Shown: in pieces, positions 1 through 57,308 of the stretch
Layout of the letters: each line of letters starts with the position of its first letter
Numbering within the stretch: the first letter of the stretch is position 1
Origin: Acidobacteriota bacterium
GTDB lineage: Bacteria; Acidobacteriota; Terriglobia; Versatilivoradales; Versatilivoraceae
Direction of reading: 5' to 3'
NCBI GenBank assembly: GCA_022821775.1
Contig: JAJECY010000308.1
Location: forward strand, 1 to 57,308
DNA length: 57,308 nucleotides
Translations under genes and position numbers: made by a program
Notes under the pieces: generated by a model
Database searches by the model: none
Told to the model about the DNA's origin: nothing
Seen by the model: the letters and a program-made list of their open reading frames with translations, nothing else

Positions 1-72
1 GGCCTTCAGATCCAGGCATTTCCATTCACAAGGGTCTTTGCTGTCGGGTAGTCACCTGCAATCATCGCCTTT

Positions 73-96
73 GTCGGGCTATAAGACCTGCCCGAC
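73..96. other. Stem-loop ahead of the Fe-S protein gene
   Basis: GTCGGGC at 73-79 pairs with GCCCGAC at 90-96 around a 10-nt loop. A short AATTTT follows at 101-106. It could be the terminator of a gene lying left of the window or a leader hairpin. The rest of 1-161 shows no gene. Confidence 0.3.
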
Positions 97-161
97 GACG
101 AATTTTGAAAAAGGCTCTTGTAGATAACCGTTTTTCAGCCCTGTCTTTACACGGAGGACGG

Positions 162-521
162 ATGTTCCCACTGGACGAGATCTCTTCCCTGCCAAAGCTG
201 GAGCCCAAGTCGGAAGGAATAGAAACCCCACGCAAGAAGAAACCCCGCGCCATCGCCGTCATCACCGAGTGCTGCACGGGTTGCGCCGGATCCCCCGCCT
301 GCGTTCCTTATTGCCCCGTGGCCAACTGCATGTTCTGGGTGCCCGACGAAGACCATCCTCCCTTTGGCCACATCGAGGTGGACCCGTTTCTCTGCATTGG
401 CTGCAAGAAGTGCACCAGCCAGGGACCCGACGGGGCCTTTCTGGATGGCTGTCCCTGGGACGCCATCGAGATGCAGCCCACCGACGAGGTTGAGGCCGTG
501 GTCGGAGAGATGTCGGTCTAG
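162..521 (+). CDS. Small ferredoxin-like protein with two [4Fe-4S]-type cysteine sets
   Basis: A 119-residue probable electron-transfer protein. I place the start at ATG 162 because GGAGG lies 4 nt upstream; an in-frame TTG at 105 is possible but has no comparable site. Cysteines C38, C41, C47 and C51 (the last followed by Pro) and C78, C81, C84 and C97 (also followed by Pro) resemble a bacterial 2[4Fe-4S] ferredoxin. The spacing is odd: C-x2-C-x5-C-x3-CP for the first set and C-x2-C-x2-C-x12-CP for the second, with extra cysteines at 37 and 56. The N-terminal 30 residues are polar with no signal peptide, so it is probably cytosolic. No partner reductase is adjacent, so the electron donor and acceptor are unknown. 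Confidence 0.75.
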   Translation: MFPLDEISSLPKLEPKSEGIETPRKKKPRAIAVITECCTGCAGSPACVPYCPVANCMFWVPDEDHPPFGHIEVDPFLCIGCKKCTSQGPDGAFLDGCPWDAIEMQPTDEVEAVVGEMSV

Positions 522-537
522 GCGGCTCGGAGCCGCC
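521..537 (+). terminator. GC hairpin at the end of the Fe-S protein gene
   Basis: GGCGGCT and AGCCGCC form a perfect 7-bp stem with a 3-nt loop, starting at the last base of the stop codon. No U-tract follows (CCCACACAAAAAC), so it is not a classical intrinsic terminator. Confidence 0.35.
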
Positions 538-669
538 CCCACACAAAAACTCTCAGGTGAGACATTTCATGGAGTTTGTCTGTCGACGTGTATCCTCATC
601 TGTCTTTGGAGTCATCCAATGTAGAATGTTGTGGGAACGAATGCAAACAAGGATACGTGGAGGTCAACC

Positions 670-882
670 ATGGCAGATAGAAAACAGTTCCTCGGCGACA
701 TGTCGCCGGACCCGCGCTTGATGGAATTACTGGAAGCGACTGCAGGAGACACTGTGACTGAAGAAGTATTGAAAGAGCAGAAGATCAGCTTTGCGTTTGG
801 CAATGCTCCTGCCGATGCGCAAGAGATCACCAAAGACAGCATAAAGTTGGCCTGTGAAAACCTCCGATTGAGGCGATCATAG
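670..882 (+). CDS. Small protein preceding fic, possible Fic partner
   Basis: A 70-residue acidic, soluble protein of unrecognised family. ATG 670 is preceded by GGAGG at 6-nt spacing, a better start than the in-frame GTG at 631. It ends 76 bp before the likely start of a Fic-domain gene on the same strand, the arrangement seen for VbhA/FicA-type antitoxins. Those antitoxins carry an inhibitory (S/T)xxxE(G/N) helix motif. Here the nearest match is KLACEN near the C-terminus, which has E and N but Lys where Ser or Thr is expected. An antitoxin role is therefore a guess from position. Confidence 0.5.
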   Translation: MADRKQFLGDMSPDPRLMELLEATAGDTVTEEVLKEQKISFAFGNAPADAQEITKDSIKLACENLRLRRS

Positions 883-958
883 CACTGCGCTGAAAAGCCC
901 ACGCTTGGTATGTAAGTCCTTTCCACACCCCCCATCCTGCAGAATTTGGTCTAACCGG

Positions 959-1555
959 ATGTCTGTTCGCGAGAGAGAGCACCCTGATCTGTACAGGACA
1001 ATCCAGGAACGGAATCTCTTGCGACAGTATGATCTATTGGTGAATTGCATCGAGATCGGGCTGGAAAAGGGCATCGAAGCCTTTGACAAATATATGCTGT
1101 GGGAACTCAACCACGTGGCCGTGGCAAACATCGCACAACAGGGTGGAAGATTTCGCAAGGAGCCTATTTTCGTGGGAAATCACATTCCCCCGCATCACGG
1201 GAAAGTTCCAGATTTGATGGATCGGTTCTTCTCCCTCATTCATGAGAACTGGACCATCATTGACAATCCCACCGGTCTGGCCGCATACGCCCTGTGGCGG
1301 CTCAATTGGATTCATCCATTCGTGGAGGGAAACGGTAGAACAGCGAGGGCGGCATGCTACTACCTGATTAGCATGAAGGCGGGACGGCTGCTTCCAGGTC
1401 GAAAAATTGTGCCAGAACGGATTCGTGAAAATAGGGCTCCATACTACGCGGCGTTACGGAGCGCCGACCAGGCATGGGAGCAGGGTCAATACAACATCGC
1501 TGATTTGACACAATACCTAGGCCGATTGCTGGCCGATCAACTGTCGGACTCTTGA
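959..1555 (+). CDS. Fic-domain protein (probable AMP transferase)
   Basis: A 198-residue protein with an intact Fic catalytic motif HPFVEGNGRTAR at residues 119-130. The histidine is the general base, and the GNGR segment binds the nucleotide phosphates and metal. Fic enzymes usually transfer AMP, or another phosphate-containing group, to hydroxyl side chains of target proteins. A flap-like segment (residues 70-80, with GNHIPPHH) precedes the core. ATG 959 gives the usual length; an in-frame TTG at 905 would add 18 residues. No inhibitory motif is obvious inside the protein, so a separate inhibitor such as the small upstream protein is possible. The target is unknown. Confidence 0.85.
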   Translation: MSVREREHPDLYRTIQERNLLRQYDLLVNCIEIGLEKGIEAFDKYMLWELNHVAVANIAQQGGRFRKEPIFVGNHIPPHHGKVPDLMDRFFSLIHENWTIIDNPTGLAAYALWRLNWIHPFVEGNGRTARAACYYLISMKAGRLLPGRKIVPERIRENRAPYYAALRSADQAWEQGQYNIADLTQYLGRLLADQLSDS

Positions 1556-1562
1556 GCAATCT

Positions 1563-1577
1563 GGCCGATCCACGGCC
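1563..1577. terminator. Weak hairpin between convergent genes
   Basis: GGCCG (1563-1567) pairs with CGGCC (1573-1577), followed by TTTGTGG. It lies between the end of fic and the end of the respiratory operon, so it could serve either strand weakly. Confidence 0.2.
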
Positions 1578-1646
1578 TTTGTGGCAGGGTTTCGCTGGCT
1601 CCCGACCCGTCCTGGCGGACTCGTGCAGCGATTCCCGCGAACCCGA

Positions 1647-2537
1647 TTAGTCTTCCTCGGGCTTTGCCACGCCGGCTCTGCCGCGGATGGCGCTGATGGT
1701 GAATCCCGCCTGCTGCCGAACTCGATCGGACAGCATCGGATTTTCCGAGAGAAACGGCTGGATGAGCGGCAGGTCTCGCACTTCCCCGATGAAATACAAG
1801 GCCCGAAGGGCTTCCCACACCTGGTCCTCTTCAGGCGCCATGGAGACCAGCGGCTGACCCGCCATTACCGTCGTCCCTTCCTCCGCCAGTCTCTCTTCCA
1901 CAACCCCCGGCACGGCAGCGCGAACCTCCTGGTGGGTCCCGGCGCCCACCTGAATGCGAGCCAGCAGGGCTCCCGCACGCAGGCTGTCCCCCTCGCTCCG
2001 CCGGAAGAGCAACTGCCCGGACGCCGGAGCCAGGATGCGCCGGCTGGCCAGCATGCCGCGAACCTCCTCCCGCCCTCCCGATTCCCCGAAAGCCACCAGA
2101 GAGAGGGCGGCGTTGCGTCGAACCAACGGATCGGCATCCTGAAGCAGTCGAGTCAGAGGGTCCCGGAATTCAGCAGCCGTGGGGTCTTGCCCCATCAACC
2201 AGGCGACCGTCATGCGCACTTCAGGCGTCGGGTGCCCCGCCAGCCTCCCTACGTCGGGGTACCAAGCAGCGACAGCGGCCGGACCCGATTCGGTCAACCG
2301 CTCCGAAAGTTGCACCAGGGCATGCTGAATCTTGCGCGGCTTGGCGGCAGCGTCCAGATTCTTGCGGATCTCCTCGTCGCTGAGGGCGGTGCCGAACCAG
2401 GTCTGCTGCCAGAAGAGATAGGGAACCAATATCGCCAGAAACACGAAGCCAACGGCCAGGAGGTTGGCTCCCCATCCCAGGCCGCGCCGCTTGGGGGGGC
2501 CGGGGTTGTGATATTGGTTCGGCGTTGGTTCAGGCAT
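1647..2537 (-). CDS. Membrane-anchored HEAT-repeat protein with an inserted barrel-sandwich (lipoyl/HlyD-like) domain
   Basis: A 296-residue last gene of the oxidase operon. After a short Pro-rich cytosolic tail there is one membrane segment (about residues 22-43), then HEAT-type helical repeats (about 68-160). A segment at about 167-234 has the barrel-sandwich-hybrid pattern (APASG, then a Gly-rich turn, VPG, and EEGTTVMAGQPL), and a last HEAT-like stretch (237-287) follows. No lysine sits at the hairpin tip, so it is probably not lipoylated or biotinylated and looks more like an HlyD adaptor barrel. I take ATG 2537, just after the upstream stop codon; TTG 2546 would overlap that gene. A role in oxidase assembly or stability is inferred from position only. 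Confidence 0.65.
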   Translation of the reverse strand: MPEPTPNQYHNPGPPKRRGLGWGANLLAVGFVFLAILVPYLFWQQTWFGTALSDEEIRKNLDAAAKPRKIQHALVQLSERLTESGPAAVAAWYPDVGRLAGHPTPEVRMTVAWLMGQDPTAAEFRDPLTRLLQDADPLVRRNAALSLVAFGESGGREEVRGMLASRRILAPASGQLLFRRSEGDSLRAGALLARIQVGAGTHQEVRAAVPGVVEERLAEEGTTVMAGQPLVSMAPEEDQVWEALRALYFIGEVRDLPLIQPFLSENPMLSDRVRQQAGFTISAIRGRAGVAKPEED

Positions 2538-2542
2538 GGAAC

Positions 2543-2956
2543 TCAATGATAGAGCATCCAGTAGATGACCACCCCGGTCACGGAAACATACAGCCAGATC
2601 GGGAGGGTCCAGCGGGCCAACCGCTTGTGGGACTCGAACCGCTCATTCCAGGCCCGATAGACAGTGACGGCGGCCAAAGGCAGGACCGCGGCGGCCAGCA
2701 CGATGTGGCTCAGCAGAATCGCATAGTAGACCGGTCGAACCCACCCTGTCCCGGTAAAGGCGACCGACCCGACCTGGAAGTGGTAGATGAGGTAGGAGGT
2801 CAGGAAAAGGCTGGAGAATCCCAGGGCAGCCACCATGAACCGCTTGTGTATGGCGACCCGCCGGCGACGGATCCAGTAGTACCCTCCCAGCAGGCAGCAG
2901 GCGGCGGCTGTATTGAGGCCGGCGTTGAGGGCCGGGAGGCCGGTAGGTTCAATCAT
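2543..2956 (-). CDS. DUF420 membrane protein
   Basis: A 137-residue polytopic membrane protein with four or five hydrophobic segments. It matches the DUF420 pattern: HKRFM near the first helix, a conserved SHI segment in the middle, a late HKR, and WLYVSVTGVVIYWMLY at the end. DUF420 proteins are encoded beside heme-copper oxidases in many bacteria and are thought to act in oxidase assembly. ATG 2956 overlaps the end of the preceding small CxxC gene by 4 bp, which suggests coupled translation. A longer in-frame ORF upstream lies inside that neighbour and was not used. Confidence 0.8.
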   Translation of the reverse strand: MIEPTGLPALNAGLNTAAACCLLGGYYWIRRRRVAIHKRFMVAALGFSSLFLTSYLIYHFQVGSVAFTGTGWVRPVYYAILLSHIVLAAAVLPLAAVTVYRAWNERFESHKRLARWTLPIWLYVSVTGVVIYWMLYH

Positions 2957-3210
2957 GCATCCCGACTGGACGAGTCTTTCCGGAACGTGTAGACCAGGAT
3001 GGTCCCCATGATGGCCACAGGAGGAGTCAACAGGAAGAGGATGGCCCGTCCGAGAGCGGAGATCGCCGGCTCCGGCTGCGCCTCGGCGGCAGTCTTGCAC
3101 ATGGCGCAGCCTTGGGCGGCCGCCTCCGGCTGCAGGAGGCAAACCAGCGCGACACCCGCCGCCAGAAACGGCCAGATCTCTCGCAAACGGCTGCTGCAGG
3201 TTTCAAGCAT
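2953..3210 (-). CDS. Small secreted or membrane protein with a CAMC motif
   Basis: An 85-residue protein with a signal-anchor-like hydrophobic stretch (about residues 13-32), then GCAMCKT just after it, and a second membrane helix (about 52-76) before a charged tail. The CxxC would face the periplasm and could bind copper or handle thiols during CuA or CuB loading, but this is inferred from position in the oxidase operon. GGAGG lies upstream of the ATG. The stop overlaps the start of the DUF420 gene. I do not recognise a named family. Confidence 0.6.
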   Translation of the reverse strand: MLETCSSRLREIWPFLAAGVALVCLLQPEAAAQGCAMCKTAAEAQPEPAISALGRAILFLLTPPVAIMGTILVYTFRKDSSSRDA

Positions 3211-3228
3211 GGCGCAACCCGCCTCCCG

Positions 3229-3807
3229 TCACGGGCGCAATTCCAGCAACCGGAAGCTGTCGGGGAAAAAGACGGCCAGAAGACAGATGGTGACCACCAT
3301 GGCGGGCATCAGCGTCCACACCAGGCTCCTCTTTTCGAACCGCAGGTGCATGAAGTAGGCGATGATCAAGGCGGCCTTGACCACCGAGAACCCCAGCAGC
3401 AGGATCAGCATGGTGGTCACGCCCAGCTTGATGTATGCCAGAAACACTTCCACCAGGGTGATGAGCACCAACCAGAACCAGACCGTGAAGACCAGCCGGT
3501 TCCCCATGGCACTGTGCGCGCCATGGTCCAGAACCAGGGGCACCTCCTTGCGAACCACGGGGTGAGCTTCGGGCTTCTCCGATTCCTTCCTCTTCGGGAG
3601 CAGCCGTTGCAGCAGCGGACTCAGTTCCTGGCTGCGCAAGGTCCAGTAGCCGTTGAGAAAGAACACCAGGGCCAGAACCATGCAGGAAATGGACAGGAAC
3701 AGTCCGTCGAGTGTCATCACGTCCTGGGGCGTCTGGCGCAGCACCGCAAATACGCATCCGGCTCCCAGAATCAGGTTCAATGCCAGCAGCAGCAACGTCT
3801 CAACCAT
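3229..3807 (-). CDS. Cytochrome c oxidase subunit IV-like protein
   Basis: A 192-residue membrane protein. The C-terminal part (about residues 103-185) has three hydrophobic helices with the VKAALIIAYFMHLRFE pattern of the prokaryotic COX subunit IV (CtaF/CyoD-like) family. The N-terminal half adds two helices and a charged linker (about 68-85), longer than the usual subunit of about 100 residues. It lies directly downstream of two subunit III genes. Subunit IV stabilises the oxidase core and is not catalytic. An AGGAG lies 8 nt before the ATG. Confidence 0.8.
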   Translation of the reverse strand: MVETLLLLALNLILGAGCVFAVLRQTPQDVMTLDGLFLSISCMVLALVFFLNGYWTLRSQELSPLLQRLLPKRKESEKPEAHPVVRKEVPLVLDHGAHSAMGNRLVFTVWFWLVLITLVEVFLAYIKLGVTTMLILLLGFSVVKAALIIAYFMHLRFEKRSLVWTLMPAMVVTICLLAVFFPDSFRLLELRP

Positions 3808-3841
3808 CGGCGAATCTCCTCTTCTTCATTCCGCGCAGGTT

Positions 3842-4477
3842 TTACGCTCCCATGTCGACGGACAGCAGGTAGACCAGGGGAAACACGAACATCCAGACCA
3901 GGTCCACGAAGTGCCAGTACAAGCCGCAGACCTCGACGTGTTCGGAGTGAAACCGCTTCCTGGCGACGCCCCCGGCGATCGCCAGCAGATAGATCACTCC
4001 GGTAAACACGTGAAACATGTGCATGCCGGTGATCCCGAAGAAAGTGGCTCCGAACAACGGCGTCCCCCAGGGATTCCCGGTCAGAGTCATTCCCTGGTTT
4101 ATGAGTCCCATCCATTCCAGGCCGTGCAGCACGATGAAGGCGGCGCCGAAAAAGGCCGTCCACAGGATCCAGCGGATGGTCCATTTGCGATCGCCACGCT
4201 GAGCCGCATTGACGGCGAGCACCATGGTCAGGCTGCTCGACAGCAAAACGGCGGTCATCAACGTGGCAAAGACGACGGTCGGCCAGAAATGAAAGGGGGT
4301 CGGCCAGTCCGGGGTGGATATCCTGACATAGCTGTAGCCGAACAACAGGGCGGAGAAAGTCAGGGCATCGGAAACAATGAAGAGCCACATCCCCAACTTG
4401 ATGTGAGACACCGAGTAGGGCAGGGTTCCACCTCCCCACACCTGCAATCCCGTATTTTCCACACGAGCGTCTGCCAT
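3842..4477 (-). CDS. ctaE: Cytochrome c oxidase subunit III (second copy in the operon)
   Basis: A 211-residue protein with about five to seven membrane helices and subunit III signatures: KLGMWLFIVSDALTF near the start, TGMHMFHVFTGVIYL in the middle and the terminal YWHFVDLVWMFVFPLVYL. Subunit III binds subunit I and keeps the D-channel supplied with protons. It is the second of two tandem, diverged subunit III genes, separated by 6 bp. GGAGG precedes the start. Paired subunit III genes are known in other bacterial oxidase operons, so I read both as functional. Confidence 0.9.
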   Translation of the reverse strand: MADARVENTGLQVWGGGTLPYSVSHIKLGMWLFIVSDALTFSALLFGYSYVRISTPDWPTPFHFWPTVVFATLMTAVLLSSSLTMVLAVNAAQRGDRKWTIRWILWTAFFGAAFIVLHGLEWMGLINQGMTLTGNPWGTPLFGATFFGITGMHMFHVFTGVIYLLAIAGGVARKRFHSEHVEVCGLYWHFVDLVWMFVFPLVYLLSVDMGA

Positions 4478-4483
4478 CCGCGC

Positions 4484-5155
4484 TTACCTCCAGTAAAACA
4501 ACAAGACCAAAAGATAAATCCAGAGCCCGTCCATGAAGTGCCAGTATAGCGCCGTGACGTTCAAGGAGGCTCTTGTCGGAATCCGAGCCGCCGAGCTCCA
4601 GGCCCTGGCCGTCAGGTAGGCCAGCCCCGCCACGCCGCCCAGCAGATGCACGCCATGGACGCCCGTCAACAGGTAGAAGAAAGAGCTATGGGGATTTCCG
4701 CTCAGGTAGATGCCCTGATCGGCCAACATCCTCCAGATCCAGAACTGGCCAAACAGAAAGGCCGCTCCCAGCAAACAGGTCACCGTCATCCATCGCTTCA
4801 ACTCGGTGGCAGCCGAGGCTCTCCGAGCCAACTCCAGGCTGAGGCTGCTCCCCAGCAGAATCACCGTATTGATCCAGACAAAGGGTGGCGCCGCCATGGC
4901 TCGCCACTGGCTGTTGGTCCCCTGTCCCAGGATATAGGCGCTGCTGAAACCGACAAACATCATGGAAATCGAGGCCAGAGCCAGCCACATCCCCAACTGA
5001 TAGCTATCGGGACGGAGCCGCCTGCCGCCGCCGTCCCCCCACCTGCCGGATCCCGTGTCCGATCCTGAGCCGCCTCCCGGTCTCCCCGGTCCCGGGACGC
5101 GGTCTTCCCTTTCGGTTTCCGGCTTGACTTCAGGGGGTGCGACGGCCACAGGCAT
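4484..5155 (-). CDS. Cytochrome c oxidase subunit III paralogue
   Basis: A 223-residue heme-copper oxidase subunit III family protein. About 50 N-terminal residues are Pro/Gly/Arg-rich and low in complexity, followed by LGMWLALASISMMFVGF, an HSSFFYLLTGVHGVHLLGG helix and the terminal ALYWHFMDGLWIYLLVLLFYW. The His and Trp of the YWHFMD motif are conserved. It is clearly diverged from the downstream subunit III, which argues for an old duplication rather than a recent copy. A GGAGG is present before ATG 5155. Confidence 0.85.
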   Translation of the reverse strand: MPVAVAPPEVKPETEREDRVPGPGRPGGGSGSDTGSGRWGDGGGRRLRPDSYQLGMWLALASISMMFVGFSSAYILGQGTNSQWRAMAAPPFVWINTVILLGSSLSLELARRASAATELKRWMTVTCLLGAAFLFGQFWIWRMLADQGIYLSGNPHSSFFYLLTGVHGVHLLGGVAGLAYLTARAWSSAARIPTRASLNVTALYWHFMDGLWIYLLVLLFYWR

Positions 5156-5188
5156 GGCCCAACCTCCGCAATCGACCCGACTGCTGCC

Positions 5189-6958
5189 CTATTTGCTGGA
5201 CTCCAAGGGCGGATCGGTCTGCATCACGTAGTCCCGAGGCGCTCCCGGAACCCCATACTCATAGGCCCCGTGGTTGACCACCAGTTCTCTCCCGCCAAAG
5301 TTGTCGTGAGGAGGCGGAGAAGCCGTAATCCATTCCAGGGTGGTGGCCTCCCAGGGGTTCTCGGTGGCCTTCCTGCCCTTGAACATCCCCCAGACAAAAT
5401 TAACCAGGAACAGGAGCTGGGCCGCCGCCGTCACGAAAGCCGCGATGGTGACAAACTCCTGATAGGGCTGGAGCGGTTCCATGAACTTGAACTCGGTCGA
5501 TTCCGCGTAGCGCCGCAACTGCCCCATGATCCCCATCAGGTGCATGGGGATGAAGATGGCGTTCACACCGATGAATGTCAACCAGAAGTGCAGCTTGCCC
5601 AACCCCTCGTGAAGCATGCGCCCGAACATCTTGGGGAACCAGTAGTAGGTGGCCCCAAAAATTCCGAAGATGGCCGCCACCCCCATGATCATGTGGAAGT
5701 GGGCAACCGGAAAATAGGTATCGTGAAGTTGCACGTCCACCGAGGTCTGCCCCAGGAAGAGGCCCGTGATGCCGCCCGAGACGAAGAGCGAGACGAAGCC
5801 GATGGCGAAGAGCATGGCGGTGGTGAAGCGGATCTTGCCGCCCCACAAGGTTCCCAGCCAGTTGAAGGTCTTGATTGCCGACGGCACGCCGATGGCCAGG
5901 GTCAGGATGGAGAACACCAGGGCCGAAAAGGGACTCAAGCCGCTCACGAACATGTGGTGCCCCCAGACGAAGAAACCCAGCATCCCGATGGCGAAGATGG
6001 CCACTACCATGGCGTGGTAGCCGAAAATCGGCTTGCGGGCGAAGGTCGACAGCAACTGGGAGGCCACGCCCATGCCCGGAAGGATGGCGATGTAGACTTC
6101 GGGGTGTCCGAAGAACCAGAACAGGTGCTGCCACAAGATGGGCGAGCCGCCCGAGTTCTCGATGACGGTGTCGCTCACCACCAGGCCGGCCGGGATAAAG
6201 AAGCTGGTTCCACCGAGCCGGTCGAGCAACAGCAGGATTCCGGCGGCCAGCAGCACCGGGAAAGAAAGGAGGGCCAGAATCGCGGTCGTGAACCAGGTCC
6301 AGACGGTCAGCGGCATCTTCATCAGCGACATTCCCTTGGTCCGCATATTGAGAACGGTGGTGATGAAGTTGAGGGCGCCCAGCAGGGAGGCGACACAGAA
6401 GAGGGCTATGCTGATGATCCAAAGATCCTGACCCGATCCCAGCCCGGGTCCGGCCACCTCGCCCAGGGCGCTGAGCGGGGCGTAGGCCGTCCAGCCTGAT
6501 ATCGGCGCCCCTCCAGCCACGAAAAAGGCCGCAAACATCACCCCCATACTCAGAAAGGTGACCCAGAAGGACAGCATGTTCAGCACCGGGAAGGCCATAT
6601 CGTGGGCCCCGATCTGGATCGGCAGGAAGTAATTTCCGAATCCGCCCTGAGGAGCCGTGGTCAACACGAAGAAGACCATGATGGTGCCGTGCATGGTCAG
6701 CATGGCCAGGTAGAACTCGGGCGACATCACCCCGCCCTCGAACCCCACCGGAAAAATCTTCTCCAGCCAGGGCCAGGATTCGGCGGGCCAGGCCAACCGC
6801 AGCCGCATCAGCACGGAAAGCGCCAGACCGGTGAAAACCGCGATCAACGCCAGGAAGTAGTACTGGATCCCGATGATCTTATGGTCTGTGCTGAAAACCC
6901 ATTTGCGAATAAAGGTCGTCGGTGCCGGATGGACGGCAGGATGGGCTGAATCAGACAT
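5189..6958 (-). CDS. ctaD: Cytochrome c oxidase subunit I (A-type heme-copper oxidase)
   Basis: A 589-residue catalytic subunit that reduces O2 to water and pumps protons. It has WFFGHPEVYI (CuB His, the cross-linked His-Tyr pair and the D-channel Glu), WGHHMF (two CuB His), VAHFHMIMG (heme a3 and heme a His) and the K-channel Lys in VPSAIKTFNWL. Together these make it an A-type enzyme. About twelve membrane helices are seen, plus a soluble tail rich in Pro and charged residues. I chose ATG 6958 because AAGGGAG is then at 7-nt spacing; ATG 6964 would crowd the ribosome site. The subunit II gene lies 45 bp upstream. Confidence 0.97.
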   Translation of the reverse strand: MSDSAHPAVHPAPTTFIRKWVFSTDHKIIGIQYYFLALIAVFTGLALSVLMRLRLAWPAESWPWLEKIFPVGFEGGVMSPEFYLAMLTMHGTIMVFFVLTTAPQGGFGNYFLPIQIGAHDMAFPVLNMLSFWVTFLSMGVMFAAFFVAGGAPISGWTAYAPLSALGEVAGPGLGSGQDLWIISIALFCVASLLGALNFITTVLNMRTKGMSLMKMPLTVWTWFTTAILALLSFPVLLAAGILLLLDRLGGTSFFIPAGLVVSDTVIENSGGSPILWQHLFWFFGHPEVYIAILPGMGVASQLLSTFARKPIFGYHAMVVAIFAIGMLGFFVWGHHMFVSGLSPFSALVFSILTLAIGVPSAIKTFNWLGTLWGGKIRFTTAMLFAIGFVSLFVSGGITGLFLGQTSVDVQLHDTYFPVAHFHMIMGVAAIFGIFGATYYWFPKMFGRMLHEGLGKLHFWLTFIGVNAIFIPMHLMGIMGQLRRYAESTEFKFMEPLQPYQEFVTIAAFVTAAAQLLFLVNFVWGMFKGRKATENPWEATTLEWITASPPPHDNFGGRELVVNHGAYEYGVPGAPRDYVMQTDPPLESSK

Positions 6959-7003
6959 GAACATTCTCCCTTGTTGGCTGGAACCGCGGGCCGGTCGTTC
7001 GGA

Positions 7004-7795
7004 TCAGAATTCGGCGCGTTCCTTCAGCCAGGCTTCGAATTCCTGGTCCGACATGACCATCAGGAACCCTTTCATCTTGTAATGCTGCAACCCGCACAAC
7101 TCCGCGCAGGCAATTTCGTATTCCCCCGTCTTCAGCGCCTTGAAATGCCCCGGGACTGCCAGCCCCGGAGTCGTATCCTGCTTGAATCGCAGGGCCGGCA
7201 CGAAGAAACTGTGGGTGACGTCCTTGGAACGAAGGGTGAGCCGGATATCGCGGTTCACCGGGACCGCCATGCGATTGAGGGTAACGACGTCGTCGCTGGA
7301 AGCAGGATCGCGGGAGTCGACACCCACCGGGTTCAACTGGTCGTTGATCAGGCGGGTGGCGGTTTTTCCGAACTTGCCGTCGGGACCGGGATAGCGGAAG
7401 TTCCAGGCGAACTGCTGAGCCGTCACTTCGACCTGGACGGCATCCTCGGGCATATCCTCCAGATGAAGACCGATCCAGACGCGCTGACCGATGATGGCAA
7501 GGGTCACAAAGGTGACCGCCGTGATCAGGACGGTCGCCACCTCGACCTTGGCGTTGCCGTGTGTATAGACGGCCCGCGCGCCGGAACGGTCGCGGTAGCG
7601 CCACACGTAGTAGCCGAGAGCCACCTGAGCCAGAATGAAGCCGATGGCCACCACAATCAGGGTCAGGTTGAACTGGGCGTCCATGGCCTCGCCGTGCTCG
7701 GAGATCTGCGGCGGAAACCAGCCGAACTCCCCCGTGAACAGGGCAACGGACGCCAGCACAATCGCCCAGATTAGAATTGCCAATGCAAGCGCCAT
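7004..7795 (-). CDS. ctaC: Cytochrome c oxidase subunit II with CuA site
   Basis: A 263-residue protein that receives electrons from a periplasmic donor at the binuclear CuA centre. Ligands are visible: H195, C230, E232, C234, H238 and M241 (in CAELCGLQHYKM). Hydrophobic segments lie at about residues 1-20, 44-65 and 88-106, and the cupredoxin domain follows. It ends soon after the CuA motif, so unlike caa3 oxidases there is no fused cytochrome c domain. A separate electron donor is therefore needed; the upstream cupredoxin lipoprotein and the octaheme cytochrome are candidates. AAGGAG precedes ATG 7795 by 8 nt. Confidence 0.96.
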   Translation of the reverse strand: MALALAILIWAIVLASVALFTGEFGWFPPQISEHGEAMDAQFNLTLIVVAIGFILAQVALGYYVWRYRDRSGARAVYTHGNAKVEVATVLITAVTFVTLAIIGQRVWIGLHLEDMPEDAVQVEVTAQQFAWNFRYPGPDGKFGKTATRLINDQLNPVGVDSRDPASSDDVVTLNRMAVPVNRDIRLTLRSKDVTHSFFVPALRFKQDTTPGLAVPGHFKALKTGEYEIACAELCGLQHYKMKGFLMVMSDQEFEAWLKERAEF

Positions 7796-7844
7796 GAATG
7801 AATCTCCTTGGGGAACATCCTCTCAGCACAGGCTGAGGACGATT

Positions 7845-8831
7845 TCAAGCTCCCACCTTGTCGAGCACCATCATCAGGTAGAGCAGCGGAAGGTAGATGA
7901 CGGTGACGTGGAGCAACAGCCTGGCCTGCTGCTTGGTGCGCTGGGCGTAGGCCCGCCAGGCGAAATAAAGAAATCCGGCGCCCAGGCAAAGCGCCGCCGC
8001 CAGATAGATCGAACCGGCCATACCCAGCCAGACCGGAGCCAGACTGGCGGGAACCAGGGCCAGCGAATAGCCCATGATCTGGCGGAACGCCCGCCTTCCC
8101 CCGGCATCGCCCAACGGGAGCATCAACAGGCCCGCCCTGGCGTAGTCTTCCCGATACATCCAGGCGATGGCGATAAAGTGGGGGAACTGCCACAGGAACA
8201 GGATGGCGAACAGCACCCAGGCTTCCAGCGAGAGAGAGGCGGCCGCCGTCCATCCGATCAGCACGGGAGCCGCTCCCGGGAACGCTCCCACAAAGGTACA
8301 CCAAGCCGTCTTTCGCTTCAACGGTGTATAACCGCCCAGGTAAGCCAGGCAGGCCGATAGCCCGATCAGACCTGCCAGCGGACTCACCCCCCAGGCCAGG
8401 TAGGCGGTTCCGGCCAATGAGGAGACGACTCCCAGCCCATAGCCTTCCCACAGCGCCAGCCGCCCCGACGGAATCGGCCGCCGGACCGTCCTCCGCATCT
8501 TGGCGTCGTCGGCCCATTCCAGGCAGTGGTTGAGGGCGGCTGTACCGGCGGCCACCAGTCCGGTCCCCAGCAGCACCCGCATCAGGCCCGGCAAGTCCAG
8601 TTCGGGAGAAGCCATGGCAAATCCCAGCCCGGCTGCTACCACAACCAGGAAGGTCACTTCCGGCTTGGCCAGCTCCAGGTATGCCGACGCCCGGGCTCCA
8701 CAGGCGGACAACACACTTCCGCGGCCGGCCGCCTTGGCCTTGGCGCGGTCGGGGCCGAGCAAAACCGGCAGCGCCGGAGCCTCTGCAACCGCCATTCCTC
8801 CGACCTTAAGGATTTTTTCGGCGCTGCTCAT
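7845..8831 (-). CDS. ctaB: Protoheme IX farnesyltransferase (heme O synthase)
   Basis: A 328-residue UbiA-family membrane prenyltransferase that adds farnesyl to heme B to make heme O, the first step to heme A. It has about nine hydrophobic helices. The first Asp-rich region reads NHCLEWADDAKMRRTVRRPIP, with Glu where most homologues have the first Asp; the RT..RP signature is intact. The second loop has KRKTAWCTFVGAFPGAAPVLIGW. About 45 polar or Ala-rich residues precede the first helix. Its start overlaps the stop of ctaA by 4 bp, so the two heme-modifying enzymes are probably coupled. Confidence 0.95.
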   Translation of the reverse strand: MSSAEKILKVGGMAVAEAPALPVLLGPDRAKAKAAGRGSVLSACGARASAYLELAKPEVTFLVVVAAGLGFAMASPELDLPGLMRVLLGTGLVAAGTAALNHCLEWADDAKMRRTVRRPIPSGRLALWEGYGLGVVSSLAGTAYLAWGVSPLAGLIGLSACLAYLGGYTPLKRKTAWCTFVGAFPGAAPVLIGWTAAASLSLEAWVLFAILFLWQFPHFIAIAWMYREDYARAGLLMLPLGDAGGRRAFRQIMGYSLALVPASLAPVWLGMAGSIYLAAALCLGAGFLYFAWRAYAQRTKQQARLLLHVTVIYLPLLYLMMVLDKVGA

Positions 8832-9754
8832 GGATTCACCGGGGTTGCCGGGACGCGCGACTCGGCCCGGCGCCCTTCAGACCGGACACGGAAGGACTGC
8901 AAGGCCAGGATCACGCTGGCCGCCAGGATCAGGGCGCCCACGGCGACATGCGCGGTGGTGACGGCCACCACCGGAAACTGTGGTTGTACGGCATCGGCAG
9001 TGGCCAGCCGCAACAGCCAGGAGGCCAGGCCCAGCAGGAGTTGAAGCGCCAGCAGGATCCCCAGAGAGGTTGCGGCGACGGTCAGCCCCGAGGGCAGCCG
9101 CTGAGATTGGAAGACTCGAGCGACCAGGCAGACGGCCAGAACCGTCACCAGGAGAGCCCCCAGCAGGTGCGGCAGGATCCCGGACTGGGTGTGGCGAAAT
9201 ATGGCTCCCAACAGAAGCTGGAGGTAGATGGCTCCCGCGGTGGCCATGGCCAGCCGGTTGAGGGGAAGGCTGGAACTCGCCTCTCGTCGCTGCCGCGTCC
9301 AGGCCGGAGAGGACAGCCATGCCAGGCTGACCACCAGGCAAAAGAACGTCTGGGCCAGGCAGGCGTGCAGGACCGATATCGGTGCCGGCAGATACCACAG
9401 CACGGTGATGCCTCCCAGGATGCCCTGGGCGACCACCACACCCAGAGCAATCCATCCCAGCTTGCGCACGGGCCCGCGAGTCTCCTTCTTCCACACCCAG
9501 ACAGCCAGCGCAATGGTCAGCAGTCCTACAAAGGCAGCCACCAGGCGGTGTCCGTGCTCGTAGCGGATGTTCCCTTCCCAGGGCGGATTCAACGACCCGT
9601 AGGAGAGGGGCCAATCCGGGACGGAAAGGCCTGCCTCGTTCCCCGTGACCAGGGCTCCAGCGACGATCAACAGAAAGGTGAAGCAGGCCGTGACCACTGC
9701 AAAGTAGTGGTAACTCCCGGCACTACCGATGCTTGTCGGTAATGAGTGATTCAT
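8828..9754 (-). CDS. ctaA: Heme A synthase (COX15/CtaA family)
   Basis: A 308-residue, eight-helix membrane protein that oxidises the C8 methyl of heme O to a formyl, giving heme A for subunit I. The family pattern is visible: GALVTGNEAGLSVPDWPLSYG in the first periplasmic loop, YEHGHRLVAAFVG with the heme-binding His, VLHACLAQTFFC, and late His residues in IFRHTQSGILPHLLGA and TTAHVAVGAL. I use ATG 9754; an in-frame GTG at 9793 would add 13 residues but has no better ribosome site. It is followed by ctaB with a 4-bp overlap. Confidence 0.93.
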   Translation of the reverse strand: MNHSLPTSIGSAGSYHYFAVVTACFTFLLIVAGALVTGNEAGLSVPDWPLSYGSLNPPWEGNIRYEHGHRLVAAFVGLLTIALAVWVWKKETRGPVRKLGWIALGVVVAQGILGGITVLWYLPAPISVLHACLAQTFFCLVVSLAWLSSPAWTRQRREASSSLPLNRLAMATAGAIYLQLLLGAIFRHTQSGILPHLLGALLVTVLAVCLVARVFQSQRLPSGLTVAATSLGILLALQLLLGLASWLLRLATADAVQPQFPVVAVTTAHVAVGALILAASVILALQSFRVRSEGRRAESRVPATPVNP

Positions 9755-9836
9755 GAAGAATTCAGCGGGCCCAGGGGATGACCGATTCGACACCGGTGCC
9801 GTCTTCGAGAAGCAGAACCCTTGGGAATCGTCGTTC

Positions 9837-10640
9837 TCAGGAAGCCTGCTTCAGGGTGAAATCCACCGATTTGGACTCGCTGGCTGCCACGGTGACCTTC
9901 TGGGTGGTAACGCCCTCTTTCAGGAACTCGTGCCAGATCCCGATCGTGTATTCACCGGGAGGCAATCCCGTGATTTCGAACGAGCCATCCGCGCCGGTCA
10001 CCGAGAAGAACGGGTGCGGCAAAACGCCGATATAGCTCTTCATCCAGGGGTGGACGTTGCACTTGACCGGGATCATGACCTCTTCGCGAGGAAACTGCTT
10101 CATCTTCGGCGGAACGTTGGGAGCCATGGATTCGTTCCACTCGCGATTGTTCCTGGGGGTCGGATGGACGTTGTGAGTGGTGGGATCGCTGTTCAGGATT
10201 CTGACCGGCTGATTGATCTGGACGCCCAGCATGTGGGGCAGGTAGATACACCCCTTCTGATCCAGGATCGCGGGTTCGGTGGGCGTCTCGAACATCATGC
10301 CCTCCAGGCCCTCCTTGACGTACACGAAGACGTGCCTCAGCGTATTGTTGTCGTTGGGGACCACCACTTCGGAGTAGACGGGTTTGGTGTGCAGGCCGGC
10401 GCAAGCCGGTTCCGCGTCCATGGCCAGCCGCCTGGCCCTGGGCAGATCGCCTTCGAAGTAGACCTTGCCGTTGACCGTCGCCGCGGTGGCGGGATCCACC
10501 CTGGTGACCACTGCCGGAGCATCGGTCCCGTCGACTTCATCCAGATCTTCATCGTCGATGTCGACACTGCCGCAGGCCCCCGCAAAAAGAGCCGCCAGCA
10601 GCCCGACGGGCAAGCACAGGTAATTCTTCAACCGCATCAT
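9837..10640 (-). CDS. Cupredoxin-like lipoprotein with a C-terminal carboxypeptidase-regulatory-like domain
   Basis: A 267-residue predicted lipoprotein (signal peptide with LFAGAC, lipid cysteine C23), followed by an acidic linker (27-40). Residues about 55-205 look like a plastocyanin-type domain: THNVH (H156 and H159) and CNVHPWM (C194, H197, M200) are the usual type 1 copper ligand spacings. Residues about 212-264 (GADGSFEITGLPPGEYTIGIWHE) form a beta-sandwich regulatory-like repeat. It sits between the octaheme cytochrome and the heme A synthase genes. I infer that it could carry electrons from the bc complex to the CuA site. Copper binding is read from motifs only. Confidence 0.8.
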   Translation of the reverse strand: MMRLKNYLCLPVGLLAALFAGACGSVDIDDEDLDEVDGTDAPAVVTRVDPATAATVNGKVYFEGDLPRARRLAMDAEPACAGLHTKPVYSEVVVPNDNNTLRHVFVYVKEGLEGMMFETPTEPAILDQKGCIYLPHMLGVQINQPVRILNSDPTTHNVHPTPRNNREWNESMAPNVPPKMKQFPREEVMIPVKCNVHPWMKSYIGVLPHPFFSVTGADGSFEITGLPPGEYTIGIWHEFLKEGVTTQKVTVAASESKSVDFTLKQAS

Positions 10641-10735
10641 TAAGACCTCTCTGACCTGATGATAAAAAGTCGGGGGCGGGGCGGAACCGGGGGGAGCGGC
10701 TACCCCATCACCCGATGATTAATGTAACACTTCCG

Positions 10736-10753
10736 GCCCTCAAATTCGAGGGC
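10736..10753 (-). other. Intergenic stem-loop between cytochrome and cupredoxin genes
   Basis: GCCCTC and GAGGGC pair around a 6-nt loop in the 127-bp gap within the operon. No U-tract follows on the transcribed strand, so an RNA processing or stability element is more likely than a terminator. A G-rich plus-strand run follows at about 10669-10697. Confidence 0.3.
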
Positions 10754-10767
10754 GGTCCCGGCGACTG

Positions 10768-13700
10768 CTAGCGGCTGGCCACACTGGTTGCCGCGGCGGG
10801 CATCCGCGACATCAGTCGCCGCTGTTCCTGAGCCGTCAACTGGAACATGTAGCGCACCAGCAGTTCGGCGTGGTCCTTGGCGTAGTCCCTGAAGGCAGGA
10901 GGCAGCGAGCCGGCAAAGACCCAGCGCTCGCCCTCTCTCTGGAACAGCCCGGAGGGCATGGCCGTGCCCGGAGCGATCATTTCCGGCGCCACCATCCACC
11001 GTTCCGTCCAGCCGGGCTTCAGCCTTTCCTTGGCCAACAGGAAATTGGGCGCGGTGGCGTTGCGATCATGAGCCGGGTTCCCGGTCGCGTGGCACCTCAG
11101 GCAGGGCGCCGCCTTGGAGGTGAACAGTTGCCGGGCCAGTTCGAGCTCCCGGTTGCTGAGCGGTTCCAGTCGGGTTGGAATGTAGGGCCGATCCTGAGCC
11201 GCCAGGGCTTCGAAGAAGCGAACGATCTTCTGAATCTGGCTGTCGGAAAAACGGAAGGTGGGCATGCGGGCGTGGAGATAGCCGCGCACGCCGTTGCGTT
11301 CGGTGCGCTCGGCGTCCATGGCCGGATTCCTGAGAAAACGGGCCAGCCAATCCGGGTCCACCCGAGCGCCCTCGCCGACCAGAGTCGGCGGAAGCTGCTC
11401 CTTCAAGTCCGGGTCCTGATAGCGGGCCATCCCCGACATGTCGGACTGCTGTCCGGGCCGCACCTGGTGGCAGCCCATGCAGTTGTAGCGTTTCACCAGC
11501 CACCAGCCTTCCCGAATATCCTGCCCCCTGTCGCCCGGAACGTAGAAGAAATGTTCCGGCAGCGTGGAGTCGACGCTCCCCAGCAGAAAGGTGGTCAAGG
11601 CCGTGATATCCTCGTCGGCCAGCTTGAAATTCGGCATCCGGAGCTTTTCCAGGGGGGTCTTGATCTTGCCCTGGTCGAAGATGGCCGGGTCTTTCAGCTT
11701 GCGCTCGAAGAAGCCCTTGTGGTTGTACCAGCCGTCATGCTTGGCCTCGTGGGTCAGCAAGGCGAAATCCAGCCGCTCGATGGGCTTGCTGCCCTCCCGG
11801 GTCAATTCCGTTCCGATGCGCCCTTCCTCCTCGAAGCCCGCGATCTCGTGGCAACCCGCGCAGCCGAAATGCTTGACCCACATGGAACCTTCGCTCCCGA
11901 GCGCCGGATCGTCCAGGTAGTCGGCTTCGGGATAGGAGGCGTCGGCCTGTTTCAGCGTCATGAGGTAGCTGGCGATGTCACGGGTTTCCGCCAGGCTGAG
12001 CCGAAGGCTGGGCATGACCGAAAGCGGCTGGCGCTCCTGCGGGTTGTGAATCCAGGGGACCAGGTAGTCGTAGTGCACCTTCTCCCCCACCCGCGACAAG
12101 TTGGCCGCGAACGAGCTTCCCTGGGCCGCATCCCCTTCGCCCACGGCGTGGCAGCCCATGCAGCCCCGGGTCTCGAACAGCTCCTTGCCCCGAACGGCGT
12201 TCCCCCGGGGCTGGCCGGGCAATTCCCCTTCGTCCCCCGTCTGCCAGACGAAGGCGGCAATGGCGCGGCGCTGCCCCTCGTCCAGGCGAAAGGCCGGCAT
12301 CTTGGTGGAAGGCCGGTAGGCATGCGGGTTTTCCAGCCAGACCGGGATCCACTCCTTGCGCATCTTGAAGCGGACTTCCTTCAGGCTGGGTCCGATCCTT
12401 TTCTGTTCGATCTGCAGGTCCGCGGAACGCACCTCCAGACGCTCCATTTCGTGGTCGAGGTTGCTGATCTGCTGCTTGAGCTCGTCCGCGCGGGCATAGT
12501 ACCGCTGGACCTCCGCGTTGTCCTGGGCGTTATCCCCGGCCAGAACGCTCTGCTCGATCTCCTTGCCCATCTCCTTTCGGTCCTCCACCAACGTGTGAAT
12601 GGAAGACTGAACCTCGGTCAGCGCCTCGGACTCGGTGTCGAAGCCGTCGAAACGGTGGCAGCCCACGCAACCCTCGACGTAGTAGATCTCCTTCCCCCGG
12701 TTCAGAACCTCGGCATGATCGAGCACCAGGTCTTGTGCGTGGCACTGATGGCAGCCCGCCTCGAAATTCTCCCTGTAGAACAGCGGCCACAACCAGTACT
12801 TGTGGCGCCCGTGGCCCTTGCGGACACTGGTGGTCGCCCTCCCATTGCCGTTATGGCAGGTCGAGCAACCGAACCGCTCCGGATCGTGCAAGTCCAGCAG
12901 GGCGGGATTGGGGTGGCTGACGAATACTTCTTCGCCCCGCATGTCGGCCCTGGTCAGCACCACCGGCTCCCTGATGCCCAGGTGACAGGACTCGCACCGG
13001 TCCACCAGGTCTACCTCGGCCACATGGATCTGTCGAATCCCCAGCTCGAAGTTGCGCATCCTGGCCCGAAGCCCCCGGACTTGCGAGGCGGTCAAACCGG
13101 TGAGGCGGTCGCCAAGCAGGGTATCCCTCTCCCCTCGCAACTCGTTGTAGGGCTTCACCAGTTCCGCCCGTTGCGCTCCCAGCTCGGCCCGCCTGGCCTG
13201 CAACCGGTTGAACTCCGCTTCCAACTGGTCGAAATCGAAGCGTTCCTCCTGTTCCACCACTTCCCCGGAACCATTGGCGGACGCCAGCCTCAGGGTCACC
13301 TCTCGGGCCTTGATGGCATCGATCTGACGCTGCAGCGCGTCTTTGACACTCTGGCTGGTGGAGGTTTCGATCTGGTAGATGAGGGCTGCGATCTCGCTGC
13401 GGGTGATTGCGAAGGGCTCGGTAATGACGCTCAACCGCCTGCTGACGACCTGGTTGGTCTCGCGGTCCAGATCGGAGATCCGAGGGGCGATCGAATCCTC
13501 GGCCTTGGTAACCGCCTCGCTCAGCTTCCGGTACTCCGCTGATTGGCGGACGGCCTGCTCGGCCCGGGACTGGGCCGGCTGGATCCGCCTCAGGTGCCGG
13601 CTGTACAGACTGACGAAGCGCTTCTGGTAGTCCTTCCAGGGCCTGAGGCCGTAGGTCTCGTCGTACAATGCCCACAGGAGAGAGGCAATCATCAGCAGAG

Positions 13701-13773
13701 ACGCGATCAAAAGAATGCGACCGAGGGATCGGTTGAGAACCGGATCGTCTCCAACCGGGGGTTTCTTCGGCAC
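10768..13773 (-). CDS. Membrane-anchored octaheme cytochrome c with long coiled coils
   Basis: A 1001-residue protein. One N-terminal membrane helix (about residues 18-37) is followed by a charged helical region (about 60-245) rich in coiled-coil heptads, then eight CXXCH heme sites at 260, 303, 341, 369, 538, 638, 765 and 891. A second coiled-coil stretch (about 385-465) divides the first four hemes from the last four; the later sites sit in mono-heme cytochrome c-like modules with RMP or KMP Met ligand loops. It starts with GTG after AAGGAG. It lies right after the cytochrome b genes and no cytochrome c1 gene is present, so it probably serves as the bc complex's cytochrome c subunit. That role is inferred. 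Confidence 0.88.
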   Translation of the reverse strand: MPKKPPVGDDPVLNRSLGRILLIASLLMIASLLWALYDETYGLRPWKDYQKRFVSLYSRHLRRIQPAQSRAEQAVRQSAEYRKLSEAVTKAEDSIAPRISDLDRETNQVVSRRLSVITEPFAITRSEIAALIYQIETSTSQSVKDALQRQIDAIKAREVTLRLASANGSGEVVEQEERFDFDQLEAEFNRLQARRAELGAQRAELVKPYNELRGERDTLLGDRLTGLTASQVRGLRARMRNFELGIRQIHVAEVDLVDRCESCHLGIREPVVLTRADMRGEEVFVSHPNPALLDLHDPERFGCSTCHNGNGRATTSVRKGHGRHKYWLWPLFYRENFEAGCHQCHAQDLVLDHAEVLNRGKEIYYVEGCVGCHRFDGFDTESEALTEVQSSIHTLVEDRKEMGKEIEQSVLAGDNAQDNAEVQRYYARADELKQQISNLDHEMERLEVRSADLQIEQKRIGPSLKEVRFKMRKEWIPVWLENPHAYRPSTKMPAFRLDEGQRRAIAAFVWQTGDEGELPGQPRGNAVRGKELFETRGCMGCHAVGEGDAAQGSSFAANLSRVGEKVHYDYLVPWIHNPQERQPLSVMPSLRLSLAETRDIASYLMTLKQADASYPEADYLDDPALGSEGSMWVKHFGCAGCHEIAGFEEEGRIGTELTREGSKPIERLDFALLTHEAKHDGWYNHKGFFERKLKDPAIFDQGKIKTPLEKLRMPNFKLADEDITALTTFLLGSVDSTLPEHFFYVPGDRGQDIREGWWLVKRYNCMGCHQVRPGQQSDMSGMARYQDPDLKEQLPPTLVGEGARVDPDWLARFLRNPAMDAERTERNGVRGYLHARMPTFRFSDSQIQKIVRFFEALAAQDRPYIPTRLEPLSNRELELARQLFTSKAAPCLRCHATGNPAHDRNATAPNFLLAKERLKPGWTERWMVAPEMIAPGTAMPSGLFQREGERWVFAGSLPPAFRDYAKDHAELLVRYMFQLTAQEQRRLMSRMPAAATSVASR

Positions 13774-13790
13774 CGATTTCTCCTTGATAA

Positions 13791-13822
13791 TTAGTGATCA
13801 GTGGTTAGTGGTCAGTGGTCAG
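13791..13822 (+). repeat. Heptad repeat array, left arm
   Basis: Tandem 7-bp units of the type AGTGATC, AGTGGTT, AGTGGTC. It is the left arm of an inverted pair with 13911-13952, separated by 88 bp, in the gap between the subunit IV and octaheme cytochrome genes. Related arrays lie near 25.9 kb and 37.2 kb. Confidence 0.85.
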
Positions 13823-13910
13823 TTCCGAGAACGGCACCTCTGGCCACTGGTCACCAGCTCTGAAAGATTTGACTCCCTTGTCAATAGTAACGGTCTCTCA
13901 AGCAGTCCAG

Positions 13911-13952
13911 CCACTGATCACTGACCACTAGCCACTGATCACTGGCCACTAG
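13911..13952 (-). repeat. Heptad repeat array, right arm
   Basis: Six 7-bp units (CCACTGA, TCACTGA, CCACTAG and variants) are the reverse complement of the left-arm type. The array runs into the end of the subunit IV gene, whose TAG stop (13949-13951, minus strand) is formed by a repeat unit. On the transcript the two arms could fold into a long hairpin. Confidence 0.85.
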
Positions 13953-14884
13953 ATATTGAACCAGGGAGTGACCCACACGTACTTGATCCGAAATATCAGT
14001 CGCGCCACCATCTTGGCCGGCAAGAGCATCATGGTGACCAGGAAAAATTGCAGGAGCACATATTGAATCAAGCTCATGCGGTTGTAGATTTTCCGGTTGA
14101 ACGCGTTCCAGGTAAACAGCTTGTGCACTCCCAGGGCGGTCACCAGGGCAAACAGGCCGACCACTGCCCCTCCGAACAGGCTCTTGCCCAGCATGCTGGT
14201 GATGCCGAACATGTCCGGCAGATCCCGATTGGCCTCGAAGATCAGCTTGTTGTGGTCCCAGGTCTGACCCGGCCAGAACCAGATCCACCCCGGACCCCGA
14301 ATGAATGTGCCAATGACCACCATCGACAACCACAACACGATAAAGCCGAAGAAGAAGGCCCAAATGGCGAACTTCCGCTGCTTGTAAGTGTAATAGCCGT
14401 TCCCGAGCGGGTTGGTGTCCATGTAGGGAATCACCATGAGCCCCACCAGAATCAGGGTCGGGAGCACCACGCCGGCCATCCAGGGATCGAAATAGACCAG
14501 CATCTCCTGCAGCCCCAGAAAGTACCAGGGCGCCTTTGCCGGGTTCATGGTCAGGGAGGGATTGGCCGGCTCCTCCAGAGGCGCGTCCAGGGTTATCGAC
14601 CACACCATCAGAATGAAGGTGACGATGATGGCGACCAGGAACTCCATGCGCAACAGGTAGGGCCAGACCTGAACTTCCCGAGCCCAGCCCGGTTTCCAGG
14701 GCTGCGTCTTGCGGTGGTGGGTCTTGGCCATCTCCGGGTCGGCTTCCAGCCGGTCGATCAGCCGGTCGTTGGCGAACGCCTGCCGGAGGCCGTACCAGGT
14801 GTAAAAAGGGATGACCAGGATGAGCAGGACGATCGGAACATTGTCGGGCAGGGTGGTGATTTCCCAGAGCTGAACCCAATCCAC
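13949..14884 (-). CDS. Cytochrome b C-terminal half (subunit IV-like) of a quinol-cytochrome c reductase
   Basis: A 311-residue membrane protein, the second half of a split cytochrome b. It has about six hydrophobic helices and the quinol-site region NPAKAPWYFLGLQEML, where the usual PEWY tetrapeptide reads APWY, so the Glu is missing. I place the start at GTG 14884, which has AAGGAGG at 6-nt spacing; the longer frame to 15043 overlaps the cytochrome b gene and is not protein-like. About 80 soluble residues separate the first helix from the next. The gene ends inside a heptad repeat. It follows the heme-bearing half with a 74-bp gap. Confidence 0.9.
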   Translation of the reverse strand: MDWVQLWEITTLPDNVPIVLLILVIPFYTWYGLRQAFANDRLIDRLEADPEMAKTHHRKTQPWKPGWAREVQVWPYLLRMEFLVAIIVTFILMVWSITLDAPLEEPANPSLTMNPAKAPWYFLGLQEMLVYFDPWMAGVVLPTLILVGLMVIPYMDTNPLGNGYYTYKQRKFAIWAFFFGFIVLWLSMVVIGTFIRGPGWIWFWPGQTWDHNKLIFEANRDLPDMFGITSMLGKSLFGGAVVGLFALVTALGVHKLFTWNAFNRKIYNRMSLIQYVLLQFFLVTMMLLPAKMVARLIFRIKYVWVTPWFNI

Positions 14885-14958
14885 TGATTTCCTCCTTATC
14901 CTTATTCCGGGTCGTTCCCGGTCGAAGGGCCTCAAACGATGGCCGCGCCGACGAACGC

Positions 14959-15864
14959 TCAGAACCTTCGCGGCTTTTTGATTTCGGATTCGAGCATCAC
15001 GGGAGCCGGTCCCGAGATGCCGCCGTCCTTGCGGACCCTCCAAAAGTGAACGGCCATGAATATCCCCGCGATAAGGGGAATGGCGATGCAGTGCCAGATG
15101 TAGGCGCGCAACAGCGCGTTGGAGTCCACGATGGAGCCCCCCAGCAGAGCAAAGCGAACGTCGTTGAAGGCGGTCATGCCGAGTTCCGGTCCCAACGGAC
15201 CCTCGTGCCCCAGCAAAGGCGTCGCCCGAGCCATGTTGGTTCCCACGGTAACCGCCCAGAAACCGAGCTGATCATCCGGCAGCAGATATCCGGTAAAGGA
15301 AAGCAGCATGGTGAGCAGCATCAGAATCACGCCCACCATCCAGTTGAACTCCCGCGGCTTCTTGTAGGAGCCCGTCAGGAAGACCCTGAACATGTGCAGC
15401 CAGACCGTGATGATCATCAGGTGGGCGGCCCAGCGATGCATGTTTCTCAACAGCTTCCCAAAGGGCACGTCATGTTCCAGGTAGAGAATGTCCCGGAAGG
15501 CCTGAACCTTGGTGGGGTGGTAGTAGAACATCAACAGGACGCCGGTGAAGGTCAACACGATGAACAGATAGAAGGTGATCCCCCCCATGCCCCAGGTGTA
15601 GTTGTAGGCGACCGCGTCGCGATTGATCTTGGCGGGATGCAAATGCAGGAAGACGTTGGACAGGATCCCCAGCGCGCGATTGCGCGGCTTCTCGTCGTGG
15701 GTCACCCGAAAGATCGACTTGAAGAGCTGGGTCTTCTGCGGCTTCTTGAGCGACTGGACATCGTCGAGGGCCTTGTCCTTGAGGTTCTTGACCTCCTTCA
15801 AGACGCCGTCGATCAAGGCCACCCCCTTGCCCGCCGGTTTCTGCTCTTTCAGATCGTCTGCCAT
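14959..15864 (-). CDS. Cytochrome b N-terminal half (b6-like, heme-binding)
   Basis: A 301-residue membrane protein of a quinol-cytochrome c reductase. Four core helices carry the two pairs of heme b histidines: HRWAAHLMIITVWLHMFRVF in the second helix region and WHCIAIPLIAGIFMAVHFWRVR in the fourth. GYLLPDDQLGFWAVTVGTNM matches the quinol-oxidation-site loop. A soluble N-terminal extension of about 85 residues is rich in Lys and Asp. GAGGAG lies before ATG 15864. It follows the Rieske gene by 55 bp. The Rieske protein, the two b halves and the octaheme cytochrome make up the complex encoded here. Confidence 0.94.
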   Translation of the reverse strand: MADDLKEQKPAGKGVALIDGVLKEVKNLKDKALDDVQSLKKPQKTQLFKSIFRVTHDEKPRNRALGILSNVFLHLHPAKINRDAVAYNYTWGMGGITFYLFIVLTFTGVLLMFYYHPTKVQAFRDILYLEHDVPFGKLLRNMHRWAAHLMIITVWLHMFRVFLTGSYKKPREFNWMVGVILMLLTMLLSFTGYLLPDDQLGFWAVTVGTNMARATPLLGHEGPLGPELGMTAFNDVRFALLGGSIVDSNALLRAYIWHCIAIPLIAGIFMAVHFWRVRKDGGISGPAPVMLESEIKKPRRF

Positions 15865-15919
15865 GGATCGACTCCTCGAATGGAAACTTGCAACTCCGTT
15901 TACGAAGATCAGCTACCGG

Positions 15920-16555
15920 CTACAACTGCAGGAACGCCCCTTGATCCCGGAACTCCGACCGCATTCCCTTGGGCCATTCGTAGAGGACGCTGGTGTCCAC
16001 CACGATCTGCCCCTCGGCGTCGAGCTCGACCTTGGCGCGGTCCAGGGGCCGGGGAGCCGGGCCTTCGAAATTGATTCCCTCGCTGTCGTAACCGCTTCCG
16101 TGGCAGGGACACTTGAACTTGTTCTCGCTGGGCTTCCAGTCCGGAGTGCACCCCAGGTGCGTGCAGCGGGCGTAGACCACAAAGAGCCCCTCGGCATCGC
16201 GCACCACCCAGATCCGCTGTTTCTGGAACTTGGTATCCACGCCATAGCCGAAGTCGGAGGGGTATCCGATGCGGAACACCGTCTTGGGTTCGAACAGGGT
16301 TCTGGGAAAGAAGAAACGCAGAAACATGAAGAAATTGATTCCCAGGAACCCCGTAACCAGGGCTTGCACCGTGCGACGCCGGCGCTTGGCGGGATCGACC
16401 GACTCGCCTCTCCCGAAGAAATTCAGGATCCTCGATACCAACCCCGCCTTGGGTTTCTCCTGAACCTTGGCGGGCGGCGTCCGCCTCGAAGGCGCGGCTC
16501 TTGGGGTCGCACCGGTTTGGGGTTGCTTCGGACCGTCACTTTCACTATTTGGCAT
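15920..16555 (-). CDS. Rieske [2Fe-2S] protein of the quinol-cytochrome c reductase
   Basis: A 211-residue protein and first gene of the respiratory operon. A basic, Pro-rich cytosolic N-terminus is followed by one membrane anchor (FLGINFFMFLRFFF region). The Rieske domain has CTHLGC and CPCHGSGYD, which give the two Cys and two His ligands and the disulfide pair. It takes one electron from quinol and passes it to the cytochrome c subunit. ATG 16555 has GGAGG 5 nt upstream; the in-frame TTG 16567 overlaps that site. A clear promoter lies about 110 bp upstream. Confidence 0.95.
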   Translation of the reverse strand: MPNSESDGPKQPQTGATPRAAPSRRTPPAKVQEKPKAGLVSRILNFFGRGESVDPAKRRRRTVQALVTGFLGINFFMFLRFFFPRTLFEPKTVFRIGYPSDFGYGVDTKFQKQRIWVVRDAEGLFVVYARCTHLGCTPDWKPSENKFKCPCHGSGYDSEGINFEGPAPRPLDRAKVELDAEGQIVVDTSVLYEWPKGMRSEFRDQGAFLQL

Positions 16556-16667
16556 CCACTCCTCCAAGGGTTCCGAGGGGTGACTGACGGAGTCAGGTTG
16601 AATTTTGATTGCTAGGCAAAATGTTGGGCGGCGAGCACGAAGGTGCGCCGACTACGGAAGTATCCAG

Positions 16668-16695
16668 ATTTTAGTCTAAAAACGGGGATTGTCAA
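16668..16695 (-). promoter_or_regulatory. Sigma70-type promoter of the respiratory operon
   Basis: On the minus strand TTGACA (16690-16695) is followed after 16 bp by TAAAAT (16668-16673). The -35 is a full match and the -10 matches 5 of 6. Transcription would start near 16660, giving a leader of about 105 nt before the Rieske gene. Confidence 0.7.
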
Positions 16696-16705
16696 TAGTC
16701 CGGTG

Positions 16706-16720
16706 ACAGGGATTCCCTGT
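16706..16720. promoter_or_regulatory. Candidate operator palindrome upstream of the respiratory promoter
   Basis: ACAGGGA-T-TCCCTGT is a perfect 7-bp inverted repeat around one base. Its edge is 10 bp upstream of the -35 box, a position suited to an activator. The regulator is not identifiable from the sequence. Confidence 0.4.
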
Positions 16721-16792
16721 GGAACCTCCTTCGGAGATGGTAATCTTATTCCCGAGACAGGACACTTGAGCCGGCGATCCGTCAATTTTTCC

Positions 16793-16823
16793 TTGCCCCG
16801 TCCTTTTCCATTCAAAGTATAAT
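16793..16823 (+). promoter_or_regulatory. Sigma70-type promoter for the zinc-ribbon gene
   Basis: TTGCCC (16793-16798) and a full-match TATAAT (16818-16823) are separated by 19 bp, slightly longer than ideal. The predicted leader is about 100 nt. Confidence 0.5.
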
Positions 16824-16932
16824 GGCCCGCACGCGTGACCAGTCAGCAATGATTCCCCATCCCAGGTGCTGCTGAGCAAGTGAGCCGACACCCGGGCACC
16901 CGTCCGGGCCTGCCTGCAACCGCGAGAACCTG

Positions 16933-17358
16933 ATGTCGAGAAAATACCGCCAGCCCGGTTATCAGGACAACGAACGGGAATCGCGGCCCCGGGTCCGAAA
17001 ACCTTCCAGGCCCCGAGGCGCCCCCGAGTTTCGCGCCAAGCCGATGCCGGGATTTCAGGAGGCGGTCCGCTGCACCATGTGCGGGGTGACCACGCCACGC
17101 GAAATCGGGCTGGAAACAAAATGTCCCAAGTGCGGGGCCGACCTCCACACCTGCCGGCAGTGTGTGTTCTTCGATACCTCGGCCCGTCTGGAATGCACCC
17201 AGAAGATCCCCGAACGCATTCCCCGAAAAGGGGTTCGCAACCAATGCGGCCTGTTCGTGGCCAAGAAGACCATTGAACGACAAACCACCTCCTACACCCC
17301 GGCCGCGCGCCGCCCCAAGACGGCCCGTGAAGCCTTCGACGCCCTCTTCAAGAATTAA
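16933..17358 (+). CDS. Small zinc-ribbon protein of unknown function
   Basis: A 141-residue soluble protein. The N-terminal 45 residues are rich in Arg, Pro and Glu and probably disordered. CxxC pairs at C47/C50, C64/C67 and C74/C77, plus C88 and C105, suggest one or two zinc sites; the segment CPKCGADLHTCRQC is typical of zinc ribbons. The C-terminal tail is basic and ends in an Ala/Phe-rich helix. No signal peptide. It is transcribed away from the respiratory operon from its own promoter, and convergent to tRNA-Leu and secG. I do not recognise a characterised family. Confidence 0.75.
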   Translation: MSRKYRQPGYQDNERESRPRVRKPSRPRGAPEFRAKPMPGFQEAVRCTMCGVTTPREIGLETKCPKCGADLHTCRQCVFFDTSARLECTQKIPERIPRKGVRNQCGLFVAKKTIERQTTSYTPAARRPKTAREAFDALFKN

Positions 17359-17536
17359 CTCCTAACGCAGCGGCAGCCGGGAGGCCTGCGCCCCATGGGC
17401 TGGAAGCCGAGCTGTCGCTGGTGGCATCAATGACCCGCGCGGCCACACCGCATTCCGAGCGACGGTCCGAAGGGCGTGAGCTGCAGCGCTGGTTTCTGCG
17501 GGGATTATCTGAACGTGAGAAGGAAGGGTGAGGTGT

Positions 17537-17621
17537 TGGTGCGGAAGGCGGGACTTGAACCCGCATGGCTTGCGCCGCCACCCCCTCAAGATGGTGTGTC
17601 TGCCAATTCCACCACTTCCGC
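17537..17621 (-). tRNA. tRNA-Leu (anticodon GAG)
   Basis: An 85-nt tRNA with CCA encoded. The acceptor stem starts GCGGAAG and pairs with CTTCCGC, followed by A73 and CCA. The D-arm has GGAATTGGCAGAC, the anticodon loop is TTGAGGG with GAG, a long variable arm is present as expected for class II tRNA-Leu, and the T-arm has GGTTCAAGTCC. The 178 bp between it and the zinc-ribbon gene hold nothing recognisable. Confidence 0.95.
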
Positions 17622-17653
17622 ACGCTAAACTGCACTCCCCGGGGTGGCGTGTT

Positions 17654-18037
17654 CTATTCCGCCCGCGGGGAGCCGGATTCATCCTCCTGGACCGGTGCTT
17701 CCGGGCTCTCGGACGATTGAGGGGCAGGAGTGGCCGCGGGGCTCTCGGGGGGAGCCGCTTCCTGGGGTGCAGTCGCGGCGGCGTCCTGCATGATGGAGCG
17801 ACCTTCGTCCTGAGACGTCAGCAGCGATAGGGTAAAGGAGGTGGCCATGAAGATGATGGCCGCACCGGTGGTCAGCTTCGAAAGAAACGTAGCCGTCCCC
17901 CTGGCTCCGAAGGCTGTCTGGGAACCGCCTCCACCGAAGGCGCCTGCCAGATCCGCCCCCTTCCCCGACTGCAGCAGCACAATCAGGATCAACATCAGGC
18001 AGACAATTACATGGATGATTTGCAGTAGCAGTGCCAT
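17654..18037 (-). CDS. secG: Protein translocase subunit SecG
   Basis: A 127-residue inner-membrane protein and accessory subunit of the SecYEG channel. Two hydrophobic helices (about residues 2-22 and 52-74) flank the conserved GKGADLAGAFGGGGSQTAFGARGTATFLSK loop that identifies SecG. The C-terminal tail (about 80-127) is Pro/Ala/Glu-rich, longer than in E. coli and likely disordered. Its ATG overlaps the tpiA stop by one base (TAATG), so translation is coupled. tpiA-secG adjacency is common in bacteria. Confidence 0.95.
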   Translation of the reverse strand: MALLLQIIHVIVCLMLILIVLLQSGKGADLAGAFGGGGSQTAFGARGTATFLSKLTTGAAIIFMATSFTLSLLTSQDEGRSIMQDAAATAPQEAAPPESPAATPAPQSSESPEAPVQEDESGSPRAE

Positions 18038-18810
18038 TAGGCCTGGAAGTTGACTATTGCGGCAAAGGACTCGGCCTTCAGACTTGCCCCGCCCACCAGG
18101 GCGCCGTCGATGTCGGCCCGGGCCATCAACCCGTCCACATTTTCAGGCTTGACGCTGCCGCCGTAAAGGATGGGCAATTGCTCTGCCGCCTGCCTGCCGA
18201 AAACCTCCGCGGCCAAGCCCCGGATGAAACCGTGGACATCCTGGGCCATCTCCGGAGTTGCCGCCCGCCCGGTGCCGATCGCCCACACCGGTTCGTACGC
18301 GATCATCGTACGGGAAAGGGCATCCCCTGTCAACCCGGCCAGCGACTGGCGAAACTGGGCGCCGACGACCTCTTCGGTCCGTCCGGACTCGCGCTCCGAG
18401 AGATGTTCTCCCAGGCAGACGATGGGGGTGAGACCCGCTTTGAGAGCCGCCGCGGCCTTGCGGCTGACGGCCCGGCTGGTCTCGCCGAACAGGCTCCGGC
18501 GCTCGGAGTGTCCCAGGATGGCGTAGCGGCAGCCGGCCTCGGCCACCATGCCCGGGGAAACTTCTCCGGTAAAGGGGCCCTGGCTCTCCCAGTGGAGATC
18601 CTGAGCCGCCACCGCGATGGGGCTGCCCTGAGCCGCCCGGGCCGCGGCCCAAAGGGCGGTGAAGGGAGGCGCCACCACGATGTCGCAATGGCTCGAGGCT
18701 TCCACCAGAGGCTTCAGTTGCCGGATCAGCTCCACGCTTTCCCGGACGGTCCGGTGCATCTTCCAATTCCCGGCGATGACCGGGCGTCTGGGATGGGTTG
18801 GGGATTCCAT
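18037..18810 (-). CDS. tpiA: Triosephosphate isomerase
   Basis: A 257-residue TIM-barrel enzyme interconverting dihydroxyacetone phosphate and glyceraldehyde 3-phosphate in glycolysis and gluconeogenesis. It has GNWKMH (catalytic Lys), ILGHSERR (catalytic His), YEPVWAIGTG (catalytic Glu and the flexible loop) and YGGSVKPEN (phosphate binding). ATG 18810 has GGAGG about 10 nt upstream and gives normal length; the frame is open further upstream but enters pgk sequence. It lies 29 bp after pgk. Confidence 0.97.
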   Translation of the reverse strand: MESPTHPRRPVIAGNWKMHRTVRESVELIRQLKPLVEASSHCDIVVAPPFTALWAAARAAQGSPIAVAAQDLHWESQGPFTGEVSPGMVAEAGCRYAILGHSERRSLFGETSRAVSRKAAAALKAGLTPIVCLGEHLSERESGRTEEVVGAQFRQSLAGLTGDALSRTMIAYEPVWAIGTGRAATPEMAQDVHGFIRGLAAEVFGRQAAEQLPILYGGSVKPENVDGLMARADIDGALVGGASLKAESFAAIVNFQA

Positions 18811-18839
18811 GGGGCTGCTCCTCCGAAGCCGGCGGCGGC

Positions 18840-20030
18840 TCAAGGTCTGTCGCTCAACGACGCCACACCCGGCAGTTTCCGGCCACTCAGAAATTCCAGC
18901 GACGCCCCGCCACCTGTCGAGACGTGCGTGATGCGGTCGGCCACACCCGCCCGGCGGACGGCGGCAATCGAATCGCCCCCGCCCACGATAGTGGTCGCCG
19001 GGCTGGCCGCCGCCGCCTGGGCCAGGGACAAGGTGCCCCCGGCGAATCGGTCGATCTCGAATACGCCCACCGGCCCGTTCCAGAGAATGGTGCCGGCCGT
19101 GGAGAGTGTCTTCCAAAAACGCGAGCGGGTTTCAGGACCGATATCGACCCCCATCCACTCCGGCCCGGTCTCGCCAACGGAAACCACCCGGCTGGGGGAG
19201 TCGGGCCCCAGCTCGGTGGTCACGACGTGATCGACGGGCAGGATCAGGGGAATCCCGGCCTGCTCCGCTTTCCGCAGCAGACCCCTTGCCAGCGGGATCT
19301 TGTCCTCTTCCACCAGGGACCTCCCCACCTCCGCCCCGCGGGCCCGCAGGAACGTGTAGGCCATGCCCCCACCCACCAACATCCCGTCGACCCGCTGCAT
19401 CAGGTTCTCGATGACCTCGATCTTGTCGGACACCTTGGCTCCGCCCAGAACGGCCACAAAGGGCCGGTCGGGTCGTTCCAGCGCCTTGCCGAGATAGGAC
19501 AGTTCCCGTTCCATCAGAAGTCCGGCCGCTCCCCGGCCGACAAACCGCACCATGCCGGCCGTGGAGGCATGCGCTCGATGGGCCGACCCGAAGGCGTCGT
19601 TGACATAGCAGTCGCAAAGGCGCGCCAACTGCCGGCAGAAGGATTCGCGGTTGGCCTCCTCCTCCGGGTGGAAGCGCAGGTTCTCCAACAGCAGAACCTG
19701 GCCCGGGCACAGTCCCGCGCTTTGCTTCTCCACTGCTTCCCCCACGCAATCCCCGGCCATATTCACCGGCCTCCCAATGGCCGCTTCCAGCGCGGCCGCC
19801 ACGGGCTTCAGGCTCAGGCCCGCATTGAACCGCCCCCGAGGCCGTCCCAGATGAGAGGCCAGCACCACGCCGGCTCCGCGGGACAGCGCGTATCGAATGG
19901 TGGGCAGGCTGGCCTGAATCCGGGCGGCGTCGGCCACCCGTCCCGCATCATCCAGGGGGACGTTGAAGTCGGCCCGAATGAAGAGCCGCCGGCCACCGAG
20001 GTCCAGATCTCGAATGGAGAGCTTGTCCAT
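18840..20030 (-). CDS. pgk: Phosphoglycerate kinase
   Basis: A 396-residue glycolytic enzyme that makes ATP from 1,3-bisphosphoglycerate. The N-domain has [12 protein letters not shown] and ASHLGRPRG for substrate binding. The C-domain has [24 protein letters not shown] and the terminal GGGDSIAAV and [15 protein letters not shown] nucleotide-site segments. The length is normal. It is the first gene of pgk-tpiA-secG. No gapA is next to it. Confidence 0.97.
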
Positions 20031-20178
20031 GGTGAGGGATTATCCACGAAGAGACCGGAAGAACACCAGCGCGACAACAGAGGTACCCTCCAAGAGACGC
20101 GAAGAAATTGTGAGATCCGGCGCGATCCTGCGGTGCAGGTGCCCGTGCTACCGGTAGTCACTGACGGGACGCCACGTT

Positions 20179-20335
20179 GGCCCCCCACCGGCTCGACGGC
20201 GGGCATGCGCCCTTGTCTCGCCGACTCCCCCTCAAGGGGGGAGTGCTTCTTATGCAGGCCTCAAGAATTACTCCCCCCTTGAGGGGGAGTCGCAGAAGTC
20301 GAGCCGAATGGCGAAGGCTGATGCGGTGGGGGGCC
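20179..20335. mobile_element. 157-bp palindromic MITE-like element
   Basis: The ends are perfect 12-bp inverted repeats (GGCCCCCCACCG at 20179-20190, its complement at 20324-20335). Inside, a 22-bp segment at 20223-20244 is exactly complementary to 20270-20291, and each copy is itself nearly palindromic (ACTCCCCC and GGGGGAGT around a 4-nt loop). There is no ORF. It lies between pgk and waaA, which are divergently transcribed. Confidence 0.75.
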
Positions 20336-20630
20336 GACGCGGCGCCTCCGAACGGCAGCGCCGTGAACAGCGGACGCAGCTCTTAATCCGCCGCCTACGC
20401 GGACAGGTTCGCGCAGAACTCACATGACCCCGGGCTTCCGCCAGGGGCTGCAGCCGGTCGTTCTTGACCTTGGCGACCGCGAGACATCACAATCGGACCG
20501 ACAGGCTGCCAACAATGAACCCTCTTTCATTATGTCGCCGGCGACCCGGTGAGAAACGAGGGTGTCCGGTCGACGGCTCTTCCCCAAAACACGACAGTGC
20601 CGGGGGACAGGGTTCCGGAATGATGACCCT
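20336..20630. other. Intergenic stretch without a recognisable gene
   Basis: The short ORFs here lack ribosome sites and protein-like composition. Together with 20031-20178 it forms the gap between the divergent pgk and waaA operons, presumably holding their promoters; I see no convincing -35/-10 pair. Confidence 0.5.
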
Positions 20631-20704
20631 CCGGGCGCCAGCCCGGGAGTTCGAGTGGAGCCGCGAAGCGGCGGCAGCACTTAGCCGTGGGCGTAAGCCC
20701 ATGG
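20631..20704 (+). promoter_or_regulatory. Three-hairpin leader upstream of waaA
   Basis: Three successive stem-loops: CCGGGC/GCCCGG (20631-20646, loop GCCA), GCCGC/GCGGC (20660-20672, loop GAA) and CCGTGGGC/GCCCATGG (20685-20704, loop GTAA, a GNRA tetraloop, with one G-U pair). The last ends 22 nt before the TTG start of waaA. A leader RNA structure is likely; its function is unknown. Confidence 0.45.
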
Positions 20705-20726
20705 AACACGGAAGAATGGGCAGGCT

Positions 20727-22031
20727 TTGATTCGGCGACTCTACAGCCTGGGCTTCACGCTGGCGTTCCTTCTGGCGCTTCCCTATTTTTTGTTTCAAGC
20801 CCTCCGCCATCGCAAGTACCTCTCCAGCTTGACCGAGCGCTTGGGATTCCTCCCCAAGGAAATCGGCGGGGGGCCGGCGGACGGCATCTGGGTCCACGCG
20901 GTGTCGGTTGGCGAGGTGCTGTCGGTGCAGCCGCTGATCAAGCAGATTGGCCGCCGATGGCCCGGGCGGCCTCTTTTTCTTTCGACCACCTCACGGACCG
21001 GTCAGGAACTGGCCCGCAGGAACCGGCAGGGACTGGCGGGGGTCTTCTACTTCCCCCTGGACTGGAAGTTCGCCGTGCGGCGAAGTCTCGACCAGGTGCG
21101 GCCCGGCCTGGTGCTGATTCTGGAAACCGAGATCTGGCCGAATTTCCTGCATGAGTGCCGGCAGCGGGGAATCCCGGTCTGTCTGGCCAACGGACGCATC
21201 TCCGACCGGTCCTTCAGAAAATATCGCCGCTTCCGCCGCTGGTTGTCCCGGGCTGTGAGCCTGTTCGACTGCTGCTGCATGCAGGACACGGTGGACCGGG
21301 AACGCATTGTCTTCCTGGGAGCACCCCCTGACAAGGTAGAGGTGTGCGGCAACCTGAAATACGAAATCGAGCCGCCCGGGCAGCTCGAAGCAAAACTGAC
21401 CCGGTTTCGCGCTCTGATGCAGCTCTCCTCCACACCCTTCCTGGTGGTGGCCGGCAGCACCAGGAGCAACGAGGAGACTCCCGTTCTGCACGCCTTCCGG
21501 TCACTGCAGCGGGAGTGCCCCCAGGCCCGACTGCTGCTGGCTCCCCGGCACCCGGACCGCTGTGCCGAAGTGGAGCAGTTGTTGGCCTCCCAATCTTTCC
21601 GCTTTGTCAAGCGATCCAAACTGTCCGACATGGTAATACCCGCGGACGGGAACCCGCCCGCGGAAGTCATCCTGCTGGATACGCTGGGAGAACTGCCGGT
21701 GCTTTACGCCCTGGCCGACCTGGTCTTCGTGGGAGGGAGCCTGGTCCCCTGGGGCGGACACAACCTGTTGGAGCCCGCCCTGTTCAGGAAGCCGGTGCTG
21801 TTCGGCCCCCACATGAACAATTTTCGTGAGATGGCCCGGCACTTTATACAAGCCGAGGCCGGCATAATGGTTCAGAATGAAGTCGAGCTGGGTGAACGCT
21901 TCATCCAGCTCTTTCGGGACGGCGCCTCGCGCCGGCGGCTGGGCGTCAACGGCTTCCGAATTATTCGGGCCAATCAAGGGGCCGGAGCCAGAATCCTGGA
22001 TCGGATCGCCGGTGTTCTGTCTCAGAAATGA
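20727..22031 (+). CDS. waaA: 3-deoxy-D-manno-octulosonic acid transferase
   Basis: A 434-residue, membrane-associated GT-B glycosyltransferase that adds Kdo from CMP-Kdo to the lipid A precursor. It has an N-terminal membrane anchor (about residues 8-25) and GIWVHAVSVGEV, TSRTGQELA, ILETEIWPNFLHEC, ANGRISDRS and the C-terminal FVGGSLVPWGGHNLLEPA, all typical of KdtA/WaaA. The start is TTG with a weak ribosome site; no better in-frame start exists. It is the first gene of the LPS core cluster, and its last 4 bp overlap lpxK. Confidence 0.95.
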   Translation: MIRRLYSLGFTLAFLLALPYFLFQALRHRKYLSSLTERLGFLPKEIGGGPADGIWVHAVSVGEVLSVQPLIKQIGRRWPGRPLFLSTTSRTGQELARRNRQGLAGVFYFPLDWKFAVRRSLDQVRPGLVLILETEIWPNFLHECRQRGIPVCLANGRISDRSFRKYRRFRRWLSRAVSLFDCCCMQDTVDRERIVFLGAPPDKVEVCGNLKYEIEPPGQLEAKLTRFRALMQLSSTPFLVVAGSTRSNEETPVLHAFRSLQRECPQARLLLAPRHPDRCAEVEQLLASQSFRFVKRSKLSDMVIPADGNPPAEVILLDTLGELPVLYALADLVFVGGSLVPWGGHNLLEPALFRKPVLFGPHMNNFREMARHFIQAEAGIMVQNEVELGERFIQLFRDGASRRRLGVNGFRIIRANQGAGARILDRIAGVLSQK

Positions 22032-23071
22032 TGATGCCTTTGCGGCTTGTCTCCGCCGCCTACGAGCAGGTTGTCCGCCTCCGCAACCGAGGCTACGACG
22101 CCGGCTGGCTCAAGGTCCAACGCCTCGAACGGCCGGTGATCAGCATCGGCAACCTGACCCTGGGAGGCACCGGCAAGACCCCCGCCGTCATCGCCCTGGG
22201 CAAGATGCTTCAGGGTGCCGGCTACTCCGTCTCGGTGTTGTTGCGGGGTTACAAGGGACGCCACCGGGGAGGACCGCTGCCGGTTTCCGACGGCCGCCGC
22301 ATCCGGAGCGACTCCGGCCTGGCCGGTGACGAAGCCCTGGTCATCGCCAGAAACCTGCCCGGAGCCCTGGTCACTGTAGGCAAGCACCGGGCTGGGGCCG
22401 GCCGCTGGATAGAGAGTCGGGAAGCGGCCGACCTGCATCTGCTTGACGACGGCTTCCAGCACCGGCGGCTCCACCGCTGCCTGGACCTCGTCCTGGTGGA
22501 CGTGACCAACCCCTTCGGAGGTGGGCGCATGGTCCCCTCTGGTCAACTTCGGGAACCCCCGCAAGCTCTCCGCAGAGCCGACGCCGTCATCCTGACCCGC
22601 ACCCGACCCGGACAGGACTATGACCCGCTGACCCGCGAGCTCCGGCGCCACAATCCGAAAATGCCCTGCTTCCTCTCGACCCAGACCGTCGACCCGGTTG
22701 CCTGCAGGACGGCCCGGGAAGAAGGAGTGGCGGCCCCGCTGTCCGGATGCCGCGCCCTGGCCTTCGCCGGGCTTGCCAACCCACAGCAGTTTTTCGACTC
22801 CTTGAAACAGCAGGGGACGGAACTGGTCCAAGCCCTGCCCTTTGCCGATCACCATCGCTACTCCATTCGGGAGTTGCACGCCATTGGCGAGCGCTGCCGG
22901 GAGCTGCAGGTGGACACGGCCATCACCACCGAAAAGGACGCCGAGAACCTGCCGCACGCTTCCCTGCATCCAGCGGCCCTTCGGGTGCTGATCGCCCGGG
23001 TCTCGTTCGAGTTCGTGGGAGAGGGCCTGCGGGAAATGTTGCTGAAGACGTTAGACGGGGAGTCCGGGTGA
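22028..23071 (+). CDS. lpxK: Tetraacyldisaccharide 4'-kinase
   Basis: A 347-residue inner-membrane enzyme that phosphorylates the 4' position of the lipid A disaccharide. The P-loop GNLTLGGTGKTP is at about residues 39-50. HLLDDGFQHRRLHRDLDLVLVD-like sequence (here with HRCLDL) marks the active site, and the C-terminal domain has ITTEKDAENLP. It overlaps waaA at its start (ATGA) and waaF at its end (GTGA), so the three are translationally coupled. waaA-lpxK adjacency is common. Confidence 0.95.
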   Translation: MMMPLRLVSAAYEQVVRLRNRGYDAGWLKVQRLERPVISIGNLTLGGTGKTPAVIALGKMLQGAGYSVSVLLRGYKGRHRGGPLPVSDGRRIRSDSGLAGDEALVIARNLPGALVTVGKHRAGAGRWIESREAADLHLLDDGFQHRRLHRCLDLVLVDVTNPFGGGRMVPSGQLREPPQALRRADAVILTRTRPGQDYDPLTRELRRHNPKMPCFLSTQTVDPVACRTAREEGVAAPLSGCRALAFAGLANPQQFFDSLKQQGTELVQALPFADHHRYSIRELHAIGERCRELQVDTAITTEKDAENLPHASLHPAALRVLIARVSFEFVGEGLREMLLKTLDGESG

Positions 23072-24150
23072 AAACGCTTCTGGAAGACGGCCGGATCCGA
23101 CGGCTGCTGATTCGGGGAACCAACTGGGTGGGAGACTCGGTGATGGCCATCCCTGCGCTGCGAGAGGTCCGGCGGCTCCTTCCCCGGGCTCACATCACGC
23201 TGTTGGCACTGCCCTGGGTCAGCGATATCTACCAGGGCAGTCCCTGGGTGGACGCTGTCTGGCTCTACGATCGCGAGGGCCGGCATGCGGGGGCGGCGGG
23301 GCGGCTCCGGCTGGTTCGGAAGCTCGCCCGAGGCGGCTTCGATGCCGCCCTGCTCCTGCAGAACGCCTTCGAGGCCGCCCTGTTGACCCGGCTGGCCCAC
23401 ATTCCCCTGAGAGCGGGCTATCGCAGGGATGGAAGGGGCTGGCTTCTGACCCATGCCGTCTCGATCGACCCAAGACTGAAGGCGCGACACCAGACCTACT
23501 ACTACCTCGACCTGGTGGAACGGCTGGCGGGCCGAGCGAGATCCCTGGACACCCCCTCACCGACCCAAGACAGGACCACGCCGGAACTGCCGCTGCCGCC
23601 GGAGGCCCGCGCCCAAGCCCGGCAGCAACTGAAAGAAGAGGGCATTCGATTTCAAAGCAAGCTGGTCGGCGTCCACCCTGGAGCGGCCTTCGGTTCGGCC
23701 AAGCGCTGGATGGGCGACCGTTACGCCCAGGTCCTGGACCGGCTGACCCAGTCCCAGGGCGTGGAAGTCGTCCTGTTCGGGTCCCGGCAGGAGCGGCCCA
23801 TCGCAGAATCCATTTGCGGGCACATGGCAACCCGCCCGCTGGTTCTGTCGGGCAGAACACGCCTCTCGGAGCTGATCGCCATGATCGCCTGCTGCGACCT
23901 CTTCATCACCAACGATTCCGGACCCATGCACCTGGCTGCCGCCCTGGGAACCCCCACCCTGGCGCTGTTCGGCTCCACCGACCAGGTCGCCACCGGGCCC
24001 CTCGGCCCCGCCGCCGCGGTCCTGAACAAAAACGTTGAATGCAGTCCGTGCCTTCTGCGAGAATGTCCTATCGATCACCGCTGCATGACCCGGATCACGG
24101 TTGAGGAAGTCTTCCAGGAGGCAGTGCGGATGCTCCGGGCAGGTGGCTGA
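23068..24150 (+). CDS. waaF: ADP-heptose:LPS heptosyltransferase II
   Basis: A 360-residue GT-B enzyme (GT9 family) transferring L-glycero-D-manno-heptose to the LPS inner core. It has IRGTNWVGDSVMAIPALREVRRL at the N-terminus, HPGAAFGSAKRWM in the middle, and the donor-site signature FITNDSGPMHLAAALGTPTLALFGSTD near residues 275-305. The GTG start at 23068 overlaps the lpxK stop. The C-terminal half ends with a Cys-rich CSPCLLRECPIDHRCM segment typical of this enzyme. Confidence 0.93.
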   Translation: MKTLLEDGRIRRLLIRGTNWVGDSVMAIPALREVRRLLPRAHITLLALPWVSDIYQGSPWVDAVWLYDREGRHAGAAGRLRLVRKLARGGFDAALLLQNAFEAALLTRLAHIPLRAGYRRDGRGWLLTHAVSIDPRLKARHQTYYYLDLVERLAGRARSLDTPSPTQDRTTPELPLPPEARAQARQQLKEEGIRFQSKLVGVHPGAAFGSAKRWMGDRYAQVLDRLTQSQGVEVVLFGSRQERPIAESICGHMATRPLVLSGRTRLSELIAMIACCDLFITNDSGPMHLAAALGTPTLALFGSTDQVATGPLGPAAAVLNKNVECSPCLLRECPIDHRCMTRITVEEVFQEAVRMLRAGG

Positions 24151-24290
24151 GGGACGCCGTTGCTTGGAGGAACGGCGGTTTCCGTCAACCTGGGACATGC
24201 TATCCCGCGGGCTCGCGGAAGCGGCCACCCCGCCAACCATCTCCCCGCGAGCCGAGGCCGCTCTTCACTTCGCTTGCCCCCCTTTCACCC

Positions 24291-24863
24291 ATGGCTGAAA
24301 TCGCGGCCTTCATCGATCGAGACGGCACCATCAGCGAAGAGGTCGGGTACGTGAACCATCTCTCCCGCTTTCAGGTCTACTCCTGGACCGCCGAGGCCAT
24401 TCGCGGGTTCAACCGGGGGGGAGTGAAAGCCATCGTGGTGACCAACCAGGCCGGGGTGGCGCGCGGCTACTTCAGCGAGGAACTGGTCGTTCGGGTCCAC
24501 TCCAAGCTTGGCCGGGAAATGGAGCGCGCCGGAGCCTGGTTCGACGCCGTCTACTACTGTCCCCACCATCCCACGGCCGGCGAGCCCCCCTATCGCCGGG
24601 TGTGCGATTGCCGCAAACCCAAGCCGGGCATGTTGTGGCGCGCGGCCGAGGAATTCGGCGTCGACATCGGCAGATCCTTCGTGATCGGAGATCGCTACAG
24701 CGACATCGAGCTGGCCCATAACGCCGGCGCCCATTCTGTTTTTGTCTTGTCGGGATACGGCCGGGGGGCCTACGAACACCAGAGAAGCCAGTGGAAAGTC
24801 CAGCCCGAGTGGGTGGTGGAGAATCTGCTGGAGGCCAGCCGGGTCGTGCTGGAGACGGTATGA
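24291..24863 (+). CDS. gmhB: D-glycero-D-manno-heptose 1,7-bisphosphate 7-phosphatase
   Basis: A 190-residue HAD-family phosphatase of ADP-heptose synthesis. FIDRDGT gives the nucleophile D9 and the acid D11, VVTNQAGVARG is motif 2, and GDRYSDIELA near residue 125 gives the metal-binding acids. The zinc knuckle of the GmhB group is present (C90, H92, C105, C107). It lies 140 bp after waaF and overlaps rfaE1 by 4 bp. The gap holds only a 7-bp hairpin (24155-24177) without a U-tract. Confidence 0.93.
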   Translation: MAEIAAFIDRDGTISEEVGYVNHLSRFQVYSWTAEAIRGFNRGGVKAIVVTNQAGVARGYFSEELVVRVHSKLGREMERAGAWFDAVYYCPHHPTAGEPPYRRVCDCRKPKPGMLWRAAEEFGVDIGRSFVIGDRYSDIELAHNAGAHSVFVLSGYGRGAYEHQRSQWKVQPEWVVENLLEASRVVLETV

Positions 24864-25906
24864 CTGCCCCCGACGCACGCCGCTACGCGGAGATTATCGA
24901 CGCCTTCCCCGGCTGTCGCATCGTCGTTTACGGCGACCTGGTGGCGGACGAGTTCGTGTTCGGAGAGTTCTCCCGGATTTCGCGGGAGGCTCCGGTACTC
25001 ATTCTCAAGCACAAGGAATCCCGCATTCTTCCGGGGGGCGCGGCCAACGCCATCAACAATCTGATGGCGCTGGAGGCCCTCCCCATCCCGGTCGGAATCC
25101 TGGGACGGGATGCCGCCGGAGAGGAGCTCCACCGGCAACTCCGAGACCTGGAGCTCTCCATACCCACGATAGAAAGGGACAAGGACTACCCGACTCCCGT
25201 CAAGACCCGTTTCGTGGCCGGCTCGGCCCACTCCACCCGGCACCAGGTCCTGCGGCTGGACCGCGAGGCCCGCTTTCGACACACCCGCAAGACCGAGCAG
25301 GCGGTCTGGGCCCGCCTGGCGTCTCTGACCGGTCTCTGCCAAGGCCTCATCGTCTCCGACTACGGGCTGGGCTACGTGAGCCCGGCGCTGGTAGCCCGCC
25401 TGGCCGGGATGCGAGAGGAGTTCCCCATCACGGTGGATTCCCGGCACCAACTGCTGCAGTTTCCCGGGCTGACGGCATCTACCCCCAATGAGCCAGAGGT
25501 AGAGGCCCTGCTGGGGTACGAGATCGGAAACGACAAGGCCAGGCTCGACAAGGCGGGCAAGCACCTGTTGAGGAGGTTGAAGTCGGAGGCGGTCCTCATC
25601 ACTCGCGGCCGGGACGGCATGGTGCTCTTCACTCCCCGCAAACCCGCCCTTTCCATTCCCATTTTCGGCAGCGACCAGGTTGCAGACGTCACCGGCGCCG
25701 GCGATACGGTCATTGCCGTCTTTACCCTGGCCCTGGCCGTGGGAGCCGGCTTCGAGGAGGCGGCCCGGCTCTCCAACTACGCCGGCGGACTGGTGGTCAT
25801 GAAGCACGGAACCGCCACCGTGAGCCGCCGGGAACTCAAGGAGGCGGTTGCCCGGGATAGAGCCCGCAGTTCTCGTGGAGAGTGGAGAGTGGAGAGTGGA
25901 GAGTGA
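24860..25906 (+). CDS. rfaE1: D-glycero-beta-D-manno-heptose 7-phosphate kinase
   Basis: A 348-residue PfkB/ribokinase-family enzyme that phosphorylates heptose 7-phosphate at C1. It has VVYGDLVADEFVFG at the start, the GGAANAINNLMAL substrate loop, SDYGLGYV, and the DVTGAGDTVIAVF anion-hole motif with the catalytic Asp near residue 281. ATG 24860 overlaps the gmhB stop. It corresponds to the N-terminal half of E. coli HldE; the other half is the separate rfaE2. The last residues (GEWRVESGE) are encoded by a 7-bp repeat array that also supplies the stop codon. Confidence 0.94.
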   Translation: MTAPDARRYAEIIDAFPGCRIVVYGDLVADEFVFGEFSRISREAPVLILKHKESRILPGGAANAINNLMALEALPIPVGILGRDAAGEELHRQLRDLELSIPTIERDKDYPTPVKTRFVAGSAHSTRHQVLRLDREARFRHTRKTEQAVWARLASLTGLCQGLIVSDYGLGYVSPALVARLAGMREEFPITVDSRHQLLQFPGLTASTPNEPEVEALLGYEIGNDKARLDKAGKHLLRRLKSEAVLITRGRDGMVLFTPRKPALSIPIFGSDQVADVTGAGDTVIAVFTLALAVGAGFEEAARLSNYAGGLVVMKHGTATVSRRELKEAVARDRARSSRGEWRVESGE

Positions 25907-25915
25907 AGAGTGGAG
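25875..25915 (+). repeat. Heptad repeat array at the 3' end of rfaE1
   Basis: Units of GTGGAGA and GTGAAGA repeat with a 7-bp period, starting inside the coding region and containing the TGA stop (25904-25906). It pairs in inverted orientation with 26008-26043. Confidence 0.85.
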
Positions 25916-26007
25916 GATTTCGGGAACCGGTACGTGCCTGTCGACGTGGTTGCGTTCTTTGAGAACGCGCCGAGACCGACAAGATGCTTGGCGTTTGGGT
26001 CTGGTAA

Positions 26008-26043
26008 CTATCCACTATTCACTAGCCACTATTCACTTTTCAC
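26008..26043 (-). repeat. Heptad repeat array between rfaE1 and rfaE2
   Basis: Units CTATCCA, CTATTCA, CTAGCCA, CTATTCA and CTTTTCA, the complement of the GTGGATAG type. It forms the right arm of an inverted pair with the array at the end of rfaE1. Confidence 0.85.
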
Positions 26044-26097
26044 CTGGCCGCGCCGCCGTTCCATACGACGGACCCGCCGATACAGGATGAAACGGAA

Positions 26098-26616
26098 GTG
26101 TTCCAGGCAAGCAACAAGATCCTCTCACTAAAGGCCTTGCAGCCTCTGGTGACAGACCTGAAGAAGCGCGGCCGCCGGGTGGTGCTGGCCAACGGATGCT
26201 TCGACTGGCTCCACGTGGGCCATGTCCGCTACCTGCGGGAAGCGCGGCAGCTCGGGGACTGCCTGCTGGTGGCCGTCAATGGAGACGCCTCGGTGCGCGC
26301 GCTCAAGGGGCCTCCGCGTCCCCTGATGCCCCAGCAGGAACGGGCTGAAATCCTGGCCGCCCTGTCCTGCGTGGATTACGTACTGGTCTTTGAGGAATTG
26401 AACGTGGAACGGGTGCTTCGCACATTGCAGCCCCACATCCACTGCAAGGGGACCGATTACAGCGAGCAGACAGTTCCCGAGAGAGAGGTGGTTCTCTCCT
26501 ACGGGGGTCGGATCGCCATTGCCGGAGACCCCAAGGACCACTCCACCCGGAGCCTGCTGAAGGGACTGATGCGGACCCGGGAGGCTCCTCCCTCCACGGG
26601 GAAAGAGAATCGATGA
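26098..26616 (+). CDS. rfaE2: D-glycero-beta-D-manno-heptose 1-phosphate adenylyltransferase
   Basis: A 172-residue cytidylyltransferase-fold enzyme that makes ADP-D-glycero-beta-D-manno-heptose. [20 protein letters not shown] holds the HxGH motif (H39-V-G-H42), and the C-terminal STRSLLKG corresponds to the second nucleotide-site motif. GTG 26098 is the only plausible start, with a purine-rich upstream sequence. It is split from rfaE1 by 191 bp containing inverted heptad arrays, and its 3' end overlaps waaC by 4 bp. gmhA and hldD are not in the window. Confidence 0.93.
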
Positions 26617-27683
26617 ATCGGATCCTGATCATCAAGCTGGGTTCGATCGGGGACGTGGTCCACACCCTTCCCGCCCTGTCGGACTTGAGGGCCTCTTTCC
26701 CCCGGGCCCGGATCGACTGGCTGGTCGAGAAGCCGGCAGCCGTCCTGCTGAGGAACCATCCCCGGCTCGACCGGGTGATCGAAGTCGATACCCGCGGGTG
26801 GAGGCGGGCGCTGTGGCAACCCCGGATCTGGCGCGAGATCTTGCGTTGTCTGAACCAACTGCGGCAGCAGCGCTACGAGGTGGCCTTTGACTTCCAGGGA
26901 CTGTGGAAGTCGGCTGCCTTCGGCCTCTTTGCCGGCGCCCGGTCGCTGGTGGGGTACGACAAGGACCAACTGAAAGAACCCGGCTGCCGAATCCTCTACG
27001 ACAGGCCGGTGTCACCGGACCCGGCGCCCCCCCACGTCAGCGACCTGCACCGAGCGCTGGTGGCCAGCCAGGGAGCCACCCGGGGCCAAGGGGAGTTCGA
27101 GCTGGGAGTGGAAGAGTCCGACCGGGCCTATATCGAGGCACAGTTGTCCCAACGCGGCCTGGGAGAGTTCATCATCCTCAATCCCGGCGGCGGCTGGGTG
27201 ACCAAGAACTGGTCCCCCTCCAACTATGGCCTTCTCCACCATCGAATCAGGCGGGAGCTGGGCCTGAAGACGGTGCTGACCTGGGGTCCGGGAGAAGAGG
27301 ACCTGGTTCGGGAGGTGATGGCGGCCTGTCCGGACGAGACGCCCCCGACCTTTTCCACCACCCTGCCCCAGTTCATCGCCCTGGCTCGTCGAGCCCGCCT
27401 GTTCGTGGGGGGCGACACCGGACCGCTGCACCTGGCCGCGGCCTGCCGGACACCGGTGGTGGCGATCTTCGGCCCGACCGATCCCCGAAGGAACGGGTCG
27501 CCGCACCCGGACGACCTGGCGGTGTTCCAGCCGGTTCCCTGCGGGCCCTGCTACAAGAGGACCTGTCGCAAGTACCGGCGCCAGTGCATGACTCTGGTCA
27601 CGGTGGATCAAGTGTTCGACGCGGTGGTGAGGCGGCTGGAACGACCTCGTTCCCAGGCTTCGCTTCGACTCCGGGCCGACTGA
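26613..27683 (+). CDS. waaC: LPS heptosyltransferase (probably heptosyltransferase I)
   Basis: A 356-residue GT9-family glycosyltransferase. The N-terminus reads [23 protein letters not shown], as in WaaC, which adds the first heptose to Kdo. The C-terminal domain has [11 protein letters not shown] and [33 protein letters not shown] Cys-rich [18 protein letters not shown] segment follows. Start ATG 26613 overlaps rfaE2. The I versus II assignment rests on N-terminal resemblance and on waaF being present separately. Confidence 0.87.
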
Positions 27684-27696
27684 GCCCGAACCCCTC

Positions 27697-28230
27697 ATGC
27701 TGCCTGTCCTCACCCGCATCCGCGTTCCCGCCGGCTTTCTCCTGGCCGGCCTCTATTTCTGGCTGGCGAGCCCCACCTGGCCTGTTTGGCCGGTGGGAAT
27801 CGGCTTGGCCTTCCTGGGGATGCTCTTTCGGGGCTGGGCCGCCGGCCACGTCCGCAAAAACGACCAACTGGCCGTCTCCGGACCCTACGCCTTCACCCGT
27901 CATCCTCTCTACCTGGGCAGCTTCGTGATCGGCCTGGGATTCAGCCTGGCCGGCCAGAGCCTGCCTGTCCTGGCCCTGTTTCTGGCCTGCTTCTTCCTCT
28001 TGTACGGACCGGCCATGCGGGCCGAGGAAGAGCGCCTGAGACAATTGTTCCCCCTCCACTATCCGGATTACCAGAAGACCGTCCCCTTCTTTCTGCCCAC
28101 CCGCTGGCCGGCCGGCCGCGACCCGGCCCCGTTCAGCCTGCAACACTACCGCCGGAACCGCGAGTACCGGGCGGTGCTGGGATTCGGCGGCGCCTGGGGC
28201 TTGCTCCTCTTGAAAGCCTGGTGGTTTTGA
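27697..28230 (+). CDS. Isoprenylcysteine carboxyl methyltransferase-like membrane protein
   Basis: A 177-residue membrane protein with three to four hydrophobic helices and the ICMT/PEMT-type signature: GPYAFTRHPLYLGSFVIGLG (His/Arg SAM-binding segment) and a later RAEEERLRQLFPLHYPDYQKTVPFFLP. Family members methylate carboxyl groups, lipids or small thiols; the substrate cannot be told. It starts 13 bp after waaC on the same strand, so it is probably co-transcribed with the LPS genes. The C-terminal 35 residues beyond the usual family end are variable. Confidence 0.8.
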   Translation: MLPVLTRIRVPAGFLLAGLYFWLASPTWPVWPVGIGLAFLGMLFRGWAAGHVRKNDQLAVSGPYAFTRHPLYLGSFVIGLGFSLAGQSLPVLALFLACFFLLYGPAMRAEEERLRQLFPLHYPDYQKTVPFFLPTRWPAGRDPAPFSLQHYRRNREYRAVLGFGGAWGLLLLKAWWF

Positions 28231-28263
28231 AAGGCGAGGCGGCCTGTCTGCACACGAATTTCC

Positions 28264-28293
28264 TTCCCACAACCACGGGCTTTGGTTTAGAAT
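28264..28293 (+). promoter_or_regulatory. Candidate promoter of the citrate synthase gene
   Basis: TTCCCA (28264-28269) and TAGAAT (28288-28293) are separated by 18 bp in the 170-bp gap before the gene. Both boxes deviate from consensus. Confidence 0.35.
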
Positions 28294-28400
28294 TCCGGCC
28301 TCGCTTTCAAGCCGCGTGTCTGCTGTCGAGCTGGCCCCGCCGGTTTTCCCGCAGGAAACACATCGCACGGTTAATTGACAGGACGGAGAAGGAGTGGTGA

Positions 28401-29525
28401 ATGTCCAGGTTTAAGGAAGGCTTGCAGGACGTAGTGGCAGCAACCTCATCCATCTGCTGGATCGACGGACAAAAGGGGGTCCTGTCCTATCGGGGCATCG
28501 ACATCCACGACCTGGCGGAGCATTCGACATTCGAGGAAGTCTGCTACCTGCTGTGGTTCGGCCGCCTCCCCAAGCAGACGGACCTGGACGAAATGACAAC
28601 GGTCATGGGTCGCAGCCGGGCCTTGCCGGAGCCGGTGCTTCAGTTGCTGAAGAGATTGCCCCCGGACGCCGCCCCCATGGATGTCCTGCGCACGGCTGTC
28701 TCGATGCTTTCCCATTACGATCCCGACGCAGGAGCCAACGACAATGCGGCCAACCTGCGAAAGACCTATCGCCTGACCGGACAGATCGCGTCCATCGTGG
28801 CCGCCGCCGACCGAATCCGCAACGGCCAGGAACCGGTCTGCCCCGATTCCGGACTCTCCCACGCGGCCAACTTCGTCTATATGTTGACCGGCAAAAAGCC
28901 CGACGCAACCGCCGAGCGGGCCCTGGACGTGGCTCTCATCCTGCATGCCGACCATGAGTTCAACGCCTCGACCTTTGCGGCCCGGGTGACCGTGGCCACC
29001 TTGACGGATATCCATTCCGCCATTACCGCGGCCATCGGTACCCTGAAAGGCCCCCTGCACGGCGGAGCCAACCAGGATGTCATGCGCATGCTGATCGACA
29101 TCGGGGAGACCGAGCGGGCCGAAACCTATATCAAGGAAGCCCTGGCCAGAAAGCAGAAGATCAGCGGCTTCGGGCACCGGGTCTATCGGACCGAGGACCC
29201 GCGAGCCACCCATCTGCGCCGCATGTCCCGCGACCTGTCCGAGAGTTCCGGCACTCGCAAGTGGTTCGAAGCCTCCAGGGTGATCGAAGAGGTGGTGAAG
29301 CGGGAAAAGAACATCAATGCCAACGTCGATTTCTACTCCGCCACGGTCTACTACAACCTCGGAATCCCGGTGGACCTGTTCACCCCGCTCTTTGCCGTCA
29401 GCCGTATCTCCGGCTGGACCGCGCACGTTCTCGAGCAACTGGACAACAACCGCTTGATTCGGCCCAGGGCGGATTACACCGGCCCCGCTCATCCGGCGCC
29501 CTACATTCCCATGAACGAGAGGTAA
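28401..29525 (+). CDS. Citrate synthase
   Basis: A 374-residue enzyme condensing acetyl-CoA and oxaloacetate. Catalytic segments are visible: PLHGGANQDVM (first active-site His), KISGFGHRVYRTEDPRA (second His, CoA and oxaloacetate contacts) and the later NVDFYSATVYYNLGIP (catalytic Asp). The short N-terminus (GLQDVVAATSSICWIDGQKGVLSYRGIDI) is that of the dimeric, Gram-positive-like class, which also includes 2-methylcitrate synthases. No propionate genes are nearby, so citrate synthase is preferred. GGAG precedes the ATG. Confidence 0.93.
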   Translation: MSRFKEGLQDVVAATSSICWIDGQKGVLSYRGIDIHDLAEHSTFEEVCYLLWFGRLPKQTDLDEMTTVMGRSRALPEPVLQLLKRLPPDAAPMDVLRTAVSMLSHYDPDAGANDNAANLRKTYRLTGQIASIVAAADRIRNGQEPVCPDSGLSHAANFVYMLTGKKPDATAERALDVALILHADHEFNASTFAARVTVATLTDIHSAITAAIGTLKGPLHGGANQDVMRMLIDIGETERAETYIKEALARKQKISGFGHRVYRTEDPRATHLRRMSRDLSESSGTRKWFEASRVIEEVVKREKNINANVDFYSATVYYNLGIPVDLFTPLFAVSRISGWTAHVLEQLDNNRLIRPRADYTGPAHPAPYIPMNER

Positions 29526-29532
29526 TTGCCTG

Positions 29533-30051
29533 TTGCGGCCGTCCGATTCATTCCGCCCCCCTTTGCTCCGCGGGCTGGTTGCCCTCGGCATACTGGCGGT
29601 AACTTTCGGCCTGGCTCACCACTCCTCGGCCTCCGAGGAGTCTCTCTCCCCCGAAGAGTTCTCCCCAACCGAAGAAAAGGCCCTGCGGAGGGCCAAGTCC
29701 CCCCGAAAGCAAGTGGGCGTATACCTTGACATCGCATTCGACCGGCTCAAGCAGTTCCGAATCCTGGTTCGAAAGTGCGATCAGGAACAGGCCCGCAGGT
29801 ACCTGACCGGGTACGCCCTGGCCCTGAACCGAGCCGACAACCTGGCTGCAAGCGAAGATCCCGATAATAAAAAGGGTCAGAAACTCCTGAAGGCACTGTT
29901 GAAGGCCACCCAGAAGATCAACGCCTCCCTGATCCAGACCATCGAAAAAGTGCCCCAGGATTGCCGCCCCGTGGTCCAGGAGGCCCTGCAGGCCTCTCAG
30001 CAGGTCAATGGCGCCGTCCACGTCCAGCTCCTCAGAGCGGGCACACCCTGA
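29533..30051 (+). CDS. Exported helical protein of unknown function
   Basis: A 172-residue protein starting at TTG just after citrate synthase. It has an N-terminal signal sequence (hydrophobic about residues 12-28, Ala-rich cleavage region near SSASEE), an acidic linker, then a mostly alpha-helical domain (about 55-170) with two Cys (C82 and one near 144) that could form a disulfide in the periplasm. No family is recognised. The nearby DsbA/VKOR pair could oxidise it, but that is speculation. Confidence 0.6.
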   Translation: MRPSDSFRPPLLRGLVALGILAVTFGLAHHSSASEESLSPEEFSPTEEKALRRAKSPRKQVGVYLDIAFDRLKQFRILVRKCDQEQARRYLTGYALALNRADNLAASEDPDNKKGQKLLKALLKATQKINASLIQTIEKVPQDCRPVVQEALQASQQVNGAVHVQLLRAGTP

Positions 30052-30089
30052 GAATCCCAATCGGTTTTCCCGGGAGCCGGTCCGGGCTC

Positions 30090-30124
30090 CAGCCCGCATG
30101 TCTCACCTGGGGGCATGCGGGCTG
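30090..30124. other. Strong stem-loop between two exported-protein genes
   Basis: CAGCCCGCATG (30090-30100) and its perfect complement at 30114-30124 form an 11-bp stem with a 13-nt loop. Two direct copies of ACCGCGGCCGCCT follow at about 30125-30150. There is no U-tract. Confidence 0.45.
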
Positions 30125-30189
30125 ACCGCGGCCGCCTGACCGCGGCCGCCTTGACACTTCGCCCGAGCAGAGCTTAGGATGATTTTTCC

Positions 30190-30771
30190 ATGAACGGGTT
30201 TCGGATTATTGCGCTGCTGGCGCTCGTTTGCTGCCTTGCCGCTTGTGCCTCCTCCCGCAAGCTCAGCCTCGACACCGCCCGAACGAGAATTCTGAAGTTG
30301 GGCTTGATGGAGATCGAGGACAAAACGCTGGAAGTCCGAAAAGTCAGGCAGATCGGAGGCAAACACGCGGTCGCCGAAGCCAGCTTGAACATGGTTTTTC
30401 AGCTTGCGAGAAATTCCCGGGGGAAGTGGGACGTGGAAGCGGTCCGGTTTTCGGACGGGAACTGGGTTCAGGTCGAGACCTTGCGGCAGGCCCTGGACCT
30501 GACCAGAGACCGGCAGACCCGCCAGGACTTGAGCAAGCTGGTCCAAGCCATCAAGGATTACAAGGAAGTCCGTGGGGATTACCCCCGGGCTGACAGCCTG
30601 TCCGGGCTGAACGATCTGCTATTCCCCCGGCACATGGCCACTTCGATTCGCTTTGACGCTTGGGGTCGTCCGCTCATTCTCCTGCGCACCGGTCCGGAAG
30701 GACTGCAGATCCTGTCCTCGGGCGCCGACGGCATCCGGGGAAACGAAGATGACATCTCCCTGTCCCCCTAG
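30190..30771 (+). CDS. Lipoprotein with a GspG-like pseudopilin C-terminal domain
   Basis: A 193-residue predicted lipoprotein: signal peptide with lipobox LAAC (Cys19). Residues 25-100 form an unrecognised alpha/beta region. Residues about 108-190 resemble the C-terminal half of type II secretion major pseudopilins: LSKLVQAIKDYKEVRGDYP, then DAWGRPLIL and SSGADGIRGNEDDI, where the acidic loop binds calcium in GspG. The N-terminal pilin helix and prepilin peptidase site are absent. It is probably a periplasmic protein that reuses the pseudopilin fold; its function is unknown. Confidence 0.7.
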   Translation: MNGFRIIALLALVCCLAACASSRKLSLDTARTRILKLGLMEIEDKTLEVRKVRQIGGKHAVAEASLNMVFQLARNSRGKWDVEAVRFSDGNWVQVETLRQALDLTRDRQTRQDLSKLVQAIKDYKEVRGDYPRADSLSGLNDLLFPRHMATSIRFDAWGRPLILLRTGPEGLQILSSGADGIRGNEDDISLSP

Positions 30772-30816
30772 GGATTTGGCAACCGGAATCATGGCTCGAA
30801 TTCGGAGAATCCACTG

Positions 30817-31551
30817 ATGCCCAAGGCGTCCTCCTCTCAGAAACAGCGTTCGGGGTCCCGCGACAAGACCAGAGGGCGAAAGAAACCTTCAATCGCCAAG
30901 CCCCTGGCCGTCCTGGCAGCGGTGGTGGTGGTGGCCCTGGGAGCCGCTTTCTATTTGCAGCGGAGCGCCAACGATCAGGCGCCCTCCACACCAGCCGCAA
31001 GCTCCCACAATACCCATTCCCCGATCAGTCCGGAGGGCTGGAGCAAGGGGAACAGCCTGGCCAAGGCGGTCCTGGTCGAATTCGTCGACTTTCAGTGCGG
31101 GGCCTGCGCCGCCGCCAGCAGCCGCGTGGCCAATATCGCCAGGAAGCACGGCGCCGAGCTAAAAGTCGTCTTCAAGCACCAGCCCATGCAGAGGGCTCAC
31201 GGCAACGCCATGATTGCCGCCCAGGCGGCCGAGGCAGCCGGCCTCCAGTTCAAATTCTGGGAAATGCACGACCTGCTTCTCCAGCGCCAGCACGAATGGG
31301 CCAAGGTGCCGGATGCCCAGTCCCTCTTTCTCCGCTACGCCGCCGAACTACGGCTCAACCTGGCGCGCTTCCGGCGAGATCTCTGGAGTGCGGAGGTGAG
31401 GAACCGGATCAACCGTGACATCATGGAAGGGCAGATGGCCCAGGTTCGCTCGGTTCCCGCCTTCTTTCTGAACGGAAAGCCCATCCCCAACAGCAGGGAC
31501 GAATTCGAGTTCGAACAGAGAATCGTCGACGGCATCCGGTCTCTCCAGTGA
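30817..31551 (+). CDS. DsbA-family thiol oxidoreductase, membrane-anchored
   Basis: A 244-residue periplasmic thioredoxin-fold protein. A basic N-terminus and one membrane anchor (about residues 28-47) are followed by a Ser/Thr/Pro linker. The catalytic CGAC is at C94-C97, a helical insertion follows, and the cis-Pro loop is SVPAFF. It would introduce or shuffle disulfides in exported proteins. The next gene, a VKOR-family protein, overlaps by 4 bp and probably re-oxidises it, as DsbB does in E. coli. Confidence 0.88.
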   Translation: MPKASSSQKQRSGSRDKTRGRKKPSIAKPLAVLAAVVVVALGAAFYLQRSANDQAPSTPAASSHNTHSPISPEGWSKGNSLAKAVLVEFVDFQCGACAAASSRVANIARKHGAELKVVFKHQPMQRAHGNAMIAAQAAEAAGLQFKFWEMHDLLLQRQHEWAKVPDAQSLFLRYAAELRLNLARFRRDLWSAEVRNRINRDIMEGQMAQVRSVPAFFLNGKPIPNSRDEFEFEQRIVDGIRSLQ

Positions 31552-31982
31552 GCCGCAATCCCTGGCCGATTCGTGTGATGGTGCTGGCCGGCTTTGCCGG
31601 AATGGTCGATTCCGGCTATGTCGGCTTCCACAGCCTTACCGGCTTGCTGATCCCCTGCGGTCCTGCCGGCGGCTGCGACCAGGTCCTCAACAGCGCCTAT
31701 TCCCACTGGGGCGGTGTCTCCATCGCCTGGTTCGGCTTCATTTTTTATCTGGCGGTGACCGCCGCCGGCATCTTCGGCCTGTCGGGGTTCCGGCAGGTGT
31801 TGCGTTTCAGCCTGATCGCAAGCCTGGCAGCCTTCCTGGTGACCCTCTACCTGCTGTACCTGCAGGCGTTTGTCCTGCAAGCGTTCTGCGATTACTGCCT
31901 GATCTCGGCCCTTCTGGTCTTCGTGATACTGGGAGCGCACCTGGCTCTTCGGCCCCGGAACAGAACACCGGAATCCGCCTGA
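31548..31982 (+). CDS. Vitamin K epoxide reductase (VKOR) family protein
   Basis: A 144-residue four-helix membrane protein. The loop cysteines C37 and C43 (PCGPAGGCDQVLNS), the SHWGGVSIAWFG segment and the C114-x2-C117 active-site pair (FCDYCLIS) are as in bacterial VKOR homologues, which pass electrons from DsbA-like partners to quinone. The GTG start overlaps the upstream DsbA-like gene (GTGA). No thioredoxin domain is fused; the partner is the separate upstream protein. The 119 bp to rimI show nothing recognisable. Confidence 0.9.
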   Translation: MSRNPWPIRVMVLAGFAGMVDSGYVGFHSLTGLLIPCGPAGGCDQVLNSAYSHWGGVSIAWFGFIFYLAVTAAGIFGLSGFRQVLRFSLIASLAAFLVTLYLLYLQAFVLQAFCDYCLISALLVFVILGAHLALRPRNRTPESA

Positions 31983-32101
31983 CAGGCGGGCACCCCCGAG
32001 TCGGCCGCGGGTCGGAGACGGCTGCACCTCAACGCCGCAGCATGATGAAAAGGCAGGTCTGTTCAGGGCGCAGGCGGGATGGTGCGTGGCGCATGGCAGG
32101 A

Positions 32102-32641
32102 CTACCGCGGCAGGGCATCCGTTCCTTTCAGGACGCCGGAACGGCCGTTTGGCAAGGGATCCTTGGGGGCTTCCCTCTGCATCACCCAGGCATCTTCCGG
32201 AGGATCCCGATAGTAGTTTTTGCGCCGGGAGACGATCCGGAATCCGTTGCGCCGGTAGAAGCGGATGGCACGGTGGTTGGAATGGCGCACCTCCAGAAAG
32301 ATGCGGCTCAAATGCTGCTGCCGGGCCACTTCCAGGCACCGTGCCAGGAGCAGCCGGCCCACCCGCTTCCCCTGGTATCGGGGCGGAACCATCAGGTTGC
32401 AGAGCTCGCCACTGTCGACCATCAGGGCCAACACGGCTGCCCCGGCCAGGGTCCCCGCTTCCCCTGGTGACGTCCTTCCGGCAGATTCCACCTCCGCCAC
32501 CAGGGGGCAGAAGAGAAAAGGCTTCCCGAGCACCTGCAGATAGCCCTCCTCCCCCCACTTGCTCAAGTAGTCCCAGCTGTTCTCAATGGCCACTACCTGA
32601 GTGACGTCCGCCTCGACCATCCGGCGAATTTCAACGATCAA
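32102..32641 (-). CDS. rimI: Ribosomal protein S18 alanine N-acetyltransferase-like GNAT enzyme
   Basis: A 179-residue GNAT acetyltransferase. The acetyl-CoA loop reads RYQGKRVGRLLLARCLEVA, followed by IFLEVRHSNHRAIRFYRRNGFRIVSRRKNYY and DAWVMQR, the RimI pattern. The best start is TTG 32641, preceded by AAGG; ATG 32620 is an alternative. rimI usually adjoins tsaB, which is on the same strand 1.0 kb upstream; here a VapBC module and a gene remnant lie between them. Confidence 0.85.
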   Translation of the reverse strand: MIVEIRRMVEADVTQVVAIENSWDYLSKWGEEGYLQVLGKPFLFCPLVAEVESAGRTSPGEAGTLAGAAVLALMVDSGELCNLMVPPRYQGKRVGRLLLARCLEVARQQHLSRIFLEVRHSNHRAIRFYRRNGFRIVSRRKNYYRDPPEDAWVMQREAPKDPLPNGRSGVLKGTDALPR

Positions 32642-32713
32642 GGGCCTTGCCCAATAACAGCGTCAAAAGATTTACAAGCAGGGGTCAATCCCCCGGGCCG
32701 AATCCTCAAGCCG

Positions 32714-33121
32714 TCAGAATAGCAAGCGGATCGCTTCCCGTGGATCGACCGCGGGAATTGGAGAGCGTTGGTAGTCTCTGACATTTCTGGTTACGATGTG
32801 CCGGGCGCCGCAGGCACGGGCGGCAGCCACCTGCATGGCGTCCTCGAAGTCCGACATCGGAAGTCCCGCGGCGTAACGAACAGCTTCCGTATCGGTGGTT
32901 GCCACCGAAACGAAGCCGGTCAACTCAACGATGAAGTCCCGAGCACTCGCTCCGCCGCTTACTGGAGCTACGATGTAGAAGAAGTTGGAGACGGAGTGCC
33001 ACGCGATGAATGCGCTCTCCGCGCCATACTCGATCTTGTCCAGAAGGTCGGAAGCAGGTTGAGAGTGAGGACTCCGGTCGAGGGCGGTATCGATGAGGAC
33101 ATCAGTATCCAGAAGGATCAT
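32714..33121 (-). CDS. PIN-domain toxin (VapC-like)
   Basis: A 135-residue PIN-domain ribonuclease. The acidic active-site residues are seen in LLDTDVLID (Asp5 and Asp7 region), SDFEDAMQ (about residues 90-97) and a further Asp near RNVRDY. VapC toxins cleave RNA, often tRNA or rRNA. It follows its presumed antitoxin with a 4-bp overlap (ATGA). The catalytic set looks intact, so the module is probably active. Confidence 0.87.
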   Translation of the reverse strand: MILLDTDVLIDTALDRSPHSQPASDLLDKIEYGAESAFIAWHSVSNFFYIVAPVSGGASARDFIVELTGFVSVATTDTEAVRYAAGLPMSDFEDAMQVAAARACGARHIVTRNVRDYQRSPIPAVDPREAIRLLF

Positions 33122-33342
33122 TGAAGGTACTTCCTGGCCAGCGCGTCATAGCGTGGATCGTCACGGCCAGCGGCCCGAAACCGGCCCCTCCACCTAGTCG
33201 CAAAGGACGGAGCCTGCTCCCCAGCGACCCGTCTGAGAGCCTGTTCGACAAGCGAGGACAGCGAGACTCCCCTGGAGCGCGCGTGCCGCTTGGCCTTCGG
33301 GAGAAGCTCGGCATCCACGGTGATGGTCAGCTTTTGCTTCAT
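33118..33342 (-). CDS. VapB-type antitoxin, ribbon-helix-helix
   Basis: A 74-residue protein whose N-terminal 45 residues form a ribbon-helix-helix domain (KLTITVDAELLPKAKRHARSRGVSLSSLVEQAL). The C-terminal part (RGRFRAAGRDDPRYDALARKYL) would wrap the toxin. It is translated first and overlaps the toxin gene by 4 bp. It is likely autoregulated with the toxin at the paired GTATAC sites just upstream. Confidence 0.85.
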   Translation of the reverse strand: MKQKLTITVDAELLPKAKRHARSRGVSLSSLVEQALRRVAGEQAPSFATRWRGRFRAAGRDDPRYDALARKYLQ

Positions 33343-33365
33343 GCTGAAGAAACCCCCTTTTTAGA

Positions 33366-33403
33366 GTATACGTATTCTATAACATAGTATACGTGTCTGT
33401 CCA
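33366..33403 (-). promoter_or_regulatory. Promoter and paired operator of the VapBC module
   Basis: In a locally AT-rich patch, -35 TGGACA (33398-33403) and -10 TATAGA (33376-33381) are separated by 16 bp on the minus strand. Two GTATAC palindromes (33366-33371 and 33387-33392) are 21 bp apart, two helix turns, and flank the -10 box, as expected for a ribbon-helix-helix repressor. Confidence 0.55.
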
Positions 33404-33516
33404 ATCTTGTACGATGTGGGCCTGCGGGAATGATTGTGACCGTAACAGCTACCGCCGGTGAGGAGTTGGCGTCCACACAGACGGAAGAACCCAGGTAGCG
33501 GCCAGCCTTCAACCTG

Positions 33517-33639
33517 TCACCCGCCGGGGTCCCATGGCCTCAGCCTGGGGATCCAGCGCGGCACGTTGGCCTTGTAGCTCCGGTAGCTGTCTTTGAATCG
33601 CTTTTCCAGACCCGGCTCCTCGAACCGTAGACCGTTTCC
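33517..33639 (-). pseudogene. Remnant: C-terminal end of an isoprenylcysteine methyltransferase-like protein
   Basis: Directly after the tsaB stop, in the same frame, about 40 codons read FEEPGLEKRFKDSYRSYK and then VPRWIPRLRPW before a stop. This is the typical end of ICMT/PEMT-family methyltransferases. There is no start codon and no upstream part, so it is the tail of a lost gene. The rest of 33343-33639 holds the VapBC promoter and no other gene. Confidence 0.55.
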
Positions 33640-34323
33640 TCAGGGCCCTTTCCAATTGACTTCGGCGTCGGGCCGGCGCAGGTAGAAGGCGCGCAGGTCC
33701 TGCGGGGCGGTCCATTCCCCGCGGTCCGCCTTGGATAACGCCAGTGCGGCCAGGGCCCGCCCCAGAAAAGGGTCGGTCTGGGCCACCCGCCACCGGGGGC
33801 GGTCCTTCGACCGGATGAGATCCCGATATTTCCGGGCCCCGCCGCCCAGGAAGAGCACGGTCTCCTCGTCCAGGGCATCCAACAGGTCTCCCGGGGCGCC
33901 TACGAACCCGGAGTCCCGTTGAACCAGGCCGGACCCGCCGCGCTCGAAGACGGCCGCGTACACTTCTCCCCGGCGGGCGTCGATCATGGGGACCATCACC
34001 CCCCGCCACTCCGGGAACCTCTCCACCCAGGCCTCGAAGGCGGTCACGGCAACGGTGGGTCTCTCCCGCGTTTCCGCCAGGCCCTTGACGGTGGTCAATC
34101 CGATCCGGACGCCGGTGAAGGAACCGGGACCGCAGATGACCCCGAAGGCCTGAATGTCATCAAGAGTCAATTCCGAGTAGCTGAGAAGGTAGCGGATTCC
34201 AGACAGCAGTCGGGCGGTATGGGTGCAGGTGGAATCCAGGTTGATCTCGCCCAGGATGGTGTCATCGTCCGACAACACGATGCTTCCGGCGCTGCCGGAG
34301 GTGTCCAGGCAGAGGAGTTTCAT
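33640..34323 (-). CDS. tsaB: tRNA threonylcarbamoyladenosine biosynthesis protein TsaB
   Basis: A 227-residue ASKHA-fold protein that partners TsaD and TsaE in making t6A37 in tRNAs. It has MKLLCLDTSGSAGSIVL (phosphate-1 motif), GVICGPGSFTGVRIGLTTVKGLA (the TsaB signature) and MIDARRGEVYAAVF. ATG 34323 starts exactly at this motif; the open frame further upstream is not protein-like. It ends normally in FYLRRPDAEV. It is divergent from mutS. Confidence 0.95.
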   Translation of the reverse strand: MKLLCLDTSGSAGSIVLSDDDTILGEINLDSTCTHTARLLSGIRYLLSYSELTLDDIQAFGVICGPGSFTGVRIGLTTVKGLAETRERPTVAVTAFEAWVERFPEWRGVMVPMIDARRGEVYAAVFERGGSGLVQRDSGFVGAPGDLLDALDEETVLFLGGGARKYRDLIRSKDRPRWRVAQTDPFLGRALAALALSKADRGEWTAPQDLRAFYLRRPDAEVNWKGP

Positions 34324-34541
34324 AACGGGGATCTCCCAGCGGACCCGCGCGCCGCTGGCCCGACTTCCATGGCTGGCGGGGTGCGTTGACACCCCCCGGG
34401 GCAGATTATATACTCCCGGATTTTGACGGAACAATCGCATCGAGCCCAGCGCGTGCCGCTCCTGCCCGGGAGGTCCACTACCGGCACGCCTTCAGCGCCT
34501 CTCGGGGGCGCTCTTCCCGACCCGTTTCAGCGGACTTCGGC

Positions 34542-37163
34542 ATGCAACCCTCCACCCCCATGATGGCCCAGTACCATCAGATCAAGAAGTCGGTTCCCGG
34601 CGCCATTCTGTTCTTCCGGCTGGGCGACTTCTACGAGATGTTCTTCGACGACGCCGTGGTGGCCGCCCGCGAGCTGGAGATCACCCTGACCTCGCGCAAC
34701 AAGGAAAAAGGGACCCCGGTCCCCATGTGCGGGGTTCCCTACCACAGTGCCGACGCCTACGTCTCCAAGCTGATCCGCAAGGGCTACCGCGTGGCCGTCT
34801 GCGACCAGGTCGAAAACCCCAAGACCGCCCGGAAGCTGGTGAAGCGGGAAGTAACCCGGGTGGTCACCCCCGGCACGCTGAGCGACGGCAATCTGCTGGA
34901 GCCTCGGGAGAACAACTTCCTGAGCGCCGTTTTCTCCGACAACTCCGGACTGGGCCTGGCTTCGGTGGACGTTTCCACCGGCGATTTTCGAATCACCGAG
35001 TTTCGGGATGGCGACCGGGAATCCCTTCTGCAGACGGAACTGGAACGGCTGGCGCCCAAGGAGCTGATCTGGTGCTCCCGGCTCAGCGACCGGAATCCCG
35101 CGTGGTCCCGAGGCCTGTCGGCTCTCAAGACTGTGGTGGAGGAGTGGATCTTTGCCTCCGACTTTGCTCAGCGCCTGCTGGTGGATCACTTCAAGGTCGC
35201 CAGCCTGGATGGATTCGGCTGTCAGGGCCGGGACCTGGCGGTGGCCGCAGCCGGCGGCGCCCTGCACTACCTGCAGGAGACCCAGCGGGGCGAGTTGCTG
35301 CACCTGGACAGTCTGCATTACTACGAGCTGGACCAGTCGATGCTGCTGGACCAGTCCACGGTGAAGAACCTGGAACTGCTGGAGTCTCTCCACGACGGGT
35401 CCCGCAACGGCACCCTGCTCCAGTGCCTGGACGAGACCGCCACCGGAATGGGGGGGCGTCTCCTCAAGAGCTGGATGCTGCGGCCGGAAATCGACCTGAA
35501 AGAGATCGAGAGCCGCCAGGAGGCGGTGGCCGAGCTTACCGAAAACCTGGTTTTGAGGGAGGAGCTCAGGGAGCAGCTCAAGCAGGTCTATGACCTGGAA
35601 CGGCTGGCCTCCAAGGTGGCCCTGGCCAGCGCCAACGCCAGGGACCTGATCGCGCTCAGGCAGTCGCTGGAGCAGGTCCCCGGACTCAAGCAGCGGCTGA
35701 AGCCGCTTGCCCCTGCCCGGCTCCGGAGCCTGGAGCAGGACAGCGATCCCCTGGCCGACGTGGCTGCACAGATCGGAGAGGCCCTCAACGACGATCCGCC
35801 CGTGGTGCTGACGGAGGGCCGGCTGATTCGCACCGGGTTCAACGCCGAGCTGGACGGCCTGCGCAAGGACAGCTCCTCGGGGAAGCAAACCATTGCCGAG
35901 CTGGAAGCCGGCGAACGCGCCCGCACCGGCATTCCCAATCTGAAGGTCAAGTTCAACCGGGTCTTCGGCTATTACCTGGAGGTCTCCAAGTCCAACCTCG
36001 GACTGGTGCCCCCCGACTATGAACGCAAACAGACCCTGGTGGGAGCCGAGCGCTTCACCACCCCACGGTTGAAGGAGTACGAACGCCGGGTGCTGGGTGC
36101 GGAGGAGCGCCTGGTGGAGCTGGAGTATGAACTCTTCTGCCAACTCCGGGCCGCCGTGGGCCGGCAGTGCCGGCGCATCCGAAACACGGCCCGCGCACTG
36201 GCCCAACTGGATTGCCTGGTGACCCTGGCCGGCGCCGCCCATCAGTTCGGTTACGTGAGACCCAGGCTCCATTCCGGCGAAGAGCTGGCGGTCAAGGGGG
36301 GACGGCACCCGGTCATCGAACGCCTGGGCGAACAACTGCCCACCGGCCGGTTCATTCCCAACGACCTCTATCTGAATCAGGGCGCCGATCAGGTCCTCCT
36401 CATCACCGGGCCCAACATGGGGGGGAAATCCACCTATCTCCGCCAGGCGGCGCTCTTTTCGGTCATGGCTCAGATGGGCTCTTTCGTTCCGGCTCAGGAG
36501 GCCAAGCTGCCCGTGGTGGACCGGATCTTCACCCGGATCGGAGCCTCGGACAACCTGGCCCGGGGCAGGTCGACCTTCATGGTGGAGATGACCGAGACGG
36601 CCGTCATCCTGAACTCGGCCACCTCCAGGAGCCTGGTCATTCTGGATGAGGTCGGCCGCGGCACCGCCACCTTCGACGGACTCTCCATCGCCTGGTCGGT
36701 GGTCGAGCACCTCCACTCCCGCAACCAGTCCAAGACCCTCTTCGCCACCCACTACCACGAGCTGACCGAGCTGGCCCAGTTGCTGCCCGGAGTGAAGAAT
36801 TACCAGGTGACGGTCAAGGAGTCGGGCAACGAAATCGTTTTCCTCAGGCGGGTCGAGCCGGGAAGCGCCGACAAGAGCTACGGCATCGAGGTGGCCCGGC
36901 TGGCCGGCCTGCCGCGGCCCGTGATCCAGCGGGCCCGGGAGATCCTGCGGGGGCATGAACAGGGGGAGCACGAAATCAGCAACCACCTGACCCGGAACTA
37001 CCAGCGCAGAAAGAACAACTCCGGCAAGCAGCTCAACCTGTTCGTGGTCACCGAACACGAGGCCCTGGAACAGTTGCGCCGGATGGAACCCGACCGGATG
37101 ACTCCCTTGCAGGCGCTGCAAGCCATCCACCGACTCAAGGAAAGCCTTTCTAGTGATCAGTGA
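34542..37163 (+). CDS. mutS: DNA mismatch repair protein MutS
   Basis: An 873-residue mismatch sensor ATPase. The mispair-binding F-x-E is at F30-Y-E32 (GDFYEMFF). Connector, lever and clamp regions follow, with NLKVKFNRVFGYYLEVSKSN in the clamp and lever. The Walker A GPNMGGKST is at 623-631, then DEVGRGTATFDG and THYHELTEL. ATG 34542 (MQPSTPMMAQYHQIK) is the normal start. mutL is not nearby. The last four codons and the stop lie in a 7-bp tandem repeat array. Confidence 0.97.
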   Translation: MQPSTPMMAQYHQIKKSVPGAILFFRLGDFYEMFFDDAVVAARELEITLTSRNKEKGTPVPMCGVPYHSADAYVSKLIRKGYRVAVCDQVENPKTARKLVKREVTRVVTPGTLSDGNLLEPRENNFLSAVFSDNSGLGLASVDVSTGDFRITEFRDGDRESLLQTELERLAPKELIWCSRLSDRNPAWSRGLSALKTVVEEWIFASDFAQRLLVDHFKVASLDGFGCQGRDLAVAAAGGALHYLQETQRGELLHLDSLHYYELDQSMLLDQSTVKNLELLESLHDGSRNGTLLQCLDETATGMGGRLLKSWMLRPEIDLKEIESRQEAVAELTENLVLREELREQLKQVYDLERLASKVALASANARDLIALRQSLEQVPGLKQRLKPLAPARLRSLEQDSDPLADVAAQIGEALNDDPPVVLTEGRLIRTGFNAELDGLRKDSSSGKQTIAELEAGERARTGIPNLKVKFNRVFGYYLEVSKSNLGLVPPDYERKQTLVGAERFTTPRLKEYERRVLGAEERLVELEYELFCQLRAAVGRQCRRIRNTARALAQLDCLVTLAGAAHQFGYVRPRLHSGEELAVKGGRHPVIERLGEQLPTGRFIPNDLYLNQGADQVLLITGPNMGGKSTYLRQAALFSVMAQMGSFVPAQEAKLPVVDRIFTRIGASDNLARGRSTFMVEMTETAVILNSATSRSLVILDEVGRGTATFDGLSIAWSVVEHLHSRNQSKTLFATHYHELTELAQLLPGVKNYQVTVKESGNEIVFLRRVEPGSADKSYGIEVARLAGLPRPVIQRAREILRGHEQGEHEISNHLTRNYQRRKNNSGKQLNLFVVTEHEALEQLRRMEPDRMTPLQALQAIHRLKESLSSDQ

Positions 37164-37202
37164 TCAGTGATCAGTGGTCAGTGGTTAGTGGTTAGTGGTC
37201 AG
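37151..37202 (+). repeat. Heptad repeat array at the 3' end of mutS
   Basis: Seven units, three AGTGATC followed by AGTGGTC and AGTGGTT variants. The mutS stop (TGA, 37161-37163) lies in the second unit. No inverted partner array is seen nearby. Confidence 0.88.
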
Positions 37203-37222
37203 CGACGCTTCCGTCCAGGACA

Positions 37223-37360
37223 ACGGGGCGGATCACACAGGTTGAAACAGGGGACCCGGACGGCGTGTCGGGAGCACGGAAAGGTTTCGGTTCCCCTCGA
37301 CGTCTTGCTTCGTGTGTCTTCGTGGTCCTTCGTGCCCCTTCGTGGATATCTTTTTTTGCC
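37223..37360. repeat. Dispersed repeat of about 140 bp with TTCGTGG decamers, copy 1
   Basis: It begins ACGGGGCGGATCA and continues through GGTTCCCCTCG to several 10-bp units of the type CCTTCGTGGA, then a run of T. Copy 2 at 52558-52697 aligns along the whole length. It sits between mutS and anmK. Confidence 0.75.
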
Positions 37361-37401
37361 TGGGTGGATCACTCCTCCATGAGCTTCAATCAAGCGAGAG
37401 C

Positions 37402-38595
37402 ATGAAACCCCCCAAGCTGGCGGTCGGCCTCATGTCTGGGACCTCGCTGGACGGCGTGGATGCCGCCCTGGTGCGGATTGTTCGGTCCGAGCAGGACTGC
37501 TCGGTTCAACTGAAGCATTTCATTTCCACTCCCTATCCGGAAGAGGTCCGCCGGGCGCTCTTGAAGGTCGCTTCCGGCCAGCCGGGGCCGGCCGCCTTTA
37601 TCAGCCACCTGGGGGTCCTGCTGGGCCGCCTCTACGCCGAATCGGTCAAGGACGTGTGCCGGACCGGCGGGGTCCCCCTCGACCGGCTGGATCTGATCGG
37701 GTCCCACGGCCAGACCATATTTCACCAGTCCGATCCCGGCGACTTCTGCGGCCGGCCGGTCGCCTCCACCCTGCAGATCGGAGAGGCCGCCGTGCTGGCG
37801 GAGGAGACGGGAGTGACCACAGTTTCCGACTTTCGCCCCGCGGACATGGCGGCGGGGGGGACCGGAGCTCCGCTCATACCGCTGGTGGATTTTCTGCTGT
37901 TCCGGGATCCACAAAAGGGACGGGTGCTGCTGAACCTGGGGGGCATCGCCAACCTGACCCTGCTGCCGCCGGCCTGCGGAATCAATCAGATCCGGGCCTT
38001 CGACAGCGGACCCGGCAACATGGTGATGGACGCTCTGGTCCGGCGGCTGGAGTCGGATTCGAGAGGGTTCGACGCCGGGGGGCGCTTGGCCCTTTCGGGA
38101 AAGCCCATCCCGGCCCTGCTGGAATCTCTGCTGGCCGATCCCTACTTTCGCCGCGAGCCTCCCAAGTCGGCCGGACGGGAGCAGTTCGGCGGGGCCTTTG
38201 TGGAACGGATGCTGGCGGCGAGGCCGTCCTGCGGCACCGCGGACCTGGTCTGCACGGCAGCCGAGCTGACGGCCCGCACCGTCGGCGACGCCGTGCTGCG
38301 CTTCACCGAGACCTCCCACAAATGGGACCGGGTGCTGGTTTCAGGCGGGGGCGTCCACAACGCCTACCTGATGCGGCGCCTGCAAGAGCTCCTGCCCCGG
38401 TTGAAGGTAGCTCCAACCGACTCCCTGGGGATTCCCGCCGACGCCAAGGAGGCCATCGGATTCGCGGTCCTGGCCAATGAAACCATCGAGCTGTCCACCG
38501 GAAACGTACCCTCGGCTACCGGCGCCCGACATCCGGCAATACTGGGGAAGGTGACTTACGGCCGGAACTACGGTCGGCTGAGAGGGATCTCCTGA
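37402..38595 (+). CDS. anmK: Anhydro-N-acetylmuramic acid kinase
   Basis: A 397-residue ASKHA-fold kinase that converts 1,6-anhydro-MurNAc from cell-wall turnover to MurNAc 6-phosphate. It has VGLMSGTSLDGVDAALV at the N-terminus, GSHGQTIFHQ, TVVSDFRPAD-like sequence (TTVSDFRPADMAAGGTGAPL), NLGGIANLTLLP and the C-terminal LVSGGGVHNAYLMRRL. ATG 37402 fits the family start. It converges with panC, 30 bp away. Confidence 0.95.
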   Translation: MKPPKLAVGLMSGTSLDGVDAALVRIVRSEQDCSVQLKHFISTPYPEEVRRALLKVASGQPGPAAFISHLGVLLGRLYAESVKDVCRTGGVPLDRLDLIGSHGQTIFHQSDPGDFCGRPVASTLQIGEAAVLAEETGVTTVSDFRPADMAAGGTGAPLIPLVDFLLFRDPQKGRVLLNLGGIANLTLLPPACGINQIRAFDSGPGNMVMDALVRRLESDSRGFDAGGRLALSGKPIPALLESLLADPYFRREPPKSAGREQFGGAFVERMLAARPSCGTADLVCTAAELTARTVGDAVLRFTETSHKWDRVLVSGGGVHNAYLMRRLQELLPRLKVAPTDSLGIPADAKEAIGFAVLANETIELSTGNVPSATGARHPAILGKVTYGRNYGRLRGIS

Positions 38596-38625
38596 AGCGG
38601 CGCGGACGCAGTCAACGCCTGCAGG

Positions 38626-39471
38626 TCAGGGGGTGAGCCAGGTGTTGTCGATCAGGCGGGTGGTCCCGATAAAGGCGGCCAGGGCCAGCAACGATCTTCC
38701 TTCGAGCCGATCTACCGGCTCCAGGTCGACCGGGTCCACGATGGCGACATAGTCGACCCGGACCCGAGCCTCGGCGGCCAGGCAATGCTGAACGCCTTCC
38801 AGCAGGACCGGCGATCTGCGCTCTCCCCGGGCCACCTCCTGACTGGCCCATTCCAGGGACCGGAACAGGATCGGAGCAGCCTTCCTCTCTTCACGGCTCA
38901 GGTACCGGTTTCGGGAACTGACCGCCAGGCCGTTTTCCTCCCGGACCGTCGGACAGACCACCACCTCGATGTCCAGGTCCAGGTCCCGGACCATGCGTCG
39001 AATCAGGATGGATTGCTGGGCATCCTTCTGTCCGAAGAAGGCGGCCTCTGGGCGCACCAGGTGGAAGAGCTTTAGCACGACCGTGGCCACCCCCTGGAAG
39101 TGGGTGGGGCGGCTGAGGCCGCACAGCTTCCGGCCCAGACCTTGCACCAGCACCTCGGTGCGGTGGCCCTCCGGGTACATCTCGCCGGCCTCCGGTACCA
39201 GGACAGTCCCCACCCCCAGGCGCTCCAACTCCTTCAAGTCACGGTCGAGGGGCCGAGGGTAGCGCTCGAAGTCTTCTCCGGGAGCAAACTGGGTGGGATT
39301 GACGAAGATGGAGACCACCACCCGGTCGGACCGCTTGCGGGCCGCTTCGACCAGGCTGAGGTGGCCGGCGTGAAGGGCCCCCATGGTGGGCACCAGGCAG
39401 ACCTCCGGTCCGCCATTCGGCCAACTCCGGCGGAGGCGCCTGAAGGCCTCCAGCGATCGAACCACGTTCAT
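38626..39471 (-). CDS. panC: Pantothenate synthetase
   Basis: A 281-residue enzyme joining pantoate and beta-alanine with ATP. PTMGALHAGH holds the HxGH-type motif (residues 34-37). FVNPTQFAPGEDFERYPR, FGQKDAQQ and the KMSKS-like SSRNRYLS are conserved. It starts one base after the end of panB, so panB-panC form one transcription unit for vitamin B5/CoA synthesis. Confidence 0.96.
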   Translation of the reverse strand: MNVVRSLEAFRRLRRSWPNGGPEVCLVPTMGALHAGHLSLVEAARKRSDRVVVSIFVNPTQFAPGEDFERYPRPLDRDLKELERLGVGTVLVPEAGEMYPEGHRTEVLVQGLGRKLCGLSRPTHFQGVATVVLKLFHLVRPEAAFFGQKDAQQSILIRRMVRDLDLDIEVVVCPTVREENGLAVSSRNRYLSREERKAAPILFRSLEWASQEVARGERRSPVLLEGVQHCLAAEARVRVDYVAIVDPVDLEPVDRLEGRSLLALAAFIGTTRLIDNTWLTP

Positions 39472-39472
39472 G

Positions 39473-40333
39473 CTAACGCTTCAGCGCCTCTTCCAGCCGG
39501 GGGAATTCGGCCGGGTAGTAGGTCTCCTTGCGGGAGGGGAAGTCTCCCGAGAGGCAGTCGGTGATGTATCGGCGGGTGGCTTGGGAGAGGATCTCCCTGA
39601 GATCGACGTACTGCCTGACGAATTTGGGCTTGCGAGAGAACGACAGGCCAAAGAGGTCGTCGCAGACCAGGATCTGCCCGTCGCAGTGGGGCCCGGCCCC
39701 GATGCCGATGGTCGGAATTCTCAGTTCCTGGGTGACCTGAAAGGCCAGAGCTTCGGGCACGCCCTCCAGGACCACGGCGAAGGCGCCGGCGTCCTGCAAG
39801 GCCAGGGCATCCGCCATCACCGCCTCCGCCGACTCGGGGCTCTTGCCCTGCACCCGGTATCCTCCCATCACATGAAGTGACTGGGGGGTCAGCCCCACGT
39901 GCCCCATGACCGGAATTTCAGCCCGCACCAGTCTCCTGACCAGGCGGCTTCGCCTGGCGCCGCCTTCGATCTTTACGGCCTCGGCGCCCGCCTTGACGAA
40001 CTTCAAGGCGGCTTTGAGAGCTTCCTTGCTGCTCAGGTGATAGGAACCGTAGGGCAGATCGGCTACCAGCAGGGCTCGCTGCAGCCCCCGGCGAACGGCT
40101 TTGAGGTGACCCATGACATCCTTGACCGTCAGGGGCAGGGTCGAATCGTGACCCAGGCGGGTGGTGGCCAGAGAATCTCCCACCAGCACCAGATCGATGC
40201 CCGCCTGGTCCAGGATACGGGCAAAGGGGTAGTCATAAGCGGTCAGGCAGACGATCTTGCCGCCCTTGTGCTTGCGGTTAAGGATGTTGGGAACGGTGAC
40301 CTTGTCGGTCTGAAGGGGAGGGGTAGCGCTCAT
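39473..40333 (-). CDS. panB: 3-methyl-2-oxobutanoate hydroxymethyltransferase
   Basis: A 286-residue TIM-barrel enzyme making ketopantoate from alpha-ketoisovalerate and methylene-tetrahydrofolate. It has KIVCLTAYDYPFARILDQAGIDLVLVGDSLA, DLPYGSY, VKIEGG, GHVGLTPQS and IGIGAGPHCDGQILV. It lies upstream of panC. The gap to folK is 107 bp and shows no gene. Confidence 0.96.
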   Translation of the reverse strand: MSATPPLQTDKVTVPNILNRKHKGGKIVCLTAYDYPFARILDQAGIDLVLVGDSLATTRLGHDSTLPLTVKDVMGHLKAVRRGLQRALLVADLPYGSYHLSSKEALKAALKFVKAGAEAVKIEGGARRSRLVRRLVRAEIPVMGHVGLTPQSLHVMGGYRVQGKSPESAEAVMADALALQDAGAFAVVLEGVPEALAFQVTQELRIPTIGIGAGPHCDGQILVCDDLFGLSFSRKPKFVRQYVDLREILSQATRRYITDCLSGDFPSRKETYYPAEFPRLEEALKR

Positions 40334-40440
40334 TCGATACGCTCCTTGTCATCGGAATTGACTGCTTGGTTTGGGCCCGAGGGCCCGGTCGGCGTCCCGG
40401 TCAGGTCACTGATCCAGGCGCCGGCGATAGCCTAACAAAT

Positions 40441-40956
40441 TCACGTCAATCGGACAACTTGGGCCGGATCCCGGCAGCGCTCCAGCAAACCGGCCACCGA
40501 CAGGCCGAGGCGCGGATGTTTCCACCCGGCAGCGACTTCGGCCGCCGGCGTCAGGGCGAACCTTCTGAGGTGGAACCGGGGGTGGGGAATGGTCAGCTTC
40601 GGGTCGCTGACGATGCGCTCGTCGTAGAGCAGGATGTCGACGTCAAGGGTGCGGGGGCCCTTGGGCAGCCGGCGCTGCCGCCCCAGCGCTTCCTCCACCT
40701 CCAGGCAGCAGGCCAGCAGCGGATAGGGAGAAAGCCGGGTGCGGACCAGTAGGGCCTGGTTGAGAAACCAGGGCTGGCCGGGATAGTCCACCGGCTCGGT
40801 GAGATAGAGGGAAGAGGCCTGCAGGATCTCAAGCCCGCCGCCAGCCAGGCCCTCAACCGCGCGCTGCAGCTGGGAGCGGCGGTTGCCGACATTGGAGCCA
40901 AGACCCACAACAGCCTGCGAGGCCGCTTCCCGGGTCCCAGTGCTGCGATGCCGCAT
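40441..40956 (-). CDS. folK: HPPK, 2-amino-4-hydroxy-6-hydroxymethyldihydropteridine pyrophosphokinase
   Basis: A 171-residue folate-synthesis enzyme. It has VVGLGSNVGNRRSQLQRAV at the N-terminus, NQALLVRT, and the active-site region RLPKGPRTLDVDILLYDER followed by IPHPRFHLRRFALTP. ATG 40956 gives a short leader before the first strand; ATG 40983 would add nine residues. Its product pathway uses the same folate pool as panB. Confidence 0.93.
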   Translation of the reverse strand: MRHRSTGTREAASQAVVGLGSNVGNRRSQLQRAVEGLAGGGLEILQASSLYLTEPVDYPGQPWFLNQALLVRTRLSPYPLLACCLEVEEALGRQRRLPKGPRTLDVDILLYDERIVSDPKLTIPHPRFHLRRFALTPAAEVAAGWKHPRLGLSVAGLLERCRDPAQVVRLT

Positions 40957-41002
40957 TGTAGGATTCAATTTGCAGACTACCACTCTCGGCCGCGTGACCC
41001 TT

Positions 41003-41275
41003 TTACCGGTACACCTTGTCGCGACTACCGACCCTCACCACCAGGACACGCAATGCATCGTCTTGAATCTCGCAGATCACGCGGCAATCTCCTACCCGAT
41101 AACGCCACAAATCGCCCATTGGGCCGGTAAGAGCCTTGCCCAGGTTACGAGGGTTCTCCAGTTGCGCAACCCGCTCGTCCATGTAATCGACAATGCGTCG
41201 CGCCATCTGCTTGTCAAGCTTGCGCAGTTGGCTTCGGGCGGTTGCAGTGTACTCGATCGTCCAGGTTGAGGGCAT
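41003..41275 (-). CDS. RelE/ParE-family toxin
   Basis: A 90-residue RelE-superfamily toxin: WTIEYTATARSQLRKLDKQMARRIVDYM, then GDLWRYRVGDCRVICEI and LVVRVGSRDKVYR. The Arg and terminal Tyr-Arg expected for mRNA-cleaving RelE are present. Its start lies inside the 3' end of the antitoxin gene, with an unusually long 62-nt overlap in another frame. Confidence 0.87.
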   Translation of the reverse strand: MPSTWTIEYTATARSQLRKLDKQMARRIVDYMDERVAQLENPRNLGKALTGPMGDLWRYRVGDCRVICEIQDDALRVLVVRVGSRDKVYR

Positions 41276-41480
41276 TCCTCACCTCGGCGGAGGAGTATGT
41301 CTTCTCTGTGCCTCGACGAAGGCGCTCCAGTACGTCCGCGGCAAGGTAGTAATCCTCCATATCCTCAAGGCCACGCTCAATCATTTCACGCAGGTAGAAG
41401 GCCTTGGTGCGCCCGGTCTGCGAGGCCAGAAAATCGAGCCGTTGCTCGGTTTCAGGAGCAAGTCGAACCGAAGTCGCCAT
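41214..41480 (-). CDS. Ribbon-helix-helix antitoxin (RelB/DUF6290-like)
   Basis: An 88-residue protein: MATSVRLAPETEQRLDFLASQTGRTKAFYLREMI is the ribbon-helix-helix DNA-binding domain, and DYYLAADVLERLRRG with YSSAEVRNALNLDD is the toxin-neutralising tail. Homologues usually end near LDD; here about 13 further residues are read from sequence shared with the toxin start. It precedes the toxin in the operon. Confidence 0.85.
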   Translation of the reverse strand: MATSVRLAPETEQRLDFLASQTGRTKAFYLREMIERGLEDMEDYYLAADVLERLRRGTEKTYSSAEVRNALNLDDRVHCNRPKPTAQA

Positions 41481-41503
41481 GGCACTGGTCCTCCATTGTC
41501 CTC

Positions 41504-41519
41504 TGAATATATGTATTCA
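41504..41519. promoter_or_regulatory. Candidate operator of the RelE-type module
   Basis: TGAATA and TATTCA form an inverted repeat around a 4-bp centre (TATG on the plus strand), 24 bp upstream of the antitoxin start. This is the expected place for autoregulation. Confidence 0.45.
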
Positions 41520-41524
41520 TCGTA

Positions 41525-42544
41525 TCACAGCAGGCTGAGTTGGCCGGGGGTGGGGGTGAGACCGAAGTGTTCGTAGGCCAGCTTGGTGGCCATCCGCCCT
41601 CGCGGAGTGCGTTGCAGCAGGCCTCGCTGAATCAGATAGGGCTCGTAGATATCCTCGATGGCGTCCACTTCCTCGCTGATGGCAGCCGCCAGGGTGGCCA
41701 CCCCCACCGGTCCGCCGGAGAATTTCTCGATGATGGTCTTGATCAGCTTCTTGTCGTTCTCGTCGAAGCCGCTGTCGTCGATGGCCAGCAGGGCCAGGCT
41801 CCGGCGGGCCACCTCCCGGTCGATGGCCCCGTCGGCCTTCACCTGGGCGTAGTCGCGGACCCTGCGGAGCAGGCGGTTGGCCACCCGGGGCGTGCCGCGC
41901 GAGCGGGCGGCGATCTCCCTGGTTCCCGCCGCGTCGATCCGGATGCCCAGGATCTCGGCCGAGCGTCTCACGATCACCCCCAGCTCCTCCTCGGTGTAGT
42001 AGTCGAGCCGGTGGACGATGCCGAAGCGGGATCTCAGAGGTGAGGAGATCAACCCCGCCCGGGTGGTGGCGCCCACCAGGGTGAAGGGGGGGAGATTGAG
42101 CGCCACGCTTCTGGCGCTGGGTCCCTGGCCGATGATCAGATCCAGCTTGAAGTCCTCCAGGGCCGGATAGAGGATCTCTTCGATATGCGGCAAGAGGCGG
42201 TGAATCTCATCGATGAACAGCACATCGTTGGCCTGCAGGTTGGTGAGAATGGCGGTCAGATCTCCCTTGATCTGAATGATGGGACCGGTGGTGGTCTTCA
42301 GCCCCACTCCCAGCTCGTTGGCGATGACGCCGGCCAGTGTGGTCTTACCCAGGCCGGGCGGGCCATAGAGCAGCACGTGGTCCAGTGCCTCGCCCCGGGA
42401 GCGGGCGGCCGCCACCGAAATCTCCAGGTTCTGCTTGACCTGGGCCTGGCCGATATACTCCTGCAGAACCTTGGGGCGCAGGCTGAGCTCGAAGCTCTGC
42501 TCCTCCTCGAAGGGAGCTCCCGAAATGATTCGATCCTGGTCCAT
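41525..42544 (-). CDS. ruvB: Holliday junction branch migration ATPase RuvB
   Basis: A 339-residue AAA+ motor. Walker A GPPGLGKT is at residues 61-68 and Walker B with FIDEIHRL at about 110-117; [18 protein letters not shown] (sensor 1 and arginine finger region) and the C-terminal winged helix with [10 protein letters not shown]-like sequence ([12 protein letters not shown]) follow. ATG 42544 begins MDQDRIIS; the frame is open upstream into repeat sequence. It is separated from ruvA by 235 bp containing a decamer repeat. ruvC is not in the window. Confidence 0.97.
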
Positions 42545-42710
42545 AGAGAGATTGGGGAGGACGGGAAAGGGAGACTGGATTACTGGCCACAACGGTAACA
42601 CAAAGATCGAAAGGCATTCAACCGGCGGGGTGGCCGCGTAAGTGGATACAGATAACCTCTCGATTTCGGTTGTCACACCCCCTAATCAACAAATCATCGA
42701 TAACTTTATT

Positions 42711-42761
42711 GGTGTTCATTCGTGTCCATTCGTGGTTCGTCGTTTTCCTTTGTGGACAACT
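42711..42761. repeat. TTCGTGG-type decamer repeat between ruvA and ruvB
   Basis: Short related units (TTCATTCGTGT, CCATTCGTGG, CCTTTGTGGA) repeat with about 10-bp spacing, the same family as at 37.3, 52.6 and 57.1 kb. It breaks an otherwise usual ruvAB pair. Confidence 0.6.
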
Positions 42762-42779
42762 ATTGGGGGGTGGGCCGGC

Positions 42780-43388
42780 CTAACCTCGCTTCGGCCGGGA
42801 GAGCACCTTCAAGGCTGCCTTGATCAGCACCTCCACGCCCCCCTCTGCCGGAGCCTCCCGGGCGGCTTCCTGAAAAGCCCTCACCGCCATGGCTTTGGGG
42901 TACCCCAGGTTCACCAGGGCCGAGATCACGTCCTCCTGAAGCGAGGCGTGCCCGGTGACCTGAGGGCGGGGTTGATCCGCAACGGTCCGGGCCAGCTTGT
43001 CCCTGAGTTCCACCACCAGCCGCTCGGCTGTCTTCTTGCCCACTCCCGGGATCAGGCACAGCCGGGTCGAATTGCTCTGGCGGATGGCCGGGATCAGCTC
43101 CTCTACGCTCATCCCCGAAAGAATGGTCAGGGCCAGCCGGGGACCGACACCCGACACGGAGGTCAGGTGCTCAAAGGCCGACTTCTCCTGCAGGCTCTTG
43201 AAACCGAAAAGCTGGAGGGTGTCCTCGCGAACGTGGGTGTGGATGCGAAGCTGAACCGAGGAGCCGAGCTCGCCTATCTCGTAAAAGGTGGAGAGAGGGA
43301 CGTGGACCTCGTAGCCTACGCCGTTGACATCGATAACAAGCTGTTGGGGTTCCTTGGAATGGAGCGTGCCCGAGAGGTGAGCAATCAT
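42780..43388 (-). CDS. ruvA: Holliday junction DNA helicase RuvA
   Basis: A 202-residue protein. It has MIAHLSGTL with an OB fold, VNGVGYEVHVPLSTFYEIG, the helix-hairpin-helix segments SVSGVGPRLALTILSGM and LIPGVGKKTAERLVVELRDKL, and the C-terminal domain III (ISALVNLGYPKAMAVRAF) that binds RuvB. ATG 43388 is only 25 bp after the last BMC pentamer gene, so it may be co-transcribed with the microcompartment operon. Confidence 0.96.
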   Translation of the reverse strand: MIAHLSGTLHSKEPQQLVIDVNGVGYEVHVPLSTFYEIGELGSSVQLRIHTHVREDTLQLFGFKSLQEKSAFEHLTSVSGVGPRLALTILSGMSVEELIPAIRQSNSTRLCLIPGVGKKTAERLVVELRDKLARTVADQPRPQVTGHASLQEDVISALVNLGYPKAMAVRAFQEAAREAPAEGGVEVLIKAALKVLSRPKRG

Positions 43389-43413
43389 GGGCGGGGATCC
43401 GGCGGCCCTGAGG

Positions 43414-43686
43414 CTATTCCGACAGATGCACCTGATCGATGACACCGACCACGGCCATGTCGATCGGAGAGAAGGGCTTCCCGACCGAGGTCATGGCCGA
43501 CCAGCCCTCCTGGGCGACCAGCACGTCGTCTCCCACCCCGGCATCCACCGCATCCACCGCCAGGCAGGGCGAACCCTTCTCGCTGCCGTCCAGGTTGAGC
43601 ACCTGCACGTACAGAATCTTCTGTCCCTCATGGGAGGCGTGCTTGCGGGTGGCGACGACTTCGCCGATGACTTTGCCGATCAGCAT
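43414..43686 (-). CDS. BMC vertex protein (EutN/CcmL family), copy 1
   Basis: A 90-residue pentamer-forming shell protein that caps the corners of bacterial microcompartments. It starts MLIGKVIGEVVATRKHASHEGQKILYVQVLN and ends DMAVVGVIDQVHL, with CLAVDAVDAGVGDDVLVAQEG between, all as in EutN/CcmL. It is the most downstream of three paralogues; gaps between them are 25 and 13 bp. The three differ enough to occupy different positions or form mixed vertices. Confidence 0.94.
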   Translation of the reverse strand: MLIGKVIGEVVATRKHASHEGQKILYVQVLNLDGSEKGSPCLAVDAVDAGVGDDVLVAQEGWSAMTSVGKPFSPIDMAVVGVIDQVHLSE

Positions 43687-43711
43687 GGTGGCCGGACCGC
43701 CGCTTCAGGAA

Positions 43712-43981
43712 TCAATCGATGGTTACCGAGTCGACGATGCCGACGATGGCGCATTCGGTCGGCACGGCATGATGGGGATGCCAGGCCAGGGAGGCTTCAC
43801 GGCCGCGGCACCAGTAGATGGTCTCCCCTGCGCCCGCGCCGACCGCGTCCACTCCCACCAGGGTTCTGCCCCGGTCTCGTCCCTGCTTGTCCAGGGGCTG
43901 AATCAGGAGCAACGTCCTGCCCTCGAGCGCGTCGTCCTTGCGGGTGGCCACCACTTGTCCGACCACCCGACCCAGTCGCAT
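43712..43981 (-). CDS. BMC vertex protein (EutN/CcmL family), copy 2
   Basis: An 89-residue paralogue: MRLGRVVGQVVATRKDDALEGRTLLLIQPLD, LVGVDAVGAGAGETIYWCRGREA and CAIVGIVDSVTID. The middle carries a WCRGREASLAWHPHH stretch, with a Trp/Cys/His-rich loop absent from the other two. The family fold and length are otherwise normal. Confidence 0.94.
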   Translation of the reverse strand: MRLGRVVGQVVATRKDDALEGRTLLLIQPLDKQGRDRGRTLVGVDAVGAGAGETIYWCRGREASLAWHPHHAVPTECAIVGIVDSVTID

Positions 43982-43994
43982 TTCGGCGCCTCCC

Positions 43995-44264
43995 TCAGGG
44001 GCTCACCTCCACCGAGTCGACAATGCCGACGATGGCCGTGTCCACCGGACAATCCCTGCAGCCCCCGGCCATCCGGGCCGAACTCCCGGAAACCAACAGT
44101 ACTTTTTCCTTGAAGCCGGCGCTCACGGTATCCACGGCCACCACGTAACCGGCCTGATCCTTGCCGACGGGATCGACGGTCCGGACGACGAGCAGCTTCT
44201 TGCCCTCCAGACGCGGGTCCTTGCGAGTGGCGACAACCGTTCCGACAACCCGACCTAAAAGCAT
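43995..44264 (-). CDS. BMC vertex protein (EutN/CcmL family), copy 3
   Basis: An 89-residue paralogue: MLLGRVVGTVVATRKDPRLEGKKLLVVRTVD, VAVDTVSAGFKEKVLLVSGSSAR and TAIVGIVDSVEVS. A short insert (MAGGCRDCPVD) carries two cysteines close together. It lies 59 bp after the BMC hexamer gene. Confidence 0.94.
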   Translation of the reverse strand: MLLGRVVGTVVATRKDPRLEGKKLLVVRTVDPVGKDQAGYVVAVDTVSAGFKEKVLLVSGSSARMAGGCRDCPVDTAIVGIVDSVEVSP

Positions 44265-44323
44265 GGGGCACCCTCAGGGACTGGACCGCCGATCCCGGTC
44301 CAGCCCTCCTCAACCAGATCGGG

Positions 44324-44608
44324 CTACTCCCCCGCTTTGCCGATGGGGAGGACTTCCTCCAGGTTGGCATGGGGCCTGGGGATCACGTGAACGCTGACCA
44401 GTTCTCCGACCCGGCGAGCAGCAGCGGCCCCGGCGTCGGTGGCCGCCTTTACCGCGGCCACGTCCCCGCGCACGATGGAAGTCACGTACCCGGACCCGAT
44501 CTTCTCCCATCCCACCAGGGTCACCTTGGCTGCCTTGACCATGGCGTCCGACGCCTCGATCATGGCCACCAGCCCGCGCGTCTCGATCATTCCTAGAGCT
44601 TCACCCAT
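44324..44608 (-). CDS. BMC hexamer shell protein (BMC-H, PduA/EutM-like)
   Basis: A 94-residue BMC-domain protein, the facet tile of a microcompartment shell. It begins [26 protein letters not shown]; the pore segment KIGSGYVT corresponds to KIGSG in PduA and Eut[20 protein letters not shown] and [16 protein letters not shown] follow. ATG 44608 fits the family; an in-frame ATG at 44641 would add 11 polar residues. It is the only hexamer gene here, and no BMC-T gene is seen. The 175 bp between it and the aldolase show no gene. Confidence 0.95.
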
Positions 44609-44783
44609 CTTCCCGTCCTTTCCATGGTGATCTGTCGACAAGCCACTTGCTGCGAACGACCCGGTCCGAGTCCGCCACGCTCACCGGGAACCGTCCCCCG
44701 GCCGCTCCACGGAAACAAACCCAAACCCGCCTTTCTCCCCGGCGGCTGCAGGCACCATCAGTGCGCAGCCCGGCGAATGGGGG

Positions 44784-45560
44784 TTACCTCCCTTTTTGCA
44801 GAGACATCAATGCCGATTGGATGATATCGACCAGTTGACTTCGGGTCAACGTTATCCTTGGCTCGGACTCTTCCTCGCCCAGGGTGGGGCACCCCTCCCC
44901 CACCGGCGAGGGACCCTTGATCCCGTACTTTTCCCGGGCTACCAGGAGCTTGTCCACATCTTCTCCGCTGAGAAGCGTTTCCCGACCCAGAACCTTGGTG
45001 GCGAGGCTGATGCGGGCGAAATGCTCCACCGTCTCCATCTTGGCGTGAGCCAGGAACAGATCGCTGCCGTAGGTGACCACGCCGTGGTTGGCCAGCAGCA
45101 AGGCATCGTGGCGGGGGACGTAGTCCCGAATGGCATCCGTCAGCTCGGACGTCCCGGTAGTTCCGTAACGGGTGAGCGGGATGCAGCCCAGGACCAGAAC
45201 CACCTCGGCCAGGATGGCCTTGGTCAGGGGGACGCCGGCGGCGGCGTAACCGGTGGCGCAGGGGGGATGGGCGTGCACCACCGCCTGAACGTCGGAACGG
45301 AGCTGATAGATGAGCAGGTGCATGGCGATTTCCGAGGAGACCTTGCGCTTGCCCTCCACGGCCCGCCCTTCGGGATCGACGATGACCAGGTCCTCCTCGG
45401 CCATGAAGCCCTTGCTCATGGCGGTGGGGGTGGCCAGCACGTTGCCGTTTTCCAGCCGCAGGCTGATGTTGCCGTCAAAGGCCGCCACGTAGCCGAGTTG
45501 GTAGATGCGCCTGCCGATCTCGACAATATCCTTGCGGTGTTGCTCCAGAGTCTTTGTCAT
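44784..45560 (-). CDS. Class II aldolase (fuculose-phosphate aldolase type) with an encapsulation-like tail
   Basis: A 258-residue zinc aldolase. E77 (KVSSE), H96 and H98 (VHAHPP) and H159 (ANHGVV) match the metal and catalytic residues of FucA-type enzymes, which split L-fuculose 1-phosphate to dihydroxyacetone phosphate and lactaldehyde. E. coli FucA is about 215 residues. Here an extra tail has a Gly/Pro/Glu linker (215-234) and an amphipathic helix (236-255, with RSQLVDIIQSALMSL), the form of a microcompartment encapsulation peptide. Its start overlaps the rex stop. The physiological substrate is unproven. Confidence 0.9.
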   Translation of the reverse strand: MTKTLEQHRKDIVEIGRRIYQLGYVAAFDGNISLRLENGNVLATPTAMSKGFMAEEDLVIVDPEGRAVEGKRKVSSEIAMHLLIYQLRSDVQAVVHAHPPCATGYAAAGVPLTKAILAEVVLVLGCIPLTRYGTTGTSELTDAIRDYVPRHDALLLANHGVVTYGSDLFLAHAKMETVEHFARISLATKVLGRETLLSGEDVDKLLVAREKYGIKGPSPVGEGCPTLGEEESEPRITLTRSQLVDIIQSALMSLQKGR

Positions 45561-46210
45561 CAGGGGGAAGGACCGTCGAGGCCCGAGTCGGAAAGGAAGT
45601 AGGACAGGCTCTCGAAGGAGATGGCCAGATCCATGGTCTTCAACTGAACCCCGGGTCGGGTGCTCGGACGCAGCGGCGCAAAGTTGAGAATGGCGCTGAT
45701 TCCGGCCTCGGTCAACCGGTCGACCACCTCCTGGGCGTTTTCTGCCGGCACGGCCACCACCCCGATGACGATCCGCTCGCGGGCCACCACTTCATCGAGC
45801 TTGTCGATGTGGTGGACGACAACACCGCTGCGGGAGGTGACCCCCAGGCGGGACGCCTCCTTGTCGAACAGGGCCGCGACCTGAAAACACTCGTGCTCGA
45901 ACCCCCGGTAGTTGGCCAGGGCCATCCCCAGATTGCCGGCGCCCACAATGCCGATCCGGTGCTGCCGGTCCAGCCCAAGGATCTCGTTGAGATGAGCCCG
46001 CAGCTCGCCCACGTTGTAGCCGACGCCCCGCACTCCAAACTCGCCGAAATAGGTCAAATCCTTGCGGATCTGGGCCGAGTTCAGTTGGAACTGTTCGGCC
46101 AGGGCCTGGGAAGAAGTGGTGGTCACCCCGGATGCGGCCAGCAGATTCAGGCATCTGAGATAGATGGAGAGGCGGTTGATGGTGAATTCGGAGATTTTTT
46201 CTGTCTTCAT
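45560..46210 (-). CDS. rex: Redox-sensing transcriptional repressor Rex
   Basis: A 216-residue NADH/NAD+ sensor. The N-terminal winged helix (about residues 8-75) has the conserved NSAQIRKDLTYFGEFGVRGVGYNV recognition region. The Rossmann domain has GIVGAGNLGMALANY (residues 87-101), and the C-terminal swap helix follows. Rex represses fermentation and redox genes when NAD+ dominates and lets go on binding NADH. The stop overlaps the ATG of the aldolase (ATGA), making it the first gene of the BMC operon. I see no clear TTGTGA-type Rex box upstream. Confidence 0.95.
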   Translation of the reverse strand: MKTEKISEFTINRLSIYLRCLNLLAASGVTTTSSQALAEQFQLNSAQIRKDLTYFGEFGVRGVGYNVGELRAHLNEILGLDRQHRIGIVGAGNLGMALANYRGFEHECFQVAALFDKEASRLGVTSRSGVVVHHIDKLDEVVARERIVIGVVAVPAENAQEVVDRLTEAGISAILNFAPLRPSTRPGVQLKTMDLAISFESLSYFLSDSGLDGPSP

Positions 46211-46406
46211 GCGCCGGGTTGGCTATAGTACTCTCAAGCCGGGGCGGGCACCCTGTTGGGTCGGTCGAAAGTGTCGCTCAGTATACCATAGGGACAGTCG
46301 GCGTCCTCTATCGGCCGGGAGCGACCGGACCGAAAGGAGCCGGGAGTTCTGCGAGGCCGGAACTCGGGGACCGGACGGCCGGCGCCTGCCAAACGGATGC
46401 AGCCGC

Positions 46407-47363
46407 ATGAAAGACCATTTCATCAGCGACCTCGAACCCAACCAGAACATCACCGCCACCTTTCTGGTGAAGGACAAGGAGGTCCGCACCGCAAAGAACG
46501 GCAACTCCTACCTCTCCCTGACCCTGGGGGACAAGAGCGGAAGCCTGGACGCCAAGATGTGGGACAACGTGGCTGAGGTGGAGCCCACTTTCGGCAGGGA
46601 CGACTTCGTCAAGGTGAGAGGCCAGGTCCGGCTCTTCAACAACAGGCAGCAGCTCACCATTCACAGGATCCGGCGCTGCCGGGAATCGGAAGTCGACCTG
46701 GGGGACTATCTCCCCAAGACCACCAGGGACGTAGAGCAGATGTTCGGGGATCTGCAGGCCCTGGTGAGCCGGATCGGGAATCCCCACCTCAAGAGGCTTC
46801 TCGAAAACCTCTTGAACGACTCGGAGTTCGCCGCCAAGTTCAAACAGGCGCCCGCCGCCAAGACCCTCCATCACGCCTGGCTGGGCGGTCTGCTCGAACA
46901 CACCTTGTCCCTGAGCCGGCTCTGCCGAAGGATGGCCGAACACTATCCGGAACTCGACCCGGACCTTCTATTGACCGGAGCCGTCCTTCACGACATCGGC
47001 AAGACGGAAGAGCTGAGCTACAGCCGCAGCTTCGCCTACACCACCGAGGGCCAACTGCTCGGCCACATGATCCAGGAACTGGACCTCATCAATCGGAAGA
47101 TTGCCGAGATCGAGGATTTTCCTCCCAGGCTGAAGACCCTGGTCCAACACCTGATCATCTCCCACCACGGCGAATACGAGTTCGGCAGCCCCAAGCTCCC
47201 CATGTTCCCGGAGTCGCTGGTGCTCCACTACCTCGACAACCTGGACAGCAAGCTGGCCTCCATGCTGGATCTGATTGCCGGCGACACCGGCACCGACTCG
47301 GAGTGGACCGCCTATAATCGAATGTTCGAACGCCCCCTCTTCAAAGGCTCGAAAATAAAATGA
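46407..47363 (+). CDS. OB-fold/HD-domain 3'-5' exoribonuclease, YhaM family
   Basis: A 318-residue protein. The N-terminal OB-fold (about residues 12-90, KDKEVRTAKNGNSYLSLTLGDKSGSLDAKMW) binds nucleic acid. The HD domain has HHAWLGGLLEHTLSLSRL, VLHDIGK and ISHHGEYEFGSP for two metals. This order is that of YhaM, a 3'-5' exonuclease. ATG 46407 starts at the domain; the frame upstream is not protein-like. It is divergent from rex and overlaps the next gene by 4 bp. Confidence 0.9.
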   Translation: MKDHFISDLEPNQNITATFLVKDKEVRTAKNGNSYLSLTLGDKSGSLDAKMWDNVAEVEPTFGRDDFVKVRGQVRLFNNRQQLTIHRIRRCRESEVDLGDYLPKTTRDVEQMFGDLQALVSRIGNPHLKRLLENLLNDSEFAAKFKQAPAAKTLHHAWLGGLLEHTLSLSRLCRRMAEHYPELDPDLLLTGAVLHDIGKTEELSYSRSFAYTTEGQLLGHMIQELDLINRKIAEIEDFPPRLKTLVQHLIISHHGEYEFGSPKLPMFPESLVLHYLDNLDSKLASMLDLIAGDTGTDSEWTAYNRMFERPLFKGSKIK

Positions 47364-47821
47364 ACCGCCCAGACAAGACGACTAACGCCACCGCCGGCGC
47401 CGGGCGTCAGTCGGCCGATGACCGCTCACCGGCATCGGGGAGGCTCACCGCTGCCGAGTTGAAATGCATGAAGGCTCTCTGGTTCGAGGGAGCCAGAACC
47501 GTGCGCGACGTCCATCGGATCCTCCAGCCCGACCATCACCTGGCCTACACCACCGTCCTGACGGTCATGGACCGATTGACCCGGAAGGGCTTCCTGGCTC
47601 GAACCCGGCGGGGCAAAGCCCACTACCACCTCCCCCGATGCTCCTTCGAAGAGTCGCGCAGCCGGGCGGTTGCGGAATTGGTCGGGACCTGGTTCGACGG
47701 ATCGGCACACCAACTGGCGGCTTTTCTCACCGGTGGGCCGCCGAGGCAAGCCGTGCCCGGCCCTTCCCGACCGAACGACAAGGCCGAGTCGGGGCCTCAA
47801 TTGAACGAGCACCTGCTTTAG
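47360..47821 (+). CDS. BlaI/MecI-family transcriptional regulator
   Basis: A 153-residue winged-helix protein. Residues about 28-105 carry the family pattern LTAAELKCMKALW, ARTVRDVHRIL, LAYTTVLTVMDRLTRKGFLARTRRGKAHYH. The C-terminal 40 residues are Pro/Gly-rich and unlike BlaI's dimer domain. No BlaR-type sensor protease is adjacent, so its signal is unknown. It is coupled to the YhaM-like gene by an ATGA overlap. Confidence 0.85.
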   Translation: MNRPDKTTNATAGAGRQSADDRSPASGRLTAAELKCMKALWFEGARTVRDVHRILQPDHHLAYTTVLTVMDRLTRKGFLARTRRGKAHYHLPRCSFEESRSRAVAELVGTWFDGSAHQLAAFLTGGPPRQAVPGPSRPNDKAESGPQLNEHLL

Positions 47822-47862
47822 CCCGCCTGAAGCAAGGCCGCCCCAGTACCAGCCTGCCGAGG

Positions 47863-48921
47863 ATGCAACGCTCCGATTTCGAATACCCGCTGCCCAGCGA
47901 CAGGATTGCTCTCTACCCCTGCGAAACGCGTGACCAGTCTCGCCTGCTGCGGCTGGTTCGAGCCACCGGCCGGATCTCCCACCACCGATTCGCCGAGCTG
48001 CCCGAGTTGCTGACCTCCCGGGACCTGCTGGTTCTGAACAACACCAAGGTCTTCCCGGCCCGCCTGATCGGGAACCGGGCCGGCCTGACCAGCGACAAGC
48101 CACCCCCGGAAGGGGTCCTCAAAGCCCCCATCGAAGTGCTCCTGGTCAGGCCCGTGGGAACGGATACCTGGGAAGCGCTGGTCAAACCGGGTCGCAGGAT
48201 TCGGGTTGGCGAGCGCCTGCTGTTCGGTGGCGGCCAACTGAAGGCGGTGGTTGCGGGGCGGGGCGAACGGGGCTTGCGGGTGCTGCGCTTTGAATACGAG
48301 GGCGACTTCGACGACATGGTGGACCGGCTGGGCCACGTCCCTCTGCCCCCCTATATTCGCCGGCCCGACGAGTCCCACGACCGCGACCGCTACCAGACGG
48401 TGTACGCCCGCAAGCGAGGGGCCGTGGCGGCTCCGACGGCCGGGCTGCACTTTACCCCCCGGGTCTTCGCCGACTTGAGCCGCAAGGGAGTTTCCCGCTG
48501 CGAGGTGACGCTGCACGTGGGTCTGGGCACCTTCCGTCCGGTGGCCGGCGATCGCATCGAGGATCACCGCATGGAGACCGAGCCCTTTGAAATGACCCCC
48601 GAGGCCGCCCGGGCCATCTCGACAGCCGGTCCCGCCGGGCAGCGCGTCGTGGCCGTAGGCACCACCGTGACTCGTGTGCTGGAATCGGCCTTCCGGGGAG
48701 CGGAACCCCGGCTTCGCGGGGAAACCGACCTGTTCATCTATCCCGGCTACCGCTTTCGCAGGGTGGGAGCCCTGCTGACCAACTTCCACCTGCCTGGCTC
48801 CACCTTGCTGATGCTTGTGTGCGCCTTCGCCGGACGCGACCTGGTTTTCGAGGCCTACCGGGAAGCCCTGAAGACCGACTACCGCTTTTACAGCTACGGC
48901 GATTGCATGCTGATCGAGTGA
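47863..48921 (+). CDS. queA: tRNA preQ1(34) S-adenosylmethionine ribosyltransferase-isomerase
   Basis: A 352-residue enzyme that makes epoxyqueuosine in tRNA wobble positions. It has DFEYPLPSDRIALYPCETRDQSRLL, VLNNTKVFPARLIG, AAPTAGLHFTP, HVGLGTFRPV and TNFHLPGSTLLMLVCAFAG near the end. ATG 47863 has GAGG directly in front, closer than usual; the longer frame upstream overlaps the BlaI-like gene. tgt is not in the window. Confidence 0.95.
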   Translation: MQRSDFEYPLPSDRIALYPCETRDQSRLLRLVRATGRISHHRFAELPELLTSRDLLVLNNTKVFPARLIGNRAGLTSDKPPPEGVLKAPIEVLLVRPVGTDTWEALVKPGRRIRVGERLLFGGGQLKAVVAGRGERGLRVLRFEYEGDFDDMVDRLGHVPLPPYIRRPDESHDRDRYQTVYARKRGAVAAPTAGLHFTPRVFADLSRKGVSRCEVTLHVGLGTFRPVAGDRIEDHRMETEPFEMTPEAARAISTAGPAGQRVVAVGTTVTRVLESAFRGAEPRLRGETDLFIYPGYRFRRVGALLTNFHLPGSTLLMLVCAFAGRDLVFEAYREALKTDYRFYSYGDCMLIE

Positions 48922-48946
48922 AGGGTGGAGTACAGGCGGACCCGCT

Positions 48947-50644
48947 TCAGAGGTTCACGTAATTGGGACCGCCGCCGCCCTCGGGAGGCACCCAGGTGAT
49001 CACCTGGTAGGGATCCATGATGTCGCAGGTCTTGCAGTGGACGCAGTTGGAGGGATTGATCTGGAGCCGGCCGCCCTTGCCGTCCTCGCGGGGAACGACC
49101 TCGTACACGTTGGCCGGACAGAAACGCTGGCAGGGGCTTCCGAACTCCTGCGGGCACCGGTCCTGGCAGATGCGGGGGTCGCTGATTCGCAGGTGGGAGG
49201 GTTGGTCTTCCTCGTGCCTGGTGCCGGAATAGTAGACGTTGGTGAGCTTGTCGAAGGTGGTGTTTCCGTCGGCCTGCAGCGGGCTCGGAGGAACCGCTCC
49301 GGCGCCGTGGTAGGCGGCGACGGGCCGCATTCGCCGGTGGCCGGGCCCACTGGGGAGCGGATCTTTCCAGCCCCGTCCTCCGGTCGCCATCTGCAGCCCC
49401 GCCTGGAGCAGCCCCCAAACCAGGCCGCGCTCGAACCCCTGGTGGAAATTGCGCACCCGGTAGAGCTCCCGCCCCGCCCAACTCCTGCTCAACAGCAGGG
49501 GATAGCGACTCAGTGTCCGTTCCGAAAAGTCATCCCTGAGCAGGGCCGTGAGAATGGTCTCGGCAGCCAGCATGCCCGACTTCATGGCCAGGTGGATCCC
49601 CTTGAGCCGCATGGAATTCACCAGGCCTGCCGAATCGCCGATGAGCAGCCCGCCGTTGAAATGGCTCCGCGGCATGGCGTAGTGGCCGCCCTCCGGCAAG
49701 GCCTTGGCCCCGTAGGCGGCCAGCCGGGCTCCCGCCAGCCGGGAGGCGATCAGAGGATGGGTCTTTAAGCGCTGGAACTGCCGATGCGGGTCCAGGAACG
49801 GGTCCTTGTAGTCCAGTCCCACCACCAGGCCCAGCGAGACTGTGCGACCCATGTGGTAAAGGAAACCTCCCCCGAATTCCTCCTGCCGGAGCGGGTAGCC
49901 CAGGGTGTGGATCACCTGCCCCTTTTCCGGGGATTCCTCGGGGAGCTCCCAGACTTCCTTCACGCCGACGGCATAGACCTGAGGGGCCCTGCCCCGGTCC
50001 AGCCCGAGGCGCTTCACCGCCTGCCCGGCCAGCGAACCGTGGACCCCTTCCCCCAGGACCACCACCTTGGCCAGGACGTCCACCCCGGGTTCCCAGGAGG
50101 ACTTGGGTCGGTTCTCCCGATCGGTGCCCTTCTCTCCGGTGCGCACTCCGATCAACCGATCTCCCTCGAACAGCAGCTCCGTCCCGGCGAATCCGGCGAA
50201 GAGATCCACCCCCTGCCCTTCCACCATCTCCCCCAGCCACCTGACGAACCGACTGAGCGAAATCAGGCTGTTGCCGTGGTTGTTGAGCGGAGGAGGCACC
50301 CAGGGAAGCCTGAACCGGTTCCCCGCGGTGAGGTAGTAGATGGAATCCCCGGTGACCGCCGGACCCAGGGGCGCATTTCGTTCCCGATAGTCGGGGATCA
50401 GCTCAGCCAGCGCGATGGGGTCCAGAATGGCCCCCGACAGGGTGTGGGCCCCCACTTCGCGGCCCTTCTCGATGAGAGCGATGCTGACCGACTCCAGCCG
50501 TTCGCCGGGAGGGGACTTCCGGTTGTGGGCCCGGATGAGATTGGTAAGGTGGAGGGCGGAACTCAGACAGGCGGGGCCAGCCCCCACGAAGAGAACGTCG
50601 ACCTCCAACCGGTCGCGGGCTTCACTCAATTTGGCTTCTCTCAT
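48947..50644 (-). CDS. Electron transfer flavoprotein-ubiquinone oxidoreductase
   Basis: A 565-residue membrane-associated flavo-iron-sulfur protein that passes electrons from ETF (fatty-acid and amino-acid oxidation) to quinone. The N-terminal FAD site reads VDVLFVGAGPACLSSALHL, followed by GAHTLSGAILDP. A middle segment has GGHYAMPRSHFNGGLLIGDSAGLVNSMRLKGIHLAMKSGMLAAE. The C-terminal [4Fe-4S] domain has CQRFCPANVYEV and NCVHCKTCDIMDP. It feeds the quinone pool used by the bc complex encoded at 14-16.5 kb. etfAB are not here. Confidence 0.94.
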   Translation of the reverse strand: MREAKLSEARDRLEVDVLFVGAGPACLSSALHLTNLIRAHNRKSPPGERLESVSIALIEKGREVGAHTLSGAILDPIALAELIPDYRERNAPLGPAVTGDSIYYLTAGNRFRLPWVPPPLNNHGNSLISLSRFVRWLGEMVEGQGVDLFAGFAGTELLFEGDRLIGVRTGEKGTDRENRPKSSWEPGVDVLAKVVVLGEGVHGSLAGQAVKRLGLDRGRAPQVYAVGVKEVWELPEESPEKGQVIHTLGYPLRQEEFGGGFLYHMGRTVSLGLVVGLDYKDPFLDPHRQFQRLKTHPLIASRLAGARLAAYGAKALPEGGHYAMPRSHFNGGLLIGDSAGLVNSMRLKGIHLAMKSGMLAAETILTALLRDDFSERTLSRYPLLLSRSWAGRELYRVRNFHQGFERGLVWGLLQAGLQMATGGRGWKDPLPSGPGHRRMRPVAAYHGAGAVPPSPLQADGNTTFDKLTNVYYSGTRHEEDQPSHLRISDPRICQDRCPQEFGSPCQRFCPANVYEVVPREDGKGGRLQINPSNCVHCKTCDIMDPYQVITWVPPEGGGGPNYVNL

Positions 50645-50677
50645 CGGTCACTGCCCCTGGCGGATGAGCATTCCCTG

Positions 50678-52069
50678 TTACGGGGACCTTCTCTCCATCT
50701 GGTACAGGCTTCTCTCCGATTGACTGATCTTTCTGACCGTCCTGATTTCGAAGTACCGGCTGAAGGCCTGCTCGAAGGCCTGCTGGGTGTAGTCGGGGAA
50801 TATGTCCTCCCTCGAGGCCAGCAGCCTCCGGACCTGGGAGTCGGTCTTGGGGACGAACTCGATGATCAGTGAGCGGCACAGTTCGCCGAAAAAGCCGGCG
50901 AGCCTGGACAGCGGCAGATTGTTGGCGATGGCCAGGTGGTGAATCAGCGCCAGGGCCAGGACCGCGTCGGGAGAGCCTCGCTCCAGCAGAGACGTGCGTT
51001 CGCGGCCGTGCCAGCCCAGGTTGGGGCTGGGATTGGTCAAATCGACCCAAAGGGGCAGCAGGTTGGTGATGCCCTCTTGCCGGCAGACCCGGTAGTTCCG
51101 CTCAACGCAGGCGGGGTCCTGATCGAAGGCAATCGTGGTCATGCCACGGCTTGCGGCCAGGCGGCTGAACAACCCCGTGTTGGCGCCCAGGTCCCACACC
51201 ATGTCGGGTTTGGGGCGGATGAGATCCAGAAACTCGGACACCAGTTGCTGTTTGTGCCGGAAGCCTTCATCGCTGTAGTTGGTGTCTCCATAGTAGGAGG
51301 CCCAGTCGTCTCGGGGTGGGGTCCATCTGAGCCCCCCCACGCAGGATTCCAGGTTCTCGATCAAGCCGAGGAGGGCCCTGCGGCTCACGGCCCGGCGGAC
51401 CCGGCGACCCGGCTTGTCGGCGTAGTGCGTCTGGGCCTTGGCATGAAGATGAAGGTGCGTCAGCAGGGAAAATCGGAATCGGGTACGAAAGGGGAGCAGG
51501 CGACTGGCGAGGTCCAGAGGAATCCCGTCCAGGTGGACCCGCAGGAGTTGGCTGAGCCGGACATCGGAGTAGCCGGCCAGCGCCAGCGGGGCCAGGAAGT
51601 GCTGGCAGAATTGACGATAGCCCGACCAGGGGCTGCCTTCCGAATACCTCTCGAAGGACAGGGTATCGATGAGCAGAGGTTCGCCTTTCCGGAACTGGAT
51701 GTTGTAGGCGCTGCTGTCCTTGAGGGACATTCCACGGTCCAGGCATCTCCTCTGGATTGCCAGCGTGGTCAGGGCGGCGTCCCGGAGCTGGCTGAAGCTC
51801 CACTCGAAGGGATAGGAGATGAACGGAAGCGGCTCCGGCCTGAGAACCTTGTAACATTCCGGCGACTCCGGCGGCCGCGGGCCGACTTCCCGGTGAGCAA
51901 CCAGGAGTCCCGCATCGACCAGGCTGCCGTAAAGGCCGGAACTCAGCAGGCGGTCATAGTCTTCGCGGTAACCGAGATTGACCTGCCGGTATAGCACACC
52001 CCCATCGAAAAACAGAAATCCGCTGGGGTCGCGGAAGGAGGAAGGCAGCGCTTCGATCGAATCATTCAT
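50678..52069 (-). CDS. SAM-dependent methyltransferase with an N-terminal kinase-like region
   Basis: A 463-residue protein. The C-terminal part is a class I methyltransferase: motif I VWDLGANTGLFSRLA at residues 291-305, then IAFDQD for the ribose acid. The N-terminal 145 residues show LKDSSAYNIQF (D118 and N123) and LLIDTLSFE (D135), like the catalytic loop and metal-binding Asp of protein or aminoglycoside kinases. Whether it phosphorylates anything is unknown. It overlaps the upstream small membrane gene by 8 bp. Confidence 0.75.
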   Translation of the reverse strand: MNDSIEALPSSFRDPSGFLFFDGGVLYRQVNLGYREDYDRLLSSGLYGSLVDAGLLVAHREVGPRPPESPECYKVLRPEPLPFISYPFEWSFSQLRDAALTTLAIQRRCLDRGMSLKDSSAYNIQFRKGEPLLIDTLSFERYSEGSPWSGYRQFCQHFLAPLALAGYSDVRLSQLLRVHLDGIPLDLASRLLPFRTRFRFSLLTHLHLHAKAQTHYADKPGRRVRRAVSRRALLGLIENLESCVGGLRWTPPRDDWASYYGDTNYSDEGFRHKQQLVSEFLDLIRPKPDMVWDLGANTGLFSRLAASRGMTTIAFDQDPACVERNYRVCRQEGITNLLPLWVDLTNPSPNLGWHGRERTSLLERGSPDAVLALALIHHLAIANNLPLSRLAGFFGELCRSLIIEFVPKTDSQVRRLLASREDIFPDYTQQAFEQAFSRYFEIRTVRKISQSERSLYQMERRSP

Positions 52070-52409
52070 GTTCGGCCGGATCGTTTCTGCCGAACGGCGA
52101 GCGTCCCCTGAGGAACGTCTTGATCCTCGCCCAATAGATCTTGAGGGAAACCAGGACCCCCAACAGACCCGCGATCACTACCTGGACAAGATAGCTTCCG
52201 GTCCCGGGGTCGATGTAGGCGTAGGTCGGCGGGGGAAAGAGAAGCCAACCAAAGCCCAGCAGCGCACACCACAGCAGGTGCGGCCGGAAGAATGGCCGAC
52301 CTGGCCGGGATGGGCCGAACGGGTTGGCGGCAACTCTATCCGACATTCTCGAAGTTGCGCCCGCCATCCTGGAATTCGGCCTCCACGGCAACAGGCTCGA
52401 TTGGCTCAT
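52062..52409 (-). CDS. Small membrane protein with a YIDPGTGSYL motif
   Basis: A 115-residue protein. A polar N-terminus (about 45 residues) is followed by a hydrophobic helix, the conserved-looking YAYIDPGTGSYLVQ turn, a second helix (VVIAGLLGVLVSLKIYW) and a basic tail. ATG 52409 has AGGGAA upstream; ATG 52346 is possible. Its 8-bp overlap with the methyltransferase gene suggests joint function, perhaps in cell-envelope polymer export, though that is speculative. Confidence 0.6.
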   Translation of the reverse strand: MSQSSLLPWRPNSRMAGATSRMSDRVAANPFGPSRPGRPFFRPHLLWCALLGFGWLLFPPPTYAYIDPGTGSYLVQVVIAGLLGVLVSLKIYWARIKTFLRGRSPFGRNDPAEHE

Positions 52410-52874
52410 TGCTTCCCTGAAATCACGTCGGTCGCGGTTCACCACAACATTCCTTTCCACCAAAGTTACCTGGGGGGAGACTATACGGTCGCTTGAACTT
52501 CTCCCAAGCAGAAAAATGGCTTCTTGTTTTTCAACAAGCCCAGCCCCGCTCCCCACGACGGGGCGGATCATCCGAGGATGAAGCCCGGGACCTGGATGGC
52601 GTTTCGGGAGCAGGGAAGGGTTCCGGTTCCCCTCGCCGTCCTGCTTCGTGTGTCTTACTGGTCCTTCCTGTCCCTTCGTGGATCACTCTTTTTACCTCGT
52701 CGCATGCAGCGCGAAACCGGTTTGTTTCAAATAAATGCCGTCGGAGTCGCCACATTGCATCGCTTTTCCAGATCCAATCCGGCAAAGAATACCCCAGTCC
52801 GCCGATTTTCTCCCTAAAATGGCTCAAAAAGGAGAAGCAGGGCATCCAGACAGCCCCGCTCGGGAGGAACAACC
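52410..52874. other. 465-bp gap with a dispersed repeat
   Basis: No protein-like ORF. The centre is copy 2 of the long decamer repeat (52558-52697). The flanks presumably contain promoters for the divergent genes, but I find no good -35/-10 pair. Confidence 0.6.
52558..52697. repeat. Dispersed repeat of about 140 bp with TTCGTGG decamers, copy 2
   Basis: It aligns with 37223-37360 from ACGGGGCGGATCA through GGTTCCCCTCG and CTGCTTCGTGTGTCTT to CCCTTCGTGGAT and a T run. Identity looks roughly three quarters or higher by eye. It has no coding potential. Confidence 0.75.
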
Positions 52875-54239
52875 ATGAATCCGGTAACCCAGGACTCAGA
52901 CGCCCGGACCCACGGGAACCGAGTCCCCGAATCCACCCGGCTCTATCGGAGGGCCGACAATTTGATCGCCGGTCGCACCCACCTGTTCGGAAGGCGTGCC
53001 GAACTTCACGCGCAGGGGATCTCGCCCGTCTACAGCCACCGCCAGCAAGGCTGCCGGCTATGGGACGTGGACGGCAACGAGTATCTCGACTTCAATCTCG
53101 GCGCCGGCTCGGTCCTTCTGGGACATGCCTTTCCCAGCGTGGTCCGGGCCGTCCAGGAGCAGGCCGCCAGGGGTACCGGGTTGACCGTCAACCACCCTCT
53201 GGAGATCGAGGCCGCCGAACTGTTGGCCGAGATCGTTCCCTGTGCCGAAATGGTGCGCTTCTGCAAGGGCGGCGGCGAGTCCGACATGGTCGCCGTCCGC
53301 ATCGCCCGGGCGGCCACCGGCAGAGACAAGGTGGCCTTTTGCGGCTATCACGGCTGGCACGACTGGTACCTGTCGGCCAATCTGGCCCCCGGTGCGGCCC
53401 TGGAAAAGCACCTGATGCACGGGATTACACCCCTGGGAGTTCCCAAAGGCCTGCTGGACACCACCCTGGCCTTCGAATACAACAATCTGGACTCACTCCG
53501 TAATCTGCTGGAGGAGAACCGGGGGGAGGTCGCCTGCGTGATCATGGAGGCGGCCCGCACCTACACGCCCGACCCCGGCTATCTGGAGGGAGTGCGCCGG
53601 CTTACTGAGGACCACGGAGTGGTTCTTATCTTCGACGAGGTGGTCACGGGGTTCCGCACCGCTCTGGGCGGCGCCCAGGAGTATTACGGGGTCGTCCCCG
53701 ACATGGCCACCTTCGCCAAGTGCATTTCCAACGGCTTCGCCCTGGGGGCCGTGGTGGGCAAAAGGGAGATCATGCAGGTGGCTCTGGACTCCTTCATCAG
53801 CAGCGTCTATTGGGCCGAAGCCACCGGCCTGGCAGCCTGCAAGGCCACCCTGCAGGAATACCGCGCCCGCAACGTCAGCGCGATCATCCAGGACATCGGC
53901 CGCGGCTTCATGAAGGGCCTGAGCCGGATTTTCGGGGAGCTGGGGCTGTCCTTCAGGATGATTGGACTGCCCTCCTTCCCCGCCATGGTCTTCGAAGGGG
54001 TTCCTGCCGAGCAGAATGCCGCCGCGGCCACCCTCTACCTGCAGGAAACCGCCAAGAGAGGTGTGATTGGCGGGCCGGGCTTCCTGTTCTGCATGCAGCA
54101 CTCCCAGGCAGATCTGGATCAGGCACTGGAGCGGATTGGCGAAGCCCTGGAAGTGGTGGGTAAGGCGGTAGACGAGGGCGACCCGGTCAAGCACCTGGAG
54201 TGCCCCGTCAAGCAGTCGGGTTTTAGGCGCCTGGTCTAG
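52875..54239 (+). CDS. Class III PLP-dependent aminotransferase, HemL-like
   Basis: A 454-residue fold-type I PLP enzyme. It has GHAFPSVVRAV, the CKGGGESDMVAVRIARAATGRDKVAFCGYHGWHDWY segment (residues 130-165), IFDEVVTGFR with D254, and the PLP lysine K282 in FAKCISNG. It resembles glutamate-1-semialdehyde aminomutase and related aminotransferases. But it lacks the usual hem context, and its N-terminal extension and the Cys around the lysine are unlike HemL. A catabolic aminotransferase or mutase is more likely; the substrate is unknown. Confidence 0.85.
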   Translation: MNPVTQDSDARTHGNRVPESTRLYRRADNLIAGRTHLFGRRAELHAQGISPVYSHRQQGCRLWDVDGNEYLDFNLGAGSVLLGHAFPSVVRAVQEQAARGTGLTVNHPLEIEAAELLAEIVPCAEMVRFCKGGGESDMVAVRIARAATGRDKVAFCGYHGWHDWYLSANLAPGAALEKHLMHGITPLGVPKGLLDTTLAFEYNNLDSLRNLLEENRGEVACVIMEAARTYTPDPGYLEGVRRLTEDHGVVLIFDEVVTGFRTALGGAQEYYGVVPDMATFAKCISNGFALGAVVGKREIMQVALDSFISSVYWAEATGLAACKATLQEYRARNVSAIIQDIGRGFMKGLSRIFGELGLSFRMIGLPSFPAMVFEGVPAEQNAAAATLYLQETAKRGVIGGPGFLFCMQHSQADLDQALERIGEALEVVGKAVDEGDPVKHLECPVKQSGFRRLV

Positions 54240-54248
54240 CTTGCCTTG

Positions 54249-55325
54249 TCAGATAGTGGGCATCGCCGGAACCACTTCCTCGGCCAGCAGCTTCATGGAA
54301 CGGCGCCACTTCTCCTCGTCGTCCCAGTCCTTGGAGGTCATCAGCAAGGTTCCGAACCCACCGGTCACTTCCCAGACCTCCTCCAACTGGCGGATGCAAT
54401 CCTTGACGTTGCCCATGATGCAGAGGTGCTTCACGGCATACTCCGGAGTCACCTCCTCGTCGGGCACCTCGGGGTCGTGCTTGGCCAGGTGAAGCATCTT
54501 GGCCGACTTCAAGAGCCCCAGAAGGTACTCGAAGGAGCGGGCCACGTTGCCGTTCATGAGGTGATCCCAAGCCTCGTCCTTGGACTCGCCCACGTAGACA
54601 CTGCGGGACACTCTCCAGAGGGCGCGGCTGGGAGGCGGCTGACCGGCGTCTTCGGCGCCCCGGCAGTAGTGTTGCCAGTGCTGGGCCGCCGTGGAATCCG
54701 GGATCAGGTTGGTGCTGAGCGGGAGATAGCCGCGCTGGCCGGCCATGAAGGCAGCCCGCGAGTCTCCTCTCACGATGCTCATGCCGATGGGAGGATGGGG
54801 CTTCTGGTAGGGCTGCAGAATGGTCCCGATCCCCAACTCCTGCCTGGGGCTCTGAATCCTGATACGCCAGAACTTCCCCTGAAAATCGAAGGGGACTTCC
54901 GTTTGCCACAGCTTCAGGATCATTTCGATGCCCTCGAGCGTCATCAGGCCCTGGGTCTGGGGGTCCGGCAGGTCGAACAGCTCCCAGTCGGTGGGAACCC
55001 CGCCCTGACCGAAGCCGCAATTGAGCCGTCCCTTCGAGAGATGGTCCAGCATCGAAAGGCGGATGGCGATGTTGGCGGGGTGGTGCTGGGGAATGATCGA
55101 AACCCCGGTCCCCAACCGGATCTTGCTGGTGAGGGGCAGAATATGGGCGATGAACAGATCGTTGGAGGGAATGGGCTCCCAGGCCAGCGTGTGGTGCTGG
55201 CCGATCCAGGCCTCGGTGAAACCCAGGGCTTCGGCCAGAAGAACGTACTTCACGTCCTCCTGGAAGCACTCGGTCCGGGATTTCTCCGGAGGATGCAGCG
55301 GCATCATGAAAGTTCCCAGCTTCAT
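54249..55325 (-). CDS. LLM-class flavin-dependent monooxygenase
   Basis: A 358-residue bacterial luciferase-like TIM-barrel protein. It has LGTFMMPLHPPEKSRTECFQED, AEALGFTEAWIGQHH, IRLGTGVSIIPQHHPANIAIRLSMLDHLSKGRLNCGFGQGG and a later KPHPPIGMSI. Such enzymes oxidise small organic molecules with FMNH2 and O2, the flavin being reduced by a partner. The gene lies 55 bp after a NIPSNAP gene on the same strand. The substrate cannot be read. Confidence 0.9.
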   Translation of the reverse strand: MKLGTFMMPLHPPEKSRTECFQEDVKYVLLAEALGFTEAWIGQHHTLAWEPIPSNDLFIAHILPLTSKIRLGTGVSIIPQHHPANIAIRLSMLDHLSKGRLNCGFGQGGVPTDWELFDLPDPQTQGLMTLEGIEMILKLWQTEVPFDFQGKFWRIRIQSPRQELGIGTILQPYQKPHPPIGMSIVRGDSRAAFMAGQRGYLPLSTNLIPDSTAAQHWQHYCRGAEDAGQPPPSRALWRVSRSVYVGESKDEAWDHLMNGNVARSFEYLLGLLKSAKMLHLAKHDPEVPDEEVTPEYAVKHLCIMGNVKDCIRQLEEVWEVTGGFGTLLMTSKDWDDEEKWRRSMKLLAEEVVPAMPTI

Positions 55326-55380
55326 TGAGCGAGACCTCCTGTGGGTCCGGTGTCGGACGGGTGTTAACTAATGTCCTGTC

Positions 55381-55698
55381 TCAGGTATCACTTGGCAACC
55401 GAGACCCCGGGCGGGCCTTCATGAGACGTACTTCCCGCCGCCTGATGGTGGGTCGTATCTTGCCCACGATCTCGAGCCACTCCGGGCTGCCGTAGTAGGC
55501 GTCGATGGCCTTCTGGCGCTGTTTCAGGGACGAGAAGGAACGCATCCAGACGAACTCGTCCTCGCGTTCCACGTTCTCCCAGGCCGCGACAAAAGTGACG
55601 CCGTATTTCTCCATAAAGGTGCGAGCCACCTTGAAGTACCTCAAGAAGGTGGGCATGCGCCCCGGGTGAAAGCGGTAGATTCTGAGTTCGTAGATCAT
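55381..55698 (-). CDS. NIPSNAP-family protein
   Basis: A 105-residue alpha-beta-barrel (dimeric ferredoxin-like) protein. MIYELRIYRFHPGRMPTFLRYF, WENVEREDEFVWMRSFSSLKQRQKAIDAYYGSPEW is the NIPSNAP signature. Members are small and often encoded next to oxidoreductases of unknown role. It is probably co-transcribed with the LLM monooxygenase gene. Confidence 0.9.
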   Translation of the reverse strand: MIYELRIYRFHPGRMPTFLRYFKVARTFMEKYGVTFVAAWENVEREDEFVWMRSFSSLKQRQKAIDAYYGSPEWLEIVGKIRPTIRRREVRLMKARPGSRLPSDT

Positions 55699-55753
55699 TC
55701 CCGGGTTCCTTTCTCAGCCGCATCGATGAGCCCGCTCTTCATGGATTCTCCTA

Positions 55754-55858
55754 GTGTTGCGTTTGGAAACCGAGTTCTTCTGCCAACGGTTCGGATATTC
55801 TTGAATTCGTTGCCTTTGGCCTACTGGAGCAGGTCAACGGGGTTTCCAAACGCAACAC
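55754..55858. mobile_element. 105-bp MITE-like element with 18-bp terminal inverted repeats
   Basis: GTGTTGCGTTTGGAAACC (55754-55771) and its perfect complement (55841-55858) bracket a short non-coding core. The left end follows a TA; the right end is followed by CA instead of TA. The GTGTT start resembles the IS630-type end at 57133. It has no ORF. Confidence 0.65.
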
Positions 55859-55885
55859 CAGTTAACCGGTGCGTGGACCTAACCC

Positions 55886-56836
55886 CTAACCCTTCTCGGG
55901 CGGTGATTGGTCCAGTATCTCCTGTAGGCGAGGATCGAAGACCCGCTTGAGTTTCAGCAGGTGTTCAACTATCCAATTCCCTATCTCGTCGAGCGTATCG
56001 AACGAATCGTCTATCGAGGCCTCTGGACCCTGTAGCATTATTTGGATCTTTCCAGTTTTCTTCCATAGAAGTTCTTGCCCCAGTCTCGCCTCAATGTCAC
56101 TCCTTCCAGATTTGAGAGAATCGAAGACTATCTTTTCGTGTTCTCGGTTTCCAGTCTTCATTTCCAGATAAACTGCCACAGGCCGAGCGCGCTTGTTGAC
56201 CATCCCCCAGAAATAATGGAAGCCTGCGACGGTTGATGGAATTGAATTCCAATCGACCGGCCGAATGGCATTGGTGGTGAACCCTCGCTTTCGCAGTTTA
56301 TCAACGATTCTCTGGTTGAACTGACGCCGTTTCTCGTTTTCCGGAGATGCAGTCCTCCTGGCCTGCCTTGACCAAGTGTCGGGGCGGACCACGAGACGGA
56401 AATCCGGTGCTGCACGCGAGTCATCGATCTTGATGACGCGAACCTCAACCCCGTAGAAATCAACCTCCTCAGATGTCCAGGCATTGAGCCGATTTATGGC
56501 GGCGAGATGTTCATCCTTGAACTGAGTCGCAATCCATATCACGATGCGCGCGTCACATCCCGTTGCGTAGATCAGCAGTCGCCCAAGATGATCATGATTC
56601 GTCGCTTCTAACTGATTTTCTATTGCGACCGTCTGGCCAGCTCCATCCCTTGCGAGAATGTCAAGGAAAAGATCACCAACCGGCGCTTCGGTCTCGACTA
56701 GCTTCAGGTCCATCCCTAGAACCTTGTCCAGCACTCTCAGCTCGCGTGCAAGCCAAGGCGTGAAGTCACGCGCCTCACCCGGCCAGATTTCTCGGATGCC
56801 CAATTCCTGGATTCTTCCCAGTTCCGGCACTTCCAT
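55886..56836 (-). CDS. DUF4268-domain protein with a PD-(D/E)xK-like N-terminal region
   Basis: A 316-residue soluble protein. The N-terminal half (about residues 30-140) shows GDLFLDILARD and VAIENQLEATNHDHLGRLLIYATG, with D59, E73 and Q75 in the spacing of PD-(D/E)xK nucleases. The C-terminal half (about 175-310, NEKRRQFNQRIVDKL to the end) is the DUF4268 domain often found in defence-type or phage-related proteins. A role in DNA or RNA cleavage is inferred. ATG 56836 has no strong ribosome site. Confidence 0.8.
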   Translation of the reverse strand: MEVPELGRIQELGIREIWPGEARDFTPWLARELRVLDKVLGMDLKLVETEAPVGDLFLDILARDGAGQTVAIENQLEATNHDHLGRLLIYATGCDARIVIWIATQFKDEHLAAINRLNAWTSEEVDFYGVEVRVIKIDDSRAAPDFRLVVRPDTWSRQARRTASPENEKRRQFNQRIVDKLRKRGFTTNAIRPVDWNSIPSTVAGFHYFWGMVNKRARPVAVYLEMKTGNREHEKIVFDSLKSGRSDIEARLGQELLWKKTGKIQIMLQGPEASIDDSFDTLDEIGNWIVEHLLKLKRVFDPRLQEILDQSPPEKG

Positions 56837-57052
56837 TACTGTTTGCCTTCTTCCTTTTTCGGTGTCGCCCGTCTGAATCGCAAAGTCCGGACGGTCATGA
56901 CTGAGGACATTGTGTTACGCACGCAGAGGGGTGTTTGGGCAGCGAATTATGCTCCCCCGTATAGGTGGTGTCAAGGGGAGGGGGGCCCTCCCTGGCACGT
57001 TACGGGTTGACGTTATCCACCCCGGACTGCTTTCAGGAGAGGAGTCCATTGG
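56837..57052. other. Intergenic stretch without a recognisable gene
   Basis: No protein-like ORF between the DUF4268 gene and the decamer repeat. A short hairpin-like GGGGAGGGGGGCCCTCCC stretch occurs at about 56976-56993. Confidence 0.4.
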
Positions 57053-57126
57053 TCTTTCTTCGTGGCCCTTCGTCGTCCTTCGTGTACCTTCGTGGATAAC
57101 TCTTTTTGTTCGTGGCCCTTCGTGGG
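57053..57126. repeat. TTCGTGG-type decamer repeat next to the IS end
   Basis: Six or so 10-bp units (CCCTTCGTCGT, CCTTCGTGTA, CCTTCGTGGA and variants) with a TAACTCTTTTTG interruption. It is the same family as the repeats at 37.3, 42.7 and 52.6 kb. Confidence 0.7.
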
Positions 57127-57132
57127 TGCCTA

Positions 57133-57308
57133 GTGTTCCGTCTCTGAAGTCATGTTAACGTTCCCGACGCACGGCCTTGGCAACGATGTCGGCCGGTTGC
57201 TGAGTCCACACGAAGGGTGTGGGGTTGCGATTCCAGTGATTGATGTAGTTGCGGATGTGCCGGGTCAGGGCAGCAACCGAATCAAACGAGCCCCGACGAA
57301 CCGACTTG
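57133..57308 (-). mobile_element. Right part of an IS630-type insertion sequence (runs off the window)
   Basis: A TA dinucleotide at 57131-57132 precedes GTGTTCCGTCTCTGAA, the likely IS terminus, 22 bp from the transposase stop. IS630-family elements insert at TA. The other end is outside the window. Confidence 0.6.
57155..57308 (-). CDS. IS630-family transposase, C-terminal fragment (truncated by the window edge)
   Basis: About 50 codons are visible on the minus strand: RRGSFDSVAALTRHIRNYI, then NHWNRNPTPFVWT and ADIVAKAVRRER before a TAA stop (57155-57157). This is the typical end of IS630-type DDE transposases, with the NxxPxPFVW motif. The catalytic core lies beyond the window. It has no frameshift in the visible part. 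Confidence 0.85.
   Translation of the reverse strand, partial: KSVRRGSFDSVAALTRHIRNYINHWNRNPTPFVWTQQPADIVAKAVRRER

Follow-up and report, generated by a model that had tools for sequence, protein, structure and literature searches.

The window, that is, the whole stretch of 57,308 nucleotides of Acidobacteriota DNA analysed here, carries on its minus strand a run of genes in the order rex, aldolase, BMC-H, three BMC-P, ruvA, and ruvB. The following features were assigned, in window coordinates:

46407–47363, plus strand: OB-fold and HD protein (YhaM-like), divergent from rex; PF01336, PF01966
46211–46296, minus strand: rex leader with likely promoter block, from conservation in the genus; no Rex operator
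45560–46210, minus strand: rex, redox-sensing transcriptional repressor, 216 amino acids; PF06971/PF02629, NCBIfam NF003995, PDB 5zz5
45558–45562, minus strand: TGATG, overlap of rex stop and aldolase start, read directly
44784–45560, minus strand: class II aldolase, 258 amino acids; contains a linker and, at the C-terminus, an amphipathic tail (ITLTRSQLVDIIQSAL) that presumably acts as encapsulation peptide; PF00596
44324–44608, minus strand: BMC-H shell protein, 94 amino acids; PF00936, E 2.9e-30
43995–44264, minus strand: BMC-P shell vertex protein 1; PF03319, E 3.5e-27
43712–43981, minus strand: BMC-P shell vertex protein 2; PF03319, E 7.2e-25
43414–43686, minus strand: BMC-P shell vertex protein 3; PF03319, E 2.9e-23
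42780–43388, minus strand: ruvA, 25 bases after the third BMC-P gene; TIGR00084, E 1.1e-61
41525–42544, minus strand: ruvB; NF000868, E 2.2e-151

It is likely that ruvA belongs to the same run of genes as the third BMC-P gene. A gene for a ParE/RelE-type toxin lies at 41003–41275, between ruvB and folK.

Rex and the microcompartment genes

A preliminary description of this DNA had named the first gene rex and the second a BMC aldolase, and the domain searches listed above confirm both assignments and add the shell genes. The rex product matches PF06971 as well as CoA_binding (PF02629) in Pfam, scores above the cut-off of the NCBIfam Rex models (best NF003995, E 8.4e-75), and has 5zz5 as its best Rex chain in the PDB (E 3.3e-48). 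It displays the architecture of the family, an N-terminal winged helix and an NAD-binding Rossmann domain. Comparison with Rex proteins from the PDB revealed conserved RKDLxYFGEFGxRGVGY and GxGxxG motifs and, judged by sequence, the DNA-binding and Rossmann motifs are intact. The protein resembles the Rex family of redox repressors (PMC13077300) in domains, motifs, operator sequence within its genus, and respiratory targets among its relatives, but differs in gene context, being encoded by the first gene of a microcompartment operon. The aldolase (PF00596, E 3.8e-45) finds fuculose-phosphate aldolases as its PDB matches, retains the active-site elements HAH, E77, and NHG, and has a C-terminal tail that is kept across 18 relatives.

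In the ACI type of microcompartment, an Acidobacteriota aldolase is combined with BMC-H and a BMC-P triplet, and an aldehyde dehydrogenase (AldDh) resides on a satellite locus (Sutter et al. 2021, PMC8217296). By gene content, the window locus matches this type: it shares the Acidobacteriota host and the PF00596 aldolase with a C-terminal encapsulation peptide, and its genome shares BMC-H, the BMC-P triplet, and an AldDh on a satellite contig (C162), where a second BMC-H gene (197–424) is followed by an AldDh-like reading frame (492–2270). High-identity matches to this reading frame were found in 29 of 29 relatives tested, adjoining a BMC-H gene in most of them. At C162:185–2270, the AldDh-like gene carries an unusual C-terminal extension (IHVDGKSIITPAARDL) outside Pfam coverage. 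Despite this likeness, ACI loci possess a 2-hydroxyacid dehydrogenase whereas the window locus has none among its neighbours at 38626–47821 (one was found in L104), and the main text of the ACI paper contains no mention of Rex whereas the window ACI locus has rex. The PVM, PVM-like, and GRM5 types have the class II aldolase as signature enzyme in common with the window locus. However, PVM, GRM5, and most PVM-like loci employ DeoR-family regulators (Axen et al. 2014, PMC4207490), while Rex is the only regulator adjacent to the locus described here. Rex at an aldolase BMC locus is therefore unusual, which bears out the earlier remark that known aldolase BMC loci are usually tied to substrate-type regulators.

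The rex–aldolase junction and its history

The rex stop codon TGA occupies 45562–45560 and the aldolase ATG 45560–45558. The preliminary description had the two genes share ATGA at 45557–45565; the junction does fall inside this interval, but the shared sequence is TGATG with a one-base overlap and not a four-base ATGA, a reading that stems from a second in-frame TGA at 45559–45557, which is not the stop terminating rex. The overlap makes co-transcription of rex and aldolase likely in the window, and no Shine-Dalgarno-like sequence precedes the aldolase gene there. The form of translational coupling that had been proposed is thus present, yet it is not conserved in the genus: the overlap occurs in two of seven genomes (the window and G400), while the other five show gaps of 32 bases (four genomes) or 157 bases (one). 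Beyond the genus, gaps measure 1 base (G025), 11 bases (two g212 genomes), 14–130 bases in ten genomes, and 194–1061 bases in the rest. Because the overlap is limited to two genomes of the genus and gaps vary elsewhere, coupling is best read as a recent local state and no conserved device. In four genomes of the genus (L167, L168, L169, and L171), a CCGGG-CGCA-CCCGG hairpin is located between rex stop and aldolase start at about 2152–2165; it is lost in the window and in G400.

As the preliminary description had suggested, related genomes were searched for rex beside BMC genes. In 32 genomes, spread over five Acidobacteriota families (f1, f23, f72, f71, and f79, which are internal grouping labels and not taxon names), rex directly precedes the aldolase gene on the same strand. 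The arrangement holds for 10 of the 12 f1 genomes examined (including 7/7 in the window's genus), 16/16 in f23, where Rex-bearing genomes with a full-length Rex match and a retrieved locus were counted, 3/3 in f72, 1/1 in f71, and 2/2 in f79. Rex lies away from the aldolase gene in 18 genomes of 11 other families, and three f93 and two g211 genomes have no rex–aldolase adjacency within 1.5 kb. The linkage persists where neighbouring genes differ. In L017 (G086 C2), rex adjoins the ACI aldolase gene and all shell genes are located elsewhere in the genome. Separately, L088 (JAIMBE010000003.1) represents a complete Acidobacteriota-type ACI locus in a metagenome-assembled genome labelled Bacillota, a contig that is probably mislabelled or misbinned.

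In the Rex tree, 23 linked Rex proteins are confined to one side of a branch with support 94/92, and a single change of linkage was observed versus 13.7 expected for shuffled labels, none of 500 shuffles being as clustered; the adjacency, shared by 32 genomes and clustered in this way, is far beyond chance. Since the aldolase tree, by comparison, needs nine changes, the simplest history would comprise a single old origin of the linkage within Acidobacteriota followed by many losses. When the 55 named aldolase-BMC loci with the greatest similarity to the window were compared, rex was present in just two, of which one belongs to the window's own genus; on this count, most ACI loci do without rex and the compartment does not need it. 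Among the papers searched, none was found to link Rex to Acidobacteria microcompartments, and the neighbourhood, real and conserved, is apparently previously unreported.

Rex operators at the operon and elsewhere

The consensus Rex operator (ROP) reads 5′-TTGTGAA-N4-TTCACAA-3′ (PMC13077300). Within 46211–46406 the best match reaches 8/14 (p = 0.86 in shuffles), half sites and spacers of 2–6 occur at chance level, and the consensus is absent across the window operon. The same scan finds an operator upstream of nqrA. The earlier claim that Rex is autoregulated in this operon was not borne out. Nor was the claim that redox state sets microcompartment expression via Rex, as neither the operon nor the satellite aldehyde dehydrogenase locus has an operator; among 30 satellite loci tested upstream of BMC-H/AldDh there is no operator excess, with one p of 0.04, as chance expects. 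The preliminary description had named two findings that would speak against its reading. One, the lack of Rex binding upstream, is what the operator scan predicts, whereas the other, a separate promoter between rex and aldolase, has no room in the window, where the genes overlap. Rex can, however, bind degenerate sites, and a missing consensus match therefore does not exclude binding.

Six other genomes of the genus share 94% identity with the window over the 86 bases preceding rex, compared with 78% just upstream. Because this conserved block begins with an extended −10 element (TGGTATACT, 46288–46280, about 70 bases before rex), a promoter is likely to reside here. Folding of the rex leader RNA (z = −1.1) gave no support to a structured element, and an Rfam search of 38000–48000 gave no match. 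A conserved TTCxGAACTGAC in rex upstream regions was considered as a shared motif and rejected, being rex coding sequence. A sigma-70 scan yielded two matches versus 0.5 expected; one, TTGACC-17-TATCAT at 44849–44821, falls within the 3′ end of the aldolase coding sequence and is a conceivable promoter for BMC-H.

The best Rex operator in the 4.4 Mb genome, TTGTGAGATTATTCACAA, matches 13 of 14 positions (one mismatch) and is located upstream of nqrA, a gene identified by Pfam (G000 C250:8532–8549, equivalent to L076:1501–1518). Its sequence does not vary among six genomes of the genus, although their flanking bases have diverged, and a second genus retains 12/14. The site lies about 280 bases ahead of the start assigned to nqrA, where two divergent genes have their upstream region in common, the second presumably encoding a cyclophilin; nqr is therefore a putative target. 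In further relatives with Rex, near-perfect operators are located at cydA, nadA, the gene for a multihaem cytochrome, and that for UDP-glucose dehydrogenase, whereas no operator was found in five Rex-less genomes scanned. Given operators at nqrA, cydA, nadA, and cytochrome genes and none in Rex-less genomes, Rex in Acidobacteriota looks like a standard regulator of respiration and NAD metabolism. The operator-like sequence upstream of UDP-glucose dehydrogenase is TTGTGAATTATTTAACAA in several f23 genomes (L230, L231, L234, and L235).

Of the 16 rex promoters in f23, six contain an operator (11–12/14) at 20–30 bases before rex, and in all six loci the aldolase gene is 432–1061 bases away from rex. 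Operator matches in f23 rex–aldolase gaps, and in aldolase upstream regions of Rex-less genomes, stay at chance level. The f23 rex does look autoregulated, and its promoter operators suggest that Rex can act at a rex–aldolase locus. Overall, operators occur in 6/22 rex promoters versus 1/71 control upstream regions (Fisher p = 0.0006, with related genomes counted as independent). They are present in none of 12 tight rex–aldolase loci versus 6 of 11 loose ones (p = 0.005, indicative only, the genomes being related). L036, L041, and L043 contain a different palindrome, of the form GTTTCAC-N2-GTGAAAC, in the region ahead of rex and close to where the divergent ruvA begins; its half sites are in reverse order to those of the Rex operator, and it is possibly the site of another regulator.

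Proposed roles of Rex at the microcompartment operon

The most economical mechanism, which we consider probable if by no great measure, is that an ordinary NADH-sensing Rex is the first gene of the ACI aldolase/shell operon, with the operon setting the dose of Rex and Rex acting in trans. In the genus, rex and aldolase would most likely be transcribed together from the extended −10 promoter, and expression of the operon would then set the amount of Rex. The protein would act on respiratory and NAD genes, here via the operator upstream of nqrA, and would release DNA when NADH is high; both the dosage effect and repression of nqr are predictions.

Alternatively, rex and the ACI genes could be neighbours only because both belong to an ancient block of housekeeping genes (ruvAB, folK, panBC, yhaM), with no functional link between them. 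The distribution of ruvAB, which flanks ACI genes in many Acidobacteriota genomes whether rex is present or not (divergent in f23, downstream in Terriglobia-type loci), fits such passive association, as does the repeated loss of rex that left the aldolase locus intact, for example in ten f23 genomes that keep this locus unchanged without Rex. We nevertheless regard it as improbable, since the rex–aldolase order is kept away from ruvAB (L022, L044, and L049) and without nearby shell genes (L017), with the same strand and rex in first place in all 32 genomes. Unlikely, too, is the model of the preliminary description, taken here with a degenerate operator in the leader as the site at which Rex would repress the operon that encodes it, so that the NADH/NAD+ ratio directly sets BMC expression. 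The conserved leader of the genus and the excess of operators in rex promoters, those of f23 in particular, are in its favour; the scans at chance level and the satellite aldehyde dehydrogenase without an operator oppose it, and autoregulation of the operon would place operators at tight loci, whereas they occur only at loose ones. Rex as a dedicated redox regulator of the microcompartment, tying organelle synthesis to redox state via a non-consensus operator or via dosage, appears similarly unlikely. On the operator scans, repression of the microcompartment by Rex and autoregulation in the window are not supported, and control of the compartment by redox state stays hypothetical.

To our knowledge, ACI microcompartments have neither a known function nor a known regulator. 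A redox sensor ahead of the ACI aldolase gene in five families provides a first regulatory handle on these compartments, and the window's genus constitutes a clean test case, with the perfectly conserved Rex operator at nqrA as an internal positive control. If the dose of Rex follows BMC expression, use of the organelle would feed into the control of respiration, and not the reverse.
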